Shown here in pieces: positions 1 through 59,755 of a stretch of 59,755 bases of DNA. The stretch lies in the NCBI GenBank assembly GCA_012840395.1, contig DULL01000029.1:1-59755 (forward strand). Direction: 5' to 3'. This DNA comes from Clostridiaceae bacterium (lineage in GTDB: Bacteria; Bacillota; Clostridia; Acetivibrionales; DULL01). The number at the start of each line of letters is the position of its first letter. Within the stretch, counting starts at the first letter, position 1. The position numbers were made by a program, and so were the translations under genes. The notes beneath the pieces are model-generated. The model saw nothing but the letters and a program-made list of their open reading frames with translations. It was not told where the DNA came from and searched no databases.

Positions 1-36
1 AAGTTGTTCCTTTTACAGGGGAAAGGGGTAAGGGAA

Positions 37-133
37 AAGGGATAAGGATAGAAAGATAAAATCCTTTGTAACCAGCATGATAAGTGGATTACAAAGGATT
101 GATTTATTTTATTGGATAACATCCTTATCCCTT
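37..133. repeat. Nested inverted repeat
   Basis: A 13-base arm at 37-49 (AAGGGATAAGGAT) is perfectly complementary to 121-133. Inside it a 12-base arm at 60-71 (AATCCTTTGTAA) is complementary to 89-100. The two nested dyads make a roughly 97-base foldable element with no ORF. It could be a small palindromic dispersed element or a bidirectional terminator for the gene left of the window. No transposase is visible. Confidence 0.6.
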
Positions 134-161
134 AAACCTATTCACTTAATCCTGTTCCGAA

Positions 162-221
162 GGAACATCTTTATTTTCAGCGGAACGACTTTATTTGCAA
201 TGGAACGAGTTTATTTGATGT
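162..221. repeat. Three tandem 20-base units
   Basis: Three head-to-tail copies of a 20-base unit starting GGAAC and containing TTTATTT lie at 162-181, 182-201 and 202-221. Copies 2 and 3 differ at few positions; copy 1 is more diverged. A small GTTCC/GGAAC dyad sits at 154-166. Function is unknown; iterated protein-binding sites, as seen near some insertion sequence ends, are one possibility. Confidence 0.6.
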
Positions 222-236
222 TTACAACATGAAGAC

Positions 237-265
237 TTAAAAAAAGGAGCTATTCCAGCTCCTTT
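237..265 (-). terminator. Rho-independent terminator of the arginine operon
   Basis: Read leftward, the stem AAAGGAGCT, a five-base loop and AGCTCCTTT are followed by a run of T. The hairpin overlaps the stop codon of the GNAT gene (250-252), so termination is built into the gene end. It closes the leftward argC-argB-argD-argF-GNAT unit. Confidence 0.85.
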
Positions 266-786
266 ACCATAAGTGCCCTGATATATCCCCGTTCTTTTGT
301 AGTAGAGTCGACATAAAACCCTCTGCTGTAATAAAAGCATATTAAATCTTTATTTTTTGATGCCGTGTGAAGCACAATTTTTTTCACACCTCTTGTTTTT
401 AAGGCATTTTCAACGTGCTCAAGAAGTGATTTGCCTATTCCAAGATTCTGGTATTCTGGCAAAACTCCAAATCTGCTAATGTAAGCTGAGCCATCCTGCA
501 AAATTTCCACCCTTATTGAACCAACAGGTTTTTTGTTTACTAATAAAATATATACATCTTTTTTATCAATATCATTAACAATATCATCAAGGGATTCGGT
601 AAGGGCCTCGATTGCCACAGTCAATCCGGAATCCTTCACATATTTGATGAAAGATTCCCTGGTTATATTCAATATGGCTTCTGCATCATCTTTTATAGCT
701 TTTCTGATTGTAAAACAATCATATTTGTTAACTGTCATAGCAGCATATTTTTTACTAGTTATAGTTTCCCTTAATACTGTATTCAT
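250..786 (-). CDS. GNAT-family N-acetyltransferase, last gene of arginine operon
   Basis: A 178-residue single-domain GNAT acyltransferase expected to transfer an acetyl group from acetyl-CoA to an amine. The acetyl-CoA loop is seen as Q-N-L-G-I-G-K-S near residues 113-120, followed by the usual C-terminal FYYSRGF segment. It begins 38 bases after argF with no terminator between, and its stop codon lies in the operon terminator, so it is co-transcribed with arginine genes. Substrate is not shown by sequence. Because argJ is missing here, a short N-acetylglutamate synthase role is worth considering. The start is uncertain; an internal Met at residue 17 is an alternative. Confidence 0.75.
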   Translation of the reverse strand: MNTVLRETITSKKYAAMTVNKYDCFTIRKAIKDDAEAILNITRESFIKYVKDSGLTVAIEALTESLDDIVNDIDKKDVYILLVNKKPVGSIRVEILQDGSAYISRFGVLPEYQNLGIGKSLLEHVENALKTRGVKKIVLHTASKNKDLICFYYSRGFYVDSTTKERGYIRALMVKELE

Positions 787-824
787 AGATATCTACTTCT
801 TTATACTCTATTCTTTGTATCATT

Positions 825-1748
825 CTAACCCATAAGCAGTACCATGATAGCTTTTTGCACATGCAACCTGTTTTCTGCCTCTTCAAAAATCATTGACTGA
901 GGTCCGTCAATTATCTCTTCAGTAACTTCAAAACCCCTGTATGCAGGCAGGCAGTGCAGGAATATGGCATCATCCTTTGCCAATGAGAACAATTCTTTAT
1001 TTACTTGATATGGTTTGAATATTTTTATCCTTTCTTCTTTTTCAGCTTCCTGTCCCATACTTACCCATGTATCTGTGTATACTACGTCAGCATCCTTTAC
1101 CGCTTCTTCAGGATGGTGAGTAAGCACTATCCTGGAGCCTGATACTTCAGCTGATGCCAGGGCTTCCTGAACAATACTGTCATTACACTCAAATCCGGCG
1201 GGGGTGGCGACTGAAATATCCATACCAACTTTGGCACAACCGTGAAGGAGTGAATTAGCCACGTTATTGCCGTCACCAACATAGGCCATTTTCAAGCCTT
1301 TTAATGTTCCCTTTGCTTCATATACAGTAAACAGGTCCGCCAGCACCTGGCATGGATGCATAAGATCAGTCAGACCGTTAATTACGGGAATACTGCCAAA
1401 TTCAGCAAGATCTTCAACATCTTTTTGCTTATATGTTCTTATCATTATTCCGTCCAGATATCTTGACAATACCTGGGCAGTGTCATAAATTGTCTCTCCT
1501 CTTCCAAGCTGTATATCGTTGGAGCTCAGGAACAGGGCATAGCCTCCCAGCTGATACATTCCTACTTCGAAAGAAACTCTTGTTCTTGTGGAAGATTTGG
1601 TAAAAATCATGCCCAAAGTTTTCCCTTTCAGTAAATGGTGCTGGACTCCTTCTTTAAACTGCCTTTTTAGTTTTTCAGAAAGTCTGAATATCTCTTCTAT
1701 TTCCTGAAGTGAAAGGTCGTTTAAGGACAATAAATGCTTCATGTTCAA
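825..1748 (-). CDS. argF: Ornithine carbamoyltransferase
   Basis: Cytoplasmic enzyme that condenses ornithine and carbamoyl phosphate to citrulline in arginine synthesis. The 307-residue length is normal. The carbamoyl-phosphate motif S-T-R-T-R is at about residues 53-57, H-P-C-Q near 131-134, and the ornithine-binding H-C-L-P-A near 265-269. An anabolic role (ArgF rather than catabolic ArcB) is inferred from the neighbouring argC, argB and argD. The ATG is preceded by GGAGGT at good spacing. A 326-base AT-rich repeat stretch separates it from argD, but no convincing terminator is seen there. Confidence 0.96.
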   Translation of the reverse strand: MNMKHLLSLNDLSLQEIEEIFRLSEKLKRQFKEGVQHHLLKGKTLGMIFTKSSTRTRVSFEVGMYQLGGYALFLSSNDIQLGRGETIYDTAQVLSRYLDGIMIRTYKQKDVEDLAEFGSIPVINGLTDLMHPCQVLADLFTVYEAKGTLKGLKMAYVGDGNNVANSLLHGCAKVGMDISVATPAGFECNDSIVQEALASAEVSGSRIVLTHHPEEAVKDADVVYTDTWVSMGQEAEKEERIKIFKPYQVNKELFSLAKDDAIFLHCLPAYRGFEVTEEIIDGPQSMIFEEAENRLHVQKAIMVLLMG

Positions 1749-2074
1749 ACCTCCAATAAAATTAAAAGAAATACAAAATAATTAAAAATGATTAAAAGCA
1801 ATATAAAATGATAAAGGCAATATAAAATAATTGCTACCAAACAAATAACCTCTACAAAAAATCATTACAAGCAATTGCTACAAAATAACTACTTCAAAAC
1901 AACTACTACAAACAACTACTTCAAAACAACTACTTCAAAACAACTACTACAAACAACTCAATAAAAGAACTACTATTCAATGTCAGGATACAAATAATTC
2001 GGATACAAATAATTTATGCAAGATAATTAAATTTAAATCTTCCAGTTAATTAAATATATCTTCTGGTTTTAAAT
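1749..2074. repeat. Low-complexity iterated intergenic region
   Basis: This gene-free stretch between argD and argF is built from imperfect short repeats. On the given strand CAACTACTACAAA and CAACTACTTCAAAA alternate from about 1875 to 1962, and at 1770-1830 a GCAATATAAAAT unit recurs. It lies inside a likely operon on the opposite strand. No ORF, promoter or hairpin stands out. Slippage expansion is the simplest explanation. Confidence 0.6.
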
Positions 2075-3274
2075 TTATTCCAGGTTACCCAGTACTGAAT
2101 CCAATACAGATACCATACCGTCTATATCCTCTTCTGTGACTATCAGGGGAGGGGAAATTCTGAGAATATTGGTTCCCACATTTCCAATTAAGTATCCTCT
2201 ATTAAAACATTCATCCTTAATTTCTTTAGCTTTTGGTATGGAAAACTGAATTCCTAACAGCAATCCTTTGTACCTGATTTCAGTTATGACACTGTATTTC
2301 TCTTTGAGGTCAGATAGCTTCCCGGCGAAGTACCGGCCCATTTTGTCGGCATTATCTACTAGATTTTCATTTAACAACACGTCCATAACTGCCAATCCGG
2401 CTGCGCAAGCCAGAGGATTTCCGCCGAATGTTGAACCATGGTCTCCCGGTTCGAAGGCCTGTGCAACGAAATCCTTTGCGCATAAAGCTCCTATTGGGAA
2501 ACCTCCACCTAAAGCCTTGGCCAATGTAAATATATCAGGTTCTATATCATAATGTTGATACCCAAAAAGTTTACCTGTTCTTCCAAGACCGCATTGTACT
2601 TCATCAAGTATTAATAATATGCCTTTTTCATCACATAATTTGCGTACACCCTGCATATATTCGTATGTGGTGGGACGCACGCCGCTTTCTCCCTGAACAG
2701 GTTCCAGCATTATTGCACAGGTATTGTCATTAATTGCATTTTCAAGAGCAGCCAGGTCATTTATAGGGACTTTAGTAAATTTGGGCGTGAGAGGACAATA
2801 GGGTTTCTGATACTTTTCCTGGCCTGTTGCGGCTATTGTAGCAAGAGTTCTTCCGTGGAAGGAATTTTCAAGTGTTATTATCTCGTATTTATCATTAAAC
2901 CCTTTCTTCTTGAAATACAAACGGGCAAGTTTTATTGCGCCTTCATTTGCCTCTGCTCCGCTATTGGCAAAAAATACTTTATCAGCACAGGAATTTTCCA
3001 CTAAAACCTTTGCAAGCTTTGCCTGATTTTCAATGTAATAAAGGCTTGAGCAATGGATAAATTTTTCGGCCTGCTCCTGTATAGCTTTAACTAGTCTTGG
3101 ATGAGAATGTCCCAGCGCGTTTACCGCAATTCCTGCGAGAAAATCATAATATTTATTACCCTTGTCATCCCAGAGATTAATTCCTTTACCATATTGAAAA
3201 CAGACAGGAGTCCTGTTCCCAAAAGTATTCATATAATATTTTTTATCCATTTCTATAACTTCGCTAAGGTTCAT
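2075..3274 (-). CDS. argD: Acetylornithine aminotransferase
   Basis: PLP enzyme that converts N-acetylglutamate-5-semialdehyde and glutamate to N-acetylornithine and 2-oxoglutarate; the family often also acts on succinyl-diaminopimelate precursors. The 399-residue length fits class III aminotransferases. Visible features are the N-terminal YFDFLAGIAVNALGHSHP-like start region, S-G-A-E-A-N near residue 105, the D-E-V-Q-C-G-L-G-R-T-G stretch holding the cofactor Asp, and the PLP lysine in L-A-K-A-L-G-G-G-F-P. AAGGAG precedes the ATG. It starts 15 bases after argB, so the two are co-transcribed. Confidence 0.95.
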   Translation of the reverse strand: MNLSEVIEMDKKYYMNTFGNRTPVCFQYGKGINLWDDKGNKYYDFLAGIAVNALGHSHPRLVKAIQEQAEKFIHCSSLYYIENQAKLAKVLVENSCADKVFFANSGAEANEGAIKLARLYFKKKGFNDKYEIITLENSFHGRTLATIAATGQEKYQKPYCPLTPKFTKVPINDLAALENAINDNTCAIMLEPVQGESGVRPTTYEYMQGVRKLCDEKGILLILDEVQCGLGRTGKLFGYQHYDIEPDIFTLAKALGGGFPIGALCAKDFVAQAFEPGDHGSTFGGNPLACAAGLAVMDVLLNENLVDNADKMGRYFAGKLSDLKEKYSVITEIRYKGLLLGIQFSIPKAKEIKDECFNRGYLIGNVGTNILRISPPLIVTEEDIDGMVSVLDSVLGNLE

Positions 3275-3289
3275 TTTCAGTACTCCTTG

Positions 3290-4159
3290 TTATTTTATTA
3301 TCATTGTGCCTATTCCTTGATTTGTGAAGACTTCAAGCAAAATTGAGTGAGGTACCCTTCCATCAAGTATATGCGTAGTACCAACACCTTTTTCAAGGGC
3401 TTCAATACAACCTAAAATTTTAGGTATCATACCACCGACTATAACGTTCTTTTCTATAAGTTCCTTTGCTTCTTGTATAGTAAGTGAAGATATAATTTCA
3501 TTGCTGTCCTTGGATAATTTCACGCCTTCAACATCAGTTAAAAGAATAAGTTTTTCAGCTTTTAAAGCAGCGGCAACTTCGCTTGCCACTGTGTCTGCAT
3601 TAATATTGTAGCTTTTGCCGTCTTTGCCTACCCCGATGGGGGCTACTACAGGGATATATTCATCCTTTGATATAAGCTCTATAACTTTTGCGTTTACATT
3701 GATAATTTTTCCCACATAACCTATATCTCTTTCCACTCCGTCAACTACCGGTTTGTGCTGCCGGCACTCCAGGAGGTTCCCGTCAATGCCACAAAGACCT
3801 ATAGCTTTGCCTCCCTTGTGATTTAGCATGGATACTATTTCCTTATTAGTTTTTCCTACAAGCACCATTTGTGCTACTTCCATTGTGGCAGCATCGGTTA
3901 CTCTCAGCCCGTTTACAAATTCACTTTTTATATCAAACTTCTCGAGAGCCTTGTTGATATCCGGGCCTCCTCCGTGAACAACAATTGGATGGAGACCTAT
4001 ATATTTTAACAAGATAATATCTTCCATGACAGAGTTTTTCAAAGTGTCGTTTATCATTGCATTTCCGCCGTACTTAATAACTACGGTTTTGCCATAAAAC
4101 TTCTGAATATAGGGTAAAGCTTCTATTAATATCTGAGCTTTTTTAATAATCGTTTCCAT
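3290..4159 (-). CDS. argB: N-acetylglutamate kinase
   Basis: Amino-acid kinase family enzyme that phosphorylates N-acetylglutamate in the second step of arginine synthesis. Family motifs are KYGGNAM near the N terminus, V-V-H-G-G-G-P-D-I for the phosphate site, and a C-terminal I-P-K motif in V-G-G-M-I-P-K-I. Length is about 289 residues. I start at the ATG at 4159 with GGGAGG upstream; an in-frame TTG at 4171 is less like family N termini. It lies between argC and argD on the same strand. Such hexameric enzymes are often arginine-inhibited, which the sequence alone does not establish. Confidence 0.95.
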
Positions 4160-4260
4160 AGGACCTCCCAAAAACCTCCTTACACCGGGTTAAATTCATT
4201 ATTTCTAAATATTTTATCTTGAATAGCAAACTTCAATTTTTTATTATTACTACTTATTCC

Positions 4261-5301
4261 TTATAAATAATAGCCTGGGCTGGACAGTCCTGTTTCTTCA
4301 GGTAATCCGCACATAATGTTAAGATCCTGGACAGCCTGGCCTGCGGCACCTTTACCAAGGTTATCCAGAGCGGATAATACTATAACTCTGTTGAGCCTTT
4401 CATCTACAACCAATCCGATATCAATGAAATTAGAACCTGCTACATTCTTGGTTTCAGGAATTTGACCTTCATCTAATATCCTTACGAAAAAGTCGTTTTT
4501 ATAGTGCTCTTTATATATATCTATTAGTTCAGATGCAGTTATTTTTTCCGCCAAGTTTGCATAAATTGTTGCAAGCATGCCTCTCTTCATAGGAGCAAGG
4601 TGAGGAGTAAAAGATACCATCAAAGGTTCGCCTGCTATAAAACTTAGTTCCTGTTCTATTTCAGAAGTATGCCTGTGTGTTGCCACTTTATATGCTTTAA
4701 AGTTTTCAGTACATTCACAGAACTGGTAGGGCAGGCTTGTGGTTCTTCCGGCTCCTGTTACTCCGGAAGCGGCATCAATAATAATATTTTTCTTCTCAAT
4801 AAGATTATTTTTAAGAAGAGGCCAGATACCCAGAATAGAACAGGTTGGGTAGCAGCCCGGATTAGCCACCAGTTGAGCATCTTTAATCTGATTTCTGTAT
4901 ATTTCAGGCAAGCCGTATACTGAAATTTCCAGTAATTCAGGCATGCCATGGGTTGTATTGTACCATTTTTCATAAACTTCAACAGATTTGTATCTAAAAT
5001 CACCACTATGATCAAGGACTCTTATTCCTCTTGATATAAGTTGGGGAATTACATCTTTGGATACCCCGTGGGGAAGAGCAGTGATTACTATATCTGAAAC
5101 CTGGGCAATTTTGTCTATATCCAGGGCACTACACTCCATATCAAAAACATTTTTTAGATTTGGATAAATATCCGAAATCTTATTTCCTACAAAATTCTGA
5201 GAAACTACTGCAGCAATATTGAATTCCGGATGGTTATGAATCAGGCGGACCATTTCAATACCAACATATCCTGTAGCGCCGATAATACTTACATTCACCA
5301 C
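4261..5301 (-). CDS. argC: N-acetyl-gamma-glutamyl-phosphate reductase
   Basis: NADPH-dependent reductase producing N-acetylglutamate semialdehyde. The Rossmann motif G-A-T-G-Y-V-G is at residues 8-14, the catalytic cysteine in N-P-G-C-Y-P-T near residue 150, and the H-R-H-T-S-E-I stretch follows in the second half. Length 346 is typical. Translation starts at GTG 5301 (a second GTG follows at once), supported by AGAGGTG six bases upstream. It is the first gene of the leftward arginine operon, with an ARG-box-like site 55-72 bases upstream. Confidence 0.96.
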   Translation of the reverse strand: MVNVSIIGATGYVGIEMVRLIHNHPEFNIAAVVSQNFVGNKISDIYPNLKNVFDMECSALDIDKIAQVSDIVITALPHGVSKDVIPQLISRGIRVLDHSGDFRYKSVEVYEKWYNTTHGMPELLEISVYGLPEIYRNQIKDAQLVANPGCYPTCSILGIWPLLKNNLIEKKNIIIDAASGVTGAGRTTSLPYQFCECTENFKAYKVATHRHTSEIEQELSFIAGEPLMVSFTPHLAPMKRGMLATIYANLAEKITASELIDIYKEHYKNDFFVRILDEGQIPETKNVAGSNFIDIGLVVDERLNRVIVLSALDNLGKGAAGQAVQDLNIMCGLPEETGLSSPGYYL

Positions 5302-5355
5302 TTATAACACCTCTGATATAAAAAGTTAAATAATTGTTTCATAATTATACATCCA

Positions 5356-5373
5356 AATGTATAAAAATTCAAT
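5356..5373 (-). promoter_or_regulatory. ARG-box-like operator upstream of argC
   Basis: The 18-base stretch AATGTATAAAAATTCAAT closely matches my memory of the Bacillus ArgR/AhrC box (CATGAATAAAAATTCAAG type, 15-16 identities). A weaker second dyad, TTCATAATTATACAT, lies just beside it at about 5338-5352, consistent with paired boxes. Position upstream of argC suggests arginine-dependent repression of the operon. Confidence 0.6.
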
Positions 5374-5597
5374 AGGAATTAGAGAAATTTGTTATATGTA
5401 TACAATATTTTCAAATATGAGTTGCTGATTATATTTTGGTAACGAGATATGAAGATAAAATTATACCTATTTTATTATGCAATATGGCTAAATTGAAAAA
5501 ATTAAATTTGTCTAAAAGTATACTAGTTGTTGTCGAGAATTAAGTGTTATACTATACGTGTTAATTTATCTTTTTTAGATATATAGGAGGGGAAAAA

Positions 5598-6710
5598 ATG
5601 GCAAGTGTACAGTTAAAACACGTGTATAAGAGGTTTGAGGGTGGAGTAACAGCTGTTAGTGATTTTAACCTTGATATCGAAGATAAAGAGTTTATTATTT
5701 TAGTTGGTCCCTCTGGCTGTGGTAAGACCACTACATTAAGAATGATAGCAGGCCTCGAAGAAATTTCCGAAGGTGAAATTTATATTGATGGTAAGCTGGT
5801 AAATGATGTTCAGCCAAAAGACAGAGATATCGCAATGGTTTTCCAGAACTACGCTCTCTATCCTCACATGTCAGTATTTGACAACATGGCTTTCGGACTT
5901 AAATTAAGAAAGACTCCTAAGGATGAAATAAAGAGAAGAGTTCATGAAGCTGCAAAAATTCTCGATATTGAGCATCTGTTAGACAGAAAGCCAAAGGCTT
6001 TGTCAGGTGGACAAAGACAGAGAGTTGCTCTTGGCCGTGCTATAGTTCGTGAACCAAAGGTATTCCTTATGGACGAGCCTCTTTCAAACTTGGATGCTAA
6101 ATTAAGAGTTCAGATGAGAATAGAAATCAGTAAGTTGCACCAGAAATTACAAACAACTATAATTTACGTTACCCATGACCAGACAGAAGCTATGACAATG
6201 GGTACAAGAATCGTAGTTATGAAAGATGGATTTATACAGCAAGTTGATACACCGCAAGCATTATATACTAAGCCATGTAATATGTTTGTTGCAGGATTTA
6301 TCGGAAGCCCTCAAATGAACTTCATTAATGTAAAATTAGAAAAACGTGGCGAAGAAACATACATGCTCTTTGGCAAAAATGCAATCAAGCTTCCTGCTCA
6401 TAAAGCTAAATTATTGGAAGGCACAGATTATGTAGGAAAAGAAGTTGTCATGGGTATCAGGCCTGAGGCAATTTCAGATGATGAAGATGATGTACAGGCT
6501 AATCCTGACTGTGTTCTTGAAGCAGATGTTGAAGTGCTTGAAATGCTTGGCTCTGAAACATTCCTGTATCTGCATGTTGACGATATTAACTTAACTGCAA
6601 GAGTTAACCCGAATACAAAGGCTAAGGCAGGAAAGAGAGTAAAGATTTGTCTTGATACAGATAAATGCCATCTGTTTGACAAAGAAACTGAGAAAACAAT
6701 AATCAATTAA
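5598..6710 (+). CDS. Carbohydrate ABC transporter ATPase, MsmX/UgpC type
   Basis: Cytoplasmic ATP-binding subunit of CUT1-type sugar importers. Walker A G-P-S-G-C-G-K-T-T is at residues 37-45, the Q-loop and signature L-S-G-G-Q-R-Q-R follow, with Walker B V-F-L-M-D-E-P-L-S-N-L-D and the switch His in V-T-H-D-Q. The C-terminal 130 residues form the MalK/UgpC-type regulatory OB-fold domain. Length 370 is typical. No permease or binding protein is nearby, so it is probably a shared ATPase serving several sugar transporters, as known for MsmX in Bacillus. AGGAGG precedes the ATG and a strong terminator follows. Confidence 0.92.
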   Translation: MASVQLKHVYKRFEGGVTAVSDFNLDIEDKEFIILVGPSGCGKTTTLRMIAGLEEISEGEIYIDGKLVNDVQPKDRDIAMVFQNYALYPHMSVFDNMAFGLKLRKTPKDEIKRRVHEAAKILDIEHLLDRKPKALSGGQRQRVALGRAIVREPKVFLMDEPLSNLDAKLRVQMRIEISKLHQKLQTTIIYVTHDQTEAMTMGTRIVVMKDGFIQQVDTPQALYTKPCNMFVAGFIGSPQMNFINVKLEKRGEETYMLFGKNAIKLPAHKAKLLEGTDYVGKEVVMGIRPEAISDDEDDVQANPDCVLEADVEVLEMLGSETFLYLHVDDINLTARVNPNTKAKAGKRVKICLDTDKCHLFDKETEKTIIN

Positions 6711-6740
6711 TGAAAATATAAAATAATAGTCTTTGAATTA

Positions 6741-6775
6741 AAAAAGAGGAAGATTTAATATATCTTCCTCTTTTT
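6741..6775 (+). terminator. Rho-independent terminator after the sugar ATPase
   Basis: A 14-base perfect stem (AAAAAGAGGAAGAT at 6741-6754 against 6762-6775) with a seven-base loop ends in TTTTT. It isolates the ATPase gene as a single transcription unit. Confidence 0.9.
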
Positions 6776-6825
6776 ATTATAAAATAGTATAATAAATAGA
6801 AGAAAAAAGGAAAGGACAAGATTTG

Positions 6826-7905
6826 ATGAAACTACTACAGAACCTTGTAAATCAGGCAAAACAAAATATTAAGGCTGAGTTTGGGGTTATCAATGAAAGT
6901 GGATTGATACTAGCCTGTTCTGATGAGAGAAATGTAGGAAAGAAAATGGATATACCGGAAGATTTCATTGAAGGACAGAATTTATCCATTGTAGTAGATG
7001 GTATTACTTACAGAAAGGTATTCATAAGAAATAAATTAGAGTATATTACATTCATCAAATCTGATAGTGAAGAGTATTATAACTATCTGTCTCTTTTTTG
7101 CATAAATATAATTAATCTAAAAACATATCATGAAGAAAAATTTGACAAGAGAAGCTTTATTAAAAATATTATTTTAGATAATATTCTGCCAGGGGATATT
7201 TCTATCAGGGCAAAGGAACTTCGCATGGCTACCAATGTTTACAGAGTGGTATTTTTGATAAAGACAGAAAAATCCAGCGAAGTTTATTCCAGTGAAATTA
7301 TTCAAAACCTGTTTCCAAATAGATCTAAAGATTTCATTGTTGTATTGGATGAAGAAAATATAGTTTTGGTAAAAGAGTTAAAATCTAAAGATGATAAAGC
7401 AGAAATTGAAAAAATAGCTGCAGTAATTATAGACAACCTTAATGCCGAATCAATGGTAAAAGCTCACGTGGGTATAGGAACTGTTGTTGATGATATAAAG
7501 GATATTGGACGTTCTTTTAAAGAAGCTCAAACTGCATTAATGGTAGGAGCTATATTTGAAAGTGAAAAGAAAATCGTGAATTATGAGAAGCTTGGAATAG
7601 GCAGATTAATATACCAGCTGCCGGAAACTCTTTGCAGAATGTTCCTTAATGAAGTATTCCCCGAAGGGGCTTTAGAGTCTTTGGATGATGAAACTCTTAT
7701 TACCATACAGAAATTTTTTGAAAATGATCTTAATATCAGCGAAACTTCCCGTCAATTGTATGTTCATAGAAATACCCTCGTATATAGGTTAGAAAAGATA
7801 TATAAGATAACAGGGCTTGACCTTAGAAAATTGGATGATGCAATAACTTTTAAGGTATCAACCTTAGTTAAAAAATATCTGGATAACTATGCAGCCAAGG
7901 GTTAA
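6826..7905 (+). CDS. CdaR/PucR-family transcriptional regulator
   Basis: A 359-residue DNA-binding regulator. The C terminus carries a PucR-type helix-turn-helix: N-I-S-E-T-S-R-Q-L-Y-V-H-R-N-T-L near residues 306-321. The middle has the GGDEF-like CdaR region (GIGTVVDDIKDIGRS and a following S-F-K-E-A-Q-T-A). The N-terminal about 130 residues may sense a small molecule. Sugar-diacid sensing, known for CdaR, cannot be assumed here. I start at ATG 6826, with GGAAAGGA upstream, rather than the adjacent TTG. It could regulate the preceding sugar ATPase, but a terminator separates them. Confidence 0.85.
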   Translation: MKLLQNLVNQAKQNIKAEFGVINESGLILACSDERNVGKKMDIPEDFIEGQNLSIVVDGITYRKVFIRNKLEYITFIKSDSEEYYNYLSLFCINIINLKTYHEEKFDKRSFIKNIILDNILPGDISIRAKELRMATNVYRVVFLIKTEKSSEVYSSEIIQNLFPNRSKDFIVVLDEENIVLVKELKSKDDKAEIEKIAAVIIDNLNAESMVKAHVGIGTVVDDIKDIGRSFKEAQTALMVGAIFESEKKIVNYEKLGIGRLIYQLPETLCRMFLNEVFPEGALESLDDETLITIQKFFENDLNISETSRQLYVHRNTLVYRLEKIYKITGLDLRKLDDAITFKVSTLVKKYLDNYAAKG

Positions 7906-8047
7906 TTTGCCGTAGTGTGATGATGCGAACAATTGACAGGGTTTTTTCCTTGAGTTATAAGTTATTTTAGCTTATAATGAATAATTATGTATAGTGGATA
8001 AATATGAATAATTACTGAGAATGCAACAAATGGATGAGGCGAATAAA

Positions 8048-8755
8048 ATGGTTGAATTTATAGGTGTAGAAAAAAAATATCCTAATGGTACTGTCGCTTT
8101 AAAAGATATCAGTTTTAGAATAGATAAAGGTGAATTTGTATTTATTATAGGTTCAAGCGGCTCAGGGAAATCCACAATGCTCAAGCTTATGATGAAAGAG
8201 GAAGAACCTACAGCCGGTCAGGTTTTTGTAAACGGGTATGATGTAGCATCCCTTAGCAGGAAAGAAATACCCAGCTTAAGAAGAAGCCTTGGAGTAGTGT
8301 TTCAGGATTTTAGACTTCTTCCCAATAAGACAGTTTATGAAAATGTTGCTTTTGCCATGCAGATAACTGAAGCTACTCCAAAAGAAATTCGCCGCCAGGT
8401 TCCAATGGCGCTTGCGCTTGTAGGATTAAGCAGAAAGGCTAATGTTTGTCCCGGACAGCTTTCAGGAGGAGAACAGCAGAGAACAGCTTTAGCACGTGCA
8501 CTGGTGAATAACCCCTCTATTCTGATTGCCGATGAACCTACCGGAAATCTTGACCCTGAAAATTCATGGGAGATAATTAGGTTATTAGCGGAAATAAATA
8601 ACAGAGGAACTACAGTTATAGTTGCCACCCATGAAAAAAGTATTGTAGATGCCATGAAGAAAAGGGTTATAGCACTAAACAGAGGGGTATTAGTAAGAGA
8701 CCAGCAGAAAGGACTCTATGAAGATGAAAATAAGAACTTTCCGATACATGTTTAA
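8048..8755 (+). CDS. ftsE: Cell division ATP-binding protein FtsE
   Basis: ATPase of the FtsEX complex, which transmits a division-site signal through FtsX to an extracellular peptidoglycan hydrolase. Walker A G-S-S-G-S-G-K-S-T, signature L-S-G-G-E-Q-Q-R, Walker B I-L-I-A-D-E-P-T-G-N-L-D and the H-loop A-T-H-E-K are intact. ATG 8048 gives 235 residues and the usual start VEFIGVEKKYP; GAGGC lies seven bases upstream. An upstream ATG at 8021 is less likely. It overlaps ftsX by about 38 bases, a sign of translational coupling. Confidence 0.95.
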   Translation: MVEFIGVEKKYPNGTVALKDISFRIDKGEFVFIIGSSGSGKSTMLKLMMKEEEPTAGQVFVNGYDVASLSRKEIPSLRRSLGVVFQDFRLLPNKTVYENVAFAMQITEATPKEIRRQVPMALALVGLSRKANVCPGQLSGGEQQRTALARALVNNPSILIADEPTGNLDPENSWEIIRLLAEINNRGTTVIVATHEKSIVDAMKKRVIALNRGVLVRDQQKGLYEDENKNFPIHV

Positions 8756-9626
8756 AGAAGGTTTGATAAATACATATAAGAATAAACTGATGTCACTTGC
8801 ATCAATAACAGCGGTAATTGCGTCATTAGTGATATTTGGTTTGTTTTTTCTATTGCTGGAGAACATAAGATATAACGCAAATATCCTTAATGAACAGCAG
8901 GAAATGAAGGTATTTTGCGATTATGAACTGGAAGAGGAAAAAATTAAGGAAATTGAGAAGGCTCTGAAACAAATTGAGAATATTAAAGATTACCGACTTA
9001 TAACCGCCAGGGAAGCCTTTGAAGAATATAAGATTGAATTGGGAGAAAACGCAGATATCCTGGAAGGATTTGATGAAAATACCCTTCTGTCTGCTTCCTT
9101 TATAGTTACACTAAACAACCCTGATCTAAGCAGAGAAACAGAAAAGCAGATAATGGCTATTGAAGGAGTAAGGAAAGTAGCTTATTATCAGGAAGTTATT
9201 GACTTTATTTCAAGACTGTCAAAATGGATTAATGCTGTAAGCTGGGTATTGATATTTATACTTTTATTAATATCGGTATTTATTATATCTAATACAATAA
9301 GGTTGACAGTATTTGCTAGAAGAAGAGAGATAAGCATAATGAAATATATTGGGGCTACAGACTGGTTTATACGTTGGCCTTTTATATTTGAAGGTGTTAT
9401 AATAGGCTTAATAGGTGCAATTATAGCTGCAGTACTTACAAATTATGGATATGGCATTATTGAAACTAAGTTTAATACAGAATTGTTTGAAGTCGGAAGT
9501 AATTACTTTAGTTTAGTCAGTAAGAATGATATCAGTCTCCGGTTATCATTATTTTATTGTCTGACAGGATGCACGGTGGGTGCTGTAGGCAGTCTGATAT
9601 CAATTCGAAAATATTTAAGTGTTTGA
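8718..9626 (+). CDS. ftsX: Cell division permease-like protein FtsX
   Basis: Membrane partner of FtsE. The 302-residue protein has one transmembrane helix near residues 25-47, an extracellular domain of about 120 residues, then three helices (near 170-195, 222-247 and 275-295), the standard type VII ABC topology. AAAGGA precedes the ATG, and a second ATG two codons later is possible. The extracellular loop presumably contacts the M23 coiled-coil protein encoded next. Confidence 0.94.
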   Translation: MKMKIRTFRYMFKEGLINTYKNKLMSLASITAVIASLVIFGLFFLLLENIRYNANILNEQQEMKVFCDYELEEEKIKEIEKALKQIENIKDYRLITAREAFEEYKIELGENADILEGFDENTLLSASFIVTLNNPDLSRETEKQIMAIEGVRKVAYYQEVIDFISRLSKWINAVSWVLIFILLLISVFIISNTIRLTVFARRREISIMKYIGATDWFIRWPFIFEGVIIGLIGAIIAAVLTNYGYGIIETKFNTELFEVGSNYFSLVSKNDISLRLSLFYCLTGCTVGAVGSLISIRKYLSV

Positions 9627-9651
9627 TGTGCATTTTTGGGAGGTTGCTATA

Positions 9652-10785
9652 ATGAAAGCTAAAAGAATTTTGTCAGTTGGGCTAATTCTGATATTTATCT
9701 TTTCTTGTGCTTTTACTGTAGTAGCTGGTCAATTGGAAGAAGCTCAACAGAGAAAGAATGAAATTGAAAGTAAGTTAAAAGATGTTGCGCAAGAAAAAAA
9801 GGAACTTGAGGCAGAGAAAAAAAGACTGGAAGAAGATAAGAAAAACCTTTTAAATGCACAGGCTCAAGAGACCAAGGAGTATGAAAAACTTGTAGAAGAA
9901 CTGAATAAACTGGAAGAAGAATTAGCAAAGATAGAGGATAGCATACGTCAAGCTGAGAAAGATTTGGAAGAAAAGACCGAACAGGTAAAAATAAGACTGA
10001 GAGTTATGTATGAGAGCTCAAAAAGTTCCATTCTTTATTCTCTTATTAATTCAAAGTCATTAACGGACTTTTTTGAAAAAATAGAACTTATTAGTTTTAT
10101 AGCTAAAAAAGATAGTGAAATGATAGAAGAATTAAAATTTATGAAAGCAGACGTTGAATACATGAGACAACTAAAGGCACAAGAAATAGAGGGAGTAGAA
10201 AATAAAAAGGTTGAAACCAGGGAACGTTTAGATAATCTCACAGCTTCAAGAGCTGAAATTGAACAAAGACTGAATCAAAGACTTCAAGACTTAAAAAGGA
10301 TTGAACAGCTTGAGGACCAGCTTCTGGAAGAATCCAGGAAAGCAGATAAGGAAATAGCTGCGCTGCTTAGTAATAATCCTTATGTTGGTGGAAGCATGGT
10401 TTGGCCAGCGCCTGGGAATTATAGAGTTACGTCCCAGTATGGGATGAGATTCCATCCAATTCTTAAGGTGAACAGAATGCATAGCGGAATTGATATAGAC
10501 GCTGATACGGGGGATGACATTGTTGCTGCAAATGACGGGACTGTTATTTTGTCGGGGACTACTTCAGGTTATGGCAAGAGAATAGTTATTGATCATGGGG
10601 GAGGAATATCCACTCTTTACGCTCACTGCAGCAAGTTGCTTGTTTCAGTTGGCGATAAAGTTAAAGCAGGCCAGGTAATTGCAAAAGTAGGCAGTACTGG
10701 TCTCTCTACAGGGCCGCATCTCCATTTTGAAGTAAGGGAAAACGATAAAACTGTAGATCCTTTAAAGGGATATTTGTCTAAATAA
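9652..10785 (+). CDS. EnvC-like M23 murein hydrolase with coiled coil
   Basis: Secreted zinc endopeptidase of about 377 residues. A signal peptide covers the first 25-26 residues (K-A-K-R-I-L-S-V then a hydrophobic run ending V-V-A-G). A long charged coiled coil spans about 27-235, with a central break. The LytM/M23 domain near 255-375 has the zinc motifs H-S-G-I-D (HxxxD) and H-L-H-F, both intact, so it should be catalytic, unlike regulatory EnvC of E. coli. GGGAGG lies eight bases before ATG 9652. Gene order ftsE-ftsX-M23 implies FtsEX-gated cleavage, like PcsB or CwlO. Confidence 0.92.
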   Translation: MKAKRILSVGLILIFIFSCAFTVVAGQLEEAQQRKNEIESKLKDVAQEKKELEAEKKRLEEDKKNLLNAQAQETKEYEKLVEELNKLEEELAKIEDSIRQAEKDLEEKTEQVKIRLRVMYESSKSSILYSLINSKSLTDFFEKIELISFIAKKDSEMIEELKFMKADVEYMRQLKAQEIEGVENKKVETRERLDNLTASRAEIEQRLNQRLQDLKRIEQLEDQLLEESRKADKEIAALLSNNPYVGGSMVWPAPGNYRVTSQYGMRFHPILKVNRMHSGIDIDADTGDDIVAANDGTVILSGTTSGYGKRIVIDHGGGISTLYAHCSKLLVSVGDKVKAGQVIAKVGSTGLSTGPHLHFEVRENDKTVDPLKGYLSK

Positions 10786-10890
10786 TTGGTTTATTTCCAT
10801 TACCCTGTGCATATGTTTATTATCAGAGTATATTTTCTATTATAAAAGCTGTCAGCAGCTTAAGACACAGGTTATGGAGGAGTGTTTATT

Positions 10891-12117
10891 TTGATCAGAA
10901 ATAAAAAATTAATTATCTACACAGTAGCCATAATCACTGTTACCTCAGTGATTACATTTTTTACAACAGTATTTATAATGTTTGGCAATGTTTTTTTTAA
11001 TGCCAAATATGAAATCTATTTCGATTCCGATTCTGTAGACATAAATAATATCAAGAGGTTTAATGAAGTCAGGAATATTTTAAAGAAGGAGTACTATAAG
11101 GATATAGATGAAAATGTTTTGCTTGAGGGAGCAATTGCGGGCATGGCCAATTCACTGGGAGATCCTTATACTGTATACCTTACTAAAGACCAGATGAAGG
11201 CATTCAGGGAAAAATCAGACGGAAGTTATGTTGGCATAGGAGTATCAGTTATTGAAGATAAGGACGGGCTGCTTACGGTAGTGGAGCCTTTCGAAGGTTC
11301 TCCTGCACTGGAGGCGGGAGTTCAAAAGGGAGATAAAATTATTAATGTTGATGGTGTTGATGTAACATCAATAAGGGACGATGATGTTATAATCGGCATG
11401 ATACGGGGGAAAGAGGGTACTATATGTAAAATAACCATGTTAAGGCCCTCTGAAGGCAGGGCTATTGATTTTGAAATACCAAGAAAAAGAATAAAGATAG
11501 CAAATATTAAAAGCGAAATGTTGGCTGATAATATTGGATATATTAAAATTATTATGTTTGATTCAGAGATTGCGAGTTACTTCCAACAGCATCTTTATGG
11601 ATTATTAAAGCAGGGAATGAAAGGTCTGATTATTGATCTTAGAGATAATCCGGGAGGTTCCTATGATCAGGTAGTTAAAATTGCAGACATCCTTCTTCCG
11701 GAAGGTTTGATTGTTTACACAGAGGATAGGAACAATAACAGAGTTGAGGAAAAGTCTGATAAACTTAATCTGCAGATGCCTATTGCAGTATTGATAAACA
11801 ATAACAGTGCCAGCGCATCTGAAATTTTAGCAGGAGCATTGAAAGACCATAAAAAAGGTGTTTTAGTGGGAACCAAGACTTTTGGCAAGGGATTGGTTCA
11901 GGCTGTCCTTCCTTTGACCGGAGGTGCCGGAATTAAAGTAACTGTATCCAGGTATTTTACTCCTTCGGGAGTATGTATCCAGGATGTTGGCATTGAGCCC
12001 GATGTAGAAGTACTTCTTCCCAAAGAATATAGTAACTTGCCGGTATCCCAGGTTCCCAGAGGTGAAGACACACAACTTGAAACAGCAATTCAGATATTAA
12101 AGGCTAAACAACAGTAA
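10891..12117 (+). CDS. S41-family carboxyl-terminal processing protease
   Basis: Membrane-anchored CtpA/CtpB-type serine protease, 408 residues from TTG 10891. One N-terminal transmembrane helix is followed by a PDZ domain (about residues 95-180) and the S41 catalytic core. The Ser of N-N-N-S-A-S-A-S-E-I-L and the Lys of F-G-K-G-L-V-Q form the expected dyad. GGAGG is ten bases before TTG 10891; the upstream GTG at 10882 is too close to it. It follows the FtsEX-M23 genes and may process secreted cell-wall or sporulation proteins; CtpB in Bacillus acts on SpoIVFA. Confidence 0.92.
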   Translation: MIRNKKLIIYTVAIITVTSVITFFTTVFIMFGNVFFNAKYEIYFDSDSVDINNIKRFNEVRNILKKEYYKDIDENVLLEGAIAGMANSLGDPYTVYLTKDQMKAFREKSDGSYVGIGVSVIEDKDGLLTVVEPFEGSPALEAGVQKGDKIINVDGVDVTSIRDDDVIIGMIRGKEGTICKITMLRPSEGRAIDFEIPRKRIKIANIKSEMLADNIGYIKIIMFDSEIASYFQQHLYGLLKQGMKGLIIDLRDNPGGSYDQVVKIADILLPEGLIVYTEDRNNNRVEEKSDKLNLQMPIAVLINNNSASASEILAGALKDHKKGVLVGTKTFGKGLVQAVLPLTGGAGIKVTVSRYFTPSGVCIQDVGIEPDVEVLLPKEYSNLPVSQVPRGEDTQLETAIQILKAKQQ

Positions 12118-12225
12118 TGCCTCCCTGTTGCACCTCTAATAATATGAGAGAATTCTCATAGATTATTGTAAAAATTGAATAAAAAAGGTATTCTTCGCAA
12201 AATATATTCATGGAGGTGGATATAG

Positions 12226-12399
12226 GTGGGGAATATAGATGAAAAACTCAAATATGAAATTGCTTCTGAACTGGGACTGTTAGATAAGGTAACAAAGTTC
12301 GGATGGAAAAGTTTATCTGCTAAGGAGACAGGAAGAATAGGAGGGTTAATGTCAAAAAAGAAAAAAGCTTTACAGTTGGATAAAGGCCAGCAAATGTGA
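12226..12399 (+). CDS. Alpha/beta-type small acid-soluble spore protein
   Basis: A 57-residue gene starting at GTG with GGAGGTGG six bases upstream. The protein has both family signatures: K-Y-E-I-A-S-E-L-G-L and G-W-K-S-L-S-A-K-E-T-G-R-I-G-G-L-M. These DNA-binding proteins coat and protect the spore chromosome. It supports an endospore-forming host. A stem-loop just after the stop (12425-12453) is a likely transcript end. Confidence 0.88.
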   Translation: MGNIDEKLKYEIASELGLLDKVTKFGWKSLSAKETGRIGGLMSKKKKALQLDKGQQM

Positions 12400-12424
12400 A
12401 TGCTAGTTATTAACTTACGGTTTT

Positions 12425-12453
12425 ATAATCCTGAATGTATATTTCAGGATTAT
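12425..12453 (+). terminator. Stem-loop after the SASP gene
   Basis: ATAATCCTGAA at 12425-12435 pairs perfectly with TTCAGGATTAT at 12443-12453, with a seven-base loop. No long T run follows, so it may be a weak terminator or an mRNA-stabilising 3' hairpin. It falls inside the longest reading of the next ORF, arguing that the methyltransferase starts further downstream. Confidence 0.6.
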
Positions 12454-12459
12454 AAGACC

Positions 12460-13230
12460 ATGGTTTGCTTTATACAGGGGGGAACGATAATTTATACAAG
12501 TCTTGCTTATGTCTATGATAAGCTAATGAGCGATGTAGATTATACAAAATGGGCAGATTACATTGAAAAGATCTTTGAAAAAAATGATTATAAGCCGTCT
12601 TTAATAGCAGATTTAGGCTGTGGGACGGGAAGTTTCTGTATTGAAATGGCAGAAAGAAACTATGAAATGATTGGAATCGATATTTCCTATGACATGCTTT
12701 CTTGCGCTAAAAACAAGTCTCTTGAAAAAAATCTTGATATATTGTTTATTAATCAGGATATAAGTAATTTTGAACTTCACGGTACTGTTGATGCTTTTAC
12801 CTGCCTTTTGGACAGTTTGAATTACATTACAAGGAAAAATGATGTCAGAAGATTATTTAGACTTGTTTATAATTATTTAAATCCCGGAGGGCTTTTTATT
12901 TTTGACATAAATACCCGGTATAAATTTGAAAAAATATTGGGAAATAATGTATTCTACAGCGTGGATAATGAAGTTACATATATATGGGAGAATAAATATA
13001 ATAAGAAAAAGCAAATATGCCAGTTTGATATAACACTTTTTATTAAGGAAGATGATAAGTACAGGCGATATGATGAAATACATTATGAAAGAGCTTATTC
13101 TGAGGATGAACTTAGAAAATTGGCAGAACAGTCGGGATTAAAAGTCTTGAATATTTATGATGCCATGAAATTTACACATCCTGATAATAAAAGTGAAAGA
13201 ATATTTTTTGTATGTAAAAAATTGGTATGA
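12460..13230 (+). CDS. Class I SAM-dependent methyltransferase
   Basis: Rossmann-fold methyltransferase with motif I D-L-G-C-G-T-G, an acidic loop after beta 2 (I-G-I-D-I-S) and motif II-like D-A-F-T-C-L-L-D-S-L-N-Y. Substrate unknown. The first ATG past the upstream hairpin is 12460, but it lacks a clear ribosome binding site. A GGGGGG tract at 12477-12482 sits seven bases before an in-frame ATT at 12490, from which the protein would begin Y-T-S-L-A-Y-V-Y-D, matching how I recall family N termini. The true start may therefore be this ATT. Promoter and partner genes are unclear. Confidence 0.82.
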   Translation: MVCFIQGGTIIYTSLAYVYDKLMSDVDYTKWADYIEKIFEKNDYKPSLIADLGCGTGSFCIEMAERNYEMIGIDISYDMLSCAKNKSLEKNLDILFINQDISNFELHGTVDAFTCLLDSLNYITRKNDVRRLFRLVYNYLNPGGLFIFDINTRYKFEKILGNNVFYSVDNEVTYIWENKYNKKKQICQFDITLFIKEDDKYRRYDEIHYERAYSEDELRKLAEQSGLKVLNIYDAMKFTHPDNKSERIFFVCKKLV

Positions 13231-13537
13231 AATATTTTGCATAAAACACTTCTTAAAAACGATTCAGTAACCAAATCAGAATTCAGCAAGTTAAGAAAAG
13301 TTTATAAGTTAAGAAAAGTTTATAAAGTACTGGCAGAAGCTTATAGAATAATATTTTTAATTAGACGGCATAATAGATTCAAAAGATGAAGCAATTTTAA
13401 ATAATTGAAAACTAATAGTTATAGCTTAATGAGCAATTTTATCAAGTTGACAAGCTAGGCCATAATGTGATACACTCAAGACAGTTTGCTGGCTGAATTG
13501 CTCAAGCTAACTAGTTTTATTTCAGGAGGTTTTTTGA
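13231..13537 (+). promoter_or_regulatory. Intergenic region with cold-shock gene promoter and leader
   Basis: This 307-base gap carries an 18-base unit GTTAAGAAAAGTTTATAA directly repeated at 13290-13307 and 13308-13325. A candidate sigma-A promoter is TTGACA at 13447-13452 with TACACT 18 bases on (13471-13476). The leader of about 55 bases before the gene would be typical of cold-shock mRNAs but short. No further gene is seen. Confidence 0.5.
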
Positions 13538-13741
13538 ATGGAAAAAGGAAGAGTAAAATGGTTTAACGCCGAAAAAGGTTATGGATTTATTGAAAGAGAA
13601 GACGGTAATGATGTATTTGTTCATTATTCGGCTATCGAAATGGACGGCTTCAAAACTTTAGAAGAAGGTGCAGAAGTTCAGTTTGAGGTTGTTGAGGGCG
13701 CCAAAGGCCCCCAGGCAGCAAACGTGACAAAAACCGTGTAG
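13538..13741 (+). CDS. Cold shock protein, CspA/CspB family
   Basis: A 67-residue single cold-shock domain that binds single-stranded RNA and DNA. RNP1 is K-G-Y-G-F-I and RNP2 V-F-V-H-Y. The sequence G-R-V-K-W-F-N is the standard start, and the length is typical. AGGAGG precedes the ATG. It is followed by a strong terminator, so it is a monocistronic unit. Confidence 0.95.
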
Positions 13742-13783
13742 ACAAAGATTTATTCTTTAATATAAATTGATGGAGCCAAGTAG

Positions 13784-13809
13784 TCCCGGTATGAAAATAC
13801 CGGGATTTT
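13784..13809 (+). terminator. Terminator after the cold shock gene
   Basis: TCCCGGTA (13784-13791) pairs with TACCGGGA (13798-13805) around a six-base loop, followed by TTTT. Confidence 0.85.
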
Positions 13810-13982
13810 CGTTGTTTTATGTTATTAATATAATTATTAATAGAATAAAGGTAATAAAAGAACAAAGGTAAAATTTATAATATAATCGAAAATTTGCTAT
13901 TGTTATGCTATAATCCAAAAGAAATAAATTTATAGGGAAAAAACCTTAAAGAAGAAATAAACCTTATAGGAGAGACTGGGAA

Positions 13983-14870
13983 ATGAGTGATTACATTATT
14001 AGAGCTACAGCAGCAGAAGGTACTGTAAGAGCAATTGGGGCAGTTACAACTGAAATTGTAAGGGAAGCTCAAAAGATCCATAATCTTAGCCTTACGGCAT
14101 CAGTTGCATTGGGAAGGACATTAACTGGCGGAGCATTATTATCCCAGACTTTAAAAGGGGATAAAGATGTTATAACTATTCAGATAAAAGGAAATGGACC
14201 TTTGGGAGGAATAGTTGTAGTATCTGATTCTAAAGCTAATGTAAAAGGTTATGTTGATAATCCAGATACAGAAACTTTTATAAACCAAAAAGGTAAACTG
14301 AAAATAGCTGCAGCCGTGGGAACAGAAGGTTACGTAAATGTGATCAAGGATTTAGGCTTAAGAGAACCGTATAATGGGTATGTAAGACTGGTTTCGGGAG
14401 AAATAGCAGAAGATTTTGCATTTTATTTGACTGTTTCAGAGCAGATTCCGTCAGTGGTTTCACTAGGAGTTCTGATAGATAAAGATGGGAGTATTTTAAA
14501 CTCCGGAGGATTTCTTATACAGGTTATGCCGGACGTAAAAAATGAAACAATAGATATTATAGAAGAAAAAACAGCCTCTATTCCTCCGGTTACTGAACTA
14601 TTATCTCAGGGAAAAAGTATGCAGGATATTTTAGACATGATTTTGGGGAGCACGGGGCTGGAGATACATGAGATAAATGAATGCAAATATTTGTGCAACT
14701 GTTCGAGGGAAAGAATGGAGAGGAATCTTGTGAGCCTTGGCGAAGTAGAAATTCTAGATATGGTGAAAGAACAGCATGGAGCAGAATTAGTGTGCCATTT
14801 CTGTAACAAGAAATACTATTTCACAGAAGAAGAGTTGCTAAATTTGGTAAAAGGTATTAATGAGAAATAA
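13983..14870 (+). CDS. hslO: Redox-regulated chaperone Hsp33
   Basis: Cytoplasmic holdase activated by oxidation. The 295-residue length is normal. The C-terminal zinc centre is complete: C-K-Y-L-C-N-C region (C-x-C near residues 238-240) and C-H-F-C near 266-269. A TATAAT-like element lies at 13908-13913, about 70 bases upstream, and AGGAGA precedes the ATG. The gene stands alone. Confidence 0.95.
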   Translation: MSDYIIRATAAEGTVRAIGAVTTEIVREAQKIHNLSLTASVALGRTLTGGALLSQTLKGDKDVITIQIKGNGPLGGIVVVSDSKANVKGYVDNPDTETFINQKGKLKIAAAVGTEGYVNVIKDLGLREPYNGYVRLVSGEIAEDFAFYLTVSEQIPSVVSLGVLIDKDGSILNSGGFLIQVMPDVKNETIDIIEEKTASIPPVTELLSQGKSMQDILDMILGSTGLEIHEINECKYLCNCSRERMERNLVSLGEVEILDMVKEQHGAELVCHFCNKKYYFTEEELLNLVKGINEK

Positions 14871-14951
14871 CATGATATAAAGAAATATTTAGATAAGCCA
14901 AGAATTTAAAAAGAAAAGCCGAATAAATTAAAATTATTAAGGCCGAACCTG

Positions 14952-14980
14952 TTGACTTTAAATAATAATTTATATATACT
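14952..14980 (+). promoter_or_regulatory. Promoter of tRNA-Val
   Basis: TTGACT (14952-14957) and TATACT (14975-14980) are exactly 17 bases apart, 28 bases upstream of the mature tRNA 5' end. Confidence 0.75.
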
Positions 14981-15008
14981 ACTAGAGTACTGACAATGAT
15001 AACTGCGC

Positions 15009-15084
15009 GGGCGCTTAGCTCAGCTGGGAGAGCATCTGCCTTACAAGCAGGGGGTCATAGGTTCGAGCCCTATAGTGCCCACCA
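15009..15084 (+). tRNA. tRNA-Val (anticodon TAC)
   Basis: A 76-base cloverleaf with a seven-base acceptor stem (GGGCGCT against AGTGCCC, one G-U pair), TTCGAGCC T-loop, anticodon loop CTTACAA and encoded CCA. The TAC anticodon reads GTA-type valine codons. A promoter and a terminator flank it, so it is an independent unit. Confidence 0.96.
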
Positions 15085-15087
15085 GGA

Positions 15088-15130
15088 CAAAACCCTTGGT
15101 TATGTTTTTAGAACATAACCAAGGGTTTTG
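15088..15130 (+). terminator. Terminator after tRNA-Val
   Basis: A 19-base perfect inverted repeat (15088-15106 with 15112-15130) with a five-base loop; the descending arm ends in GGGTTTTG. Symmetric enough to act on both strands. Confidence 0.85.
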
Positions 15131-15250
15131 TTATAGGAAGACGTACACTTTTCTCTTTTTGATTTCCTGTGAATTTTTGTGAGAATAGAAGATAATTCCA
15201 TGAAAAATGTTCTCTTTACAGAACATTGCCTAATATTGGCACTTATTAAT

Positions 15251-15292
15251 TTGACGATTGGTATATACCAATTTATAATAATGGTATATACC
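15251..15292 (+). promoter_or_regulatory. GntR operon promoter with two operator palindromes
   Basis: TTGACG (15251-15256) and TATAAT (15274-15279) have an ideal 17-base spacer. The perfect palindrome GGTATATACC lies in the spacer (15260-15269) and again just after the -10 (15283-15292), a 23-base (about two-turn) separation. Two identical sites on one DNA face, covering the promoter, are a textbook layout for repression by the GntR protein encoded next. Confidence 0.85.
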
Positions 15293-15302
15293 AATACATG
15301 GA

Positions 15303-16346
15303 ATGGCGGCTGTTAATATGGATTTAGATATAAAAATTGATAAACAAAGTACAAGTCCGATTTATAAACAAGTCATTGAACAAATAACTATAGCTGTCAG
15401 AAATGGAGTTCTAAAGTCCGGCGATAAGCTCCCTCCTGAACGAGAACTGGCCCTTCAGCTGGATGTCGCAAGGGGAACCATTAAAAGAGCATATGAGGAA
15501 CTAGAAAGAAATAAAGTTATTGAAGTAATTCAAGGAAGTGGAAGTTTTGTCTCCAAAGAACAGGATGTAGTTGAAGAAAGCAGAAAAGAGAGGGCAATAA
15601 AGCTCATTGACCAGATGCTGGACGAACTCGAATCTCTAAAATTTACATATCGTGAAATATCTACGTTTATTAATTTACGTATAAGAGAAAGAGAAGAAGG
15701 GCTTAAGAAGGTAAGAGTGGCTACAATTGATTGCAATCCGGAAGCCCTGTCAATTTTTATGAGGCAATTATCATATATTAAGAATTTAGAACTTTCCAGA
15801 TTTTTACTTGATGATGTTTTATCATATAAAAAATCAGTGGATATATTAAAATGGTTTGACATTATAATTACTACTTCAAACCACTATCACGATTTATGCA
15901 GGGAAATGCCGGAGCTGACCAATAGAATAATACAGGCGGCTGTATCCCTGAGCAGGCAAACCATTATTGATCTTGCTACCATACCTGAGGATGAAAATAT
16001 TTGTATATTGTGTACCAGTGATATGTTCTTAAATATTATTAGAGAGCACCTCAAAGGTTTTAATATTGATCTTAGTAAGACATACCACGTTTTTGAAAAA
16101 GATATGGATTACTTGCAAGATACACTGAGAAACTGCACTACACTGATAGTGCCTCCTGGCTTTTTTGTGGAAAAGGGAGAATACCTTATTGAAATAATTA
16201 GCGGTTTCAAGGAAAAAGGGGGAAAAATAATTAATTTTGAGTACCAGATTGAACGGGGTTCAATGATGTACATAGAAGAACAAATATCAAATGCGTTAAA
16301 CAATAAAGGAAGCGCAGGGACGGTTCTCTTGAATCCCTTCGGATAA
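15303..16346 (+). CDS. GntR-family regulator of the glutamate mutase operon
   Basis: A 347-residue repressor-type protein. The N-terminal winged helix (about 15-85) has the family stretch L-P-P-E-R-E-L-A and G-T-I-K-R-A-Y-E-E-L. The C-terminal 230 residues resemble a periplasmic-binding-like sensing fold, with an effector I cannot name. The two GGTATATACC sites in its own promoter suggest autoregulation, and no separate promoter is evident before mutS 56 bases downstream, so it likely controls the whole operon. Its last codons (G-S-A-G-T-V-L-L-N-P-F-G) lie within a dispersed repeat. ATG 15318 is an alternative start. Confidence 0.85.
   Translation: MAAVNMDLDIKIDKQSTSPIYKQVIEQITIAVRNGVLKSGDKLPPERELALQLDVARGTIKRAYEELERNKVIEVIQGSGSFVSKEQDVVEESRKERAIKLIDQMLDELESLKFTYREISTFINLRIREREEGLKKVRVATIDCNPEALSIFMRQLSYIKNLELSRFLLDDVLSYKKSVDILKWFDIIITTSNHYHDLCREMPELTNRIIQAAVSLSRQTIIDLATIPEDENICILCTSDMFLNIIREHLKGFNIDLSKTYHVFEKDMDYLQDTLRNCTTLIVPPGFFVEKGEYLIEIISGFKEKGGKIINFEYQIERGSMMYIEEQISNALNNKGSAGTVLLNPFG
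16308..16340. repeat. Degenerate copy of repeat family A in gntR 3' end
   Basis: GGAAGC followed by GGGACGGTTCTC matches the core of the repeats at 19664-19831 and 25577-25605. Here it encodes the last dozen residues of the GntR protein, so insertion or decay of a repeat appears to have set this C terminus. Confidence 0.6.
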
Positions 16347-16402
16347 GCACTGGAGAATTATTTATATGAATTGTTTTAAGGATTATTTTGTGGGGTGGTC
16401 AA

Positions 16403-16816
16403 ATGAATGGAAAGACTATTGTTATGGGTGTAATAGGTTCTGATGTACATGCTGTCGGGAACAAAATACTTGAGCTTTGTTTCAGACAGGCAGGTTTTAA
16501 TGTAGTAAACCTGGGAGTCATGGTTTCTCAGGAAGAATTTATAAAAGCAGCAATTGAGACAGCAGCAGATGCAATTATCGTATCATCTCTTTACGGTCAT
16601 GGAGAGATTGATTGCAGGGGATTAAGAGAAAAATGTGATGAAGCGGGTCTGGAGGGAATTCCTCTTTATGTTGGTGGCAATCTGGTAATAGGAAAGCAAC
16701 CTTTTGAAACTGTAGAAAAAAAATTCAAAGCAATGGGTTTCAATAGAGTGTATCCACCTGGAACCTCTCCTGAAATCAGTATCGCTGATCTGAAAAAAGA
16801 TTTGGGAGTTGCCTGA
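16403..16816 (+). CDS. mutS: Methylaspartate mutase small (B12-binding) subunit
   Basis: Sigma subunit (GlmS) of glutamate mutase, which with the epsilon subunit and adenosylcobalamin interconverts L-glutamate and threo-3-methylaspartate. The cobalamin motif D-x-H-x-x-G is present as D-V-H-A-V-G, with the later G-G-N-L segment. From ATG 16403 the length is 137 residues, typical. GGGGTGG precedes it. The stop codon is one base from the mutL start. This symbol is the methylaspartate mutase one, not DNA mismatch repair. Confidence 0.95.
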
Positions 16817-16817
16817 T

Positions 16818-18206
16818 ATGAAACCGATACTTTTAATCGACTTCGGCAGTACGTATACGAAAGTCACTTCTGTTGATGTACAATCGGAAAAAATACTGGG
16901 AACTGCAGAATCATTTACTACAGCCAGTTCAGATATAAGCCAGGGACTTGAAGCAGCTGTTCGCATATTGGAACAAAAAACCGGCAAGATAGAGTACGAA
17001 TACAAATTTGCCTGCAGTAGTGCTGCCGGTGGACTTAAAATGGTTACCATAGGCCTTGTTCCTGACCTTACTGCAGAAGCTGCAAGACGTGCCGCCCTAA
17101 GTGCAGGTGCGAAAGTAGCAGGTGTGTTTTCTTTTGAATTAGATCAGGAAGAATTGGATGAGATACAGGTAATTAAGCCAGATATAGTACTTCTAACAGG
17201 AGGAACAGACGGAGGGAACAAGAGCACCATACTGCATAATGCAGAAAAATTGTCTGTTGTAGAAGGAGATTTCGCCATAGTCGTAGCAGGTAATAAAAGC
17301 GTTGCTTCTAAAGTCAGGGATATACTGCTTTCATCAGGGAAAGAAGTCAGAGTCTGCCAGAATGTTATGCCTGAATTTGGGAAATTAAATATAGAGCCAG
17401 CCAGAGATGCTATAAGGGATTTATTTCTACAAAGGATTATTAAGGCAAAAGGTCTCACGAAAGTACAACAACTGATAGAAGGCATACTAATGCCAACTCC
17501 TTTGGCTGTGTTGAAGGCTGTTCATGTTTTATCCACCGGATATCACAATGAAGATGGATTAGGAGATATTCTTGCCGTTGATGTGGGCGGAGCTACAACA
17601 GACGTATATTCAATTTGTGATGGAAAACCTACACGGGCAGGCGTGGTGATGAAAGGACTTCCAGAACCTTTTGCAAAGAGGACTGTAGAGGGAGATCTTG
17701 GAGTAAGATATGGGTCTGCCAGTTTGACAGAGGTAGTTGGAATAGAAACTATCGCAGGGATATCAGGTCTAAGTGTAGAAGATACCCGATGTTGCCTGGA
17801 TGAAATAAATGCTAATCCCGGTTTACTGCCCGGGAATAATGAAAAACTTGCCAGATTAGATTTTGGATTATCCTCGTTGGCTATCAAAGAAGCCGTTAAC
17901 AGACATGCGGGATATATCCAGGAAATATACACCCCCATGGGGCTTTTATACACACAAACAGGAAAGGATCTTACTGATGTAAGGACGGTAATTGGTACCG
18001 GAGGAGTAATAATTAACAGCAAAAGACCTTTGGAAATTATGAAGAATGTCTTGTACGATCCTGATACGCCTGAAATATTAAAGCCCGTTAATGCTGATAT
18101 ATATATTGATGCCGGATACATACTTGCAGCCATGGGGATTTTGTCTGAGAGGTATCCTGAAATTGCCGTCAGAATTATTAAGAGAGAATTGGAGATGATT
18201 TCATGA
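16818..18206 (+). CDS. mutL: Glutamate mutase accessory protein MutL
   Basis: Actin/Hsp70-fold ATPase encoded between the two mutase subunits in fermenting clostridia, thought to reactivate or repair the B12 enzyme. ATP-fold motifs are [10 protein letters not shown] at the N terminus and [10 protein letters not shown] near the middle. ATG 16818 gives 462 residues. It overlaps mutE by four bases (ATGA). Not related to mismatch-repair MutL. Confidence 0.93.
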
Positions 18207-19654
18207 AAGTGGTTAATAAAAAGCTGGATGAGGAGATTTTTACCAAGCTGCGCCTGGAAGTACTGAACCAGTGGCCTACAGGCAGAGAAGTAAATTTTGA
18301 TGAAGCTGTAGAATACCATAAAAAAATTCCCCGTAAAAAAGTATTTGCCTACCGTTTAGAAAAAGCCAGAAAAAGCAGTGAAACTCTTATACAACCAAGG
18401 GCTGGTGTAGCATTAACCGATGAGCATATTGAACTCCTTAAATTCCTTGAAGAGCAGGGAGAAGCAGATTTATTACCTACAACCATAGACAGCTATACCA
18501 GGCAGAACAGATATGAAGAAGCAGAAAAAGGAATGGAAGAAAGCATGATAAAGGGAAGATCCCTTTTAAATGGATATCCTGCAGTCAACCAGGGTATAAA
18601 GAACTGCAGACGAATAAATGAATCAGTGAATCTGCCTGTCCAGGTTAGACATGGTACCCCTGATGCAAGACTGCTTGCGGAAATATCTATTGCCGGGGGT
18701 TTTACAGCCTTCGAAGGGGGCGGCATATCATATAATATTCCTTATGCTAAAAATGCATCTGTTGAAAAAACAATATACGACTGGCAGTATGTGGACAGAC
18801 TTGTAGGATTGTATGAAGAAGCAGGAGTATCAATCAACAGAGAACCTTTCGGCCCTTTAACAGGTACTTTGGTCCCGCCCTGTATCTCTCATGCGGTAGC
18901 GATTATAGAAAGCCTGTTGGCAGCAGAACAGGGTGTAAAAAGTATTACTGTCGGTTATGGACAATGTGGAAATCTGATACAGGATGTGGCGGCTGTAAAA
19001 ACATTAGAAAAACTCACAGAAGAATATTTGCATATGTTTGGCTACAAAAATGTAACAATAACCACTGTATTTCATCAATGGATGGGCGGATTCCCGCAGG
19101 ATGAGGCTAAAGCTTTCGGTGTTATTTCCTGGGGAGCCGCTGCGGCAGCATTATCAGGAGCTACTAAGGTTATTGTTAAGTCACCTCATGAAGCCTTGGG
19201 TATACCTACCAAGGAGGCAAATGCAGCAGGACTTAGGGCTACAAAACAGCTGATAACCATGCTGAGGGATCAGAAAATGCCTTTAACCAATGAATTAGAG
19301 AAAGAAATGGAGATAATAATTGAGGAAACCAGGTGCATATTAAACAGGGTATATGAACTTGGTGAGGGTGATATTGCCATCGGTACTGTAAGAGCTTTTG
19401 AAGCAGGGGTGATTGATGTGCCTTTTGCTCCAAGCAAGTATAATATGGGGAAAGTACTTCCCGCGAGAGACAACAACGGAGCTGTACGTCTTCTGGATTG
19501 TGGCAATATACCTTTCAGCAAAGACATTATCGACTTCCACAAGGCAAAAATAGAAGAAAGGGCAAAATATGAAAAAAGGGAAGTTAGCTTTCAGATGGTT
19601 ATAGATGATATATATGCTATTGGAAAAGGTTACCTGGTAGGCCGCCCCAGATAG
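18203..19654 (+). CDS. mutE: Methylaspartate mutase large (epsilon) subunit
   Basis: Catalytic TIM-barrel subunit (GlmE) of adenosylcobalamin-dependent glutamate mutase; 483 residues, as in the family. Characteristic stretches include V-R-H-G-T-P-D-A-R and [12 protein letters not shown], and [11 protein letters not shown] downstream. The start overlaps the mutL stop. It produces 3-methylaspartate for the lyase encoded after a 199-base repeat-filled gap. Confidence 0.95.
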
Positions 19655-19663
19655 AAGCATGAG

Positions 19664-19831
19664 GGAAGCAGAGGGGAAGCAGAGGGACGGTTCCTCTGCT
19701 TCCAAAAGAGAGATGGTTCTTCTTCCTTTCTCTTTCCGAAGAAAGAAGCAGAAGAGGAAGCAAGAGAACCGTCCCCATGCTTCCGAAGAAAGAAGCAGAA
19801 GAGGAAGCAAGAGAACCGTCCCCATGCTTCC
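19664..19831. repeat. Repeat family A: tandem GGGACGGTTC palindromes
   Basis: Three hairpins in the mutE-mal gap. The first has GGAAGCAGAGG at 19675-19685 paired with CCTCTGCTTCC at 19693-19703 and a loop GACGGTT; the left arm is itself duplicated at 19664-19674. Two more are in exact 47-base direct repeats (19738-19784 and 19785-19831), each with GGAAGCA pairing TGCTTCC around a loop containing GAACCGTCCCC. They lie inside an operon and may attenuate or protect mRNA. Confidence 0.85.
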
Positions 19832-19853
19832 AAAAATATAGGAGGAATAAATA

Positions 19854-21113
19854 ATGAAAATCGTTGATATAGTTTGTGCAAAAGGGCGTACAGGGTTTTT
19901 TTTCGACGATCAGAGAGCCATTAAAAAAGGTGCCATACCTGATGGAGAAACATATAAAGGAGAGCCGGTTACACCGGGATTTACAGCAGTAAGGCAAGCA
20001 GGTGAATCAATATCAGTTATGCTTGTTTTGGAAGATGGACAGATAGCTTACGGAGATTGTGCGGCAGTTCAATACTCAGGAGCAGGAGGAAGGGATCCGC
20101 TTTTTCTTGCAGAAGATTTTATTCCTGTTATTGAAAAATATGTAACTCCATGCTTGATAGGAAAAGAACTGGACAGCTTCAGGCAGCTTGCAGTAGAAGT
20201 GGACCAGATAGTAAATCCCGCTACAGGCAATAAACTTCATACCGCCATACGCTATGGCGTAACCCAGGCAGTACTGGATGCAGTAGCAAAGGCTCAAAGA
20301 AAGCTAATGACAGAGGTTGTCGCTTCAGAATACGGAACAGAGGTCTCTGACAGAGAGATACCAATTTTTACACAATCCGGCGATGAAAGGTATAATAATG
20401 TTGATAAGATGATTATCAAAGGTGCTCAGGTTCTTCCCCATGGATTAATTAACAATGTCTCAACAAAACTGGGTGAGAAGGGTGAACTTCTTTTAAAATA
20501 TGTTAAGTGGCTTAAAGACAGAATAATACAATTAAAGCCTTATGAGGATTATACTCCTGTAATTCATATAGATGTTTATGGAACAATCGGCATTGCATTC
20601 AATAATGATTACGATATGATGGAGAACTATCTTGCTGAACTGGGAAAAGTGGCTGCACCTTTTAAGCTGCGCATAGAAGGGCCTATTGATGTGGAAGAAC
20701 GTGAAGGCCAAATGCTTGCTCTTAAAGAATTAACAGAAAGAATAGATAAAAGAGGTATCAACGTACAGATTGTAGCAGATGAATGGTGCAACACTCTTGA
20801 AGATATCAAATATTTTGCGGATAACAGAGCAGGGCATATGATCCAGATTAAAACACCCGATCTTGGCGGTATTAATAATACTGTTGAAGCAGTGCTTTAC
20901 TGTAAGGAAAAAGGTGTAGGAGCTTATCAGGGAGGAACCTGCAATGAAACAGACCGCTCAGCACAGGTATGCGTACATCTTGCTATGGCCACAAAACCAG
21001 ATCAGATTCTTGCAAAACCTGGAATGGGTGTGGATGAAGGATTGATGATAGTTTATAATGAGATGCAAAGAATTCTTGCACTAAGGAATCGGATTAATCG
21101 GAATAAGGAGTGA
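19854..21113 (+). CDS. mal: Methylaspartate ammonia-lyase
   Basis: Enolase-superfamily enzyme that removes ammonia from threo-3-methylaspartate to give mesaconate. The 419-residue length is as expected. The catalytic lysine is in I-Q-I-K-T-P-D-L-G-G, and metal ligands are in the D-V-Y-G-T and E-G-P-I and D-E-W regions. AGGAGG precedes the ATG. With mutS-L-E it forms the first two steps of the methylaspartate route of glutamate fermentation. Confidence 0.96.
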   Translation: MKIVDIVCAKGRTGFFFDDQRAIKKGAIPDGETYKGEPVTPGFTAVRQAGESISVMLVLEDGQIAYGDCAAVQYSGAGGRDPLFLAEDFIPVIEKYVTPCLIGKELDSFRQLAVEVDQIVNPATGNKLHTAIRYGVTQAVLDAVAKAQRKLMTEVVASEYGTEVSDREIPIFTQSGDERYNNVDKMIIKGAQVLPHGLINNVSTKLGEKGELLLKYVKWLKDRIIQLKPYEDYTPVIHIDVYGTIGIAFNNDYDMMENYLAELGKVAAPFKLRIEGPIDVEEREGQMLALKELTERIDKRGINVQIVADEWCNTLEDIKYFADNRAGHMIQIKTPDLGGINNTVEAVLYCKEKGVGAYQGGTCNETDRSAQVCVHLAMATKPDQILAKPGMGVDEGLMIVYNEMQRILALRNRINRNKE

Positions 21114-21120
21114 TTGATAA

Positions 21121-22491
21121 ATGGAAGAGTTAAAGGTTTTATCCCCAACAGGTATACTGGGTTATGGATTTCCTATGGCATCCTTTGAAAAGGGAATGGA
21201 GAAACATCCCGATGTTATAGCCGTAGATGCGGGGTCAACTGATCCCGGGCCATATTATTTAGGCGCAGGCGTATCTTTTACCGACAGAAATGCAGTAAAG
21301 AGGGATCTTGAAATATTAATTCCCGCAGCAATTGAAGAAGATATTCCCCTGATAATAGGTTCTGCAGGGGGAAGCGGCGGTAACCCACACTTGGAATGGA
21401 ATCTTGAAATTATAAAGGAAATTGCTGAAGAAAAAGGATTAAGCTTTAAATTAGCAGTTATCAGAGCAGAGATTGATAAGGGATATGTAGTTGAAATGTT
21501 AAGAAAAGGGAAAGTTACTCCTTTGCATCCTGCACCGGACATCACCGAAGATGAGCTTGAGAAAACCACCAGAATTGTTGGACAGATGGGCTTGGAGCCT
21601 ATTGTGAAAGCACTGGATGAAAGCGCCCGGGTCATACTTGCAGGCAGGGCATATGATCCCTCAGTGTTTGCTGCTATGGCGGTAAAAAGAGGATATGATA
21701 AAGGTTTGGCTTTACATATGGGAAAAATTCTTGAATGTGCCTGTATCGCAGCTGTACCTGGCAGCGGGAGTGACTGCATGATTGGGTATCTTGGAAAGGA
21801 CTATTTTATTGTGGAACCTCTTAATCCTGCAAGAAAATGTACCACTCTTTCTGTTGCAGCCCACACGCTGTATGAAAAAACAAATCCTTATATTCTGCCA
21901 GGCCCTGGAGGAGTTCTGGATTTAACCAATACAAAGTTTGAACAATATACAGATAATGCTGTCAAAGTTTCAGGAAGCAGATTTATTCCTTCTGAAAGCT
22001 ACACTATAAAACTTGAAGGAGTAAAGAAAACCGGCTACAGGACGGTATCAATTGCAGGGACTAGAGACCCTATAGCCATAAGTAAAATTGATGATATAAT
22101 TTCTGGAGTAAAAGAAAGAGTCGACGATAATTTCAAAGATGCTAAATTTGAATATTTCCTGGATTTCAAAGTGTACGGGAAATCAGGAGTTATGGGTGCT
22201 TTAGAGCCTGAAGAGAAGGTAGCAGGTCATGAACTAGGAATTATTATTGAAGCTGTAGCCGAGAGCCAGGAAATTGCCAATACAATATGCAGTTTTGCCC
22301 GTTCCACCATGCTGCACTATGGATATGAAGGCAGGATATCAACGGCAGGCAATCTGGCATTTCCATATTCACCTTCAGATTTTAAGGCTGGAGAAGTGTA
22401 TGTATTTAATGTATATCACATTGTTCAGGTGGAGGACCCCTGTGAACTGTTCCCTATGGAGATTATTGAGATGGGAGGCGGAAAAAGGTGA
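21121..22491 (+). CDS. AtuA-family (DUF1446-like) protein
   Basis: A 456-residue cytoplasmic protein that I recognise as AtuA-like by the N-terminal V-D-A-G-S-T-D-P-G-P-Y-Y-L-G-A-G stretch, G-S-A-G-G-S-G-G and A-G-R-A-Y-D-P. AtuA is known from acyclic terpene degradation clusters, where its reaction is not settled to my knowledge. Here it starts seven bases after mal and overlaps the DUF4387 gene by four bases. Because no mesaconase or citramalate lyase gene is in the operon, it may act on mesaconate or citramalate; this is inference. Confidence 0.8.
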   Translation: MEELKVLSPTGILGYGFPMASFEKGMEKHPDVIAVDAGSTDPGPYYLGAGVSFTDRNAVKRDLEILIPAAIEEDIPLIIGSAGGSGGNPHLEWNLEIIKEIAEEKGLSFKLAVIRAEIDKGYVVEMLRKGKVTPLHPAPDITEDELEKTTRIVGQMGLEPIVKALDESARVILAGRAYDPSVFAAMAVKRGYDKGLALHMGKILECACIAAVPGSGSDCMIGYLGKDYFIVEPLNPARKCTTLSVAAHTLYEKTNPYILPGPGGVLDLTNTKFEQYTDNAVKVSGSRFIPSESYTIKLEGVKKTGYRTVSIAGTRDPIAISKIDDIISGVKERVDDNFKDAKFEYFLDFKVYGKSGVMGALEPEEKVAGHELGIIIEAVAESQEIANTICSFARSTMLHYGYEGRISTAGNLAFPYSPSDFKAGEVYVFNVYHIVQVEDPCELFPMEIIEMGGGKR

Positions 22492-22805
22492 AAGTAAGGC
22501 TGATTGACATTGCAGAGGTTATACGAAGTAAAAATTCCGGCCCTTATGAACTTACATTTGATATAATATTTAAAGATTGGGATATGTTTTATAAAGTATG
22601 TAATGCAAAGGCAATTAATAAAAAATTAATAAGCGGCTTATACGGAATATCTGAAGAACAGGTTATAAACATAATTGAATTTATACCTGCGAAAGCCATA
22701 AAAGCTACTATTGTCAGGCCTATTGCTTCCGGAGAGCTGGGAGAAACCGATGTTTACGGTGCACAGCAACATGCTCCTTTATTAAACCTTGTACTGGAAG
22801 TATAA
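22488..22805 (+). CDS. DUF4387-domain protein
   Basis: A 105-residue protein starting at GTG inside the end of the AtuA gene (GTGA overlap), hence translationally coupled. The family-like stretches are S-K-N-S-G-P-Y-E-L-T-F-D and the C-terminal G-E-T-D-V-Y-G-A-Q-Q-H-A-P-L-L. No transmembrane segment or signal peptide. Probable stable partner or subunit of the AtuA-like protein; function unknown. Confidence 0.8.
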   Translation: MKVRLIDIAEVIRSKNSGPYELTFDIIFKDWDMFYKVCNAKAINKKLISGLYGISEEQVINIIEFIPAKAIKATIVRPIASGELGETDVYGAQQHAPLLNLVLEV

Positions 22806-23055
22806 AGAGGTGCAGCAATTATAATGAGGCATCAGATAGATATCGAAGGTGGCTGGCAAGAGTAATTAGCTTGTTCAGAGGCATAAATACAGGTTTAATA
22901 TATAAATACAAAAATACAGTTTCGTAAATAAAGCTGCTAGTATATAAATACAGTTATTAATATAATTTATTAATACATGTATTAGTATGAGAAATATAAC
23001 GATTATTCCAAAAAAATATCAATCAATATAGTTAGTAACGCAGGGGGATTCTTTA
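22806..23055. other. AT-rich gap before the NTPase/editing-like gene
   Basis: 250 bases without an ORF. It contains short AT-rich near-repeats (ATAAATACA units at about 22880-22950) and no strong hairpin. AGGGGG at 23042-23047 serves the next gene. Confidence 0.4.
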
Positions 23056-24015
23056 ATGTCGGCTACTCCTATACATGAAACACTTATGTACGCTGTATAT
23101 TTTGCTCCAAGAGGGAAAAAGCGGCTTTTGGGGTTAGGAAACCAGCTTGCTCAGAGGCATCTAAGTGCTTTGGATAAGCTTATAGGATTCATAGGAGATG
23201 CGGGAGCAGGAAAATCGCTTTTAATAAAGGGTATGTTTCCCGGACTGGAGCTTACCAACGACGATGAAGGAATAAATGTACGGCCTCTTCCTCTGCTGAA
23301 GAATTTAGACAAGGGTTTTTTCAGCAGCCATACTTATCATGTGGATGTAAGATTTGAATCTGCTTTTACACAAATGCATGTTCTGGTTGATGCTATTAAA
23401 AGGGCTATAGAACAAGATAAAAGGGTTATAGTTGAGCATTTTGATATAATTTACCCCCATCTTGGGCTTAATGCGGAAGTGCTTATAGGTATAGGAGAAG
23501 AAGTAATTGTAACAAGGCCGAATATTTTTGGTCCTCAACCAAAAGATATCGCCGACATTGTTTATAAATCCATAAAGTACAGAAGAATGGCTCATACTGC
23601 TGAAGACCTTACATGCAAGATACTGGAAGAAAAATTTGGATTCCCTCACGCACAGAACCATAGTGATGTAAAGCATGGTTTTGTACTGGAATTCAGTGAA
23701 AAGCCTGAAATAGATCTTGAACTGTTGGAGAGACTGGTGAAAAAATATATAGAAGATGAAGTTGACATAAGTTTTATGGATGAGAATCATATACGGATAG
23801 GAGAGAATGAGAAATTCCACTGTACCGGTCCTCGTATTCATGTAAGGAATACAGGAGAAATAATAAACTTCAGGTTATTGAAAGAGTTCAAGTATGATCC
23901 CATATCCAGACAATATGCCCTTGTGGGGCTTGTTGGCAGCGAAAAAAGCGTGGATATAGGAGATTTAAATAAGATAGTGCTATTAAGCGCTATGAGGAAG
24001 TGCAATAAGATATAA
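23056..24015 (+). CDS. P-loop protein fused to AlaRS/AlaX-like second additional domain
   Basis: A 319-residue protein with two parts. Residues about 40-160 hold a Walker A motif G-D-A-G-A-G-K-S (47-54). Residues about 178-275 resemble the alanyl-tRNA synthetase second additional (editing) domain: H-T-A-E-D at 180-184 in place of HxxxH, F-P-H-A-Q-N-H, then C-T-G-P-R-I-H-V-R-N-T-G-E-I from 256, echoing the CGGTHVxNTGEI motif. Metal ligands are partly altered. There is no aminoacylation core. It follows the methylaspartate genes after 250 bases and precedes a tRNA cluster. Role unknown. Confidence 0.7.
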   Translation: MSATPIHETLMYAVYFAPRGKKRLLGLGNQLAQRHLSALDKLIGFIGDAGAGKSLLIKGMFPGLELTNDDEGINVRPLPLLKNLDKGFFSSHTYHVDVRFESAFTQMHVLVDAIKRAIEQDKRVIVEHFDIIYPHLGLNAEVLIGIGEEVIVTRPNIFGPQPKDIADIVYKSIKYRRMAHTAEDLTCKILEEKFGFPHAQNHSDVKHGFVLEFSEKPEIDLELLERLVKKYIEDEVDISFMDENHIRIGENEKFHCTGPRIHVRNTGEIINFRLLKEFKYDPISRQYALVGLVGSEKSVDIGDLNKIVLLSAMRKCNKI

Positions 24016-24115
24016 ATGCAAGATTAAGAAGTAGCTTTAAGGATATTTTTTAAGATAAACTTAAGATAAACTAAAAATAGCATTATATTGGCAAGCAAAA
24101 ATTTATTATTTATGC

Positions 24116-24145
24116 TTGACAAAACATCTGGGCGTAGTGTAATAT
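24116..24145 (+). promoter_or_regulatory. Promoter of the tRNA-Asp-Phe-Gly cluster
   Basis: TTGACA (24116-24121) and TAATAT (24140-24145) with an 18-base spacer lie 43 bases before tRNA-Asp. Confidence 0.7.
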
Positions 24146-24187
24146 ATAGCATGTGGCACCGAGCACAAGAAGTGCACTAAAAGAGAT

Positions 24188-24264
24188 GGCCCGGTAGTTC
24201 AGTTGGTTAGAACGCCAGCCTGTCACGCTGGAGGCCGAGGGTTCGAGCCCCTTCCGGGTCGCCA
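24188..24264 (+). tRNA. tRNA-Asp (anticodon GTC)
   Basis: A 77-base cloverleaf; acceptor GGCCCGG pairs CCGGGTC, anticodon stem CCAGC/GCTGG encloses CTGTCAC, the discriminator base is G as expected for Asp, and CCA is encoded. First of three clustered tRNAs. Confidence 0.96.
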
Positions 24265-24322
24265 CGTTAATGATAGTTTTGAACAGCCAGATAATAATCT
24301 GGCTTTCACTATCAAACCGCAA

Positions 24323-24398
<76 letters not shown>

Positions 24399-24445
24399 TT
24401 ACTAGAGATGGTGGCAGAAAATCTGTTATCAGTTTTCTAGGATTT

Positions 24446-24520
24446 GCGGGTTTAACTCAGCGGTAGAGTGTCACCTTGCCAAGGTGAAAGTCGCGAGTTC
24501 AAATCTCGTAACCCGCTCCA
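24446..24520 (+). tRNA. tRNA-Gly (anticodon GCC)
   Basis: A 75-base cloverleaf; acceptor GCGGGTT pairs AACCCGC, the anticodon loop is TTGCCAA within TCACC/GGTGA, and CCA is encoded. Last of the cluster and directly followed by a terminator. Confidence 0.96.
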
Positions 24521-24522
24521 TA

Positions 24523-24554
24523 AAAATAAGCTGCCAATAAAGGCAGCTTATTTT
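24523..24554 (+). terminator. Terminator of the tRNA cluster
   Basis: AAAATAAGCTGCC pairs with GGCAGCTTATTTT around a six-base loop, ending in a T-rich tail. Confidence 0.88.
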
Positions 24555-24609
24555 GTTATTAGGTGGTATATTAGTATTAATATTTGAAAAAACCGTAGGA
24601 GGCTTTTTT

Positions 24610-25536
24610 ATGGACAAAGGTAACAATGTTAGTAAAACAGGATATTTATGCCTTCTAAACACAGTAATACTTTTTAGTACATTTGAGGTTGTCGGTAAGA
24701 CGCTGGTAGGCGCGGTAAATCCTTTTTTTACCAGTTTTGTAAGATTTTTGGTAGGCGGATTGGTTCTTTTTTTGCTGTTATTGGTAAAAAAAGATATTAG
24801 TATAAGCAGAAAAGATTTAATTTATGCAATAGGAGTAGGAATTATCAATGTTTCATTCAGTATGAACCTGCTTCAGTTTAGTCTCAGCCAGCCAGGCGCC
24901 CAGGCTTCCATTATAGCTGTAATATTCAGCTGTAATCCTATTTTTGTATCGGTATTTTCTGCGATTATGGACAAGGAAAAATTCGGGATTGAAAAATTAT
25001 TGGGTTTACTTATTGGAATAGCAGGTATTTTTATAATTTTTTCAAAGAATATAGGAATTGGAAGCATAGAATATAAAGGACCACTCCTTGCATTGCTGGC
25101 AGCAATTTTATTTGGTATATACACAGTGCTTGGAAGGAGAGTGTCAGTAAAGATTGGCAGTTTGAAAATGAATGCGTACTCATTTATAGGCGGAAGTCTT
25201 GCAATGATTCCAGTACTGTTTTTTATTGACAGTCCAATAACAAGTTTTGATATTATTGTATTTTTAAAACTTGCTTATCTTGCGGTGTTTGTAACCGGAC
25301 TTGCATACTTTACATATTTTATAGGATTATCTCTTGCTGGTGCCAGTAAAGGTTCTCTTGTATTCTTTTTAAAACCTGTATTTTCCATCCTGTTTGCAAT
25401 GCTTCTTCTTGGCGAAGAACCCTATGCTGAATTTTTTATTGGTACTGGACTGATAATTCTTGGTATAGCCATAATTGTATACTGGGATGGTATATGTAAG
25501 TTAATAAGACCTTCTAAAACCAGGGGTTTGAATTAA
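24610..25536 (+). CDS. DMT-family (EamA) transporter
   Basis: Inner-membrane protein of about 308 residues with ten predicted hydrophobic helices in two EamA repeats. Family signs are the start region F-E-V-V-G-K-T-L-V and the late P-V-F-S-I-L-F-A-M-L-L-L-G-E-E-P stretch. Substrate cannot be inferred; the family exports amino acids and other metabolites. AGGAGG precedes ATG 24610; upstream in-frame codons overlap the tRNA terminator. Confidence 0.85.
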   Translation: MDKGNNVSKTGYLCLLNTVILFSTFEVVGKTLVGAVNPFFTSFVRFLVGGLVLFLLLLVKKDISISRKDLIYAIGVGIINVSFSMNLLQFSLSQPGAQASIIAVIFSCNPIFVSVFSAIMDKEKFGIEKLLGLLIGIAGIFIIFSKNIGIGSIEYKGPLLALLAAILFGIYTVLGRRVSVKIGSLKMNAYSFIGGSLAMIPVLFFIDSPITSFDIIVFLKLAYLAVFVTGLAYFTYFIGLSLAGASKGSLVFFLKPVFSILFAMLLLGEEPYAEFFIGTGLIILGIAIIVYWDGICKLIRPSKTRGLN

Positions 25537-25576
25537 GCATAGTAGTAAGAGAAGATAAAAAGTGGAAAGAGGAGAT

Positions 25577-25605
25577 GGAAGCATAAGAACCGTCCCCATG
25601 CTTCC
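25577..25605. repeat. Repeat family A single copy
   Basis: GGAAGCAT (25577-25584) pairs with ATGCTTCC (25598-25605) around a loop AAGAACCGTCCCC, the same core as the copies between mutE and mal. It lies just before the thpR ribosome binding site. Confidence 0.8.
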
Positions 25606-25621
25606 AGATATGAGGTTTAAT

Positions 25622-26161
25622 ATGCGGCTCTTTATTGCAATAAACTTTGATAATAATACAAAAACCTGTCTTTATAATATAGGGCAGAAGTTGAAGGAAC
25701 TTTCTGTAAAGGGCAATTATACCTTATGGGAGAACTACCATCTGACTGTAGTTTTTATAGGTGAAACATCAAAAGTCAATGATATTAAGCAAGCCATGGA
25801 CAGTATTGATGCACCGAGGTTTAATCTTGATTTAAAGGGATTTGGAAGCTTCCACCGTACTGGAGGAGATATATTCTGGATAGGTGTCGAAGAAAACAAG
25901 AATCTTGTAAAAATATACAGTCAGATTTGTGATGAACTTGTCATGAGAGGAATAAATGTTGAGAAGCGGGAATATAAACCTCATATAACATTAGGCAGAG
26001 AAATAGTTTTAAAATATGGTTTTGACAGAAAAGAATTTTCAAAATCAATTAATCCCATAACCATTCAAGTAGATAAGATAAGCCTTATGAAATCTGAAAG
26101 AATTAACGGAAAGCTCACGTATACGGAGATTTATTCAAAAGCCCTGGATTTTCCCTATTGA
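25622..26161 (+). CDS. thpR: RNA 2',3'-cyclic phosphodiesterase
   Basis: LigT/2H phosphoesterase, 179 residues. Both HxTx catalytic motifs are present: H-L-T-V near residue 41 and H-I-T-L near residue 120. The family hydrolyses 2',3'-cyclic phosphates to 2'-phosphates on RNA. The start M-R-L-F-I-A-I-N-F at ATG 25622 has GAGG six bases upstream and fits family N termini. A longer reading would translate repeat A sequence. Its stop codon overlaps the -35 of tRNA-Cys. Confidence 0.9.
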   Translation: MRLFIAINFDNNTKTCLYNIGQKLKELSVKGNYTLWENYHLTVVFIGETSKVNDIKQAMDSIDAPRFNLDLKGFGSFHRTGGDIFWIGVEENKNLVKIYSQICDELVMRGINVEKREYKPHITLGREIVLKYGFDRKEFSKSINPITIQVDKISLMKSERINGKLTYTEIYSKALDFPY

Positions 26162-26186
26162 CTTAAGTAAGTTTTCCTGTTAAACT
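26158..26186 (+). promoter_or_regulatory. Promoter of tRNA-Cys
   Basis: TTGACT (26158-26163) and TAAACT (26181-26186) with a 17-base spacer; the -35 overlaps the thpR stop codon. Confidence 0.6.
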
Positions 26187-26207
26187 ATACAGTGCGGGTG
26201 AGAAAAT

Positions 26208-26282
<75 letters not shown>

Positions 26283-26287
26283 AATTG

Positions 26288-26329
26288 AAATCCCTAAAGT
26301 GTCCTTAAAGACATTTTAGGGATTTTTTC
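26288..26329 (+). terminator. Terminator after tRNA-Cys
   Basis: A 16-base stem with one G-U pair (26288-26303 with 26310-26325), six-base loop, and T run. Confidence 0.88.
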
Positions 26330-26471
26330 TTTTGCATGCACCAAAGAAGCAAAAAGCGGGCATAGAAAAAAGCGGGCATAGAAAAAACCGGAAAATCTAT
26401 ATGCTTCCGGTCTCAAAAATTAAGAAGAGTGTTAAATATTAATTAATCCGAGAATATGTCACATTATTTCA

Positions 26472-27644
26472 TTATTCCTTTGTACCAAAAGCTTCTTCCA
26501 ATCGGCGCAGAGCTTCCTGAATGTCCTCATACCTGGATGCGTAACAAATTCTGATATAGCCTTCGCCACCGGGACCGAATGCGCTTCCGGGAGAAGTGAC
26601 AACATGGGTCTTTTCTAAAATATGTTCAGCCGTTTTTTCAGAGGACATTCCAAATTCCGATATATTTGGGAACACATAAAAAGCACCCTTGGGATAAACG
26701 CAGGAGAAGCCTCTGATTCTGTTAAGTCCTTCAACAATTAAGTGGCGGTTCTTGTCGTAGCATTCCACCATTTCAGCTACGTCCTTTTCACCATGATATA
26801 TGGCGCGAACCGCTGCCATTTGCATAGGCTCGGGAACGCTGGCAATCATATTTTCATGAAGTTTAATGAGGTTTTCAACTATCTTTTGATTTGCGCATAT
26901 GTACCCAACGCGGAATCCAGTCATGGCATATGTTTTTGAAAAGCTGTTAATTGTCAGTACATAATCCTCAATTCCGGGAATTGATGCAAGGCTCTTTTGT
27001 TCAAAGCCATCGTAAACGATCTTTTCATAAGTTTCGTCAGAGATAATGAAGATTTTGTATTTCTTAACAAGCTCTGCAATCTCCAATAAATCCTCCCAGT
27101 CAAGAACTCCGCCTGTAGGATTTGAGGGTGAATTTATTATTATCAGCTTTGTTTTTTCCGTAATAAGAGGTTCAATTAAATCTGCAGTCATTTTAAAACC
27201 GTTCTTTTCATCAACCATTGCATAAACGGCCTTTGCGTTAACCATATCAATCTGCCCCCGGTAATCCGGCCAGTTTGGCCCCTGGATAATTACTTCATCG
27301 CCAGGGTTTACAAGAGTTACCATTGCAAGCATAAGTGCTTGTGTGGCACCTGCAGTTACAATTAAGTTCTTATCGGGATCGCACTCAATCCCGTTTTCTT
27401 TTTTCAGCTTGTATGCAAGTGCATCTCTCAGCTCCTTAATACCTGCATTGGGAGTATATTTTGTTTTGCCTGCCTTGAGAGACTCGATTGCTGCATTAAT
27501 TATATGTTCGGGAGTTATAAAGCCAGGTTCGCCGAGGGTAAGGTTAACTGAGTCGTCGTATTTCCTGGCAAGCTCAAACATTCTTCTTACTCCGCTGGGA
27601 AGAGCGTTTTGAGCTGCTGTACTTAATATGTTTCTATTTTTCAT
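26472..27644 (-). CDS. Class I/II PLP-dependent aminotransferase
   Basis: A 390-residue fold-type I aminotransferase of the AspC/PatA group. Seen: N-S-P-S-N-P-T-G-G, D-E-T-Y near residue 195, the PLP lysine in S-F-S-K-T-Y-A-M-T-G-F-R-V-G-Y, and the substrate-carboxylate Arg in Y-I-R-I-C-Y-A. ATG 27644 has GAGGAG eight bases upstream. It follows the M20 amidohydrolase by 55 bases on the same strand. The pair suggests work on N-acyl amino acids, for example the acetyl-diaminopimelate route (PatA plus a deacetylase), but a general aromatic/aspartate aminotransferase is equally possible. Confidence 0.88.
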   Translation of the reverse strand: MKNRNILSTAAQNALPSGVRRMFELARKYDDSVNLTLGEPGFITPEHIINAAIESLKAGKTKYTPNAGIKELRDALAYKLKKENGIECDPDKNLIVTAGATQALMLAMVTLVNPGDEVIIQGPNWPDYRGQIDMVNAKAVYAMVDEKNGFKMTADLIEPLITEKTKLIIINSPSNPTGGVLDWEDLLEIAELVKKYKIFIISDETYEKIVYDGFEQKSLASIPGIEDYVLTINSFSKTYAMTGFRVGYICANQKIVENLIKLHENMIASVPEPMQMAAVRAIYHGEKDVAEMVECYDKNRHLIVEGLNRIRGFSCVYPKGAFYVFPNISEFGMSSEKTAEHILEKTHVVTSPGSAFGPGGEGYIRICYASRYEDIQEALRRLEEAFGTKE

Positions 27645-27699
27645 AAGTATTATCTCCTCTTTAATTACCAAAACTTAGCACAAGAAAATATAATATAAT

Positions 27700-28857
27700 T
27701 TAATATTTAAAATTGCTAATATCTAATATATAGGAACAAAAAGCAAGTATTGCACTTTTCATACCGTCTTCATCAATCACGAAGTCATTATTGTGTGCAA
27801 CAGTAAGTTTTCCGCATCTTTTATTTTCTGTACCAAAGCGGAACAACATCCCCGGCACTTTAGTAAGATACCAGCCAAAGTCTTCTGAACTCATTTTGCG
27901 AGGTACTTCTTCAACTTCTAAATTTACACTTTTTACTATCTTCACAAAATCATTTAGAATTTTCTCGTCATTACGTACCGGACCCGTACTCATGTTCCAG
28001 ATTATTTCTACATTTCCGCCATATTTCTTTGCTATATCCGTACAGATTTCTTTAACCCGTTTACCCACGCGGTCTGCAAAATCCATATCGAAAAAACGGA
28101 AGGAAATATCCATTTCACATAAGTCGGAAATAACGTTGTGTACATGGCCGCCCTTTATTTTGCCCACTGACCAGATATAGGGAATTTGATCTGCTTCTTC
28201 CTTTACCATGTCTCGCATTTTCTGATATGCTTCTACAGCCATTGCGTTAGCATCAATGCCGAACTCGGGAAGTGTGGCATGTGAGGTCTTTCCTAAAAAG
28301 CGTATGGTTGCAGGTATGCATGCCGCCATATAGTCACCATAGTGAATTCCAATTTTACCTGTTTCAAGAGTGTTTTCACAATGTGTGCATATTATATGGT
28401 CAACACCATCGCAAACTCCGTTATCTACCATCATTTTTGCACCACTGACTGCTCCTTCTTCGCTTGGTTGGAAAATCAGTCTTACTCTGCCGGGGAAAGA
28501 TTTTTCATTTTCTTTTAAATATTTTGCAACTGCCAAAAGTATAGCGGTATGAGAGTCGTGACCGCAGGCGTGCATCTGTCCGGGAATTTTTGAAGAATAG
28601 GGAAGGTTTGATTTCTCTTCAACAGGAAGTCCATCCATATCTGCGCGAAGGGCAACAATTTTTCCGGTATTTCCTATTTCGGCAACAACACTTCCTTTTC
28701 CGTATTTATGGGTGTATGGTATACCCATATTTTCGAGCTCTTTTGAAACAAGCCCGACCGTTCTGTCCAAATCAAAACCAATCTCAGGATATTCGTGTAG
28801 CTTTCTTCTGATTTTTACTGAATATTTATGCAATTCATCAAGTTTTTCTGTATTCAT
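27700..28857 (-). CDS. M20-family amidohydrolase (N-acyl amino acid deacylase type)
   Basis: A 385-residue metallopeptidase-fold deacylase. Metal-site motifs M-H-A-C-G-H-D-S-H near residue 95 and the E-E-G pair (P-S-E-E-G-A) near 130 are intact, with the ADMDGLP strand before them. The family removes acyl groups from amino acids; candidates include N-acetyl-diaminopimelate or N-acetylornithine. A GGGGGG tract precedes the ATG. First gene of a leftward pair with the aminotransferase. Confidence 0.88.
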   Translation of the reverse strand: MNTEKLDELHKYSVKIRRKLHEYPEIGFDLDRTVGLVSKELENMGIPYTHKYGKGSVVAEIGNTGKIVALRADMDGLPVEEKSNLPYSSKIPGQMHACGHDSHTAILLAVAKYLKENEKSFPGRVRLIFQPSEEGAVSGAKMMVDNGVCDGVDHIICTHCENTLETGKIGIHYGDYMAACIPATIRFLGKTSHATLPEFGIDANAMAVEAYQKMRDMVKEEADQIPYIWSVGKIKGGHVHNVISDLCEMDISFRFFDMDFADRVGKRVKEICTDIAKKYGGNVEIIWNMSTGPVRNDEKILNDFVKIVKSVNLEVEEVPRKMSSEDFGWYLTKVPGMLFRFGTENKRCGKLTVAHNNDFVIDEDGMKSAILAFCSYILDISNFKY

Positions 28858-29174
28858 GGAATGGCCCCCCGTTAAGTATTTGATCTCATTATAATCATCT
28901 CAGTTTCGGAAAATTAAATAATTTAAACTTATGATAATTTTTTAAGAAAGAGAATGCAAGTTCTTTTACCGAGAAAGGCAAACCTTATTTACATTAATGA
29001 CTTAATATTTCGCAGTATTCTGAAAAAATGCTCAGAATGATAAAAACCCCTTTTGCACAGGGATTCAGTGGAGGCTTTGCAGCCCCCCACTGAACAAGAT
29101 TGATATAATAATTTTAATTATTTAAATTTAAGATTCCGCTTAAAGAAGCGAGTGACTTCTTGAATGACTGTTAT
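28858..29174. repeat. Gap with repeat family C hairpin
   Basis: This 317-base gene-free gap holds the hairpin TTCAGTGGAGGCT (29064-29076) against AGCCCCCCACTGAA (29081-29094), a member of repeat family C in reverse orientation relative to 37191-37221; GGGATTCAGTG at its left edge is the flank seen elsewhere. An AAGCGAGT fragment at about 29145 recalls the family tail. The hairpin may end the leftward MFS gene transcript. Confidence 0.6.
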
Positions 29175-30380
29175 TTAATTCTTTACTGCTCTCTGCCTAA
29201 GGAAGGTAAGAGCTGATGCAATTATAAGCAGTGCGGCAGATACAACATAAGAAGCATTATAACTTCCAGTAGAATCAATAATTCTGGCTGCCAACATCGG
29301 CCCAATAACTCCTCCAAACCCCCAGGCAGTAAATACCAGACCATAATTAACTCCCAGATTTTTTATGCCATATGATTCAGCCGTAGCAGCCGGAAAAACA
29401 GAGAATAGGGCTCCATAACATAGTCCGGCAATAGCTACACCTACAGAAAGAGAACCATAGGATAAGTATTGGCTGAAAAAGGCCATATTAACTGCCTGTA
29501 ATAAGAATATAAACCTCATTGTATTTGTATGTCCGAACCTGTCAGAAACAAAACCACCTATAATCCTGCCTAATGTATTGAAAATGGCAAGCAGTACTAC
29601 AAGCATGTAGCCATTTTCCCATTGAGCCTGCTTTATTGCTATATTCGCAATATGACCGATTATCATCAGACCTGCGGAAGAAGTGAAAGCATACATAATC
29701 CATAGTTTATAGAAGTTCGGTGTCTTCAACATATCTTTCCAGTCATAGTCCATATTGTTTTCAGGCTCTGAACTCTGTTTTCTATTAACCGAAGATGATG
29801 TTTTTGCTGGTTGCGCCGTGGGAGCATCAAATAAAAGCTGGGAAAAGAGAATCAATAGTATAAAGGCACCAGTTCCAAGGTAAAAAAATGCCTTTGAAAT
29901 GCCATAGCTTAGTAACAGGCTGTTTGTCAGAGGAGATATATAGACAGCTGCAAAACCTACACCCGAAACAACTATTCCGGAAATTAAACCTTTTTTATTT
30001 ACCGGGAACCATTTTACCGCTGAAGGTGTTGTAGCCGCATAACAAAAACCTATTCCGGCACCACCTAAAATGCCGAAAGTCAATACCATCATTAAAGGAT
30101 TACTTGTTATGCCGGACAATAAAAGTCCGCACCCCAAAAGAATTCCTCCAATAGTGGAGATTAGCCTCGGACCTTTTATATCCTGAAACTTTCCTGCAAA
30201 AATCATTATAACTGCAAAGACAAGTGTACAAACAGTATAAGGCAATGAAGCCTCTGTACTGGTCCATCCGAACTCTTTTATCAATGCCTTACTCATAATA
30301 CTCCATATATATAGTACACCCAATATTAGATTAATACCTGTGGCAGCAGAAGTTACAATCCATCCTTTGAAATTACGCAT
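29175..30380 (-). CDS. OFA-type MFS transporter
   Basis: A 401-residue inner-membrane protein with twelve hydrophobic helices split by a polar loop near residues 195-215. It resembles the oxalate/formate antiporter branch of the major facilitator superfamily: N-terminal N-L-I-L-G-V-L-Y-I-W-S, the long helix pairs, and D-R-F-G-H-T-N as the A-like motif between helices 8 and 9. Some family members move lactate. Substrate is unknown. GGAGG precedes the ATG. A structured-looking leader lies 100-260 bases upstream. Confidence 0.85.
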   Translation of the reverse strand: MRNFKGWIVTSAATGINLILGVLYIWSIMSKALIKEFGWTSTEASLPYTVCTLVFAVIMIFAGKFQDIKGPRLISTIGGILLGCGLLLSGITSNPLMMVLTFGILGGAGIGFCYAATTPSAVKWFPVNKKGLISGIVVSGVGFAAVYISPLTNSLLLSYGISKAFFYLGTGAFILLILFSQLLFDAPTAQPAKTSSSVNRKQSSEPENNMDYDWKDMLKTPNFYKLWIMYAFTSSAGLMIIGHIANIAIKQAQWENGYMLVVLLAIFNTLGRIIGGFVSDRFGHTNTMRFIFLLQAVNMAFFSQYLSYGSLSVGVAIAGLCYGALFSVFPAATAESYGIKNLGVNYGLVFTAWGFGGVIGPMLAARIIDSTGSYNASYVVSAALLIIASALTFLRQRAVKN

Positions 30381-30982
30381 AAAGATAACCTCCGTTATAA
30401 ATATTAATTTTTATTTTTTCTGTTAATTTGTTAAAGGAATGAATCCGGATAGGAATTAAAAGATTGACATTAATACACCCCCTAAAGATAATAATAAAAA
30501 TTGCGTAGATATTTTTATCTACCTCTAATCTTTAGGGAGCCGTCTATTACCTGAATACCTGAACCAATTCGGGCATCCAAAACCGAAGGTCCCAGAAAAG
30601 TTCTCCTGATTTTCTTAGAGATGTTTACCCATAAAGCTTTACCAAGTATAAAAGATTTATGAAAACAACTTAAGAAAACCTGTTAAATTTTATTTATCAT
30701 TTAAAGAAAAACCAACTATAACTATTTATTTAACTAATGCAAATTACAAACAATAATCAATTAGTTATTGTTATCACATACTGATTTTATAATGATACAT
30801 TATATATTATATTATGAACAGCTTATTGTAAAGTTGTTAAAATAAGAAAAGTTAAAATACGATAAGCGTAGTAAATTTGAAACCGTTTTTGTCGATAAAA
30901 TTAAAGAAAGGATTTAAACATTTATATTAATATAATTTGTACTTGTAAGTACATAAAATTAAATAATTTGGGGGGCAGTTAA
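30381..30982. other. Divergent intergenic region with three adjacent hairpins
   Basis: 602 bases between the leftward MFS gene and rightward chemoreceptor gene. CCCTAAAGAT (30480-30489) pairs ATCTTTAGGG (30528-30537), enclosing a second stem GTAGAT/ATCTAC (30505-30522). Next, ACC-AA-TTCGG (about 30562-30571) pairs CCGAAGGT (30582-30589), then AGAAAA/TTTTCT around 30593-30616. Spacing and GC content above background suggest a structured RNA, most likely the leftward leader of the MFS gene. I could not match it to a riboswitch class. Confidence 0.5.
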
Positions 30983-32785
30983 GTGAATTTAGAAAAAGCT
31001 AATAAACAATTAATTCTGTTGACACCTATAACATATATAATTTTTATAATTAATTGTATTATAGGATATCTAACTGACAAAACCACACAAACACCTTTAA
31101 TTGTTTCCATTGTATTAGGATTAGTAAGTTGCATAGCTTTATTTTTTATATATAAAGCTAACAAGGTCTCTAAGTTAATTAAATATATTACTTTTGCAGG
31201 GCTATATATAAATCATTTGTTCCTAATGATCGCAACAGAAATTTCACTAAGTAATTTTATTGTATTTATTATATTGATAACCATGTCTTTAATGTTTTTT
31301 GACAAGAAGTTTACATACTCAATTTTGGCAATAGCTATATTAACACATGTAGTTTTTACTGTTTCAAAGATGTCTGATAATATAAACATGTTAGATATAT
31401 TATTAAATCTGTTGATATTAGTTGGTCTTATTTGTACAACATATATTTCATTAAGGATATATGGGGAAACAGTTGAGCTTGTAAAAATCAATACAGGGAA
31501 GATAACAGGCAACTTTAGGAATGTTGGAGATATTGCTAATTACATATATGAAAAAGTAACGCAATTAGAATCTGAGACTAAAATACTAAGGAAAGGCAGC
31601 AATGAGTTCCAGGTATCATTAAAAGATGTCACTAAAGCTATTGAAGATATTGCTGCGGGTTCTTCAAGTATAATAGCTGATACTGAAAAAATAGCATTAC
31701 ATGTGGACGAATTAGAAAAAACTCTTTCAGATAATCGGGAGCATATAAGGTGCGTTACTGAAAATATGGATAGAATAATAGATATTAAGAATCAAGGGCT
31801 AAAATTAATGAGTGAATTGAGTAATATAACTGAAATAACATCAAATGCAGTTGCAGAGATAAATAAAATGGTCAATGAAACCAGTGATAATACAAATAAA
31901 ATAGTTTCTGCTGGTGAATATATAAAACACATAGCCGCACAAACTAATCTGCTGGCTTTAAATGCTGCCATAGAGGCGTCTGCAGCCGGACAATCCAATA
32001 CGGGATTTGCAGTAATAGCAGAAGAAATAAGGAGTTTATCCGCCGAAACCAATAGATATGTTAAGGAAATACAAAATTATACAACAGCTTTGGCTGAGAG
32101 CGTAGTTAGCGCCGTTAATGCATTGAATAAAGTAAATTCGGCTATAGAGAATGAAATAAATGGAGTAAAAGATATGGATGATCTATTGGATAAAATACAC
32201 GAATCTACTACATCCACACAAAATTACATAGTTAAACTAAATGAGTCCGGAGAAACAATATTAGAACAGGCAAAAGAAATTAAAGAGTTAATAACAAATT
32301 TATATGCTGTTAATCAAGAGAATTCTGCAAATATGAACCAGGCATCCAATAGTATGAGTAATCAGAATCCCTATGTTGATTCTTTAATTAAGCTTGTTAA
32401 TAATTTGTGTGATATGGCTTATAACTTAAGAGACAAATCTATGGAAATTAAAATGTTGATTGATGCAGGGTTGTTAATAGATTACCTTGATGCAGAAGGT
32501 TATAGTAATGACAATCTTATAGAGGCATGTCGGAAGTTGAATATAACAACAGCATATGTGGCTGATGAAACAGGATACGTACACTATTGCAATGAAGAAA
32601 TAGGAAGGGGTGTAAACCTGTTTAAATTTGATAAAAACTTTAAAAAATTATTGGGCGATGTTGATTATATTGCAAGCCCTATTAAACGAAGAGCAGAAGA
32701 TGGAAAAATGTTTAAATTTTTATCTGTAAGCAGGAATAAAAGAATTTACGAATTAGGGATAGATTTATCAGGTTCCCAAAAGTAA
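30983..32785 (+). CDS. Methyl-accepting chemotaxis protein with C-terminal sensor-like domain
   Basis: A 600-residue membrane receptor. About six hydrophobic helices occupy residues 12-160 with no large extracellular domain. The signalling hairpin tip I-A-A-Q-T-N-L-L-A-L-N-A-A-I-E-A is near residues 313-328. Unusually, about 110 residues after the signalling coil (from I-D-A-G-L-L-I-D-Y) form an extra domain that looks like a PAS/Cache-type sensor, with V-A-D-E-T-G-Y-V-H. GTG start with a G-rich tract upstream. The gene is alone; no chemotaxis kinase genes are nearby. Confidence 0.85.
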   Translation: MNLEKANKQLILLTPITYIIFIINCIIGYLTDKTTQTPLIVSIVLGLVSCIALFFIYKANKVSKLIKYITFAGLYINHLFLMIATEISLSNFIVFIILITMSLMFFDKKFTYSILAIAILTHVVFTVSKMSDNINMLDILLNLLILVGLICTTYISLRIYGETVELVKINTGKITGNFRNVGDIANYIYEKVTQLESETKILRKGSNEFQVSLKDVTKAIEDIAAGSSSIIADTEKIALHVDELEKTLSDNREHIRCVTENMDRIIDIKNQGLKLMSELSNITEITSNAVAEINKMVNETSDNTNKIVSAGEYIKHIAAQTNLLALNAAIEASAAGQSNTGFAVIAEEIRSLSAETNRYVKEIQNYTTALAESVVSAVNALNKVNSAIENEINGVKDMDDLLDKIHESTTSTQNYIVKLNESGETILEQAKEIKELITNLYAVNQENSANMNQASNSMSNQNPYVDSLIKLVNNLCDMAYNLRDKSMEIKMLIDAGLLIDYLDAEGYSNDNLIEACRKLNITTAYVADETGYVHYCNEEIGRGVNLFKFDKNFKKLLGDVDYIASPIKRRAEDGKMFKFLSVSRNKRIYELGIDLSGSQK

Positions 32786-32802
32786 CTCTATTTTCCATTT
32801 AT

Positions 32803-33999
32803 CTACAATTGTGCGATTGCTTCCTTCAGGCGGTTCAATCCCTTTTGTAAGACAGCACGGGGGCAGGCGATATTAAAACGCTGGAACCCCTGGCCTCCTG
32901 CTCCAAATGAAGGACCAGAAAACAGCCAAATTCTTGCTTTCTGAATCAAAAACTGTTCCAGCTCCCGGTCTGAAAGCCCTAATTCTCTGCAATCAAGCCA
33001 AACAAGGTAGGTGCCTTCGGGATTGACCATGCGTATAGCAGGTAGTTCATTATTCAAAAAACTTCTAAACAGTGCAAGGTTATCGGTTAAATAGCATATT
33101 AGGGCATCCAGCCACTGTGCTCCCTGCTCGTAGGCAGCCTGGCAGGCAAGCAATCCCATCAGATTGGGCTGGCTGTAACCGGTTCTCCAAAATTCTTCAA
33201 TGAACATGCGGCGGATTTTTTCATTCTTTATAAAAATATTTGAAATTTGAAGCCCGGGAAGGTTAAAGGTTTTGGATGGAGCTGTGCAGGTCACAGTAAT
33301 ATCGGCATATTCCGGCTTAAGACCTGCAAACACCAGATGGCGGTATTCGGGGTAGACAAAATCATGATGTATCTCATCGGAAATAACGTAAACTCCGTAC
33401 CGGAGGCATATGTCTCCAAGGGCAGTCAGCTCTTCTCTTGTCCAGACGCGGCCAACAGGATTATGAGGACTGCAAAGAATAAACAACTTTACTTTTTCTT
33501 TTACAATTTGACGTTCAAATTCATCCAGATTCATATGATAACGGCCATCTCTGTAAAGCAGTTCATTAACCACCAATCGGCGGTTGTTAATCTTCACTGA
33601 ATTCTCGAAGGGAGTGTACACCGGCTGCTGAATCATAACAGCATCTCCAGGCTTGGTTAAGGCGCGAATGGCAGTGCAAATGGCAAAAACCACACCAGGT
33701 GCTTTTATAAGCCATTCAGGCTTGATATGCCAGTCAAACCTGTTCCGGTACCAGCAAAGCAAGGCATTGAAGTAAGCTTCGTCCATGGAATCGCTGTATC
33801 CGAAAATACCATGTTGTATTCTTCTGGATAATGCCTCGAGAACAGCAGGCGGTGATTTAAAGTCCATATCTGCCACCCAGAAAGGGAGTACATCTTCGGG
33901 CATGCTCCGTTTTTGTGCCAGATCATATTTTAAAGAGCAAGTTTTGCGGCGCTCTATTATTTCATTAAAGTCATACAATGGCATTTCAAAATTATACAT
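32803..33999 (-). CDS. PatB/MalY-type C-S lyase (cystathionine beta-lyase)
   Basis: A 398-residue PLP enzyme of the MalY/PatB branch. Seen: W-V-A-D-M-D-F near residue 43, C-S-P-H-N-P-V-G-R, D-E-I-H-H-D and the PLP lysine in A-P-S-K-T-F-N-L-P-G. The branch cleaves cystathionine or other cysteine S-conjugates to a thiol, pyruvate and ammonia. ATG 33999 has GGAGGA seven bases upstream. It follows the trans-sulfuration gene on the same strand, giving a cystathionine-to-homocysteine step beside its synthesis. Confidence 0.88.
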   Translation of the reverse strand: MYNFEMPLYDFNEIIERRKTCSLKYDLAQKRSMPEDVLPFWVADMDFKSPPAVLEALSRRIQHGIFGYSDSMDEAYFNALLCWYRNRFDWHIKPEWLIKAPGVVFAICTAIRALTKPGDAVMIQQPVYTPFENSVKINNRRLVVNELLYRDGRYHMNLDEFERQIVKEKVKLFILCSPHNPVGRVWTREELTALGDICLRYGVYVISDEIHHDFVYPEYRHLVFAGLKPEYADITVTCTAPSKTFNLPGLQISNIFIKNEKIRRMFIEEFWRTGYSQPNLMGLLACQAAYEQGAQWLDALICYLTDNLALFRSFLNNELPAIRMVNPEGTYLVWLDCRELGLSDRELEQFLIQKARIWLFSGPSFGAGGQGFQRFNIACPRAVLQKGLNRLKEAIAQL

Positions 34000-34120
34000 T
34001 GATAGTTCCTCCATTACAGTCTCTATTCAGGCCACCATCCAAGCCTCAATCTATCGGCCCGCGTCCTATATAAACCGCATAGACCAATATTATATACAAC
34101 TCTATTTATTAAGCATCCAT

Positions 34121-35257
34121 CTATCCATTCAGGGCTTGCCTAAGGTCAGCTATAAGGTCCCCGGCAGACTCCAGACCGACAGACAGCCGCAACAGGCAAT
34201 CCCCGATTCCTCTTGCTTCCCGCTCTTCGGCCGGGATATCCGCATGGGTCTGGAGCATCGGATATGTGATAAGGCTTTCTACACCGCCCAGACTTTCTGC
34301 ATATTGGATAAGCGATACCTTTTCCAGTATTCGGTGGGCGGTTTTACTGCAGTCTGTTTCAAAAGAAAGCATAGCACCAAAGCCGGAAGTCTGCTTTTTT
34401 GTAATCTCATATCCAGGATGATCCGGAAATCCAGGATAATGTACAGCTTTAATCTTGTCCTGCTCGAGAAGCCATTGCGCAATCTCAAAGGCTGTTTTCT
34501 GCTGCTGTTCCATACGTACTGGTAAAGTTTTGATACCCCGGATCAGAAGCCAGCTGTCAAAGGGTGAGAGGCATGCTCCAATCGTCTTGGACAGAAACCT
34601 GAGCCGTTCGGCCAAAACCTCATTGGACACAATTAAGAAACCAGCCAGTGTATCGTTATGCCCACCCAAATATTTGGTACCGCTGTGTATTACCACATCT
34701 GCACCTAATAGCAGCGGCTTTTGAAGATACGGTGTAAGAAAGGTGTTATCAACAATCAGCAAAAGATTATTTGCCTTGCAGAACCGGGAAACTGCTGCAA
34801 TGTCAGTAACCTTCATCATGGGATTTGTGGGTGTTTCGATAAAAACCGCTTTTGTTTCAGGCCTTAATCGTTCCTGAATATTTTGAATATGAGAGGTATC
34901 CACGTAATCAAAGGTAAGCCCGTTTTTCATGGAAACATATTGGAAAAAGCGGTGAGAACCTCCATACAAATCATCGGTGGAAATTATATGATCTCCCGGA
35001 GAAAATAACTCCATCAGTGTAGTAATGGCAGCCATTCCTGAGGAAAAAGCCATGGCATCCAAACCGCCTTCCAGTTTTGCCACCGTTTGTTCGAGATATT
35101 CCCTGGTAGGATTTTGGGATCTGGAGTAATCAAAACCTGTGCTTAAGCCCACCCCGGGATGCACAAAGGTTGCCGACTGAAAAATTGGAACACTGACAGC
35201 GCCGACGGTATCATACTTTTTATTACTTCCGTGGATGCATAACGTTGAAAAATCCAT
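34121..35257 (-). CDS. Trans-sulfuration PLP enzyme, cystathionine gamma-synthase/lyase family
   Basis: A 378-residue Cys/Met-metabolism PLP enzyme. Seen: Y-S-R-S-Q-N-P-T-R near residue 46, S-S-G-M-A-A, D-N-T-F-L-T-P-Y and the PLP lysine in H-S-G-T-K-Y-L-G-G-H. Sequence alone does not separate cystathionine gamma-synthase from gamma-lyase; the neighbouring C-S lyase favours synthase in the cysteine-to-homocysteine direction. ATG 35257 is preferred over 35263 because AAAGGA then has eight-base spacing. Confidence 0.88.
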   Translation of the reverse strand: MDFSTLCIHGSNKKYDTVGAVSVPIFQSATFVHPGVGLSTGFDYSRSQNPTREYLEQTVAKLEGGLDAMAFSSGMAAITTLMELFSPGDHIISTDDLYGGSHRFFQYVSMKNGLTFDYVDTSHIQNIQERLRPETKAVFIETPTNPMMKVTDIAAVSRFCKANNLLLIVDNTFLTPYLQKPLLLGADVVIHSGTKYLGGHNDTLAGFLIVSNEVLAERLRFLSKTIGACLSPFDSWLLIRGIKTLPVRMEQQQKTAFEIAQWLLEQDKIKAVHYPGFPDHPGYEITKKQTSGFGAMLSFETDCSKTAHRILEKVSLIQYAESLGGVESLITYPMLQTHADIPAEEREARGIGDCLLRLSVGLESAGDLIADLRQALNG

Positions 35258-35423
35258 AAACATCTTCCTTTACTCATTTAATACCATGTTTTATAAATCT
35301 TTACACTCTTATCAACCTTTACCAGTACTTAATATATTTTATAGATCTATATATCTATATCTTTTGCAGATCATTTATATTTACATCTCATTTATATCAC
35401 CATCAAGTATTTAGTATCCTTTT

Positions 35424-35873
35424 TTATATATAAAACATTATTGCATGATCCTGCTTATGTTTTTCTGCTTCATTGACAAGGTCTGCCAGGGTTATTCCTT
35501 TTAATAGTTTTATAATATTTTGATCAAGCACATTAAAAATGGACAACCGCAAGGCTTTTTCAATTTCAGGTGCTTTTTCAGGAACAGTATCCTGGGTTTG
35601 CTCAAATAGTGATACTTCCACAGCAGACAATATATCAAAGGTGGTTATTTGATCAGGTGCTTGTGACAGTTGATAACCGCCCTGCGAACCTTTAGAGGAA
35701 AAAACGAGTTCGGCTTTTTTCAGCAATGAAAATACCTGTTCCAGATATATTTTGGATATGCCAAGTTCTCCCGAAATGGTGATTATGGTAACATACTCAC
35801 CATTATTATATTGCTGTGCCATGAATGTTAATGCTGCCAGGGCATACCGTCCTTTCGCTGAAATTCTCATCAT
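35424..35873 (-). CDS. Rrf2-family regulator, CymR-like
   Basis: Winged-helix regulator of about 149 residues with the Rrf2 opening R-I-S-A-K-G-R-Y-A-L-A-A-L and recognition region I-S-K-I-Y-L-E-Q-V-F and G-S-Q-G-G-Y-Q-L. The three-cysteine cluster of IscR-type Fe-S sensors is absent, which fits CymR. Divergent cysK and the adjacent trans-sulfuration genes point to control of cysteine metabolism, where CymR is known to act with cysteine synthase as co-repressor. ATG 35870 is an alternative start. Confidence 0.85.
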   Translation of the reverse strand: MMRISAKGRYALAALTFMAQQYNNGEYVTIITISGELGISKIYLEQVFSLLKKAELVFSSKGSQGGYQLSQAPDQITTFDILSAVEVSLFEQTQDTVPEKAPEIEKALRLSIFNVLDQNIIKLLKGITLADLVNEAEKHKQDHAIMFYI

Positions 35874-36102
35874 TATCACTCTTTCATATATAAATAGTAT
35901 GTTTTTATAATACAATATAATAAAGATAATAAAAGGTGATGTCAATATAGTTTTTAATATTGTTGCATAAATGCGAAGCGGGAAAAATCATTATCAGGCG
36001 ATTAAACAAAACATCGTCAGGTACGAAACTGGTTGAACGAAACAGTTGAAATTACATTTTGAAATTTATATGTAATTTTTTCCGTTATTTTTAATAAAAA
36101 TA

Positions 36103-36157
36103 TTGACACTGTAATTTATACGTAGTATGATAATTCATATAAAACATATATGAATTA
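36103..36157 (+). promoter_or_regulatory. cysK promoter with overlapping operator dyad
   Basis: TTGACA (36103-36108) and TATGAT (36126-36131) have a 17-base spacer. An 11-base perfect dyad, TAATTCATATA (36131-36141) and TATATGAATTA (36147-36157), covers the transcription start, a probable Rrf2 repressor site. Confidence 0.75.
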
Positions 36158-36178
36158 TATAAAAAAGGATGTGTGATT

Positions 36179-37111
36179 ATGGCAAAAATTTATAGTAGTA
36201 TAACTGATCTAATCGGAAGAACACCATTGCTTCAATTGGTTAACTATAAAAAGAAGCATGGGCTTCAGGCAACACTAATAGGAAAACTGGAATATTTTAA
36301 TCCTGCAGGAAGTGTAAAAGACAGAATTGCAAAATCAATGATAGAAGATGCAGAAGCGAAGGGGTTATTGACTCCTGAATCAGTAATTATAGAACCGACA
36401 AGCGGGAATACAGGTATTGCTCTTGCAGCGATAGCTGCTGCCCGTGGATACCGCATTATTCTTACAATGCCTGAAACCATGAGCATTGAACGCAGAAACC
36501 TGCTCAAGGCATATGGGGCTGAACTTGTACTTACCGATGGTTCCAAGGGCATGTCCGGTGCCATTGCAAAAGCTAAAGAACTGGCAGCAGAAATCCCTAA
36601 TTCTTTCATCCCAGGCCAGTTTGACAATCCTGCCAATCCCGAAATCCACCGGAAAACAACCGGCCCAGAAATTTGGGAAGATACTGACGGTGCCATTGAT
36701 ATTTTGGTATCGGGTGTTGGTACAGGAGGCACTCTGACTGGTACAGGTGAATATTTGAAAGCTAAAAAGCCAAGCGTTAAGGTAGTGGCGGTGGAACCAG
36801 ATTCATCTCCTGTACTTTCCGGAGGAAACCCCGGCCCACATAAGATTCAGGGAATCGGAGCAGGTTTTGTTCCTAGAGTACTTAAGACTTCCATTTATGA
36901 TGAAATTATCCGGGTAAAAAATGAAGATGCATTTGCTGCCAGCAAAGATCTTTCCAGGACAGAAGGAGTATTGGTAGGTATTTCTTCCGGTGCGGCCTTG
37001 TGGGCTGCCACAGAAGTTGCAAAGCGTCCGGAAAATGCCGGTAAAGTTATTGTGGCTGTCCTCCCTGATACCGGTGAGAGGTATCTTTCCACACCGCTTT
37101 TTTCTGAATAA
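36179..37111 (+). CDS. cysK: Cysteine synthase A
   Basis: O-acetylserine sulfhydrylase, 310 residues, making cysteine from O-acetylserine and sulfide. PLP lysine in G-S-V-K-D-R-I-A, the substrate loop T-S-G-N-T-G and the phosphate-binding G-T-G-G-T loop are all present. ATG 36179 with AAGGA nine bases upstream is preferred over the GTG two codons earlier. Divergent from the Rrf2 regulator, whose putative operator overlaps its promoter. Confidence 0.96.
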
Positions 37112-37190
37112 TCCCCTTAACTAAGAGTCAAGAAGTTTCTCGCTTCTAAAAGAGGGAGATAAATTTATGCAAATTATAATGACAACCTTG

Positions 37191-37241
37191 TTCAGTGGGG
37201 GATTGCAAGACCCCCACTGAATCCCTGAACGAAGCGAGTTT
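37191..37241. repeat. Repeat family C full copy
   Basis: TTCAGTGGGGG (37191-37201) pairs perfectly with CCCCCACTGAA (37211-37221); the tail TCCCTGAACGAAGCGAGTTTG follows to 37241 (21 bases, described by its parts CCCTGAAC and GAAGCGAGTTTG). It lies between convergent cysK and the GGDEF gene and may terminate both. Confidence 0.8.
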
Positions 37242-37242
37242 G

Positions 37243-38811
37243 CTATGATTCCGCGTATTCTATCCTGTTGCGGCCGGAAACCTTGGCTTTATATAGCAAT
37301 TTATCAGCTGCAGATATAATATCTTCCAGAGTGGTATCTGGTGAATATTTAACTGTAGTTACTCCAAAGCTTGCAGTAACAAATTCGGAAACAGGAGATT
37401 TTTCATGTTCAATTTTTAAGTCTTGAATTTTTTGCCGGATGTTTTCAGCTATCTTTACTGCAGAATGAATGTTTGTATCAGGTAATATACAGGCAAATTC
37501 TTCTCCTCCGTAACGGGCTGCCAGATCAACAGAACGGTTTATACAGCGTTCTAATACTTTGCCTATCTGACGCAAACACTCGTCTCCCAAGACATGTCCA
37601 TAATAATCATTATATGTCTTAAAATAATCAACATCTAATAAAATTATTGATAATTTAGAGTTTGAACGTTTAAGTCTGGAATACTCGCGTTCCAAAGTTT
37701 CATCAAAGCGTCTTCTGTTTGCTATGCCCGTTAGACTATCCTTATTACTTAATTCCGTTAACTTACGGTTAGATTCTTCCAGTAACAGCTCCATTTCCTT
37801 TCTCTCATTTATGTCCGTTAACATGGCAAAAGATCCCTCAAATTTTCCGGATTCATCTAAAATAGATTTTGCGGAAACCAAAAACCAGTGTTTTTGTCCG
37901 TCCTTTCTTAGCAAGCAGCATTCATAGACTGAATCTTTACCACTTTTCCGAAGGGATTCTTGATAATTATATACACCCAGATGGCTTTCAGGGAAAAAAG
38001 AAATATATGGCCTTCCAAGCATTTCATCAATTGTATATCCAAGTATTAAAGCCATGTTTTCATTGGCAAAAGTGATTTTAAAATTTTCATCAAAAATAAG
38101 AATTCCTCCGATGGCTGTTTCCACAATTTGTTGGAATCTGATTTCACTTTTTTGCAATGTTTTCTGAATTTCCTGTACTTGCAAATCGCTTCTTTCTTTA
38201 GCAAGCATAAGCAAAATAAATCCGCTTATTAAAAACACACAATAGCTTACTACAGGTATAATGCTGAATATGGCACTACCGTGCAGGCTTAAGGCATATT
38301 CAGGAAAAACCAGGCATAAAATGGAACTTATAAGAAATATTGTTGCTGTTACACAATAACAAACAGCCATAAGTAATTGCAAAGAAAATTTCTTTTCTGA
38401 TTTACTGAACAGAAATAAACTCGGTAAAAAATATATAAAACTTTGAAGAAGGAATATTAATCCTGCCCGATAAGGCTCAACTAAAAATATGGTTAATGAA
38501 CATGCGAGTATAACACCTATAGATGTTAATACATGTAGTTGGCGTTTTACAAGTTGTCCGGATAATATTTTAACAGCCCAGGCTTCATAGGCACAACCTA
38601 AGATTAGAACAATATTAGCAAGCAATGTTAAGCTGTCATAGGTATTTGTCCTGTAGTAAAGCAACAGTGAACCAACAGCCTGAAGAATTTTTGCCTGAAT
38701 CCAGTATGGAACTTCTTGTGGATCGTTTTTGTTCAATTTAAATATTATCAACAATATTCCGAATAAGAATGATCCGATTGCCAGCATTAATATTATAGTT
38801 CTTAAATCCAT
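37243..38811 (-). CDS. Membrane PAS-GGDEF diguanylate cyclase
   Basis: A 522-residue protein expected to make cyclic di-GMP. Seven hydrophobic segments occupy about residues 5-210, a PAS domain about 225-340 (Q-I-V-E-T-A-I-G-G-I-L-I-F-D) and GGDEF about 360-520. The active motif is G-G-E-E-F, and R-S-V-D five residues before it is an intact inhibitory I-site, so the enzyme is probably active and feedback-inhibited. The N-terminal membrane region resembles sensory 7TM domains with no known ligand. Stop codon abuts repeat family C. Confidence 0.9.
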   Translation of the reverse strand: MDLRTIILMLAIGSFLFGILLIIFKLNKNDPQEVPYWIQAKILQAVGSLLLYYRTNTYDSLTLLANIVLILGCAYEAWAVKILSGQLVKRQLHVLTSIGVILACSLTIFLVEPYRAGLIFLLQSFIYFLPSLFLFSKSEKKFSLQLLMAVCYCVTATIFLISSILCLVFPEYALSLHGSAIFSIIPVVSYCVFLISGFILLMLAKERSDLQVQEIQKTLQKSEIRFQQIVETAIGGILIFDENFKITFANENMALILGYTIDEMLGRPYISFFPESHLGVYNYQESLRKSGKDSVYECCLLRKDGQKHWFLVSAKSILDESGKFEGSFAMLTDINERKEMELLLEESNRKLTELSNKDSLTGIANRRRFDETLEREYSRLKRSNSKLSIILLDVDYFKTYNDYYGHVLGDECLRQIGKVLERCINRSVDLAARYGGEEFACILPDTNIHSAVKIAENIRQKIQDLKIEHEKSPVSEFVTASFGVTTVKYSPDTTLEDIISAADKLLYKAKVSGRNRIEYAES

Positions 38812-39207
38812 ATTAACCTCTCACAAAAAGAGTTCAATCTATATATGGTTTTATCTATGGAACAAATTGAATATTTCATGTACATCTAATTCAAGCTCTT
38901 CGGAAATAGATACCGCATTTGCTTTGATTCAAACATCTGATATTTATGTTTATTGCAGCCATACAATAGAATTCCATACTTCCATATATAAGCATGATAA
39001 TACAGTACTCATGCATTGTCAACATTTTGGTGCTGACATGATATAAGTGTTCTGATATGGCTTTTGTGATATCCTTTCTTTAACAATTAAACTTTATATG
39101 GTATTATAATGCAATAAGGTTAGTTAGGGTAATTCTTTTACATTCATCTCTCATTCGAAAATGAGAGCGTTCTGCATAGACTATCAAAATTTTTTATAGG
39201 TGATTCT
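38812..39207. other. Intergenic region, divergent
   Basis: 396 bases between the leftward cyclase and a small rightward gene. A rightward -10 (TATAAT at about 39104-39109) is plausible for the small gene. The longest ORF here lacks a ribosome binding site and codon bias. No strong hairpin is seen. Confidence 0.4.
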
Positions 39208-39408
39208 ATGAGGAAAATAGAAGTTATAATTGGCAAAGTAATATCCTTGGTCGTACTTATCACGACAATTATTTTTCATAAATTTGTTTCTGAACTCAAT
39301 CATGTTATTTTTACATGTCTTGTTTCATTCTCTGCTCTGCTATATACTCTTTGTGTAATAGGAGATAAAAGAAAAAAGCAGAAGGGTGACTCGAATATTG
39401 GCAATTAA
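39208..39408 (+). CDS. Small two-helix membrane protein
   Basis: A 66-residue protein with two hydrophobic stretches (about residues 6-24 and 32-50) and a basic C-terminal tail K-R-K-K-Q-K. AGGTGA lies before the ATG. It is followed 24 bases later by a DMT transporter on the same strand. I do not recognise a family; it could be a small accessory subunit or an unrelated membrane peptide. Confidence 0.5.
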   Translation: MRKIEVIIGKVISLVVLITTIIFHKFVSELNHVIFTCLVSFSALLYTLCVIGDKRKKQKGDSNIGN

Positions 39409-39432
39409 TGACTAAAGGAGATCTGCATATTG

Positions 39433-40347
39433 ATGAAAGCGAAATTAAAAATAATTTTTTCTATGGCATCATTCGGGACAATCGCAGTTTTTGTGAAAAA
39501 TATCCCTCTTTCCACCGGTGAAATTGCTCTCTTCAGGGCAGTCATAGCTTCTCTTGTGATTGTTGCTTATAAGCTAATATCAGGGAAGAAGATTATTTTT
39601 TCTGAAATAAAAAAAGACCTGCCTTTACTTTTTATCTCAGGTGTTGCAATGGGTTTCAACTGGATTTTGCTTTTTCAGGCATATAAGTATACAACAGTAT
39701 CAATTGCTACATTAAGTTATTATTTTGCACCTGTAATTATAATGGTATTATGTCCGGCCTTGTTCAGAGAGAAATTGACAATTAAACAGATTCTATGCTT
39801 TATTATGGCAACTTTGGGACTTATTATGGTAATTGGTGTTGACGGTGCGGGGAAGACTGGAAATAATATCCTGGGCATAGGTTTTGGCCTTGGTGCTGCA
39901 GCACTTTATGCAACTGTTGTAATAATAAACAAATATATCAAAAAAGTCACTGGCATAGACAGGACATTAATACAGTTTCTGGCCGCAATAATTGTTCTTA
40001 CACCTTATGTAAGCGCAACAACAGGGATAAATATTGGCAATATGGATAGAACCGGCATAATAAATATTTTAATACTGGGTTTCTTTCACACAGGTATTTC
40101 TTATGTTTTATATTTTTCCTCCCTTAAAGATTTAAATGGACAGGAAGCCGCTATTTTAAGCTATATTGATCCACTAGTTGCTATAATCATATCAGTGGCT
40201 GTATTGAAGGAATCCATCAATTTTGTGCAGATTATTGGTGGGTTGATGATACTTGGATTTACGCTGCTAAACGAATTTGAAGTGAATATATTTCCTGAAC
40301 ATAAGCAAAAGAGCTTCTCATTAAGCAAAGTAAGAAAGCAGGGTTAA
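39433..40347 (+). CDS. DMT-family (EamA) transporter
   Basis: A 304-residue membrane protein with about ten helices and two EamA repeats: F-G-T-I-A-V-F-V-K-N-I-P at the start and S-Y-I-D-P-L-V-A-I-I-I-S-V at the end of repeat two. Substrate unknown. ATG 39433 is chosen; TTG 39430 directly before it has better spacing from AAAGGAGA and may be used. Unlike the DMT gene at 24.6 kb in detail; the two are not close duplicates by eye. Confidence 0.85.
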   Translation: MKAKLKIIFSMASFGTIAVFVKNIPLSTGEIALFRAVIASLVIVAYKLISGKKIIFSEIKKDLPLLFISGVAMGFNWILLFQAYKYTTVSIATLSYYFAPVIIMVLCPALFREKLTIKQILCFIMATLGLIMVIGVDGAGKTGNNILGIGFGLGAAALYATVVIINKYIKKVTGIDRTLIQFLAAIIVLTPYVSATTGINIGNMDRTGIINILILGFFHTGISYVLYFSSLKDLNGQEAAILSYIDPLVAIIISVAVLKESINFVQIIGGLMILGFTLLNEFEVNIFPEHKQKSFSLSKVRKQG

Positions 40348-40877
40348 AGCAATAGGATAAAAATCAGGCCAAGAAGGTTAAAAAGATGTCTATATGGGAA
40401 ATGTGGAAATTAAATCAAATATTTCAATCAGTCATATTTTCAGGTTTGAATATAATATGAATACAATAATTATAAATCCCCAAAAAGCTTTATAGAATAG
40501 AGTATACCGAAAAACTACTCTCATTATTTTTTATATTATTAAGCCTATTTTATTAAGCCTATAAAGTAAATTTGATATTTTAGATTTTCAGTTTTTCAAT
40601 AAAAAATTTAAAAAATTCAAAAATAAAAAACTATTTAAATAATTAAAACAATGATAAAAACTTAAAAATTATATAAATATAAACATAAAAAAATACCAAA
40701 CGGTGAATTATATAAATTAAAAGAAATTAACATAAATAAAATATGACTATTTTATAGGATAATTTATTCCATATCAAGCAACTCCGCCTTTAATAAATAC
40801 CGGGCATAATGCCAATATTTATTGGCTATAAAAGAAATAATTCGGATAAGAATAAAGGTGGAGGTGAATATAAATAT
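40348..40877. other. Very AT-rich gap
   Basis: 530 bases, with an A-rich stretch from about 40560 to 40760 that is nearly devoid of G and C. No gene, tRNA or strong hairpin was found. Possible promoter or curved-DNA region for the lipoprotein gene that follows. Confidence 0.45.
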
Positions 40878-41570
40878 ATGGATAAAAAAATTAGAAATTT
40901 CACCATATTTGTTTTAGCAATCAGCCTTTTTGCGATTTTATTAAGCGGATGTGGTGCCCAAAGCGGTCAGGACAGAAACCGAATGCAAACACCTCAGGAT
41001 AATATGCAAGGTACCACAAACGCACCTGGACAAATAGGCATGCTTAGTTCAGAAAGGATGAATGACGGAATTTCTGGTACTGATCAGGGAGGAACCGGAT
41101 TACTGGGGATAAATCCCGGCCAGAATGAATCGCAAGGAAATAACCTCAATCAGAATGGATTATTGGGAACTAATAAAGGAAACAGAAACGGGAACACTAT
41201 CGGGAACAACGGAGTAAACGGTGCAAATACGCAAGGTACAAGAATTGATGTAGATAAGTCCCGAAAAATTGAAACTGAGCTAAAGAAGATGAGGGGCATT
41301 GAAGATGTGAATGTATTGATAAACGGGAATACAGCTCTTGTAAGCTGCAGGACTTCTGCTTCTGCAGGAGAAAGAACGGCTGTAAGAAACCAGATAGTGC
41401 AAAAAGTAAAGGAAATTGATAATTCACTTACTGATGTGAGGGTAAGCGAATCACCTGATATAATGAAAGATATGAGAAGACTATCTGACGATATTAACAA
41501 AAACAGACCTATGGAAAATATAATAGAAGAATTTAACAGGATGTTCCAGGGAGTCAATCCAGCCACTTAA
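40878..41570 (+). CDS. YhcN/YlaJ-type sporulation lipoprotein
   Basis: A 230-residue lipoprotein. Signal peptide with lipobox L-S-G-C near residue 24, a Gly/Asn/Gln-rich low-complexity linker (about 30-125), then a globular domain (about 130-225) with K-I-E-T-E-L-K-K-M-R-G-I-E-D-V and G-N-T-A-L-V, matching the YhcN/YlaJ family of forespore lipoproteins. The Asn-rich linker carries imperfect repeats (N-Q-N-G-L-L-G-T-N). ATG 40878 has GAGGTG upstream. Confidence 0.78.
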   Translation: MDKKIRNFTIFVLAISLFAILLSGCGAQSGQDRNRMQTPQDNMQGTTNAPGQIGMLSSERMNDGISGTDQGGTGLLGINPGQNESQGNNLNQNGLLGTNKGNRNGNTIGNNGVNGANTQGTRIDVDKSRKIETELKKMRGIEDVNVLINGNTALVSCRTSASAGERTAVRNQIVQKVKEIDNSLTDVRVSESPDIMKDMRRLSDDINKNRPMENIIEEFNRMFQGVNPAT

Positions 41571-41606
41571 ATGACAGAATATCATGTTTTATTAATGATA
41601 ATGGAG

Positions 41607-41639
41607 AATACGGGGATGATAATAGAAACACCCCGTATT
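41607..41639 (+). terminator. Terminator after the spore lipoprotein gene
   Basis: AATACGGGG (41607-41615) pairs with CCCCGTATT (41631-41639), followed by a short T-rich stretch. Confidence 0.7.
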
Positions 41640-41725
41640 ATTTATTTATGTTATTTAAGTCGCAGATTAAGTTGTATTTAAATTGTAGATATTATAAAAT
41701 TAAAAAAAAGTCTATGGAGGCGTTT

Positions 41726-42919
41726 ATGCTATTAATTAAAAATGCAAAAATACTTACCATGGCAGGAGTAAATTATGAAAGTGGGTATATTTTTACAGAA
41801 AACGGCAAGATAACAGCTATAGGAGATAGCGGTACAGCAGATTTTGTAAAGAATTTAATTATGGATTTTAATAAAGTTAAAATAATTGATGCTAAAGGAG
41901 CTTTTGTATTACCTGGATTTATTGATGCCCACTGCCATGTAGGCATGTGGGAAGATTCTGTTGGTATAGAGGGCGCAGATGGGAATGAAGGTACTGATCC
42001 TATTACTCCTCATCTCAGAGCAATAGATGGTGTTTACTATTCAGACAGGTCTTTTACTGAAGCAAGAGAAAGTGGTGTTACAACCGTAGTAACAGGCCCA
42101 GGCAGCGCAAATGTAATAGGAGGGCAGTTTGCAGCTTTAAAAACCTATGGCAGACGGGTTGAGGATATGATTATTAAGGAACCAGTTGCCATGAAGGTTG
42201 CTTTTGGAGAAAACCCTAAACGGGTTTACGGAGAAAAAAAGCAAATGCCTTCAACAAGAATGGCAACTGCGGCGTTACTAAGGGAAAATCTCCTAAAAGC
42301 CATAGAATATAAAGAAAAATTGGATGAGTATAATAAGGATAAGAATAATAATGAAAAACCCAAATTAGATTTTAAGCTGGAAAGCCTGGTTAAGGTCCTT
42401 AACGGAGAAATTCCTTTAAAGGCACATGCCCACAGGGCAGATGATATATTGACTGCTATCAGGATTGCTAAAGAATTTGGTTTAAGATATACTCTTGATC
42501 ACTGTACAGAAGGTTATTTAATAAAAGATATATTAGCTGAAGAAGGGGTACAAGCTATTGTAGGGCCTATTCTTACAGACAGGTCTAAAATAGAATTGAG
42601 AAGTATGAGCCTGAAAAATCCGGGTATACTCTCAAAAGCCGGTGTTAAAGTTGCCATAATGACAGATCACCCTGTTATACCTGTACAGTACCTGTGTTTG
42701 TGTGCTGCCATAGCAGTTAAGGAAGGTATGGATGAAGAGGAAGCTCTTAAGGCTATAACAATTAATGCAGCCCAGATTTGCGAGATAGACCACAGAGTTG
42801 GAAGTCTTGAAGTTGGGAAAGACGCAGATATGGTAATTTTTTCAGACCATCCTTTTGAACTAAAATCAAAGGTATTAACAACAATTATTAACGGGAATAT
42901 TGTATATGAAGCAAATTAA
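41726..42919 (+). CDS. Amidohydrolase, imidazolonepropionase/dihydroorotase-like
   Basis: A 397-residue metal-dependent hydrolase of the amidohydrolase superfamily. Metal motif D-A-H-C-H near residue 64, H-A-H-R near 235, D-H near 262 and the late Asp in M-T-D-H-P-V. Many clostridia have this protein as a plain amidohydrolase; substrate is not known. GGAGG precedes ATG 41726. Its end overlaps the tsaE start, so it is co-transcribed with the tRNA-modification genes. Confidence 0.82.
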   Translation: MLLIKNAKILTMAGVNYESGYIFTENGKITAIGDSGTADFVKNLIMDFNKVKIIDAKGAFVLPGFIDAHCHVGMWEDSVGIEGADGNEGTDPITPHLRAIDGVYYSDRSFTEARESGVTTVVTGPGSANVIGGQFAALKTYGRRVEDMIIKEPVAMKVAFGENPKRVYGEKKQMPSTRMATAALLRENLLKAIEYKEKLDEYNKDKNNNEKPKLDFKLESLVKVLNGEIPLKAHAHRADDILTAIRIAKEFGLRYTLDHCTEGYLIKDILAEEGVQAIVGPILTDRSKIELRSMSLKNPGILSKAGVKVAIMTDHPVIPVQYLCLCAAIAVKEGMDEEEALKAITINAAQICEIDHRVGSLEVGKDADMVIFSDHPFELKSKVLTTIINGNIVYEAN

Positions 42920-43376
42920 AACCAAATCAACTGAAGAAACAAAAGAAACAGGATATAAATTAGGGAAACTGTTACATAAAGGTGATATTGTCTGCATTTC
43001 AGGAGAACTTGGAGTGGGCAAGACAATATTTTCAGGAGGAATTGCCCTCGGCCTGGGAGTGAAAGGCTATATAACCAGTCCCACTTTTACCATTGTAAAT
43101 GAATATTATGACGGTAGAGTGCCTTTATATCATTTTGATGTATACAGAATAGGTTCCACTGATGAAATGTACGAAATCGGTTTTGAAGAGTATCTTGATG
43201 GCGATGGCGTTGTTATTATTGAATGGGCGGAATTGATAGAAAATATTTTGCCTGACCAATATATCCGCGTTACAATTGAAAGAGACAAGGATAATCAGCA
43301 GGATGGACGGTGGATAAAGATTGATTTTATAGGTTCAAGGTACGAGGACTATCATAACAAACTTTTAGCGGAATGA
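42906..43376 (+). CDS. tsaE: tRNA threonylcarbamoyladenosine ATPase TsaE
   Basis: ATPase required with TsaB and TsaD for t6A37 formation on ANN-reading tRNAs. Walker A G-E-L-G-V-G-K-T, the T-S-P-T-F-T-I-V-N-E-Y stretch and the I-I-E-W-A-E motif are all typical. ATG 42906 gives 156 residues. Overlaps the amidohydrolase end and precedes tsaB. Confidence 0.94.
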   Translation: MKQIKTKSTEETKETGYKLGKLLHKGDIVCISGELGVGKTIFSGGIALGLGVKGYITSPTFTIVNEYYDGRVPLYHFDVYRIGSTDEMYEIGFEEYLDGDGVVIIEWAELIENILPDQYIRVTIERDKDNQQDGRWIKIDFIGSRYEDYHNKLLAE

Positions 43377-43392
43377 TTTGGAGGTATACCTG

Positions 43393-44163
43393 ATGGAAAA
43401 ATCGGAGCATCCGAAGACTGAAATGAAGATACTTGCACTGGATACATCTTCTTCGGTGGCCTCTGTGGCAATATTGGATAAAAACATACTGATGGGAGAG
43501 TACTCAATAAACAGCAAAAAAAAGCATTCGCAGATTTTGATGCTAATGGTTAAAGAACTATTAAAGAACCTGGATATTTCTCCCGAGGATATTGATTTAT
43601 ATGCAGTAACCAGCGGGCCAGGTTCTTTTACCGGTCTCAGGATTGGTATTACTGCGGTAAAAGCAATGGCTTATGCGGTAAAAAAGCCTGTAATTGCAGT
43701 ACCTTCTTTAGAAGCATTGGCATATAATCTGCCTCTGTGGGAAGGTTTGGTTTGCCCTATCATGGATGCAAGAAATAATCAAGTGTATACTGCGCTATAT
43801 AAATGGAAGGGAAACTTCCTGGAGGCAGTTACTGAATGTAAGGGAATAGCGGTTCAGGAATTAATATTATTAATAATGGATAATATGAAGGATAATAATA
43901 AAGTAGCTTTTGTAGGTGACGGCGTTGAGGTACACAGACAGTATATTGCTGAACAGTTAGGAAATAAGGCTGTATTTACGCCTGCAAATCTTATGCTTGT
44001 CAGGGCAAGTTCTGTAGCTCTGGCTGCAGCTGCAAAATATTCACGGGGCGAGATAGAGACAGCTTTTGAACTGGTGCCCTTTTATCTGAGAAAATCCCAG
44101 GCTGAGAGAGTGCTTGAAAAAAATAATAAGGGTGAAAATGAAGAGGTCTGTGATAAAGTATGA
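43393..44163 (+). CDS. tsaB: tRNA threonylcarbamoyladenosine protein TsaB
   Basis: Inactive ASKHA-fold partner of TsaD in t6A synthesis, 256 residues. Seen: I-L-A-L-D-T-S-S-S-V-A-S-V-A, and G-P-G-S-F-T-G-L-R-I-G near residue 75. GGAGGT seven bases before ATG 43393. Start at residue K-I-L-A is also conceivable. Its stop overlaps the rimI start. tsaD is not within the window. Confidence 0.94.
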   Translation: MEKSEHPKTEMKILALDTSSSVASVAILDKNILMGEYSINSKKKHSQILMLMVKELLKNLDISPEDIDLYAVTSGPGSFTGLRIGITAVKAMAYAVKKPVIAVPSLEALAYNLPLWEGLVCPIMDARNNQVYTALYKWKGNFLEAVTECKGIAVQELILLIMDNMKDNNKVAFVGDGVEVHRQYIAEQLGNKAVFTPANLMLVRASSVALAAAAKYSRGEIETAFELVPFYLRKSQAERVLEKNNKGENEEVCDKV

Positions 44164-44609
44164 AAGATGTTGAGATTTTTAATGCTACCCCAGAATGTAT
44201 TGATGGAATTATGATTGTTGAAAATCTTAGCTTTAGAATTCCATGGTCCCGTAATTCAATAACTGATGAAATTACAAAAAATAGTTTTGCGAAATATATA
44301 TGTGCAAGGATAGGAAATCAGATAGTGGGTTATGCAGGAATGTGGATTATATGCGGAGAAGGGCATATAACAAATATAGCTGTTCATCCTGAATTCAGAA
44401 GAAATGGTATAGGAAGCAGACTATTAAGCAAACTTGTTGAAATAGCAAGAGAAAATGATGTATATGCAATGACCCTTGAAGTCAGAAAAAGCAACCTGGG
44501 AGCTCAGGAACTTTATAAAAAACATGGGTTTAAGCCCAGTGGAATCCGGAAGGCATATTACTCAGACAATGGAGAGGATGCCATAATTATGTGGAAAGAA
44601 ATTTTCTGA
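44160..44609 (+). CDS. rimI: Ribosomal protein S18 alanine N-acetyltransferase
   Basis: GNAT of 149 residues that acetylates the N terminus of S18. The acetyl-CoA loop is R-R-N-G-I-G-S-R, and the family-typical V-R-K-S-N-L-G-A-Q-E-L-Y-K-K-H-G-F-K stretch is clear. Four-base overlap with tsaB (ATGA). tsaE-tsaB-rimI is a conserved order in Firmicutes. Confidence 0.93.
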   Translation: MKDVEIFNATPECIDGIMIVENLSFRIPWSRNSITDEITKNSFAKYICARIGNQIVGYAGMWIICGEGHITNIAVHPEFRRNGIGSRLLSKLVEIARENDVYAMTLEVRKSNLGAQELYKKHGFKPSGIRKAYYSDNGEDAIIMWKEIF

Positions 44610-44640
44610 GCAAACTCGCTTCGCCCGGGAATTCAGTAGA
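44610..44640. repeat. Repeat family C remnant
   Basis: The reverse strand reads TACTGAATTCCCGGGCGAAG then CGAGTTTGC, clearly the tail of the copy at 37212-37241, but the hairpin half is missing. It directly follows the rimI stop codon. Confidence 0.7.
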
Positions 44641-44815
44641 GAATAAAAAATAATACGGCTTAAATGATTGAAAATAGAATAATTGACATAAAATTTAAAA
44701 TATAACATAAGATAAAAATATTTATAATCAGCTTGGTTGAGCCTCCTAGAAAATTAAGCAAGGGATATAAGTTAAAAAAAAAATCATACTAGTTTAATGG
44801 AGGTGAAACTTGCTG

Positions 44816-45712
44816 ATGCTAAAAAAACTAGCATTATTAATGATTATATTTGTACTTACGGGCTGTGCTTCTTCAAACAGATTGCCTGAAGAAGACCTGC
44901 CTGATGCAGGTAAGCAGCTTTTAGGCGAGCAGGAATCCACCCAGATTGAACCTCCTCCGGAACCAACAGTAAAACCTGGAGTTTTTCTGGGAGAAATGGA
45001 TGTGGGTGGTATGGAAAGGTCGTCAGTATTGCATAAGATAGAGCTGCATGCCCTGGATGTGGATATTAAAATGATAAATGCTAGTATTAACCCTGAAACC
45101 TGGGAGATTTATCCTGAAAAGGCAGGTAAAAGAGTTAATGTTGAGAAGACTCTTGAACTTGTTATGAACGCTAATGAAGGAGAAAAGGTAGATTATGTAA
45201 TTGAGGAAATTCCTCCTGAAATTACTTCAGAAATGGTTAAAAACAATATAGTACTAATAGCAAGTTATTCAACACCATTAATTGATAGAACCCCTTCAAG
45301 AGTTAATAATATAAAGCTGGCTGCAAAAAAAATAAATGGTATAAAACTTGCTCCCGGAGAAGAGTTTTCTTTTAATAGGATAGTAGGGAGAAGAACAGAA
45401 GGCAAAGGTTATGAACTTGCTCCTATTATAGTAAACACCGAGGATGGGCCTGAGAAAGGATATGGAGTAGGAGGAGGAGTTTGCCAGGTATCGACCACAA
45501 TTTATAATGCAGTAGCAAAATGCGGCCTTAAAGTGACAGAAAGACACATGCATTCAAAAGATATTAATTATGTACCTGAAGGTAAAGATGCTACGGTTTC
45601 TTACGGATCTGTAGATTTTAGATTTGTAAACAACAGGGACCATTCTATAATGATAAAAGTCTATCTTCATAATAAGAAGGTAATTGCTGAAATATATGAA
45701 AACAGAAACTAA
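44816..45712 (+). CDS. VanW-family lipoprotein
   Basis: A 298-residue secreted lipoprotein. Signal peptide with lipobox L-T-G-C near residue 18, a Pro-rich linker, a putative peptidoglycan-binding-4-like region (about 55-140), then the VanW domain (about 170-290) with G-E-E-F-S-F-N and G-G-G-V-C-Q-V-S-T-T-I-Y-N-A. VanW function is not established. GGAGGTGA lies eight bases before ATG 44816; the earlier TTG is too close. Confidence 0.88.
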   Translation: MLKKLALLMIIFVLTGCASSNRLPEEDLPDAGKQLLGEQESTQIEPPPEPTVKPGVFLGEMDVGGMERSSVLHKIELHALDVDIKMINASINPETWEIYPEKAGKRVNVEKTLELVMNANEGEKVDYVIEEIPPEITSEMVKNNIVLIASYSTPLIDRTPSRVNNIKLAAKKINGIKLAPGEEFSFNRIVGRRTEGKGYELAPIIVNTEDGPEKGYGVGGGVCQVSTTIYNAVAKCGLKVTERHMHSKDINYVPEGKDATVSYGSVDFRFVNNRDHSIMIKVYLHNKKVIAEIYENRN

Positions 45713-45882
45713 AGTAATAAATTTGATATGTACTTATCGTATTATATTTTTTTTGTTATAATACTTTTAAAGATTTATTAAAAAATCAACAAGTATACTC
45801 CTGCATTAAATGTGGGAGATGAATTGCTAAAATATAAACGAGGCTCAAAAACGATGCAAAGTATGGCAGGGAGGATTTTAGA

Positions 45883-46152
45883 ATGATAATGAAAGAAATA
45901 AAGGTTGGCATACAAACCGGGCTGCAATCAAAGACAGCTGCAGTGTTTATACAAAAAGCATCCGGTTTTAAATCCAGCATATGGATTGAAAAAGAAGAGA
46001 GGAAGGCTAATGCAAAAAGTCTTTTGGGGCTTTTGTCCCTGGGGATAGGAAAAGGTTCAGAAGTTACAATTATAGTGGACGGAGAAGATGAACAGCAGGC
46101 GCTTAATGAACTGGAAGAATACCTGCAATCTGACGGTATAGAGAATACATAA
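45883..46152 (+). CDS. Crh-like HPr-family protein with Gln15
   Basis: An 89-residue HPr fold. The PTS active-site His15 is replaced by Gln (T-G-L-Q-S-K-T-A-A, with Gln at 15 and Lys at 17), while regulatory Ser46 is kept in N-A-K-S-L-L-G-L-L-S-L. This is the pattern of Bacillus Crh, a CcpA co-repressor phosphorylated by HPr kinase but unable to carry PTS phosphate. GGGAGG precedes the ATG. It lies 31 bases upstream of uvrC; Crh-like genes near uvrC/whiA are familiar in clostridia. Confidence 0.88.
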   Translation: MIMKEIKVGIQTGLQSKTAAVFIQKASGFKSSIWIEKEERKANAKSLLGLLSLGIGKGSEVTIIVDGEDEQQALNELEEYLQSDGIENT

Positions 46153-46183
46153 CTCTTAGTAATAAGGAAGTAGGAGGTAGTAA

Positions 46184-48010
46184 TTGACAGAAAATTTTAA
46201 TATTCAGGAAGAATTAAAAAAAATGCCCGAATTACCGGGCGTTTATATTATGAAGAATGAAGATGGAGAAATTATTTATATAGGAAAGGCTGTTAATTTA
46301 AAGAATAGAGTAAGACAGTATTTTCAACCTCAGGCCAGACAACTTCCAAAGGTTAATGCTATGGTACCCAAAATAAAGAAATTTGAGTATATAGTAACAG
46401 ATACCGAAATGGAAGCATTAATCCTGGAATGCAATTTAATAAAAAAACACAGGCCAAAATTCAACATACTTTTAAAAGACGATAAAACTTATCCATATAT
46501 TAAGATAACTATGGGAGAAGAATATCCCAGAATACTTATTACACGGAGGATAGTAAAAGACGGTTCCAGATATTTCGGACCTTACTCAAATGCAGGGGCT
46601 GTAAAAGATACTGTTGATTTATTAAAAAAGCTTTTTCCCCTGAAAACATGCAACAGGGTATTGCCAAGAGATATAGGTAAGGAAAGGCCATGCCTGAATT
46701 TTCATATAAAACAGTGTTTGGGGCCATGTAAAGGAGATGTCGACAAGGAAAAATACAGGGCTGTTATGGCAGATATATGCAGTTTTCTTGAAGGACGGCA
46801 GGAAAAAATCATAGAAAGGCTTGAACAGCAAATGAGGGAAGCTGCTGAGGAAATGGAGTTTGAAAAGGCAGCATTTATCAGGGATAAAATAAACAGTCTG
46901 AAGCATGTTCTGGAAAAACAGAAAATAGTATCTGTAAATTTTGAAGATATGGATGTTATAGCTTTTGCAATGGAACCCGGCATGGCTTGTGCTCAGGTTT
47001 TTTTTGTAAGAGGAGGGAAACTTCTAGGCAGGGAACATTATATTTTTGATCAGATTGAAGATGGGGATTCTGAATTAATTACTTCATTTATAAAACAGTT
47101 CTATAGTTCGGCAGCTTTTGTTCCCAAAGAGATATTGATTAGTGGTGAAATTGAGGAAAGAGAATTAATTGAACAATGGCTGAGTAATAAAAAAGGTACT
47201 CGTGTTTATATAAAAGTACCAAAAAGAGGTGAAAAATTCGATCTGGTAAAAATGGTTGCAAATAATGCTGCCATTGAATTATCCCGTTTCAAGGAAAGAG
47301 TTTTGTCAGAGAATAAATTTGCCGAGGAAGGACTGGAAAATCTGTCAAAAGTCCTGGGTTTAAAGACAAATCCTGAAAGAATAGAAGCTTTTGATATCTC
47401 AAACACAGGCCGGACAGAGATGGTTGCATCAATGGTTGTGTTTGAAAAAGGAATGCCTGCAAAAAAAGAATATCGGAGATTTAAAATCAAATGGGTGGAA
47501 GGCATAAATGACTATGGCGCTATGCAGGAAGTAATATACAGGAGATTTAGAAATACAGAATTTAATAAAATGCCGGATATTATACTTGTAGATGGCGGCT
47601 CAGGCCATGTCAGATCTGTTAAGCTTGTTCTTGATGAATTAAATGCACAAATCCCTGTAGCGGGTATGGTAAAGGATGAAAAGCACCGTACCAGATCCCT
47701 GGTGTTTCAGGAAAGTGAAATTGACCTCTCAACTAATATAACTTTACTAAGGTTTATTTCATCTGTTCAAAATGAAGCTCACAGGTTTGCACTGGAATAT
47801 AATAAAAAACTTAGGGCAAAGAGATATAGAGCCTCGGAATTAGATGACATTAAGGGAATAGGTGAAGCAAGAAAAGCATCCCTGCTCAAACATTTTGGAT
47901 CTGTAAGCAGGATTAAGGAAGCCAGCATTGAGGAACTGGCTACCGTAAAGGGTATAAGCAAACCGTTAGCTCAGGAAATATATGATTTTTTTCATAAGGT
48001 GAATAAGTGA
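46184..48010 (+). CDS. uvrC: Excinuclease ABC subunit C
   Basis: Dual-incision endonuclease of nucleotide excision repair, 608 residues. GIY-YIG domain at the N terminus (G-V-Y-I-M-K, Y-I-G-K-A), UVR domain near 205-240, the RNase H-like endonuclease domain (F-D-I-S-N-T and D-G-G-S-G-H) and tandem HhH motifs at the C terminus. TTG start with AGGAGG five bases upstream. Confidence 0.96.
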   Translation: MTENFNIQEELKKMPELPGVYIMKNEDGEIIYIGKAVNLKNRVRQYFQPQARQLPKVNAMVPKIKKFEYIVTDTEMEALILECNLIKKHRPKFNILLKDDKTYPYIKITMGEEYPRILITRRIVKDGSRYFGPYSNAGAVKDTVDLLKKLFPLKTCNRVLPRDIGKERPCLNFHIKQCLGPCKGDVDKEKYRAVMADICSFLEGRQEKIIERLEQQMREAAEEMEFEKAAFIRDKINSLKHVLEKQKIVSVNFEDMDVIAFAMEPGMACAQVFFVRGGKLLGREHYIFDQIEDGDSELITSFIKQFYSSAAFVPKEILISGEIEERELIEQWLSNKKGTRVYIKVPKRGEKFDLVKMVANNAAIELSRFKERVLSENKFAEEGLENLSKVLGLKTNPERIEAFDISNTGRTEMVASMVVFEKGMPAKKEYRRFKIKWVEGINDYGAMQEVIYRRFRNTEFNKMPDIILVDGGSGHVRSVKLVLDELNAQIPVAGMVKDEKHRTRSLVFQESEIDLSTNITLLRFISSVQNEAHRFALEYNKKLRAKRYRASELDDIKGIGEARKASLLKHFGSVSRIKEASIEELATVKGISKPLAQEIYDFFHKVNK

Positions 48011-48190
48011 TAAGGAAAATTCTTGATTATTTCTTTGATAAAAGTGAGTTTTCCTGAGAGACTTTCTTTGGAATAATCTTCACAGATTTTTAAATTATTA
48101 GTGCTTATTTGTAAATAATTAAGTTAAATCTGTTAATACTATTATCAGTACTTTAATTCTAAGGTAAAGCAGACAATTTGGAGGGATAAT

Positions 48191-48985
48191 ATGAGGAAAA
48201 AAATAATTTGCTTAATAGTACTGACATTAGTATTAACGTCAGTAATTGGTGCCTTTATTTCTCAAAAGGGAAATGTTCAGGCAGCAACCAGTTTTGATGT
48301 ATATGGATATGTGGAAGGTGTTGTAACTTCTTCGGGTCTGAATGTCAGATCAGGACCTTCAGTTAATTACAAAGTTGTACATGTCCTTTATAAAGGGCAA
48401 AAAGTTAAAGTGCTTGGGAAACTTGGCAACTGGTATGTAATACATGACCCTTCAACAGATTATGTAGGAGCAGTCAGTGCTAATTACATGACCATTAATT
48501 GGCCTAAGACCACCCCAAAACCCACACCAGCTCCAACACCCACACCAACGCCAGCGCCCGATATACCTCCGGCAGAACAGCCAGGTACAACTCCTTCGGA
48601 TATATCAGCCGAGGAACAGCAGCTTCTTGATCTTGTAAATAAAGCAAGAGCAGAAGCGGGAGTAGGCGCATTGAAATTTGACATGGAATTGATGAAAGTA
48701 GCAAGACTCAAGGCGAAGGATATGGTAGATAATAACTACTTCTCTCACCAGTCACCTACTTATGGTTCTCCTTTTGACATGATGAAGCAGTTTAATATCA
48801 GCTTCAGAACAGCAGGAGAAAACATAGCAGGAAACAGAACGGTTGAAGGTGCTTTCAAGGCATGGATGAATTCTGAAGGACACAGAAGAAACATACTTAA
48901 CGGAAGCTTCAATTATGTAGGATTTGGTATTGTACCAAGTAACACTTACGGAAAGATACTTGTTCAAATGTTTATAGGAAGATAA
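48191..48985 (+). CDS. Secreted SH3b-CAP domain protein
   Basis: A 264-residue exported protein. Signal peptide about residues 1-31 (cleavage near V-Q-A-A), a bacterial SH3 domain about 35-100 (G-L-N-V-R-S-G-P-S), a Pro-Thr repeat linker about 103-125, and a CAP/SCP domain about 140-264 with H-Q-S-P and G-E-N-I-A. CAP proteins of this type (YkwD-like) are common in spore formers; activity is uncertain. GGAGGG precedes the ATG. Confidence 0.9.
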   Translation: MRKKIICLIVLTLVLTSVIGAFISQKGNVQAATSFDVYGYVEGVVTSSGLNVRSGPSVNYKVVHVLYKGQKVKVLGKLGNWYVIHDPSTDYVGAVSANYMTINWPKTTPKPTPAPTPTPTPAPDIPPAEQPGTTPSDISAEEQQLLDLVNKARAEAGVGALKFDMELMKVARLKAKDMVDNNYFSHQSPTYGSPFDMMKQFNISFRTAGENIAGNRTVEGAFKAWMNSEGHRRNILNGSFNYVGFGIVPSNTYGKILVQMFIGR

Positions 48986-48990
48986 GAGTA

Positions 48991-49162
48991 GGGGGACACT
49001 CCCGGAATAAGGGGACACTCCTGCACTTTTTACACTTTAATTTTGTGTTATTAGTGAAGGAGTGTCCCCTTTCCGATTGTGGAACTTTTTTTATTCTTCA
49101 ACGTCCAAAACAATAAAGGGACACTCCTTCACTTTTAGCATTAAGTGAAGGAATGTCCCTTT
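48991..49162. repeat. Repeat family B: GGGGACACTCC palindromes
   Basis: Two large hairpins. GGGGACACTCCTGCACT (49011-49027) pairs AGTGAAGGAGTGTCCCC (49053-49069); a 20-base arm at 49115-49134 pairs 49143-49162 with one mismatch. A further single motif is at 48992-49002. The two share the core GGGACACTCCT. They follow the CAP gene and precede the c-di-AMP riboswitch promoter. Confidence 0.85.
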
Positions 49163-49207
49163 ATGCTTATGCGTACATAAGTTAACAATTGTAGGTAATT
49201 TTTTATA

Positions 49208-49236
49208 TTGGATAATTGTTTACATAATGGTATAAT
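49208..49236 (+). promoter_or_regulatory. Promoter of the riboswitch-controlled gene
   Basis: TTGGAT (49208-49213) and TATAAT (49231-49236), 17-base spacer, about 30 bases before the riboswitch begins. Confidence 0.7.
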
Positions 49237-49267
49237 ATACACGTGCTGAATCCTTTAAAATACATAC

Positions 49268-49394
49268 ATAGAAATAAAGGAACGGGGGATATTTTTTGGG
49301 GTTAATTTCGTTGTGCTTTTTTATGCCATAACGAAGGGGTGATCTCTTCTACCTAACCCGTCAACTAACCTCGTAAGCATAAAGAAGAGAGGGG
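49268..49394 (+). ncRNA. Cyclic di-AMP (ydaO-type) riboswitch
   Basis: The leader contains GGAACGGGGG, then TTTTTTGGGGTTAAT, AAGGGGTGATCTCTTC, and ACCCGTCAACTAACCTCGTA followed by AGCATAAAGAAGAGAGG. These match in order my memory of the ydaO/yuaA consensus (GGGGUUAAU, CCCGNCAGCUAAC, UAAAGAAGGAG). The class binds c-di-AMP and usually turns off cell-wall and osmotic genes. It lies directly before a peptidoglycan-binding protein gene, which is a known class target. The 3' boundary is close to the start codon, so control may be at translation. Confidence 0.85.
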
Positions 49395-49398
49395 TAGT

Positions 49399-50505
49399 AT
49401 GAGGAAGGGAAAGAAGGCTTTCACGACAGTGATAGCTGTTGGAATGTCCGCCATTATTTTCTTGAATACTAATACGGTGTCGGCATCGGTAGTATTGAAG
49501 AAAGGCATGGAAGGAAGCGCGGTCACTTCACTGCAAAGTAATCTTAAAAAGCTTGGTTTCTTTAATTCTAATCCCACAGGTTATTACGGGGATATTACAG
49601 AAACAGCAGTTAGAAACCTGCAGAGAGAATACGGGTATTGGATTGATGGCATAGCAGGGCCTGAAACCTTGAATTTAGTGGACAAGCTCATAAGAGATTT
49701 GGATAATACTTCTTCAAGAGCATCAGCAGAAATGGCAAATCCATATACAACAACTCTAAAAAAAGGTATGCGCGGAGATTTGGTCACTACATTGCAGAAT
49801 GATTTAAAAAGTCTTGGTTTCTTCAACAACGAAGTTACAGGCTATTTTGGGGATGTTACAGAAACAGCGGTAAAAAACCTGCAGAAGGAGTACGGGTATT
49901 GGATAGACGGTGTGGTTGGTTCATCCACTGCAGGACTTATAAACAGATTGTTGGGAAGAGAGACAGCCAGTAACCAGGATGTTGCATCAAGAAGCGGAGA
50001 TGTAAGAAGTGAATCAAGGCAGGAAAGTTATGATTTATCCTGGAGCAAGGTAAATTCCCAGATATTCACTATAGGAAAGGTTGCAACAGTATATGATATC
50101 TGGAGCGGTAAGAGCTTTAATGTAAAAAGAACGTATGGATATAACCATGCAGACTGCGAAACACTTACTGCAGAGGATACCAGAATCATGAAAGAAATAT
50201 ACGGCGGACAATGGAGTTGGGACAGGCGTCCAATAATATTGGATGTAGACGGGACAAAAATTGCTGCCTCCATGGCTGGAATGCCGCATGCCGGAAATGA
50301 AAGCGCTGCTGCCAATACATATGTTAAATGGAGAAGCGGCGGTTATGGCGCAGGAACTAACCTTGACACTGTTAAAGGCAATGAAATGGACGGACATTTT
50401 GACATTCACTTTAAAGGTAGCAAAACTCATGGAACAAACAGTGTAAACAGTGCCCACCAAAAAGCAATTCAGCAAGCAAACGAATGGGCTAAAAATAATT
50501 ATTAG
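49399..50505 (+). CDS. Peptidoglycan-binding protein with C-terminal histidine-rich domain
   Basis: A 368-residue exported protein. Signal peptide about 1-30, two PG_binding_1 repeats (about 33-98 and 118-183, each ending E-Y-G-Y-W-I-D-G), a charged linker, and a C-terminal domain (about 210-368). That domain holds H-A-D (250-252), G-H-F-D-I-H-F (332-338) and T-H-G-T-N, spaced like metal ligands; I recall similar stretches in uncharacterised firmicute cell-wall proteins but cannot name a catalytic family. Controlled by the c-di-AMP riboswitch; a strong terminator follows. Confidence 0.85.
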   Translation: MRKGKKAFTTVIAVGMSAIIFLNTNTVSASVVLKKGMEGSAVTSLQSNLKKLGFFNSNPTGYYGDITETAVRNLQREYGYWIDGIAGPETLNLVDKLIRDLDNTSSRASAEMANPYTTTLKKGMRGDLVTTLQNDLKSLGFFNNEVTGYFGDVTETAVKNLQKEYGYWIDGVVGSSTAGLINRLLGRETASNQDVASRSGDVRSESRQESYDLSWSKVNSQIFTIGKVATVYDIWSGKSFNVKRTYGYNHADCETLTAEDTRIMKEIYGGQWSWDRRPIILDVDGTKIAASMAGMPHAGNESAAANTYVKWRSGGYGAGTNLDTVKGNEMDGHFDIHFKGSKTHGTNSVNSAHQKAIQQANEWAKNNY

Positions 50506-50556
50506 AGTAACATTTATATAATGTTACGGCCACATTAATAAAACATACTCTCAAAG

Positions 50557-50594
50557 AAAAGTACTTAAGTGGAATAGCTTAAGTACTTTTTTTT
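50557..50594 (+). terminator. Terminator of the peptidoglycan-binding protein gene
   Basis: AAAAGTACTTAAG pairs CTTAAGTACTTTT around an eight-base loop, followed by TTTT. Confidence 0.9.
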
Positions 50595-50711
50595 ATGGAT
50601 AAATATTGAAATAAAAGGAGATAATATATAAGCAAGAAAATTTCTCTAAAATGAAAACTTGCTGCCATTGTATTATGAAAAAGTAAAAATAATGAAAGGA
50701 GTAGCAAACAA

Positions 50712-50843
50712 ATGGGAGATAAGAGCAAGAAAAAGAAAAAGAGCAAAAGTGCAAAATCAGAACCTTCTGCTGCAAATGATCAGCTAGGTGAAAATCCAGC
50801 TCAGGGAAGGCTCTCAAGGAACATCAGCGAAGAAAAGAGATAA
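50712..50843 (+). CDS. Small basic hydrophilic protein
   Basis: A 43-residue ORF with AAAGGAG upstream of the ATG and its own terminator downstream. Lys/Ser-rich N terminus (S-K-K-K-K-K-S-K-S) and a polar tail ending L-S-R-N-I-S-E-E-K-R. No cysteine, no membrane segment. Looks like minor small spore proteins in composition, but I do not recognise a family. Confidence 0.55.
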   Translation: MGDKSKKKKKSKSAKSEPSAANDQLGENPAQGRLSRNISEEKR

Positions 50844-50863
50844 AACTCAGCGAATTTATAAAC

Positions 50864-50894
50864 AAAAAGTCATACAGTAATGTGTGACTTTTTT
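50864..50894 (+). terminator. Terminator after the 43-residue gene
   Basis: AAAAAGTCATACA pairs TGTGTGACTTTTT with one wobble and a four-base loop, followed by T. Confidence 0.85.
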
Positions 50895-50989
50895 GTTATT
50901 GAAAATTATTATATAAACATGATAATATAATGCAAGACTGAAATGATATTTACTTTTTGAGAATGAAACATTAATTAAAAGGACGGTTT

Positions 50990-51829
50990 ATGTTTATAAT
51001 GAAAACCATTTACTATACAGTTGCTATAATAAAGAGAAGACCGGCTTTACTATGGTTAATGGCAATGGCAGTTTTTGTATATTTAATATTTGCAAGATAT
51101 AATCCAGTTATGCCGATAATTCTTGGCCTTGGAAAAGTAACAGGAGGTACTGTTTCTGAGAGCATAATTTCTTTTTTGCAGATATCAATAGATCCTGAAA
51201 TTTTTCCCTACATACTTGCAGCCCTGTTAGGTTTATCAATAATTGGATCTGTATTGCTGGGAATTTTTATCTCAGGATACTTTAACGTTTTATACAATGC
51301 TTTGATTGCAGAACCAAGAAAAAAGGGTGAATTCTATTCAGGAGTAAGAATTTATGGCGGTAAAATCATTCTGGCAACATTCAGGGTCATCTTGTTCGGA
51401 TTGGCTTTAATGATATTTATGGCTATATCATCAATTCCTGCAATTGTTATTTCTAAGCTTGCTTCAGAGGGAAGAACCGGATTTGGCACACCTTCAATAC
51501 TTATTGGGATATTGACAGCTTTAACACTTTATTTTTTATTCATGTACTTCAGGGTATATATATCCTATTGGTACCCTGCAATAATACAGGGAGCAAAAAA
51601 ACCTTTTCTGACTTCCCGGAAGTTAGTAAACAAACATTTTTGGAGATTTGTATTTAGTTTTCTGTTATTTGATGCAATATTGGTAGGCGTTAATTTCCTG
51701 TTAGGGAAAGTCCCAAATGCAACCCTGGTTTTCATAGCTAAGTTGATTTTTTATACATTTTTAATTCTTTTATATGTTTCATATATATTCTATACATATG
51801 AAATATTCAGGAAAGAATATACCAAGTGA
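50990..51829 (+). CDS. Multi-pass membrane protein, unknown
   Basis: A 279-residue protein with about six hydrophobic helices (near 18-36, 70-98, 130-155, 165-187, 215-235, 245-270). The layout recalls DUF4013-like or glycerophosphodiester-associated membrane domains, without a motif that decides. AAAAGGA is six bases before the ATG; ATG three codons later is possible. It is convergent with the small leftward gene that follows, with only 15 bases between stops. Confidence 0.7.
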   Translation: MFIMKTIYYTVAIIKRRPALLWLMAMAVFVYLIFARYNPVMPIILGLGKVTGGTVSESIISFLQISIDPEIFPYILAALLGLSIIGSVLLGIFISGYFNVLYNALIAEPRKKGEFYSGVRIYGGKIILATFRVILFGLALMIFMAISSIPAIVISKLASEGRTGFGTPSILIGILTALTLYFLFMYFRVYISYWYPAIIQGAKKPFLTSRKLVNKHFWRFVFSFLLFDAILVGVNFLLGKVPNATLVFIAKLIFYTFLILLYVSYIFYTYEIFRKEYTK

Positions 51830-51844
51830 AAAAGCCAGGGCTGT

Positions 51845-52219
51845 TTAAGCCAGAAGTATATATATCAGTAATATTGTAAGCAATTCATCTTCTATTCCAT
51901 CTTTAAGAAATAAAATAATCAGCCCTATCAATATTAATTCTTCCAGATGTATATGCTCTCTGATAATATCTATTAAAGAAGGCCTATACTGAGAAGGATG
52001 CAGAACTCTGCCCGTTATTTTTCTGTCTGTAGAGCTGATATTTTCTTCCTGGTTTGGAAGAGGTATATCAATTTTTGATTTTGAGGATGAAGCTTCAGCA
52101 CCGGCATCATCAATCTGTTCTTTTTCTTTCTCAGTCCAAGTTTTTTCTGTAACAGGCCTTCTCTTTACTTCCGGATAGTAATATCTTCTGTTTATGTACG
52201 GGGGCTTTCCATATAACAT
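51845..52219 (-). CDS. Small protein with C-terminal hydrophobic segment (cluster gene 5)
   Basis: A 124-residue protein. N-terminal Tyr/Arg-rich head (Y-I-N-R-R-Y-Y-Y-P-E), polar middle, then L-E-E-L-I-L-I-G-L-I-I-L-F-L-K-D and D-E-L-L-T-I-L-L-I-Y-I-L-L at the end. The acidic residue followed by a short hydrophobic run recurs in other genes of this cluster. GGAGGG precedes the ATG. Resembles small spore-associated proteins I recall in clostridia; function unknown. Confidence 0.65.
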   Translation of the reverse strand: MLYGKPPYINRRYYYPEVKRRPVTEKTWTEKEKEQIDDAGAEASSSKSKIDIPLPNQEENISSTDRKITGRVLHPSQYRPSLIDIIREHIHLEELILIGLIILFLKDGIEDELLTILLIYILLA

Positions 52220-52231
52220 AAGCTCACCCTC

Positions 52232-52624
52232 CTAATAGTCGATTTTATTACTATTATCCAGAATGTTTGCTAACTTTGACATTCTGATAATATTAATGCA
52301 GTTATTGATATTTTTTTGTCTTCTCTTGCTCATAAAGGGTTTTAATGCGGATAAGAGATTAATCCTTGGATCATTAGCCATATTAGCATTTATAGTTCTC
52401 ATAAGTGAATTCAACATTTCTGTATTATCTGGATGGTGTGAAGAATTTTGCTTTTCATGTTTTTCTTGATTCTTTTCTTTTTGCTCATTTGCCTTTGGGG
52501 AAGAATCCTCTTTGCCGGACTGGCCCCCCAAGAGAGAAAGAATTCCCATAAGGTTTTCCGGAAGGTTTTCCTGGCTTAACAATTCCGTCAGCTGTTTTAT
52601 TTTGTTGTTCAGCTCATCACTCAT
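52232..52624 (-). CDS. Small hydrophilic protein (cluster gene 4)
   Basis: A 130-residue protein, 12 bases upstream of the previous gene and likely co-transcribed. Amphipathic N-terminal helix (L-T-E-L-L-S-Q-E-N-L-P-E-N-L-M), Gln/Lys/His-rich middle, and a C-terminal helical basic half (F-M-S-K-R-R-Q-K-N-I). No membrane span. GGAGGA precedes the ATG. Family not recognised. Confidence 0.65.
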   Translation of the reverse strand: MSDELNNKIKQLTELLSQENLPENLMGILSLLGGQSGKEDSSPKANEQKEKNQEKHEKQNSSHHPDNTEMLNSLMRTINANMANDPRINLLSALKPFMSKRRQKNINNCINIIRMSKLANILDNSNKIDY

Positions 52625-52723
52625 TTAATATTCCTCCAAAAGCTTTTTACGCAACACTTTTTGCTATTTAAACTCAAAATGTATGTATGAAATTAAAATA
52701 TTTTCAATTAATAGTATATTCAG

Positions 52724-53047
52724 TTAATATTCAATAATGTCTTTTATTTTTTTTATTATTTCTTCACCTTGGTCACCTATAAGTTTAGCCATGTTATCAA
52801 AATCAGACTTGGAAACCAGTTGTTTTATTTCATCTTTATCTATGTTTAAATCATTAAACTTTGACATATCAAATTCATTTATTTTTCTCATAAGTTCATC
52901 TTTATCCATTTTATTAATTTTCTTTACCAGATCATCTATTTCTCCTTTCTTAAGCATATCAATGGCAGCATTTAGCTTTGCCTGTAAAACTTTTTCATCC
53001 ACTTTCCCAAATATTTCAGCGAGCTTTTTGTTAAAAGAATTATTCAT
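52724..53047 (-). CDS. Small charged helical protein (cluster gene 3)
   Basis: A 107-residue, Lys/Asp-rich, almost entirely helical protein with repeated I-N-K-M-D-K-D-E-L and I-N-E-F-D-M-S-K-F units, and L-N-I-D-K-D-E-I-K-Q. No cysteine or membrane span. AAAGGGATGG lies upstream of the ATG. It may be a scaffold or coat-layer component; family not recognised. Confidence 0.6.
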   Translation of the reverse strand: MNNSFNKKLAEIFGKVDEKVLQAKLNAAIDMLKKGEIDDLVKKINKMDKDELMRKINEFDMSKFNDLNIDKDEIKQLVSKSDFDNMAKLIGDQGEEIIKKIKDIIEY

Positions 53048-53186
53048 AAAACCATCCCTTTCTAATTTTCTAGTAATGTTATTGAATATCTATTTATGCT
53101 ATTTATAAGTCTTGTTATTGAATAATGATTTAAACTTTAAGTAATGGATCCTACTTTGAGCATTGATTTAAACTTTAATTTTGTAG

Positions 53187-53489
53187 TTAATTATGTAATT
53201 GCTGGTCTAAATCAACTCTTTGCTCAGTTCTATCCAATGCTCCAGCCGGTTCGTGAATAAGAGTAATCTCATCGTTCCTGCTTTCATTTGCTATAAACAT
53301 AAACAGAAAGCTAATAATAATAAATAACAAAGCATTATTTGGGCTGCTGCCGTCAGGACATGTATTTCTATCATCACGGTTGCCGCCGAAAATCGAGAGA
53401 ATAAATACTATGATGAAAAAAATAATTTCATCATTATTGCTGGCAAACAACCTTTCGATGGATTGGGAAAACTGCTTGAACAGACCCAT
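53187..53489 (-). CDS. Small two-helix membrane protein (cluster gene 2)
   Basis: A 100-residue protein. Hydrophobic runs N-D-E-I-I-F-F-I-I-V-F-I-L-S-I-F (about 19-35) and N-A-L-L-F-I-I-I-S-F-L-F-M-F (about 52-66), separated by a charged loop with one Cys, then an acidic tail. The acid-then-ILFF pattern is shared with genes 1 and 5. GGAGGAG is directly upstream of the ATG. Confidence 0.65.
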   Translation of the reverse strand: MGLFKQFSQSIERLFASNNDEIIFFIIVFILSIFGGNRDDRNTCPDGSSPNNALLFIIISFLFMFIANESRNDEITLIHEPAGALDRTEQRVDLDQQLHN

Positions 53490-53566
53490 TTCATCTCCTC
53501 CATTAATTATTAATATATTGCCATATATAGTTCTATGAGCAATGAAGGAAAAATGTTACAGAAATA

Positions 53567-53599
53567 TTAAATAAAAGTGGCAATGCCACTTTTATTTAA
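53567..53599. repeat. 16-base-arm palindrome with one-base centre
   Basis: TTAAATAAAAGTGGCA (53567-53582) and TGCCACTTTTATTTAA (53584-53599) are perfectly complementary around a single A. It lies between cluster genes 1 and 2 and is abutted by a family C tail. It could end leftward transcription of gene 1 or act as a cruciform. Confidence 0.75.
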
Positions 53600-53622
53600 T
53601 CCCCGAGCAAAGCGAGTTTGAT
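53600..53622. repeat. Repeat family C remnant
   Basis: CCCCGAGCAAAGCGAGTTTG matches the tail CCCTGAACGAAGCGAGTTTG of the copy at 37191-37241. The hairpin half has been replaced by the unrelated palindrome at 53567-53599. Confidence 0.6.
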
Positions 53623-53639
53623 TATCCTTATTGTATGTC

Positions 53640-53834
53640 CTATTTATAGAACAGCATTAGGAATACAAGGATGAAAAATAAAATAGTATCATCTCCGCGA
53701 TATAAATCTATATTATCTGAAAGTGTTCCACCTCTTAAAAGTACTAGAGGCCTGGTGTCATAGAACAGCATAAGAAAGACCAGGATAAAAAACAGTATAG
53801 TGCAGTCTTCTGATTTACATTTAATATTTGTCAT
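53640..53834 (-). CDS. Small protein with duplicated hydrophobic motif (cluster gene 1)
   Basis: A 64-residue protein made of two near-identical hydrophobic segments: T-I-L-F-F-I-L-V-F-L-M-L-F-Y at residues 12-25 and again at 50-63, each preceded by an acidic residue or Cys and with a basic middle. The DNA of the two copies differs mostly at silent positions, so the protein repeat is conserved. Ribosome binding site AAAGGGGG is somewhat far. Resembles small YjcZ-like or spore-crust membrane peptides in style only. Confidence 0.6.
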   Translation of the reverse strand: MTNIKCKSEDCTILFFILVFLMLFYDTRPLVLLRGGTLSDNIDLYRGDDTILFFILVFLMLFYK

Positions 53835-54111
53835 ATAAATAACAAGCCCCCTTTGTTAATATTCATATTACATAATATTGCCGGGAAACAGTTAGTGTTC
53901 CAGGGGGAAAAATAAAATGAGAAAATACAACTGTTTTGTTTATTAATTATGTGGTATAAATTAATTTATACTCAGTTATTGCTAATGGTGATAATTTGAG
54001 GTTTGCAGAATAATTATTATCTCTAAGAACCATGGTTTGAAGAACTATGATTTAAATTTCATTCTGGCAAAACTTACCTGTATTAAATACCTGCAGTGAA
54101 AGGAGGATTAT
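53835..54111. other. Divergent intergenic region
   Basis: 277 bases between the leftward small-gene cluster and rightward ccdA. Sigma-A-like boxes could be drawn but none is convincing. No hairpin or ORF seen. Confidence 0.35.
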
Positions 54112-54807
54112 GTGAGTTTTAATTCATATATTCTGGGATTTGTAGAGGGTATACTTACTTTTATTTCTCCATGTATATTACCCCTTCTGCCTGTATACTT
54201 TGTTTACCTGGCAGGTGAAAAAATAAAAGATGACGCATCTTCAAATGGATTTGAGTCCCGAAGACTAATAACTAACTCTATAGGATTTGTTATAGGATTT
54301 ACCATTGTTTTTGTGGTATTGGGCGCCGCAGCTACTTCTCTTGGCCATTTTCTGAAAGAAAATATAGATTTTTTCAGAAAATTGAGTGGCATTATAATGA
54401 TTATTTTTGGGCTTAATTTCTTGGGCATTATTAACCTTGGTTTTTTAAACAAGGATAGGAGAATAAATTACAAATTCAAGGAACTAAAGTTTATTAACTC
54501 AATAATTTTTGGAGCGGCTTTTGGTTTTGGGTGGACTCCCTGTGTAGGAGCATTTCTTGGGTCAGCATTATTAATTGCCGGGAATTCAGATACCATAGGA
54601 CAGGGGATTTTGTTACTTGTTATTTATTCGGCAGGTCTGGGTATTCCGTTCATTATATCTTCAATTATATTTGATAAAGCGAAAATTGCCTTTAAGCTTA
54701 TACAAAAGCATAATAGAATAATAAACCTGGTTTCGGGTACTGTATTAATAATTGCAGGCCTTCTGGTGTATTTTGACAAGTTAAAATATATAAGTATTAG
54801 TTTATAG
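54112..54807 (+). CDS. ccdA: CcdA/DsbD-type membrane thiol transporter
   Basis: A 231-residue, six-helix membrane protein that moves reducing power from the cytoplasm to extracytoplasmic thioredoxins. The two conserved cysteines are in F-I-S-P-C-I-L-P-L-L-P near residue 21 and G-F-G-W-T-P-C-V-G near residue 144. GTG start with AAAGGAGG upstream. It is followed after 14 bases by a TlpA gene, its natural acceptor. Confidence 0.92.
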   Translation: MSFNSYILGFVEGILTFISPCILPLLPVYFVYLAGEKIKDDASSNGFESRRLITNSIGFVIGFTIVFVVLGAAATSLGHFLKENIDFFRKLSGIIMIIFGLNFLGIINLGFLNKDRRINYKFKELKFINSIIFGAAFGFGWTPCVGAFLGSALLIAGNSDTIGQGILLLVIYSAGLGIPFIISSIIFDKAKIAFKLIQKHNRIINLVSGTVLIIAGLLVYFDKLKYISISL

Positions 54808-54821
54808 AAAGGAAGATATTA

Positions 54822-55493
54822 TTGAAAAGAAATGAAAATGTTATAATATGGATTATACTATTTATTGTTATTATGGCTGCAGCAACGTTGATTTATAACA
54901 AGATAAAGCCTGATGCTATAGAGAAGTTTCCGAACAGCCAGAAAGAAGACACTTTAGATAAAAAAGATAACTTATCAGATACTGATGAAAGTGATGAAGG
55001 AAATGCTGAAGAACCTGAAGATAATACTTCTGATTCTGAGAAAAATTCTACAAAAAAAGATGCTCCTTTGGCTCCTGATTTTACCATAGAAGATATGGAA
55101 GGAAACAAAGTTTCTTTATCAGATTTCAGAGGTAAATATGTTTTTATGAACTTCTGGGCTACCTGGTGTGGTTATTGTGTACAAGAAATGCCGGACCTGG
55201 ACAAAGCATATAAAGAAATGGAAAAAGAAGGAGATGCTGTTATTATTGCTGTAAATGTTCAGGAAGAATTGGAAACGGTTAAAAAATTTATAGAAGAGGG
55301 AAATTTATCCATGCCTGTACTTATGGATTATAAAGGGGAGGCAAGCAGGCTATATGGAATACATGTAAGTGGTATTCCTGTTACCTATGTTATAGACAGA
55401 GAAGGTGCCCTATATGGGAGAATAATTGGAGCTACAGACTATGATACTATTATGGGAGTTCTGGAAGAAATAATGAAAGAATCAGAAAAGTAA
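54822..55493 (+). CDS. TlpA/ResA-like membrane-anchored thioredoxin
   Basis: A 223-residue protein from a TTG start. One N-terminal transmembrane anchor (about 8-24), a 55-residue Asp/Glu/Ser-rich linker, and a thioredoxin fold from about 82 with W-C-G-Y-C (115-119) as the redox pair and the cis-Pro in G-I-P-V-T. It reduces disulfides outside the cell; ResA-like proteins serve spore cortex and cytochrome maturation in Bacillus. Receives electrons from CcdA encoded upstream. Confidence 0.9.
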   Translation: MKRNENVIIWIILFIVIMAAATLIYNKIKPDAIEKFPNSQKEDTLDKKDNLSDTDESDEGNAEEPEDNTSDSEKNSTKKDAPLAPDFTIEDMEGNKVSLSDFRGKYVFMNFWATWCGYCVQEMPDLDKAYKEMEKEGDAVIIAVNVQEELETVKKFIEEGNLSMPVLMDYKGEASRLYGIHVSGIPVTYVIDREGALYGRIIGATDYDTIMGVLEEIMKESEK

Positions 55494-55507
55494 AGGAGTT
55501 GTAGATC

Positions 55508-56380
55508 ATGTATGATATAATAATAATCGGAAGAGGACCTGCAGGTTTATCTGCAGCTTTATATACTGTAAGGGCAAACCTAAAAACTCTGGTTATCGGG
55601 AAGGGCAACAGTGCGTTGAAAAAAGCGGATAAAATAGAAAATTATTTTGGATTTTCTGAACCTGTCAGCGGAGAAATGTTGCTCCGTGAAGGTGAAAAAC
55701 AAGTATTGAGACTTGGAACGGAAATAATTGAAGATGAAGTTGTATCTATTGAGCAGGACCAGAATTTTCATATACACACGCCCAACGGGAAATATGAGGC
55801 AAAAGCAGTACTGCTGGCAACAGGGCAGACACAGAAAAAAGTCAAAATAGGTAATCTGGATGATTTTGTCGGAAAGGGAGTAAGTTACTGCACAACTTGT
55901 GACGGCTTCTTCTATAGAGGACGCAAAGTTGGAATATTAGGGTTTAAAGATTATGCAATACATGAGGCTATGGAAATGGAGGTGTTTACTAAGGACATCA
56001 TCATTTATACTAATGGCGCCAGTCTTGACATATCCGATAGTTTTAGAGAAAAGGTTACAAGATTTAAGTTTAACTTTAATAAAATAGCAAAGTTAGAAGG
56101 AAATGATTTCCTTCGCAAGATAGTGTTTGAGGATGGTACAAGTGAGGAGATAGACGGGCTTTTTGTTGCCTATGACAGTGCTTCCAGTATTGATTTTGCA
56201 AGAAAGCTGGGGATAATGACCGAAGGAAATTCTATTTCTGTAGATAGAAATCAACAGACCAATATACCTGGCATTTTTGCCGCGGGAGATTGTACAGGAG
56301 GATTGAAACAGATAGCAACAGCAGTCGGAGAAGGTGCTTTGGCTGCAAGAAGAATAATAGAATATGTGAGAAGTTTATGA
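55508..56380 (+). CDS. Thioredoxin-reductase-like flavoprotein without NADPH motifs
   Basis: A 290-residue FAD disulfide reductase. FAD motif I-G-R-G-P-A-G (7-13) and the C-terminal F-A-A-G-D-C-T-G-G are intact, and the redox pair is C-T-T-C (128-131). The pyridine-nucleotide site usually reads G-G-G-D-S-A and H-R-R-D; here the equivalents are G-I-L-G-F-K-D-Y-A and I-Y-T-N-G, so NADPH binding is doubtful. Clostridial ferredoxin-dependent flavin thioredoxin reductases (FFTR) are known to lack these motifs. With ccdA and tlpA upstream, it may feed that export path. Confidence 0.85.
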   Translation: MYDIIIIGRGPAGLSAALYTVRANLKTLVIGKGNSALKKADKIENYFGFSEPVSGEMLLREGEKQVLRLGTEIIEDEVVSIEQDQNFHIHTPNGKYEAKAVLLATGQTQKKVKIGNLDDFVGKGVSYCTTCDGFFYRGRKVGILGFKDYAIHEAMEMEVFTKDIIIYTNGASLDISDSFREKVTRFKFNFNKIAKLEGNDFLRKIVFEDGTSEEIDGLFVAYDSASSIDFARKLGIMTEGNSISVDRNQQTNIPGIFAAGDCTGGLKQIATAVGEGALAARRIIEYVRSL

Positions 56381-56394
56381 ATGGAGGGTTTATC

Positions 56395-57069
56395 ATGGAG
56401 GTTAACAAAATTTTAAGTATGGTGGACCATACAATACTTAAAAATACAGCCACCTGGGAAGACATAAAGCAGGCATGTGATGATGGCATAAGATATGGAG
56501 TTGCCTGTGTTTGTGTTCCCAATTGTTATGTGGCTAATGCAAAGAAATATGTAGGGGACAGGGTTAACATTGGTTCTGTAACCGGGTTCCCCTATGGATA
56601 TAATACTACAGAGGCAAAAATATTTGAGGCAAAGAAAGCAATAGAAGATGGCGCAGATGAAATTGATATGGTTCTAAATATTGGATGGCTTAAGTCTGGA
56701 AATTTTCAGGCAGTAGAAGATGAAATTAAAGCAATAAAAGAAGCAGTTGGAAACAAAACTCTGAAAGTAATAATAGAAACAGGTGTCCTGACAGAAGAGG
56801 AAAAAATCGCCGCCTGTAAAATAGTTACAAATGCAGGTGCTGATTTCATTAAAACTTCAACGGGTTTTACCGTGGGGGGAGCTACCAGGGAAGATGTTAA
56901 GCTATTTGCTGAAAATGTAGGTAAAGGTGTAAGAATAAAAGCAGCAGGCGGGATAAAAACCTTAGAAGCTGCAGAAGATTTTATTAATCTTGGTGCAACC
57001 AGATTAGGAACCAGTACACTGATAAAAAACATAAAAGGCCAGAAGATTGAAGGCAGTGAGACTTATTAA
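56395..57069 (+). CDS. deoC: Deoxyribose-phosphate aldolase
   Basis: Cytoplasmic aldolase splitting 2-deoxyribose-5-phosphate to acetaldehyde and glyceraldehyde-3-phosphate. From ATG 56395 (GGAGGG six bases upstream) the length is 224. The Schiff-base lysine is in F-I-K-T-S-T-G-F near residue 153, and the second lysine in I-K-A-A-G-G-I near 182. First of a deo nucleoside-salvage set with pdp and deoB. Confidence 0.95.
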   Translation: MEVNKILSMVDHTILKNTATWEDIKQACDDGIRYGVACVCVPNCYVANAKKYVGDRVNIGSVTGFPYGYNTTEAKIFEAKKAIEDGADEIDMVLNIGWLKSGNFQAVEDEIKAIKEAVGNKTLKVIIETGVLTEEEKIAACKIVTNAGADFIKTSTGFTVGGATREDVKLFAENVGKGVRIKAAGGIKTLEAAEDFINLGATRLGTSTLIKNIKGQKIEGSETY

Positions 57070-57095
57070 GTTGTTTACGTCGAGGTGCAGGATTT

Positions 57096-58418
57096 ATGAG
57101 GATGTATGATATCATTATCAAAAAAAGAAACGGTGGAAGCCTGACAGAGGAAGAAATCCGTTTCTTTGTTGATGGATATACCAATGGTAGAATACCAGAT
57201 TATCAGATATCTGCCTTATTGATGGCAATATTTTTTAGAGGTATGAACAGCCAGGAAACTTCCCTGTTAACCAAATCTATGGCAGAGTCAGGCAGTATGG
57301 TGGATTTATCCTCCATTCCCGGCATAAAGGTTGATAAACACAGTACGGGAGGAGTAGGAGATAAAACAACCATGGTAGTTTGCCCTATTGTTGCTTCCTG
57401 CGGAGTTCCGGTAGCAAAAATGTCCGGACACGGTTTAGGACATACGGGGGGTACTTTGGACAAACTTGAATCAATTCCAAACTTTACAACATCAATCCCT
57501 ATTGAGCAGTTTATAAAAATTGTTAAAGAAATAGGATTGAGCGTTATAGGCCAAACAACTAATCTTGCACCTGCAGATAAAAAGTTATATGCGCTAAGGG
57601 ATGTAACCGGAACTGTAGACAATATTTCTCTAATTGCAGCAAGTATTATGAGTAAGAAGATTGCTGCCGGTGCGGATGCTATTTTACTGGATGTTAAAAC
57701 AGGCAGCGGAGCCTTTATGAAAACAATTGAAGATTCCATAAAACTTGCGCAGGAAATGGTATCAATAGGTGAACATGTGGGCAGAAAAACTGTGGCTTTA
57801 ATCACCAACATGGATAGACCCCTTGGAAATGCAATAGGCAACTCCCTGGAAGTAATTGAAGCCGTAGAAACTTTAAAAGGTAAAGGACCTGGTGATTTTG
57901 AAGAGGTATGTCTTAACCTGTCTGCCAACATGCTATATCTAGCGCAAAAAAGCAGTCTGGAAGATTGCATGCAGTTAGCCAGAGATGCTCTGAGGCAAGG
58001 GAGGGCGCTGGCTAAGTTCAGAGAAATGGTTATTTATCAGAAAGGTGATGTATCTGTTATAGATAATACCTCTCTTTTCCCAAAAGCTCCTATAGAACAC
58101 CAGATTAAAGCGGAAAAGGATGGATGGATTGCCACAATGGATACCGAGCGGTGGGGCTTGGCTTCTGTTGTACTTGGAGCAGGCAGGGAAAGAAAAGATG
58201 ATGAAATTGACCATAGCGCAGGAATTATTATAAATGCCAAATTAGGGGATAATGTTAGAAAAGGGCAGACTATTGCCACTTTATATACTTCAAGGGAACA
58301 TACTGTTAAGATTGCGGAGGATATATTAAAAGGGTCATTTTCTATTAGCCCGGTACCTGTACAAATTGCTCCGCTAATACATGCAAGGGTTACTATAGAT
58401 GGAATAGAAAGATACTAA
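57096..58418 (+). CDS. pdp: Pyrimidine-nucleoside phosphorylase
   Basis: A 440-residue enzyme that phosphorolyses thymidine, uridine or deoxyuridine to base and (deoxy)ribose-1-phosphate. The family signature S-G-R-G-L-type region appears as M-S-G-H-G-L-G-H-T-G-G-T-L-D-K-L-E, with K-H-S-T-G-G-V-G-D-K-T before it. ATG at 57102 is an alternative start. Uracil-type versus thymidine-specific (DeoA) cannot be told by eye; the broader PDP is usual in Firmicutes. Confidence 0.94.
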   Translation: MRMYDIIIKKRNGGSLTEEEIRFFVDGYTNGRIPDYQISALLMAIFFRGMNSQETSLLTKSMAESGSMVDLSSIPGIKVDKHSTGGVGDKTTMVVCPIVASCGVPVAKMSGHGLGHTGGTLDKLESIPNFTTSIPIEQFIKIVKEIGLSVIGQTTNLAPADKKLYALRDVTGTVDNISLIAASIMSKKIAAGADAILLDVKTGSGAFMKTIEDSIKLAQEMVSIGEHVGRKTVALITNMDRPLGNAIGNSLEVIEAVETLKGKGPGDFEEVCLNLSANMLYLAQKSSLEDCMQLARDALRQGRALAKFREMVIYQKGDVSVIDNTSLFPKAPIEHQIKAEKDGWIATMDTERWGLASVVLGAGRERKDDEIDHSAGIIINAKLGDNVRKGQTIATLYTSREHTVKIAEDILKGSFSISPVPVQIAPLIHARVTIDGIERY

Positions 58419-58439
58419 ATCTGGGCCGAGGTGACATGA

Positions 58440-59612
58440 GTGAATAAAAGAGTTATTTTAGTTGTACTTGACAGCGTAGGGATGGGAGAACTTCCGGATG
58501 CCTCTGAATATGGGGATGAGGGAAGTAATACACTAAGAACTTTATGGAGAAGCGGACAGTTGAATGTACCTAACCTTACCCAGATGGGCTTATTCAACAT
58601 TGAAGGAAATGAATATGCAGAAGGTGTTGAGAAGCCAACTGGTTCATTTGCCCGGCTTGCAGAAATATCAAAAGGCAAGGATACAACAACCGGCCATTGG
58701 GAGATTGCAGGACTGATATCTGAGAGGCCTTTTCCTACATATCCAGATGGTTTTCCTAAAGAAATAATAGATGCTTTTGAAAAGGCTACAGGTAAAAAAG
58801 TACTGTGCAATAAACCTTATTCCGGAACAGAGGTAATAGATGATTATGGAGAAGAACATTTAAGAACCGGAGCACTTATAGTATACACTTCTGCAGACAG
58901 TGTATTTCAGGTTGCCGCGAATGAAGAAGTGGTACCTGTGGAAGAGTTGTACAGATACTGCAGGATTGCAAGAGATTTACTCAAGGGTGAACATGCCGTA
59001 GCCCGTGTTATTGCAAGACCTTTTATAGGAAGCAAAAAAGGCGGGTTTATCCGTACACCCAACAGACATGATTTTTCTCTTGAGCCCCAGGGTGAAACTA
59101 TATTGGATATTCTTACAGAAGAAGGTATTAATACTGTAGGGGTAGGGAAAATATATGATATTTTCGCAGGCAGAGGAGTACAAAAAAGTATTAAAATGTC
59201 GGACAATGTTGATGGCATGAACAAAACAATTAAATTAGTTCAAGAGAGAGAACAAGGATTTATTTTTGTAAATCTTGTGGATTTTGATATGAAATATGGT
59301 CACAGAAATAATATTGCCGGATACACTGAAGCTCTTAACACTTTTGACATGCAGTTAAAGGATCTTCTTGAATCAATGCAAAGCGAGGATATCCTGATTA
59401 TCACGGCTGATCATGGCTGTGATCCGGGCACTCCCAGCACTGATCATTCAAGGGAATATGTTCCCATGCTCATATACGGGGAGAGTATAAAACGGGGTGT
59501 TGACCTTGGAACAAGGCCAACTTTCAGCGATATTGCCGCCACTGTTGCAGAAATCTTTAAGGTGAAACCTCCCGCTTCAGGAGAAAGTTTTTATAGTTTA
59601 GTGAAAATTTGA
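58440..59612 (+). CDS. deoB: Phosphopentomutase
   Basis: Alkaline-phosphatase-superfamily enzyme converting (deoxy)ribose-1-phosphate to the 5-phosphate, joining pdp to deoC. Length 390. Metal site D-S-V-G-M-G-E-L-P-D-A at residues 10-20, the T-T-T-G-H-W phosphoryl-Thr stretch near 80, and the D-H-G-C-D-P / H-S-R-E metal ligands near the C terminus are intact. GTG start with GAGGTGAC upstream. No hairpin terminator follows. Confidence 0.96.
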   Translation: MNKRVILVVLDSVGMGELPDASEYGDEGSNTLRTLWRSGQLNVPNLTQMGLFNIEGNEYAEGVEKPTGSFARLAEISKGKDTTTGHWEIAGLISERPFPTYPDGFPKEIIDAFEKATGKKVLCNKPYSGTEVIDDYGEEHLRTGALIVYTSADSVFQVAANEEVVPVEELYRYCRIARDLLKGEHAVARVIARPFIGSKKGGFIRTPNRHDFSLEPQGETILDILTEEGINTVGVGKIYDIFAGRGVQKSIKMSDNVDGMNKTIKLVQEREQGFIFVNLVDFDMKYGHRNNIAGYTEALNTFDMQLKDLLESMQSEDILIITADHGCDPGTPSTDHSREYVPMLIYGESIKRGVDLGTRPTFSDIAATVAEIFKVKPPASGESFYSLVKI

Positions 59613-59629
59613 TAGCTTGTATTTGACCT

Positions 59630-59700
59630 TGTCAATAACTTTTGAAAATGTCACCTAAAAAGACTAAAAAAACGAGTTAATTATCTTGTGAAAATGTCAC
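59630..59700. repeat. Direct repeats at the window edge, possible IS end
   Basis: TGAAAATGTCAC occurs at 59643-59654 and 59689-59700, 46 bases apart, each followed by a C/TTAAAAA tail, with TGTCAATAAC at 59630. Iterated motifs of this kind near a TG-starting terminus recall IS21-type element ends. The rest lies outside the window. Confidence 0.35.
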
Positions 59701-59755
59701 TTAAAAATAAAAAAAGTGGTGTTGGAATCTGTAAAATGAAAAAGCATTATTGAGT

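Follow-up and report, generated by a model that had tools for sequence, protein, structure and literature searches.

A gene pair of the AtuA and DUF4387 families probably serves as the citramalate lyase of a clostridial methylaspartate operon

The AtuA-family gene and the DUF4387 gene that directly follow mal in the window (the whole stretch of 59,755 nucleotides of Clostridiaceae bacterium DNA that was analysed) very probably encode a two-subunit citramalate lyase, CmlAB, which would end the methylaspartate route. The orthology of this pair to a deposited citramalate lyase is shown by sequence, fold, tree and operon position, and the activity and mechanism of the window protein itself are predicted. 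According to this model, glutamate would be converted via methylaspartate, mesaconate and citramalate to acetate and pyruvate, and pyruvate would then enter the pyruvate:ferredoxin oxidoreductase step. In this scheme, (S)-citramalate would be formed from mesaconate by a mesaconase of the class I fumarase type, whose genes lie at another site in the genome, and would then be cleaved to acetate and pyruvate by CmlAB. POR-domain genes, as found in pyruvate:ferredoxin oxidoreductase, are present in the same genome.

The operon runs in the order GntR, glmS, glmL/mutL, glmE, mal, AtuA-family gene and DUF4387 gene, followed after a gap of about 250 bases by a gene for a P-loop protein of 319 amino acids (Table 1). 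Families were assigned to the window genes with Pfam and NCBIfam profiles, and the four pathway genes score above curated cut-offs. The AtuA-family gene begins 7 bases past the end of mal, and its stop codon (22489-22491) overlaps the DUF4387 gene, which starts with GTG at 22488, such that the two genes share 4 bases. No hydratase or citrate-lyase gene was detected within the window operon with Pfam or NCBIfam. Thus, the coordinates and both profile collections agree with the sequence-only reading, which had described a coupled AtuA and DUF4387 pair after mal in an operon lacking such genes. The pair matches only PF07287 and PF14330, and the PF05681 and PF05683 domains of class I fumarase-type mesaconases are absent from it. 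Several related operons are likewise headed by a similar GntR gene. The region between glmE and mal (19620-19880) exhibits apparent internal repeats, and minus-strand reading frames there repeat 'EAWGRFSCFLFCFFLRK'-like text; this region is possibly a short interspersed repeat.

Table 1. Genes of the methylaspartate operon in the window and the matches that support their assignment.
Feature	Position	Strand	Evidence
GntR-family regulator, upstream of the operon	15303..16346	+	PF00392 E 6.4e-17
glmS, methylaspartate (glutamate) mutase S subunit	16403..16816	+	NF002612 222 bits, cut-off 110
glmL/mutL, glutamate mutase accessory (reactivating) protein	16809..18206	+	NF040745 628 bits, cut-off 475
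glmE, methylaspartate mutase E subunit	18203..19654	+	TIGR01503 788 bits, cut-off 390
mal, methylaspartate ammonia-lyase	19854..21113	+	TIGR01502 601 bits, cut-off 286
cmlA, predicted citramalate lyase subunit A (AtuA family)	21121..22491	+	PF07287 E 3.1e-23; 9erq_A E 1.1e-159
cmlB, predicted citramalate lyase subunit B (DUF4387)	22488..22805	+	PF14330 E 5.9e-39; 9erq_B E 8.8e-27
Conserved P-loop protein, 319 amino acids	23056..24015	+	Recurrence in mal operons

A sequence search of the PDB returned one significant match for each gene, and both genes led to the same two entries, 9erq and 9evf, in which the AtuA-family chain was deposited as citramalate lyase subunit A (cmlA) and the DUF4387 chain as subunit B (cmlB). 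Both matches are full length. Subunit A (456 amino acids) aligns over positions 4-442 with 54.7% identity to 9erq_A and subunit B (105 amino acids) over positions 1-102 with about 42% identity to 9erq_B, and at only 55% and about 42% identity the substrate preference could differ somewhat from that of the deposited protein. Structure models were built from alignments of 40 (A) and 16 (B) homologues with the E. coli rows left out (pLDDT 92.3 and 88.9, respectively). The A model superimposes on 9evf_A with a Z score of 51.1 (1.9 Å, 450 residues; next best chain Z 9.3), and the B model on 9evf_B with a Z score of 17.2 (1.7 Å, 104 residues; next best chain Z 7.5). Fold matches of the A model beyond 9evf are middling and limited to a ferredoxin-like segment (residues about 303-427), and they were not taken as kinship. 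Entry 9evf, entitled 'Citramalate lyase - ADP - pyruvate complex', was released on 2025-10-08, and our literature search, whose coverage omits most subscription journals, found no paper on either entry.

The deposited subunit A is 92% identical to ECs_0760 of E. coli O157:H7 Sakai. There, ECs_0760 and ECs_0759 (L115:46933-48617) are the AtuA and DUF4387 subunits; they are flanked by mal and fumD, and a transporter gene adjoins fumD. The window pair resembles this system in the presence of both subunits, in their lengths and fold and in the family-wide invariant residues, and the E. coli counterpart also has mal and class I fumarase partners. It differs in that the fumarase pair of the window genome lies outside the operon, and in that the 319-amino acid P-loop gene follows the window pair. 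In Enterobacteriaceae and Dictyoglomus, Kronen and Berg (2015) had already noted that mal is followed by a DUF1446 (AtuA) gene of unknown function, and they could offer no explanation for what becomes of citramalate in E. coli O157 (PMC4682846). Similarly, the Vallitalea genome paper of 2018 described citramalate lyase as the only missing pathway step and suspected a different enzyme (PMC6163223). A Vallitalea metagenome-assembled genome carries an AtuA gene with 72% identity in its mal operon.

In a quick maximum-likelihood tree, in which long branches are flagged in the non-mal clades, the window AtuA protein groups with 9erq, the E. coli O157 protein and all 46 mal-adjacent copies. It keeps all 34 family-wide invariant CmlA columns. 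The invariant CmlA residues include D36, D41, R176, D179, K202, E205, H248, Y251, E252, K297, E299, R315, D316 and E371. In addition, the CmlA group is set apart from a non-mal clade by 50 residues; the window protein carries 49 of them and 9erq all 50, compared with none in the second AtuA copy of the window genome (contig 83). The single departure from this signature is an I instead of an L at position 434. Strictly conserved polar residues are also found in the DUF4387 subunit (R13, S14, K15, N16, K72, R77, Q93 and Q94), and this conservation suggests that the smaller subunit may contribute to the active site.

The distribution of the pair was surveyed in 398 genomes drawn from the phylum, with the main counts made before the structure match was known. 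There are 74 genomes with mal (PF07476). DUF4387 is present in 60 of these versus 32 of the 324 without mal (Fisher p about 6e-34), and it is found in 30 of the 38 mal-bearing families. CitF occurs in 14 of the 74, one weak match included; a match of 30.8 bits in genome G010 was treated as spurious. Gene order could be read at 67 mal loci, among which 47 carry AtuA-DUF4387, five carry CitDEF, none carries both and 15 carry neither. This mutual exclusion has a Fisher p of 0.0016, although the Fisher values are only a guide because the genomes are related. Thus, the arrangement of AtuA-DUF4387 with mal is not due to chance, and the survey suggests that mal operons of this phylum more commonly have CmlAB than CitDEF as their citramalate lyase. 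Five of the 15 genomes with neither arrangement at the locus (G084, G119, G151, G203 and G228) have a pair of the CmlA group at another locus, which in three cases lies near a class I fumarase. In four mal-bearing genomes (G020, G068, G111 and G141) neither DUF4387 nor CitF was found, which indicates either further pathway endings or a lyase that escaped detection. In a wider collection that includes Bacillota, Bacteroidota and Spirochaetota, 80 named genomes were examined, and no CitF lies in their fetched flanks. Petroclostridium and Petrimonas are examples of anaerobes with the same operon.

The sequence-only reading had placed the pair in the position where both a mesaconase and a citramalate lyase are expected. 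The lyase part of this claim is borne out by the 9erq/9evf match and the survey, whereas the mesaconase part is contradicted by the two hydratase pairs encoded elsewhere in the genome and by the class I fumarases that stand side by side with AtuA-DUF4387 in many related operons. Hydration of mesaconate to citramalate by the pair would accord with its location directly after mal and with the lack of a later hydratase in the window operon, but we consider this function highly improbable. Of the 74 mal-bearing genomes, 69 have a class I fumarase alpha domain, and a class I fumarase is included within the fetched stretch at 16 of the AtuA-DUF4387 mal loci. Among the 80 named loci, 64 have mal and 41 have a class I fumarase. 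Moreover, fumD, which shares the E. coli O157 cluster with the pair, encodes a biochemically shown mesaconase (PMC4682846), and the homologous structure both carries the name citramalate lyase and binds pyruvate, a product of the lyase reaction. Because the pair alternates with CitDEF while the class I fumarase is retained, the pair fills the slot of the citramalate lyase and the mesaconase stays. We therefore conclude that AtuA-DUF4387 replaces citramalate lyase and not mesaconase.

Whether separate genes for the two steps exist elsewhere in the genome has a divided answer, with mesaconase-type genes present (contigs 97 and 46) and a citrate-lyase-type citramalate lyase absent, as judged from the lack of any CitF (PF04223) match. 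Contig 97 carries a complete class I fumarase pair that scores above the NCBIfam cut-offs of PRK06246 and PRK06842. Its subunits are 60-66% identical to those inside mal operons, which makes them the best mesaconase candidates. A second, tartrate-dehydratase-like hydratase pair on contig 46 (L036:5505-7056) is 58-70% identical to hydratase pairs that neighbour AtuA-DUF4387 at three mal-free loci (L125, L209 and L213). The genome has only two genes of the HpcH/HpaI family, which is the family that holds CitE. Their products, of 277 and 283 amino acids, look like HpaI-type aldolases when the sequences are judged by eye; one gene adjoins an amidohydrolase and a short-chain dehydrogenase gene, and the other adjoins an AraC-type regulator. 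The same genome also has a second aconitase-family member and a LeuC-type gene.

The pair might instead act on a CoA ester, either citramalyl-CoA or mesaconyl-CoA, in the manner of its terpene and naphthalene relatives. The substrates of AtuA and ThnQ/ThnS are CoA esters (PMC4847356, PMC12016498), and the ADP of 9evf could sit in a CoA-like site. However, the deposited entry is named citramalate lyase and has pyruvate bound, and the window operon has no gene for a CoA-transferase or CoA-ligase (the gene-order tables for other loci covered chosen families only). Action on a CoA ester is thus very unlikely in our judgement. It is also conceivable that the pair is a related but different lyase, acting for example on another 2-hydroxy dicarboxylate, that owes its operon position to hitch-hiking. 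The family does have other clades in other contexts, but the window protein clusters with 9erq among the mal-linked copies and shows the residue signature of that group, and the same operon slot is taken alternately by CitDEF and by the pair. We regard this explanation as almost certainly wrong. The suggestion of the sequence-only reading that the pair may perform or assist a step on the branched C5 acids of the pathway is thus supported, and the acid indicated by the 9erq/9evf homology and the operon survey is citramalate.

The expected CmlAB reaction and the place in the mal operon are those of the classical citramalate lyase of Clostridium tetanomorphum, which consists of CitDEF plus CitC/X/G (PMC4682846). 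In contrast, the classical enzyme belongs to other protein families and employs an acetyl-ACP mechanism, and the window genome has no CitF. CmlAB would need none of the acetyl-ACP apparatus (CitC, D, E, F, G and X), whose place in the operon it takes. It probably acts by retro-aldol cleavage of a tertiary beta-hydroxy carboxylate, with release of a free carboxylate. The parallel with terpene breakdown drawn by the sequence-only reading is apt, since AtuA is tentatively an acetate-releasing lyase in that pathway that would cleave at a tertiary alcohol (PMC4847356), although its substrate is a CoA ester and the likeness was drawn by description and not by sequence. Another such case is the 'AtuA-like lyase' ThnQ/ThnS of anaerobic naphthalene degradation, an adjacent AtuA-like pair for which C-C cleavage next to a tertiary hydroxyl is given as unpublished results (PMC12016498); it differs in having a cyclic CoA-ester substrate, and it too was likened by description and not by sequence. 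A tertiary alcohol in the beta position to a carboxylate is common to citramalate, 3-hydroxy-3-isohexenylglutaryl-CoA and the Thn substrate, and the same retro-aldol cleavage may therefore fit all three. The ADP and pyruvate of 9evf indicate that a nucleotide site exists in the homologue. The nucleotide might be catalytic, for example in a transient acyl-phosphate activation, or might mimic the ADP moiety of a CoA-like group.

The second AtuA-DUF4387 pair of the window genome (contig 83, L004:8240-10042) belongs to a separate clade of 13 members, none of them mal-adjacent, with 36-38% identity. It adjoins an ABC sugar-type transporter, a GntR regulator and a NagA-like amidohydrolase, and its relatives stand close to amidohydrolases, peptidase C26 or peptide transporters. 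Another AtuA-DUF4387 clade (L124, L127, L134 and L049) is found with an FCD-type GntR gene and the tricarboxylate transporter genes TctC/TctB/TctA. This transporter context suggests that members of the TctABC-linked clade are lyases for another tri- or dicarboxylate. One of these loci (L134, from G381) additionally has an aconitase gene upstream and CitDEF downstream of its pair. It is the sole locus seen with both AtuA-DUF4387 and CitDEF, although its pair is of another clade and the genome has no mal match. Speculatively, and with a probability that we hold to be low, AtuA-DUF4387 pairs could be general lyases for tertiary beta-hydroxy carboxylates that yield a free carboxylate by a route independent of acyl carriers, and different substrates would be served by different sub-families. 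Under this reading, the TctABC-linked clade would represent a lyase for a citrate-like acid that has so far gone unrecognised, and the 9evf nucleotide would be catalytic, perhaps through an ATP/ADP acyl-phosphate cycle.

The enzyme type was already known, as the 2025 structures name the pair, and so was the link between AtuA and mal (2015), but most databases have yet to adopt the name. The new findings are the extent of the replacement, the CmlA-specific residue signature, the non-mal clade that includes the paralogue in the same genome, and the TctABC-linked clade. In many anaerobes that apparently lack a citramalate lyase, CmlAB would complete the methylaspartate pathway by supplying its final step, with Vallitalea and E. 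coli O157 as the cases in print. Annotators can rename pairs that are filed as 'acyclic terpene utilization' plus DUF4387, or, in E. coli O157, those that RefSeq labels '3-methylaspartate ammonia-lyase' (ECs_0760) and 'acyl-CoA synthetase' (ECs_0759).

The protein encoded after the pair carries a Walker A-like (P-loop) motif, GDAGAGKS, and gave no Pfam, NCBIfam or significant PDB match. Its gene is found in 34 of the 47 AtuA-DUF4387 mal loci and in eight of the 15 mal loci that lack both the pair and CitF, is missing from all five CitDEF mal loci, and recurs in 51 of the 80 named loci.

Follow-up and report, generated by a model that had tools for sequence, protein, structure and literature searches.

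Gene X and its operon

The question raised by this locus is what the protein encoded by the last gene of its glutamate mutase operon, here called X, does for the cell. The window (the whole stretch of DNA analysed, 59,755 nucleotides) harbours the cluster mutS-mutL-mutE-mal-AtuA-DUF4387, closed by X 250 bp past the DUF4387 gene. The following genes are relevant to the question:

16412..16807, + strand: mutS (glmS), B12-binding subunit of glutamate mutase (TIGR01501, E 9.6e-64)
16809..18206, + strand: mutL (glmL), accessory protein (NCBIfam NF040745, E 7.8e-189)
18203..19654, + strand: mutE (glmE), substrate-binding subunit (TIGR01503, E 2.5e-237)
19854..21113, + strand: mal, methylaspartate ammonia-lyase (TIGR01502, E 1.2e-180)
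21121..22491, + strand: AtuA-family gene, usual operon partner (PF07287, E 3.1e-23; conserved order)
22488..22805, + strand: DUF4387 gene, usual upstream neighbour of X (PF14330, E 5.9e-39; conserved order)
23056..24015, + strand: X, TsaE-like ATPase plus SAD protein (ORF; AlphaFold2 model with pLDDT 86; homologues 44-78% identical)
42930-43298: canonical tsaE, separate from X

The MutE of the window was aligned to PDB 6h9e_B over residues 1-482. X encodes 319 amino acids, starts with ATG and is preceded by a GGGGGA purine run; it is confirmed as a real and highly conserved gene. The search for promoters and terminators around X gave no excess over chance.

X is usually the end of an operon with the gene order of the window, and it occupies the last position of glm operons in Clostridia, Halanaerobiales, Rhodocyclaceae, Acidobacteria/Aminicenantes, Spirochaetes and Prevotella, among others. 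Upstream of X there is usually DUF4387, or the class I fumarase genes fumAB, which probably encode mesaconase. The genes rph-rdgB directly follow X in 26 of the 30 best-scoring loci and are very frequent there in Bacillota, whereas outside Bacillota X is located in glm operons without rph. In Peptoclostridium acidaminophilum (L117:9983-10948) X is flanked by citC and by citX, and it overlaps the latter. This species and Prevotella nigrescens carry X and the glm genes on large plasmids, and RefSeq names both X proteins "hypothetical protein". The AtuA-family and DUF4387 genes (21121-22805 in the window) are near-constant in glm operons. The literature search returned no paper on DUF4387, none on the X family, and nothing relevant that connects glutamate mutase, methylaspartate or RNase PH to a SAD domain or to TsaE. 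The sequence-only reading had treated the tRNA-Asp gene beside X as meaningful; no tRNA-Asp was detected in any of the 45 homologous X loci scanned, and this adjacency, peculiar to the window, was rejected as a functional clue.

Fold of the two halves

X is composed of two domains, with these features:

23077..23538, + strand: N-terminal domain, residues 8-161, TsaE/YjeE fold (structure comparison; Pfam TsaE in 25 of 31 homologues), with Walker A, HxDxR (95-99) and VxE127H128
23194..23217, + strand: Walker A, residues 47-54, GDAGAGKS (K53 and S54 in 84/84 homologues)
23566..23940, + strand: C-terminal SAD domain, residues 171-295 (Z 11.7-13.6 to ThrRS, AlaX and AlaRS; hhalign)
23593..23607, + strand: HTAED, residues 180-184, in the place of HxxxH (aligned with ThrRS HTTSH)
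23821..23841, + strand: CTGPRIH, residues 256-262, corresponding to CxGPH of ThrRS but longer by an insertion of two residues (aligned with ThrRS CAGPH)

The Walker A residues are G47-DAGAG-K53-S54, and the C-terminal motifs are H180-TAE-D184, followed by C256-TGPRIHVRNTGEI. Pfam searches with X gave weak matches to tRNA_SAD (E 0.016, 15.6 bits, under the cut-off of 24) and to TsaE (E 0.016), and the TIGR00150 model of TsaE scored 12.9 bits, far under its curated cut-off of 60.1. At E up to 0.1, 22 of the 31 homologues matched tRNA_SAD, with a best E of 3.7e-4, and 25 matched TsaE, with a best E of 7.9e-5. Searches of PDB sequences with X or its profile retrieved P-loop matches only, with no SAD among the 60 matches listed. 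Alignment of profiles with hhalign paired X with the ThrRS of its own genome (pairwise E 2.4e-5, probability 51%), and more weakly with the AlaRS (E 0.0012, probability 8%). The pairs with ThrRS are HTAED/HTTSH, HGFVLEF/NGFYYDF and CTGPRIHVRNTGEI/CAGP--HLTSTGHV.

The identity of the C-terminal half, weak by sequence, is settled by the predicted structure. The AlphaFold2 model, for which 31 homologues were used, has pLDDT 86 and pTM 0.81; at E<0.001 Foldseek matched it to chains of TsaE, to two entries for AlaX and to one for NSF. Using VIA-align, residues ~171-295 of the model matched ThrRS, AlaX and AlaRS with Z 11.7-13.6 over about 120-136 residues, and residues ~8-161 matched TsaE/YjeE (5np9, 6n9a, 1htw and others) with Z 9.2-10.7; unrelated P-loop proteins came next in the list, with Z 8.2 or lower. 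The sequence-only reading had placed a Walker A at residues 47-54, as found here, and an AlaRS/AlaX-like SAD domain in the C-terminal half, and it had proposed a structure prediction as the check; in the model this half does fold like a SAD domain. Its description of an NTPase fused to an editing-type domain also stands for both the P-loop and the SAD half, with the correction that the NTPase half is TsaE-like.

X shares with the N2 editing domain of ThrRS and with ThrRS-ed the fold (1qf6_A, Z 13.6), the CxGP..H, the TG-I stretch, the HT..(H/D) start and the GF..(D/E)F strand. Unlike these domains, X has Asp for the second His and a two-residue insertion in CxGP[RI]H, is about 25 residues shorter, and is joined to an ATPase. 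Similarly, X has the fold of AlaX (AlaX-S 1v4p/1wnu and AlaX-M 2e1b/9iuw, Z 12.8-13.4), and both stand outside any synthetase, but X possesses HxxED for HxxxH, CxxxxxH for CxxxH, and a TsaE-like domain ahead of the SAD. Residues 8-161 share with TsaE/YjeE, the ATPase of tRNA t6A synthesis, the fold and the Walker A, HxDxR and VxE positions; X differs in the added SAD domain and in its score far under the TsaE cut-off. X as a replacement of TsaE was rejected, with the canonical tsaE present in the same window.

Conservation of the site

Conservation was counted in 84 X sequences, 83 of which cover H180-D184 and 82 C256-H262. In the ATPase half, K53, S54, D97 and E127 are present in all 84. In the SAD half, H180 and E183 occur in 83/83 sequences, D184 in 82/83, C256 in 82/82, and R260 and H262 each in 81/82. 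The domain and motif pattern is therefore beyond chance. The metal/catalytic motif HxxxH plus CxxxH is replaced in X by an almost invariant HxxED plus CxxxxxH, so that the editing site, which the sequence-only reading had called degenerate, is nothing of the kind; judged from the alignment, HxxED/CxGxRxH is the conserved site of the X family itself. At the locus L101:6174-8089 (G176) X is present as a tandem duplicate, with CGGPKIH replacing CTGPRIH in one copy.

Co-occurrence with glutamate mutase

Among 398 genomes of the phylum, X was found in 73 and mutE in 86. Both were present in 71 genomes, a count that includes divergent mutE homologues under the family cut-off. Thus 71 of the 73 X genomes have mutE or a mutE homologue (Fisher p 9e-61, at genus level 2e-40, values that kinship makes optimistic), and most mutE-less genomes of the sample also lack X. 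Two X genomes lack mutE: G064, whose X is fragmented, and G319, which is 63% complete. Contigs of a genome collection led to 26 further X genomes from Bacillota, Proteobacteria, Acidobacteria/Aminicenantes and Spirochaetes, and mutE was present in 25 of them. X and mutE also occur together in G209 and G214, where they are far apart. The association of X homologues with methylaspartate genes anticipated from the sequence is thus found, across several phyla.

Ten genomes possess mutE and mal without X (G083, G138, G192, G260, G272, G286, G339, G343, G356 and G420). Of these, G343 is only 61% complete, and G138 and G356 have a mal gene broken in two. In G138 (L104:12365-16540) two near-identical two-gene insertions, resembling a transposase/ATPase pair, split mal.

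Lineages without the methylaspartate pathway

Eight X genomes have neither mal nor a mutS above the family cut-off, six in lineage f50 (G080, G124, G163, G302, G326 and G350) and two in lineage f61 (G092 and G134), and mutL is absent from all eight. The third f61 genome, G170, has no true mutS, a weak sub-cut-off match to mutL, and mal on another contig. A factor specific for 3-methylaspartate is expected to be absent where mutS and mal are missing, but X is present in these eight genomes, and the checked residues of its site are intact in f50 and f61. In the MutE-like proteins of f50 the substrate residues R149, E171, Y177 and Y181 are gone, as is R66 in most of them (6h9e_B numbering). The dN values between G080 and G124 are 0.074 (X), 0.076 (rph) and 0.295 (MutE-like gene), a comparison made on dN only, with synonymous sites near saturation. 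X in f50 is under strong purifying selection and evolves as slowly as RNase PH. Therefore, X has a selected role in these lineages that does without 3-methylaspartate.

In f34/f94, X decays together with MutE; it is drifting in G111, truncated in G150 and in pieces in G064. In the X tree, made with a quick method, with long branches for L098 and L118 and used for this statement only, the sequences of f50, f61 and f34 do not form one clade (three label changes, at least two of them forced by well-supported branches).

Seven loci (L096, L097, L100, L106, L107, L109 and L110) encode mutE homologues without a true mutS, next to the gene of a GntR regulator or to one resembling murI and upstream of rph-rdgB; genes for HGD-D, a BadF-type activase and MBL sometimes accompany them. 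Some of these homologues retain few or none of the substrate residues, and the MutE barrel may have acquired a new use here.

Possible function of X

We tentatively predict, at somewhat less than an even chance, that X is a free-standing ATP-gated aminoacyl-tRNA deacylase, i.e. a trans-editing factor. A tRNA-directed hydrolase with nucleotide control is favoured because of the fold, the conservation of the site, the absence of another free-standing SAD protein in this genome (its SAD proteins are X, ThrRS and AlaRS only), and the linkage in 26 of 30 loci to rph, whose product RNase PH, acting in tRNA 3' maturation, provides a tRNA-related context; the linkage could be an inherited position rather than function. 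CtdA, taken up below, is a precedent for a trans-editing factor of this sort next to a catabolic operon (PMC10018355). The SAD half would bind a metal and cleave the ester bond of a mischarged acidic amino acid, whose side-chain carboxylate might be read by R260, a nearly invariant residue. ATP binding or hydrolysis by the TsaE-like half would gate access or reset the enzyme, by analogy with TsaE and its partners. The chemistry may have changed, since HxxxH is now HxxED and the CxxxH loop is two residues longer. 3-Methylaspartate on tRNA-Asp may be one natural substrate in glutamate fermenters; however, because X is kept where 3-methylaspartate should not be made, its substrate range would be wider or different, and clearing 3-methylaspartate is probably not its whole job. 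No fusion of an ATPase with an editing domain was found in the literature searched. A doubtful proposition is that X represents the first aminoacyl-tRNA editing enzyme powered by ATP, combining TsaE with a ThrRS-type SAD whose HxxED/CxGxRxH site serves acidic amino-acid analogues, and tied to glutamate mutase and tRNA maturation.

The narrower proposal that X specifically clears 3-methylaspartyl-tRNA(Asp), and so shields cells making 3-methylaspartate, is quite unlikely in view of f50 and f61, which lack mutS and mutL (and have mal only in G170) and retain an intact X site, with the dN of X in f50 equal to that of rph. Ten genomes with mutE and mal do without X, and the adjacency of tRNA-Asp is not conserved. 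The proposal does agree with the position of X at the end of glm operons in Clostridia and the other groups listed above, and with R260, which could read an acidic side chain. It also has a parallel in CtdA, a free-standing editing protein of experimentally demonstrated activity that clears canavanyl-tRNA(Arg) and adjoins a catabolic operon, and whose example indicates that editing-type proteins do travel with such operons (PMC10018355). CtdA resembles X in its genomic logic, as an editing protein outside any synthetase next to an operon that breaks down a mischargeable amino acid; unlike X, it has a B3/4 (PheRS-type) domain and no ATPase (PMC10018355). Of the proofreading factor for 3-methylaspartate suggested by the sequence-only reading, the SAD fold and the association with methylaspartate genes hold, and the specificity does not, given f50/f61 and the ten genomes without X.

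A serious rival, although an unlikely one, gives X an ATP-driven role in the assistance or maturation of MutE or of the later enzymes, mesaconase or citramalate lyase; the SAD would have been re-used to bind a metal or a protein. This role agrees with the action of TsaE on partners of the ASKHA fold, to which MutL and the BadF-type activases belong, and with the fact that mutE or its homologue is the tightest genome-level partner of X. The order citC-X-citX in P. acidaminophilum suits maturation and counts against editing, and the joint decay of X and MutE in f34/f94 (G111, G150 and G064) points the same way. Nevertheless, X persists in f50 and f61, which have no MutS and no true MutL, the MutE-like proteins of f50 have lost their substrate residues, G083 and G356 have the operon but no X, and a maturation factor would not need such conservation of the SAD catalytic positions. 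The least probable reading makes X a housekeeping enzyme of tRNA or nucleotides (processing, modification or sensing) acting with RNase PH and RdgB, its link to glutamate mutase reflecting old gene order and co-transfer. It would account for the order X-rph-rdgB in most Clostridia loci and for the rate of X in f50, which is that of rph, but not for X in glm operons without rph outside Bacillota, for a co-occurrence with mutE that is near complete even at a distance (G209 and G214), or for the lack of X in most mutE-less genomes of the sample.

The lineages f50 and f61 offer a ready test between the editing and the maturation readings. X is a nameless gene in most of the glutamate-mutase genomes sampled in the phylum, and in many beyond. 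If X edits tRNA, nucleotide control would join proofreading, and the family would show how amino-acid fermenters exclude analogues from their proteins. Otherwise, X would exemplify the conversion of an editing fold to a role in enzyme maturation.
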